This document shows, piece by piece, positions 1 through 6,457 of a DNA stretch of 6,457 nt. The first letter of the stretch is position 1. Every line of letters begins with the position of its first letter. The notes under the pieces are model-generated. The model ran no database searches. It was not told the origin of the DNA and worked only from the letters and a program-made list of their open reading frames with translations. Both the position numbers and the translations under genes were made by a program. Origin of the DNA: Lachnospiraceae bacterium (lineage in GTDB: Bacteria; Bacillota_A; Clostridia; Lachnospirales; Lachnospiraceae); the NCBI GenBank assembly GCA_017613055.1, contig JAGAES010000155.1, positions 1 to 6,457 of the forward strand, read 5' to 3'.

Positions 1-371
1 AAAGATCGATTAAAAAGGTGCGTGAGCAGGATGAGCTTCAGAAGCACAACATGATGGAAATCGTCACGCTCGGAATCCATAAGTCGAAGATTAAGGAAGA
101 TACCGACAATGCGTACCTGTCCTGCCTTCTCGGACGGAATAAGATCTCTTTCGATACCGCTCCGGTGAAGGATGTCCTGATTGACGTATGCGGTGTCTTC
201 TCCACGATTACGGTTGTCGTTCCGGAGACCGCGAAGGTCGTATGCGACGTCGAGCTCACGGACGGCAAGCTTTGCGAGGAACTTCCCGCCGATGAGAATC
301 AGGAAGGAACGCCGACGGTTACGATTACCGGCCGGATGATCTGCAGCACGATTAACGTGGAGCGCGAATAG
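1..371 (+). CDS. LiaF-like cell-envelope stress protein, C-terminal part (5' end outside window)
   Basis: This is the 3' end of a gene that runs in from the left edge. The reading frame is open back to base 3 and ends at TAG 369-371, leaving about 122 visible residues. No start is convincing: the in-frame GTG at 18 has its A/G-rich stretch directly against it with no spacer. The visible part begins with a short charged stretch and continues as a beta-rich domain, with a segment like 'YLSCLLGRNKISFD', then 'GVFSTITVVVPE', then 'VTITGRMICSTINVE' near the end. That alternation of a G-x-x-x-hydrophobic strand followed by VP and a closing 'T-G-x-x-x-x-S-T-I-N-V' strand resembles the C-terminal domain of LiaF/YvqF (cell wall-active antibiotics response) proteins, in which the N-terminal part is membrane-embedded. 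The kinase/regulator pair downstream fits the liaF-liaS-liaR gene order. The assignment rests on pattern only, and a related PspC/toastrack-type protein is the main alternative. Confidence 0.55.
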   Translation, partial: RSIKKVREQDELQKHNMMEIVTLGIHKSKIKEDTDNAYLSCLLGRNKISFDTAPVKDVLIDVCGVFSTITVVVPETAKVVCDVELTDGKLCEELPADENQEGTPTVTITGRMICSTINVERE

Positions 372-375
372 GTCC

Positions 376-396
376 TTTCACATTTGCCGTGTGAAA
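376..396. promoter_or_regulatory. 7-bp perfect inverted repeat, candidate operator
   Basis: TTTCACA at 376-382 is matched by TGTGAAA at 390-396 with a 7-base spacer. It lies just after the stop of the LiaF-like gene and upstream of the -35 region of the promoter before the kinase gene. No U-tract follows, so it is a poor terminator. Its centre is about 58 bases before the predicted transcription start, which suits an activator site, possibly for the NarL-type regulator encoded here. That it is an operator is inference. Confidence 0.35.
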
Positions 397-407
397 CAGA
401 AAATCAC

Positions 408-437
408 TTGTTTGAAACCGGCCGGATGTGGTATGAT
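408..437 (+). promoter_or_regulatory. Extended -10 promoter before the kinase gene
   Basis: The -10 box TATGAT is at 432-437 and is directly preceded by TGG at 429-431, an extended -10 element. The best-spaced -35 candidate is TTGTTT at 408-413 with an 18-base spacer. A better-looking TTGAAA at 412-417 has only a 14-base spacer. Transcription would start near 443-445, leaving a leader of about 30 bases before the ATG at 477. This fits a housekeeping sigma factor promoter driving the kinase and the genes after it. Confidence 0.55.
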
Positions 438-459
438 GAAACATAAAGGAAAATGCTCC

Positions 460-467
460 GGAAGGAG
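460..467 (+). promoter_or_regulatory. Ribosome binding site deciding the kinase start
   Basis: GGAAGGAG lies 9 bases before ATG 477-479. The in-frame ATG at 453 has only AAAGGA two bases away and sits within about 10 bases of the predicted transcription start, so 477 is the better start. Confidence 0.7.
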
Positions 468-476
468 TCGTTTCAG

Positions 477-1643
477 ATGCTTGTCACACTGATTGATCTG
501 GCCGTAATTTTGATTATCGGAATTACGGGCGCCGTCTGTTCGGGCGCCCCTTTTGTTGTGCTTTCGGTTACGGGCGTTTTGCTGATTCTTGTAACGGCGG
601 AAAGCCTGCTTCCGGATGAGGAAGAGAGAAAGCGGCAGATTCTGAGGTTTCTTGTCGCAGCCTCGGTGGCTGCAATCGGTGTCGTGAGCAGGCAGTGGTG
701 GTCTTATTTCGCATTTGTCTGTTTGGAGAGTTTCGCGTTCGGTACGGGAATCCTTGCGGCGCCGGTCTGTTATGTGCTTTCGACGATTGTCCGCAAGTAC
801 CCGTTAATTCAGGCGCACGACATCGCAGAGATGATTCTGTTCGCGGCGGTGCTTGCCGGAGGAATTGCGGTGCTCAGTTTCGGAAAGCGGTTGATTGAGG
901 AGACGCAGAAACGGAAGGAAAATACGAAGGAACGGCTTAAGAAGGCGAGCTTAAGCGAGATGAACGAACGGCGCATCAATAGGGAACTTGCGAAGCAGAA
1001 CTACGAAACTGACCGGAACGCAAGGCTTTTAGAGCGCGAGAACATAAGCCGGAACATTCATAACAGCGTCGGGCACTCGATTACCGCGGCAATCATGACG
1101 CTCGATGCTGCGGACATGCTCTACGACACGAAACCGGACGAAGCAAGAAAGCGCATGAACGATGCGAACGAACGCATCCGCGGAAGCCTCGATTCCATAA
1201 GAAGCGCGGTGCGGGCGCTCGATGCGGAGGGCGGGGAGCTGCCGATTGCAGACCTTCGGCGGTACCTTAAGAATGCCGCCGAGGATTTCACAATGGATAC
1301 GGAGCGCTCGGTCGATTTCATTGAGGACAGTTACGCCGAAGAAATCAGTCTCCCGAGAGAGCATGTGGAGTTTCTGACCGGCGTTCTGCAGGAGGCACTC
1401 ACGAACGGCGTAAAGCACGGAGGGGCGTCGCATTTTACGGTGGCACTCACGGCCGATTCCGCTCACGTGAAGCTTACGGTTAAGGATAACGGACGGAGCG
1501 GTTTCGGCGAGGAGGTTCCGAAGGAACGGCTCGAAGCGGGCTTCGGGCTCCGGAAGATTTACGACTACGCAAAGCGCTGCGGCGGATCGGCGGTTTTTGA
1601 GAACCGGAACGGCTTCCGTACGGAAGTGGAACTGCCGCTTTAA
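477..1643 (+). CDS. Membrane sensor histidine kinase (HisKA_3/NarX-DesK class)
   Basis: This is the sensor of a two-component system. It autophosphorylates on histidine and passes the phosphate to the response regulator encoded 9 bases downstream. From the ATG at 477 it is 388 residues. Residues 1 to about 136 hold five or so hydrophobic membrane segments (about 4-22, 24-42, 56-71, 76-104 and 117-136) and no large extracellular loop. A charged coiled-coil-like linker (137-185) follows. The HisKA_3 dimerisation domain starts at about 187 with 'ERENISRNIHNSVGH'; the phospho-accepting histidine is H195. The ATPase domain has its N box at 306-315 (E306, N310, H314), the G1 box DNGRSG at 337-342 and the G2 box GFGL at 355-358. 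One oddity is Asn at 196, where most of this class have Asp or Glu. The few external residues suggest that it senses something in the membrane or through a partner, as LiaS-type and DesK-type kinases do. Its ligand cannot be told from the sequence. Confidence 0.93.
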   Translation: MLVTLIDLAVILIIGITGAVCSGAPFVVLSVTGVLLILVTAESLLPDEEERKRQILRFLVAASVAAIGVVSRQWWSYFAFVCLESFAFGTGILAAPVCYVLSTIVRKYPLIQAHDIAEMILFAAVLAGGIAVLSFGKRLIEETQKRKENTKERLKKASLSEMNERRINRELAKQNYETDRNARLLERENISRNIHNSVGHSITAAIMTLDAADMLYDTKPDEARKRMNDANERIRGSLDSIRSAVRALDAEGGELPIADLRRYLKNAAEDFTMDTERSVDFIEDSYAEEISLPREHVEFLTGVLQEALTNGVKHGGASHFTVALTADSAHVKLTVKDNGRSGFGEEVPKERLEAGFGLRKIYDYAKRCGGSAVFENRNGFRTEVELPL

Positions 1644-1652
1644 GGAGACGAT

Positions 1653-2282
1653 ATGATTCGGGTTTTACTGGTGGACGACGAGACGATGCTTCTCGACAGC
1701 CTTGAAGTGATACTAACGTTAAATGACATGCAGGTCGTCGGCAAGGCGCATGACGGCGCGGAGGCGCTTTCGCTCCTTAAAGGAGCGGAGTGCGACATCG
1801 CACTTGTCGACCTTAACATGAAGGGCATGGGCGGAATCGAACTGATCGGGCACATGAAGACGCAGTACCCGGCGACAAGAATTCTCGTGCTGACGACATT
1901 CTATGACGATGCGAACATCACCGATGCCATAAGCGGCGGCGCGGACGGGTATCTATTAAAGGACAGCGGCAAGGACGCGATCCTCGGCGCGATTAAACAG
2001 ATTATGGGCGGCGTCAGCGTGCTTGACCCGAAGGTCATGCAGCGGCTCACGGCGCTCGTCGGGAAGAACCAGCAGGCAGCACTGCAGCCGGAGCCCGCAT
2101 ACGGCGAACTCACGGAGCGGGAGCAGGAGATTGCGGGGCTTCTTGTAGAAGGACTTACGAACCGGCAGATTGCGGACCGGCTTTATATTTCGGAAGGCAC
2201 GGTAAAGAACTACATCTCGGCCATCTACGACAAGACCGGCATTCATGACCGCGTCAAGCTTGTTGTGGCCCTGAAGGGATAG
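1653..2282 (+). CDS. NarL/FixJ-family response regulator
   Basis: This is the DNA-binding partner of the kinase. The 209-residue length is normal for the family. The receiver domain covers about residues 1-120, with the acidic pair D8/D9, the phospho-accepting D53 in 'LVDL', T81 and K103 all in place. A linker rich in Gln and Ala (about 130-150) leads to the LuxR/GerE-type helix-turn-helix at about 153-200, with the 'LTEREQEIAGLL' start and the recognition helix around 'SEGTVKNYIS'. The ribosome binding site AAGGAG (1642-1647) overlaps the kinase stop codon and lies 5 bases before the ATG, so the two genes are translated as a pair. All residues needed for phosphorylation are present. Its target sites are unknown; the inverted repeat at 376-396 is a candidate for autoregulation. 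Similarity to LiaR is plausible given the LiaF-like gene upstream, but other NarL-type regulators look alike. Confidence 0.95.
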   Translation: MIRVLLVDDETMLLDSLEVILTLNDMQVVGKAHDGAEALSLLKGAECDIALVDLNMKGMGGIELIGHMKTQYPATRILVLTTFYDDANITDAISGGADGYLLKDSGKDAILGAIKQIMGGVSVLDPKVMQRLTALVGKNQQAALQPEPAYGELTEREQEIAGLLVEGLTNRQIADRLYISEGTVKNYISAIYDKTGIHDRVKLVVALKG

Positions 2283-2290
2283 GAGGAGCT

Positions 2291-3091
2291 ATGAGGAATC
2301 TGATTGCGGTTGCGAGAGAAACGAAGAAGATTACGAAGGAAGGCCGGTATGAGCTGAACGGGCATACCGTCACATTTCCCGAAGTGGATCTTACGGCGGT
2401 GAAGGTGTACACGCCGGAAGCCGGCGCGGCGCTCTGCGGCCGATTCCCGGGAGAACCCGGCAAAACGCCTTTGATTCAGATTACGACCGAGGATTCGTAC
2501 CGTGCGGCAAGCCGGTTTGAACATCCGCTTGTAATGAACTTCGCGAATGCGCAGCATCCGGGCGGCGGCTTCGAAATCGGCGCCACCGCACAGGAGGAAA
2601 GCCTGTGCCGCTGCAGCACGCTGTACGCATCGATCAAAAGCGAGGCGGCGCGCGAGATGTACCGTTACAACAAGACGAATATCTGCGCGACGGAATCCGA
2701 CTACATGCTGCTTTCGGATCCGGTTTTCGTGTTCCGTGACGAGAAATGCAATTTCCTTGAGAAACCTTTCCGCGTCGGCGTTATTACCGTACCCGCCCCG
2801 AACCGTGCCGGACGGGCGATGTTCGCTTCGGCGGATAAGCTTGCGGCAGCGATGACGAAACGGATCCGCATCATGCTTGCGATTGCGAAAGAAAACGGCT
2901 TCCGCGACCTTGTGCTCGGAGCCTGGGGCTGCGGCGCGTTCCGGAACGACCCCGTCAAGGTGGCGGGATACTTTAAAACCGTCCTTCTTGACGAAGGTTA
3001 CGGCGCATATTTCGACACGGTCTGCTTTGCCATCTACGGTAAGGAAGACGGAAAGAACTACATCGCCTTCCGTGAGGCTTTCGGGCAGTAA
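2291..3091 (+). CDS. Bacterial-type poly(ADP-ribose) glycohydrolase, TIGR02452 macrodomain family
   Basis: This family cuts ADP-ribose chains, or ADP-ribose from modified targets, in the cytosol and releases ADP-ribose. The 266-residue protein carries the signature of bacterial PARG: GGG at 91-93, seven residues, then QEE at 101-103. The second Glu (E103) matches the known catalytic residue. The preceding 'NFANAQHPGGG' (83-93) and the later 'LGAWGCGAFRNDP' (209-221) match the ADP-ribose and phosphate loops of the macrodomain. The N-terminal region (about 1-80, 'RNLIAVARETKKI') is the accessory segment typical of TIGR02452 proteins. The ribosome binding site AGGAGG (2281-2286) overlaps the stop of the response regulator gene, with 4 bases to the ATG, so co-translation is likely. 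No ADP-ribosyltransferase is in the window, so the natural substrate is unknown. The Nudix gene just downstream would use the ADP-ribose product. Family assignment is firm; actual poly- rather than mono-ADP-ribose activity is inferred from the family. Confidence 0.92.
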   Translation: MRNLIAVARETKKITKEGRYELNGHTVTFPEVDLTAVKVYTPEAGAALCGRFPGEPGKTPLIQITTEDSYRAASRFEHPLVMNFANAQHPGGGFEIGATAQEESLCRCSTLYASIKSEAAREMYRYNKTNICATESDYMLLSDPVFVFRDEKCNFLEKPFRVGVITVPAPNRAGRAMFASADKLAAAMTKRIRIMLAIAKENGFRDLVLGAWGCGAFRNDPVKVAGYFKTVLLDEGYGAYFDTVCFAIYGKEDGKNYIAFREAFGQ

Positions 3092-3108
3092 CGGGGAAGA
3101 ACCCGTTA
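3089..3108 (+). other. Small hairpin overlapping the glycohydrolase stop codon
   Basis: TAACGGG at 3089-3095 pairs perfectly with CCCGTTA at 3102-3108 around the 6-base loop GAAGAA. The stop codon of the glycohydrolase gene is the first three bases of the stem. Only three T residues follow shortly after, so it is not a convincing terminator. It may slow ribosomes, protect the mRNA 3' end, or be chance. Confidence 0.35.
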
Positions 3109-3137
3109 AGTTTCGAGCGATAATTGCGACAAATGTT

Positions 3138-3143
3138 AAGGAG
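3138..3143 (+). promoter_or_regulatory. Ribosome binding site deciding the Nudix start
   Basis: AAGGAG lies 9 bases before ATG 3153-3155. The frame stays open upstream to 2877, but that part overlaps the glycohydrolase gene out of frame and has an unnatural Arg/Ser/Thr-rich composition, so it is not coding. Confidence 0.7.
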
Positions 3144-3152
3144 CAGGACCAT

Positions 3153-3716
3153 ATGGACGAACCGGATCTGAACTGGGAAACCGAGTCGACGGAAACCGTA
3201 TTCCGGACGCCGGTTTTTGAGATACGTACAAAGAAACAGAAAGCGGCGGCCGGACCGTGCGGCGAGTATTACTCAATCCGCGGGCACCGCTGCGTCTGCA
3301 TTGTCGCGGAGTATGAAGGCAAGCTGATTCTCGTGCGGCAGTTCCGACACGGAAGCGATGAAATCACGGCCGAACTTCCGGGCGGCATCGTGGATGACGG
3401 CGAGACTCCGGAGGAGGCGGCCGCAAGGGAACTCGAAGAGGAAAGCGGATTCCGCGCCGGGACGATTACGCTTCTCGGAAGAATCAACCCGAATCCCGCT
3501 TTGTTTGAAAAAGAGAGCGTTTTGAACGTGTGCCTTGCGGAAGATCTTGTTCCGACCGGCGAACTGCATCCGGATGCGGACGAGGTGCTTCACAACTCGT
3601 TCGTTCCGGTTGACGAGGTCATCGAGAAGCTCGGCACGGGTGAGTATGACCATATGTTTATGGGGACCGCATTGCTTTTCTATCTGAGGTACAAAAAATG
3701 TGGAAAGCTTATCTAG
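3153..3716 (+). CDS. Nudix hydrolase, ADP-ribose pyrophosphatase type
   Basis: The enzyme would split ADP-ribose into AMP and ribose 5-phosphate in the cytosol, using metal ions. It is 187 residues, usual for this class. The Nudix box is complete at 78-100: G78, E84, then R92-E93-L94-E95-E96-E97-S98-G99-F100, matching Gx5Ex7REUxEExGU. The run-in 'VRQFRHG' (61-67) and 'AELPGGIVDDGE' (73-84) match the NudF/ADP-ribose pyrophosphatase pattern of 'RQxR' and 'ELPAG'. A proline (P115) lies 15 residues after the box, which as I recall is a mark of ADP-ribose-specific members. The CoA-pyrophosphatase signature (LLTxR...FPGG) is absent. It follows the glycohydrolase gene by 61 bases, and its last 19 bases overlap the next gene, so it belongs to the same transcription unit. 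Substrate choice is inferred from motif and context; GDP-mannose and other nucleotide sugars remain possible. Confidence 0.88.
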   Translation: MDEPDLNWETESTETVFRTPVFEIRTKKQKAAAGPCGEYYSIRGHRCVCIVAEYEGKLILVRQFRHGSDEITAELPGGIVDDGETPEEAAARELEEESGFRAGTITLLGRINPNPALFEKESVLNVCLAEDLVPTGELHPDADEVLHNSFVPVDEVIEKLGTGEYDHMFMGTALLFYLRYKKCGKLI

Positions 3717-5563
3717 CGGACATCGGACCGCTTTCGGAACCGTCCGTTTATAAAAGGCTTTCCGAGGCGATGACGCCGCAGCGCGCGGCCAAGGTTTCGA
3801 AACTCAAAAGCCGCCGGGACCGTTTCCTTGCGGTCGGAGCGGATGCGCTTCTTTCGACGGCGCTTACGAGGTACCTTTCGGGGAAGCTGTTTGAGAAGAA
3901 CGAAGGGCGCGTGACGGCGGTTGATCTGTCGGCGATTGAGACGGTCACATTTGCCGCGAAGGAATACCGTAAGACCGCCCGGAAGAAGGGCGGGAAGCCG
4001 TTTCTTAAGGCGTTTCCGGACTTTCACTACAACCTCTCTCACTCGGGGACGAAAGTGCTTCTTGCCGTGTCGGACCGCGAGATCGGCTGCGACATCCAGA
4101 AGGTGTCCGGACACCATGAGAGAGTAATGAAACGGTTCTTCACGGAGCCGGAGCAGGCTTATGTCACGGGTGTAACGGAGGACGGACGGGCGGAGCGTTT
4201 CACCGAAATCTGGGCGCGGAAGGAGAGCTTCGTAAAAGCAACCGGGCGCGGACTTGCCGAAGATTTCCGGTCGTTCACGGTGAGTGATGCGGACGGGATA
4301 CCGATGCTTAGTAAGAGCCCGGAGAGCGCGGAATGGGAGCTTGTCGCCGGAGAATTTCCGGAAGGCTACCGCGGATGCATATGCGTAAAGAAAGAGAGGA
4401 GCAGGGAGCACGTGAAGAAGAAAGAGAATACGGATTTTAAGAAGATGAAGGCGTACGTCGACAGCCTTGCGAAGACGTACGGACTCCCGACGGCCGATGT
4501 CATGATCATGAAAAATCATCAGGTACTGTTCCGGCATATGTTCGGAAGCGAGGACCTTGAAGGCAAGACGCCGGTTTCGGGACTCAGCCGTTATCTCGTC
4601 TTTTCCATGACGAAGATTCAGACGATGACGGCGGTGATGCAGCTCGTCGAGCAGGGCAAGCTGTCACTTCAGGATGAGGTCTCAAAATACCTGCCGGCAT
4701 ACGGCAAATTGTATGTTGCGGAGGAGAAGGAAGGCACCATCCGAATCGTTCCTGCGAAGCGTCCCATGCTCGTGTGGCATTTGCTGTCGATGCAGTCCGG
4801 ACTCGATTACGACCTGAACCGACCGGGCATTCTTCTTGCAAGAAAGAAGTACGGCGAAAAGGCAACGACGCGGCAGATTGTGGACTCATTCCCGGAGACG
4901 CCGCTTTGCTTCCATCCGGGCGACCGGTTCCTGTACAGTTTAAGTCACGACGTGGCGGCGGCCATCGTCGAGGTTGTGTCCGGGATGAAATTCTCCGATT
5001 ATCTCAGAAAGAACATCTGGAATCCGCTCGGGATGAAGCACACGGGCTTCTTCAAGCGGCATGATGCGCGGAAGAATCTCGTGCAGCAGTACGTCTACGA
5101 GAATGAGAAGATTGTTCCGATGGAGAACGACTGCAGCTACCGGCTTTCGGACGCCTATGAGAGCGGCGGCGCAGGGCTTTCTAGCACAACCGAGGATTAT
5201 GCGGTCCTTGCGGACGCGCTTGCCTGCGGCGGCACGGCGGCCAACGGGAAGCAGATTTTGAAGCCCGAGACCATCGAAATCATCAAGACCGACCTTCTTA
5301 CCGACCAGGGTCGGAAGGACATGCATGATAATATGGGACGGTTTGAGTACGGCTACGGCTGCGGCATGCAGGTGCTTTTAAATCCGGAACTCGTCGGAAC
5401 GCCGGCGCCCGCGGGCGTATTCGGCTGGGACGGCGCAGCGGGAAGCTGCTGCATTATGGACCGTAGCACCGGGCTGTCGCTTGTCTTTATGATGCACGTT
5501 CGGAACTTCGGACCGGCCTACGGCGAGATTCACCCGAAGCTTCGGGATTTACTTTTTGAATAA
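3698..5563 (+). CDS. Fusion: Sfp-type 4'-phosphopantetheinyl transferase + beta-lactamase-fold serine hydrolase
   Basis: A 621-residue open frame joins two enzymes. Residues 1 to about 232 form a Sfp-type transferase that moves phosphopantetheine from CoA to a serine on carrier proteins: 'NLSHSG' 112-117, 'GCDIQKV' 130-136 with metal ligand D132, and 'WARKESFVKATGRGL' 172-186 with E176. Q134 stands where Sfp has a second metal-binding Glu. A lysine/glutamate-rich linker (about 231-250) leads to a class C beta-lactamase/EstB-like hydrolase (about 250-621): SxxK at S303-K306, Y413-S-L in the place of the usual YxN, and a late 'GWDGAAGS' loop (576-583) in the third-motif position. There is no signal peptide or transmembrane segment, so the hydrolase should be cytosolic, unlike many penicillin-binding relatives. 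The ATG follows GAGGT (3686-3690) by 7 bases and overlaps the Nudix gene by 19 bases. A GTG at 4412 could start the hydrolase separately. Carrier-protein target unknown. Confidence 0.88.
   Translation: MWKAYLADIGPLSEPSVYKRLSEAMTPQRAAKVSKLKSRRDRFLAVGADALLSTALTRYLSGKLFEKNEGRVTAVDLSAIETVTFAAKEYRKTARKKGGKPFLKAFPDFHYNLSHSGTKVLLAVSDREIGCDIQKVSGHHERVMKRFFTEPEQAYVTGVTEDGRAERFTEIWARKESFVKATGRGLAEDFRSFTVSDADGIPMLSKSPESAEWELVAGEFPEGYRGCICVKKERSREHVKKKENTDFKKMKAYVDSLAKTYGLPTADVMIMKNHQVLFRHMFGSEDLEGKTPVSGLSRYLVFSMTKIQTMTAVMQLVEQGKLSLQDEVSKYLPAYGKLYVAEEKEGTIRIVPAKRPMLVWHLLSMQSGLDYDLNRPGILLARKKYGEKATTRQIVDSFPETPLCFHPGDRFLYSLSHDVAAAIVEVVSGMKFSDYLRKNIWNPLGMKHTGFFKRHDARKNLVQQYVYENEKIVPMENDCSYRLSDAYESGGAGLSSTTEDYAVLADALACGGTAANGKQILKPETIEIIKTDLLTDQGRKDMHDNMGRFEYGYGCGMQVLLNPELVGTPAPAGVFGWDGAAGSCCIMDRSTGLSLVFMMHVRNFGPAYGEIHPKLRDLLFE
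4395..4414 (+). promoter_or_regulatory. Possible internal ribosome binding site and GTG start at the domain junction
   Basis: AGAGGAG at 4395-4401, followed by GGGAG at 4404-4408, lies just before an in-frame GTG at 4412-4414 (codon 239 of the fusion). Starting there would give a 383-residue protein holding only the serine hydrolase domain, a normal length for that family. The first purine run is 10 bases from the GTG and the second only 3, so neither spacing is ideal. The region encodes a Lys/Arg/Glu-rich linker, whose codons are purine-rich by nature, so the match may be chance. Confidence 0.35.
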
Positions 5564-5571
5564 TGAATTAC

Positions 5572-5578
5572 AGGAGGG
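5572..5578 (+). promoter_or_regulatory. Ribosome binding site deciding the lipoprotein start
   Basis: AGGAGGG lies 5 bases before ATG 5584-5586. The upstream in-frame ATG at 5563 shares one base with the stop of the fusion gene, has no ribosome binding site, and would put a charged extension in front of the signal peptide. Confidence 0.8.
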
Positions 5579-5583
5579 ATAAA

Positions 5584-6312
5584 ATGAGAAAGATTCTTGG
5601 CATTTTCCTGGTTGCCGCGATGCTTCTCGGGATGACGGCATGCGGTAAGGAGGAATCCCGGAAGGGAGCGAAAAGAAATACGGGCGACGGGACGAAACCG
5701 GCGGAGCATGAGATTAAGCAGGTGGATCCGTTTGAGTTCTATAAGCTGTTTCACGGGTTCTGGTCGGAAGTCGGAGGCGACGATTTTATAAATGTTAATG
5801 CCTATCCGGAAGGCCGGGGCTATTCGTTCGAATACGGAAACTGCGGCGGAGAGTGGGACGGATACGACGAAATTCTTTCCGTTGAGCTGGATTCGAAAGC
5901 CGGCACGTACCGGGTTCACTTGATCGGTTGGACGAATCTGTACGATTGCGATGAAGGAGAACCGGAATCATATGAATATGATATCCTGTGGCTTCCGGGC
6001 AATGACACGGCACTTCTTACGATGGAGGACGGACGGACCGTAACCTATCAGTGGGGTTTTCCGGAGGACAACTATTACAAAATGTATAATGAACCGTTCG
6101 TAATAGAAGCTTCTCAACTTGCCGAAAGGGATGCGCTTGTATACCTGAGCAGAATGAGTTTAAGCGAACTTCGGGAGATATGGGCGGAGTATCTTGAGGA
6201 GAGCGAATCCGGGGAAACCCATCAGGTCTATTCCGTTCCGTATAATTCCGACCTCCGCGTAATTGTCGACGGAACCGAAGACGGTGAGATTACATCCGTG
6301 AAGGTCCGGTAA
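5584..6312 (+). CDS. Putative lipoprotein of unknown family
   Basis: The 242-residue protein starts with a lipoprotein signal peptide: R2-K3, a hydrophobic stretch 4-19, and a lipobox-like 'MTAC' with C20 as the lipid-bearing residue, so it should be anchored to the outer face of the membrane. The Met at -3 is less common than Leu but accepted. A polar spacer (about 21-45) follows, then an acidic, aromatic-rich domain. Residues about 48-160 read as beta strands ('FYKLFHGFWSEVG', 'GYSFEYG', 'TYRVHLIGW', 'TALLTMEDGRTVTYQWG'), weakly recalling small lipocalin-like domains that start with a Gly-x-Trp strand. C87 and C122 could form a disulfide. A short helical stretch with Leu/Glu (about 178-205) and two more strands end the protein. 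No catalytic motif was recognised. It is the last gene before the terminator, 20 bases after the fusion gene. It could be a surface partner of the sensor kinase, but nothing in the sequence shows this. Confidence 0.8.
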   Translation: MRKILGIFLVAAMLLGMTACGKEESRKGAKRNTGDGTKPAEHEIKQVDPFEFYKLFHGFWSEVGGDDFINVNAYPEGRGYSFEYGNCGGEWDGYDEILSVELDSKAGTYRVHLIGWTNLYDCDEGEPESYEYDILWLPGNDTALLTMEDGRTVTYQWGFPEDNYYKMYNEPFVIEASQLAERDALVYLSRMSLSELREIWAEYLEESESGETHQVYSVPYNSDLRVIVDGTEDGEITSVKVR

Positions 6313-6325
6313 TATCCGGAAATAA

Positions 6326-6365
6326 AAGAAGGACTGCCGCACCGTACGGTGTGACAGTCCTTTTT
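6326..6365. terminator. Strong bidirectional rho-independent terminator
   Basis: AAGGACTG (6329-6336) pairs with CAGTCCTT (6355-6362), and an inner CACC/GGTG stem closes on a GTAC loop, with one C/A mismatch and one G-U pair between the two stems. TTTTT (6361-6365) follows on the plus strand; on the minus strand the hairpin is followed by TTCTTTTATTT. It ends the six-gene run 13 bases after the lipoprotein stop and can also end the convergent gene on the right. Confidence 0.9.
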
Positions 6366-6385
6366 GAATTCAGGAGTTGTCCGGA

Positions 6386-6457
6386 TCAGGTACCTGCAAG
6401 CATCTTCTTGAGTGCTGCCACGTCCGGAGATACCTTGTAGGCTTCTTCCTTCGTAAC
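6386..6457 (-). CDS. C-terminal end of a convergent gene, unidentified
   Basis: On the minus strand a frame enters from the right edge and stops at TGA (6388-6386), giving 23 residues: V-T-K-E-E-A-Y-K-V-S-P-D-V-A-A-L-K-K-M-L-A-G-T. The balanced composition of Ala, Lys, Glu and Val looks like a real protein end, while the other two minus-strand frames here give Arg/Ser/Thr-rich text. The stop lies 20 bases from the shared terminator, which fits a convergent gene. The fragment is too short to identify. Confidence 0.6.
   Translation of the reverse strand, partial: VTKEEAYKVSPDVAALKKMLAGT

Follow-up and report, generated by a model that had tools for sequence, protein, structure and literature searches.

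In-frame fusion of a phosphopantetheinyl transferase and a family VIII-like esterase in uncultured bacteria

A single reading frame encodes both an Sfp-type phosphopantetheinyl transferase (PPT) and a family VIII-like esterase in the 6,457-nucleotide stretch of Lachnospiraceae DNA analysed here (the window). The gene lies on the forward strand at positions 3698–5563 and specifies 621 amino acids with no inner stops. The fusion was confirmed to be genuine, and not the result of chance or an assembly slip, since it is found in ten protein clusters from several sources and in two further genomes (G420 and G425), and since the dN/dS values of both halves indicate selection. We hold, with moderate confidence, that the product is a bifunctional, probably cytosolic enzyme derived from two neighbouring operon genes, in which the holo-ACP role of a sole PPT and an esterase activity are tied by common expression and not by a shared substrate.

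Domains and fold of the fused protein

The PPT half comprises residues 1–231 (positions 3698–4390, forward strand), the linker residues 232–246 (4391–4435, forward), and the esterase half residues 247–621 (4436–5560, forward). The results from Pfam searches indicate that residues 129–228 belong to ACPS (PF01648; E value 3e-18; 66.3 bits against a cut-off of 25) and residues 252–603 to Beta-lactamase (PF00144; E value 3.6e-51). An earlier note, made from the sequence alone, had described an uninterrupted in-frame pairing of a PPT with a beta-lactamase-fold hydrolase, and both domains are indeed present in the one frame. All five catalytic motifs that it quoted were located in the protein, i.e., NLSHSG (112–117), GCDIQ (130–134) and WARKES (172–177) in the first half, and SMTK (303–306) and GWDGAAGS (576–583) in the second. 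An AlphaFold2 model built from 51 input sequences has two well-folded domains (mean pLDDT 92.7; pTM 0.64) separated by a disordered linker, with pLDDT below 50 at residues 235–244. The lack of a signal peptide on the hydrolase, also remarked on earlier, was borne out in that none is visible by eye in the sequence, and a secreted hydrolase was rejected on this ground.

Both halves are under purifying selection, the hydrolase being the slower-evolving of the two whether fused or not. Between the window and G420, dN/dS was 0.40 for residues 1–125, 0.16 for residues 126–228 (at a high dS of 1.35), 0.39 for 20 linker codons, and 0.07 for the hydrolase. The corresponding values for pairs of split genes were 0.23–0.30 (PPT) and 0.07–0.09 (hydrolase).

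Distribution of the fusion

Among the 120 homologues listed of 1178, both Pfam domains occur together in ten clusters (P0001–P0010, of which P0006 is truncated) that are 51–100% identical to the window protein (P0001), and the hydrolase domain occurs alone in the other 110. Together with the fused genes of G420 and G425, these clusters establish that the architecture recurs and is not specific to one strain. Queries with a PPT half only, for which candidates were limited to proteins 0.55–1.75 times the query length, returned these clusters again, six (window half) and four (P0008 half), and no others. Among the fused clusters, only P0008 has a name from its source, namely "serine hydrolase [Lachnospiraceae bacterium]". 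As far as the searches reach, the fusion appears to be rare and confined to a small group of uncultured bacteria. These belong to at least two lineages, and P0007 may represent a third, its PPT half having 34% identity to the PPT half of P0008. In a viral collection, P0008 had no relative and P0001 had one distant relative (30% identity; L135). Among the papers listed in searches of the open literature, judged by titles and the starts of abstracts, none dealt with a PPT-hydrolase fusion. Thus the pairing looks new in the sense of being absent from the searches made, while both halves belong to familiar types.

Origin of the fusion

Unfused relatives stand beside the fused ones, so that the successive steps can be followed as the stop is lost, the spacer is read through and the former start decays. 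Within the family of genome G001 (397 genomes), a PPT and a hydrolase in line with a single stop between them were found only in G213, among the matches listed. The genus of G213 (22 genomes) contains the fusion in two genomes (G420 and G425), adjacent genes in frame with a TAA in three (G213, G428 and G437), and adjacent genes out of frame in one (G430). One further genome (G435) has the Nudix and PPT genes at an apparent contig end, eight carry a close hydrolase and a PPT on different contigs, G432 has a close hydrolase and no PPT that could be found, and six have distant hydrolases only. The gene order Nudix-PPT-hydrolase is common to fused and split forms.

In G437 and G428, a TAA stands at the equivalent of window codon 234 and is followed by 36 bases (12 spacer codons), in frame; in G213 the TAA is followed by 78 bases (26 codons), also in frame. 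In all three the hydrolase has its own Shine-Dalgarno site and ATG. The in-frame state of these three species is not strong evidence in itself, because they form a single clade, and any such pair of genes has a one-in-three chance of being in frame. At the site of the stand-alone ATG, as placed by alignment and junction DNA, the window has an ACG (codon 245; positions 4430–4432, forward) and G420 a CTG, and in fused G425 the old ATG and its ribosome site persist inside the fused frame. Given the stop of the split relatives at the codon-234 equivalent, and their Shine-Dalgarno site with an ATG at the ACG position, the fusion is best explained by loss of the stop and read-through of the spacer, a mechanism that we regard as well supported by these comparisons. 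The linker, delimited from the junction DNA of six loci, spacer lengths and pLDDT, would be this former spacer, and the spacer of L168 and the linker of P0005 are equal in length as counted by eye.

A stop at the junction of the closest split relatives is also what one would expect if the frame of the window were due to an assembly error or to a stop lost in one strain. The earlier note had taken homologues that were always separate genes with a stop near codon 235, together with a stop here on resequencing, as the sign of such an artefact; as to the stop, the closest split relatives agree with it; fused relatives exist as well, however, with in-frame linkers that differ in both length and sequence. 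These independent relatives (ten clusters and two further genomes), along with selection on both halves, led us to reject an artefact or single-strain read-through, to which we attach almost no probability.

The number of fusions was addressed by trees. The hydrolase tree (52 rows) included 20 stand-alone hydrolases and 17 hydrolase-alone loci, all hand-picked, and omitted the truncated P0006 and 90 of the 110 listed stand-alone hydrolases. On this tree the fused rows require two changes, which the starred branches force, and a single fused clade is rejected (AU p 0.005); a tree that keeps P0007 together with the P0008 group is acceptable (p 0.617). The concatenated tree (22 rows) also has two changes, and one clade is barely rejected (p 0.049). 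The unrooted PPT tree (16 rows) has one change for the fused rows with weak support (59/21), and the rooted one (20 rows) has two, with one change still acceptable (p 0.27); a p of 1e-7 from the 16-row PPT test is invalid, as a truncated P0009-like row (L195) was counted as non-fused. A single origin is thus rejected by the hydrolase tree, barely by the concatenated tree, and not by the PPT trees. The two changes on the hydrolase tree fit a pair of fusions as well as a single fusion followed by a re-split, the PPT tree not being decisive. Two fusions would be the simpler reading, because a re-split needs both a new stop and a new start.

The remnants of the old start also bear on a fairly unlikely alternative, namely that the gene yields two products, the full-length protein and a free hydrolase from an internal start. 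The old ATG of G425 keeps a ribosome site with a pairing energy of -9.5 kcal/mol (9 of 618 codons score as low), and possible start codons are found in the linker at GTG 239 of the window (positions 4412–4414, forward; -8.0 kcal/mol, where the PPT start of the window has -7.0) and at ATG 235 of G420 (-9.1). The hydrolase starts of the split genes pair at -11.0 to -11.9 kcal/mol. As an internal start GTG 239 is weak, however, since 49 of the 621 window codons score as low, and the old start of the window is an ACG with a weak pairing of -5.6 (154 of 621 as low). Start-like codons elsewhere are equal or better, as with ATG 430 (-8.4) and ATG 203 (-8.2) in the window, TTG 175 in G425 (-12.4), and ATG 443 in G420 (-12.4).

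The phosphopantetheinyl transferase half

The PPT half aligned with Sfp from Bacillus subtilis (PDB: 1qr0/4mrt) over residues 94–230 (E value 5e-18). The two have in common the ACPS domain, the motifs N-x-SHSG, GxD and W-x-x-KES, and a length of about 230 residues. The characteristic PPT signature, GxD followed by (W/F)xxKE(S/A)xxK, is present as IGCD (129–132) and WARKESFVK (172–180, including K175). The NCBIfam model for the phosphopantetheine-protein transferase domain (TIGR00556) fell short of its cut-off (36.5 bits against 45.35); the predicted Sfp-type assignment is kept, because the Pfam match to this domain clears its own threshold by a wide margin. The metal ligands of Sfp are D, E and E, and the window protein has D132, Q134 and E176 at these positions, so that the Glu found two residues after the Asp in Sfp is replaced with a Gln. 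Of 14 other PPTs checked from relatives, nine have the same Gln, as does split G430, and a Glu is found in split G213, G428 and G437 and in fused P0007. The ideas that the Gln points to a disabled PPT, or that it marks the fusion, were dropped, Gln being common in the PPTs of relatives.

Unlike Sfp, the window PPT is fused to a hydrolase, and the fusion is the only PPT found in fused G420 and G425. The PF01648 model, which covers AcpS as well, has one match in 20 of the 22 genomes of the genus, two in G424 and none in G432 (controls: 10 of 14 positive). In G420 and G425, genomes for which completeness is not given, the single match is the fusion itself. AcpS proteins form a family of about 120 residues whose model (TIGR00516) is not among the NCBIfam families listed for the window protein. 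That model exceeded its cut-off in none of the 22 genomes, although it did so in only 5 of 14 controls, and its seven weaker matches fall in PPT genes already counted. As the fusion is the only PPT found in G420 and G425 and AcpS was not seen there, the PPT half likely makes holo-ACP for fatty-acid synthesis. Carrier proteins gave two matches in G420 and three in G425, all in frames of 80–112 residues, i.e., small stand-alone ACPs. A ketosynthase domain was found in 18 of the 22 genomes, including G425 and not G420, and FabH (PF08541) in six, neither of the fused genomes among them; fatty-acid synthesis in the two is therefore not fully documented. Synechocystis is described as having a single PPT that acts on its fatty-acid synthase ACP and that could not be deleted in the attempts made (PMC5605751). 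If the fusion is truly the sole PPT, then an enzyme expected to be essential has an esterase attached to it, and its expression and role are directly testable.

The hydrolase half

By sequence, the hydrolase half is nearest to family VIII esterases (PDB: 4ivi, E value 2e-41; PDB: 7pp3, E value 5e-41), which it also matches in fold (TM 0.77–0.83 on target length), and then to EstB and LovD, so that both halves are as first described. Its fold matches include LovD, EstCE1 and a macrolactin acyltransferase. Family VIII is defined, in the account consulted (PMC7092541), by S-x-x-K, a conserved Tyr in Y-x-x, and a third motif WGG or H-x-x. In the window protein, S303-M-T-K306 and Y413-S-L provide the first two, and S303, K306 and Y413 are identical in all 15 aligned rows. 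The third motif is W577-D-G579, compared to WGG in VIII.1 and VIII.2 or H-x-x in VIII.3, and its Trp and second Gly are kept in the 14 rows that reach them. The half thus shares S-x-x-K, Y-x-x, the Trp of the third motif, and the fold with family VIII carboxylesterases (4ivi, EH7 of 7pp3, Est-Y29, and EstB of 1ci8), and differs from them in W-D-G for W-G-G, in an N-terminal PPT domain, and in following a Nudix gene within an operon. LovD has the same fold and about 20% identity to this half, with a Ser/Lys/Tyr arrangement that we take to be the same; the window contains no polyketide genes. The best NCBIfam score of the fusion was for the methyl acetate hydrolase AcmB (NF052559; 133.8 bits, cut-off 550), and bla_class_C scored 28.6 bits (cut-off 415); as both are far under their cut-offs, the half was taken as neither AcmB nor a class C beta-lactamase as such.

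The surroundings of stand-alone hydrolases were surveyed through 20 neighbour proteins hand-picked from 18 loci. Pfam matches were obtained for 17 of the 20, and include two beta-galactosidases, an esterase, a GlcNAc epimerase, a sugar-isomerase-like protein and a MATE pump, among others; none of the 20 is a carrier, fatty-acid synthase or NRPS protein by Pfam. An SDR protein recurring in three loci scored higher as a gluconate 5-dehydrogenase (269 bits, cut-off 279) than as FabG (206 bits, cut-off 298), and a FabG-like assignment was dropped, even though the better score is also under its cut-off. A small acyl ester is our best guess for the substrate of the hydrolase.

Proposed role of the fused protein

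In the bifunctional reading that we favour, the N-terminal half would move 4'-phosphopantetheine from CoA onto carrier proteins, including the ACP of fatty-acid synthesis, and the C-terminal half would hydrolyse or transfer the acyl groups of small esters by means of Ser303, Lys306 and Tyr413. The halves, held on a flexible linker, would be co-translated and linked by operon position and common expression. The presence of the fusion in two lineages could point to a functional link rather than to neighbourhood, and to this extent counts against that reading.

Such a link could take the form of a shared task, in which the hydrolase would act in a LovD-like manner on the carrier activated by the PPT, removing or transferring its acyl groups, and the fusion would tether the two halves. 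The two changes on the hydrolase tree and the result from the concatenated tree would fit repeated fusion, and LovD, EstCE1 and the macrolactin acyltransferase among the fold matches are likewise compatible with a shared task. We nevertheless consider a shared task rather unlikely, since repeated fusion is not shown by the PPT tree, the hydrolase is mostly a stand-alone protein whose sampled neighbours are devoid of carrier, fatty-acid synthase and NRPS proteins, and the SDR among them is a poorer match to FabG than to gluconate 5-dehydrogenase. Moreover, a single-sequence search showed no PPT beside the hydrolase in any of 29 loci (L001–L029), some of them cut by contig ends. Condensation domains were found in three of the 22 genomes of the genus (G424, G427 and G437), all of them non-fused, and an NRPS partner for the fusion was rejected. 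The specific proposal of the earlier note, a shared task on NRPS or PKS carriers, was not upheld, as G420 and G425 have no condensation domain and only small stand-alone carriers, and as the hydrolase-only homologues and sampled neighbours point the same way. A broader version, which strikes us as improbable, is that the only carrier-activating enzyme was twice joined to one and the same esterase on account of the latter's activity towards acyl-carrier or pantetheine-linked substrates, with proof-reading or acyl recycling coupled to holo-ACP formation, and that a free esterase is made from an internal start in addition.

Neighbouring genes

The Nudix hydrolase gene upstream (positions 3153–3716, forward; 187 residues) has its likely start at 3153 in a frame open from 2877, overlaps the start of the fusion by 19 bases, and occupies this place in fused and split relatives alike. 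Immediately before it, in the region 2291–3716, is a microbial PARG-type gene (PF10021, TIGR02452), and the two may form an ADP-ribose pair beside the fusion, the substrate of the Nudix protein being a guess. Positions 18–2282 contain a small gene, a histidine kinase and a LuxR-type response regulator, in the same order as upstream in L166 (the G420 locus); the kinase and regulator are also upstream in L167, L168 and L169. A scan for promoters and terminators gave 5 compared to 3.3 in shuffled sequences, and 8 compared to 7.3.

Directly downstream of the fusion is a lipoprotein-like gene (positions 5584–6312, forward), for which the first ATG is at 5563 and the better ribosome site, as judged by eye, is that of the ATG at 5584; it had no Pfam or NCBIfam matches. 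A lipoprotein-like gene also directly follows the fusion or hydrolase in L166, L168 and L169, and lies within 0.6 kb in L167, those outside L166 having weak similarity to that of the window. Over the region 5584–6457, nucleotide identity to L166 is 0.95–0.985 across the lipoprotein gene, compared to about 0.89–0.91 across the hydrolase, and dS between the window and G420 is 0.05 in the lipoprotein gene and 0.56–1.35 in the other genes. The rise in identity and the low dS suggest a recent recombination just behind the fusion. Positions 6315–6375 also match L166 at 9053–8992 on the opposite strand, so that the lipoprotein gene is followed by an inverted repeat, which may be a terminator.
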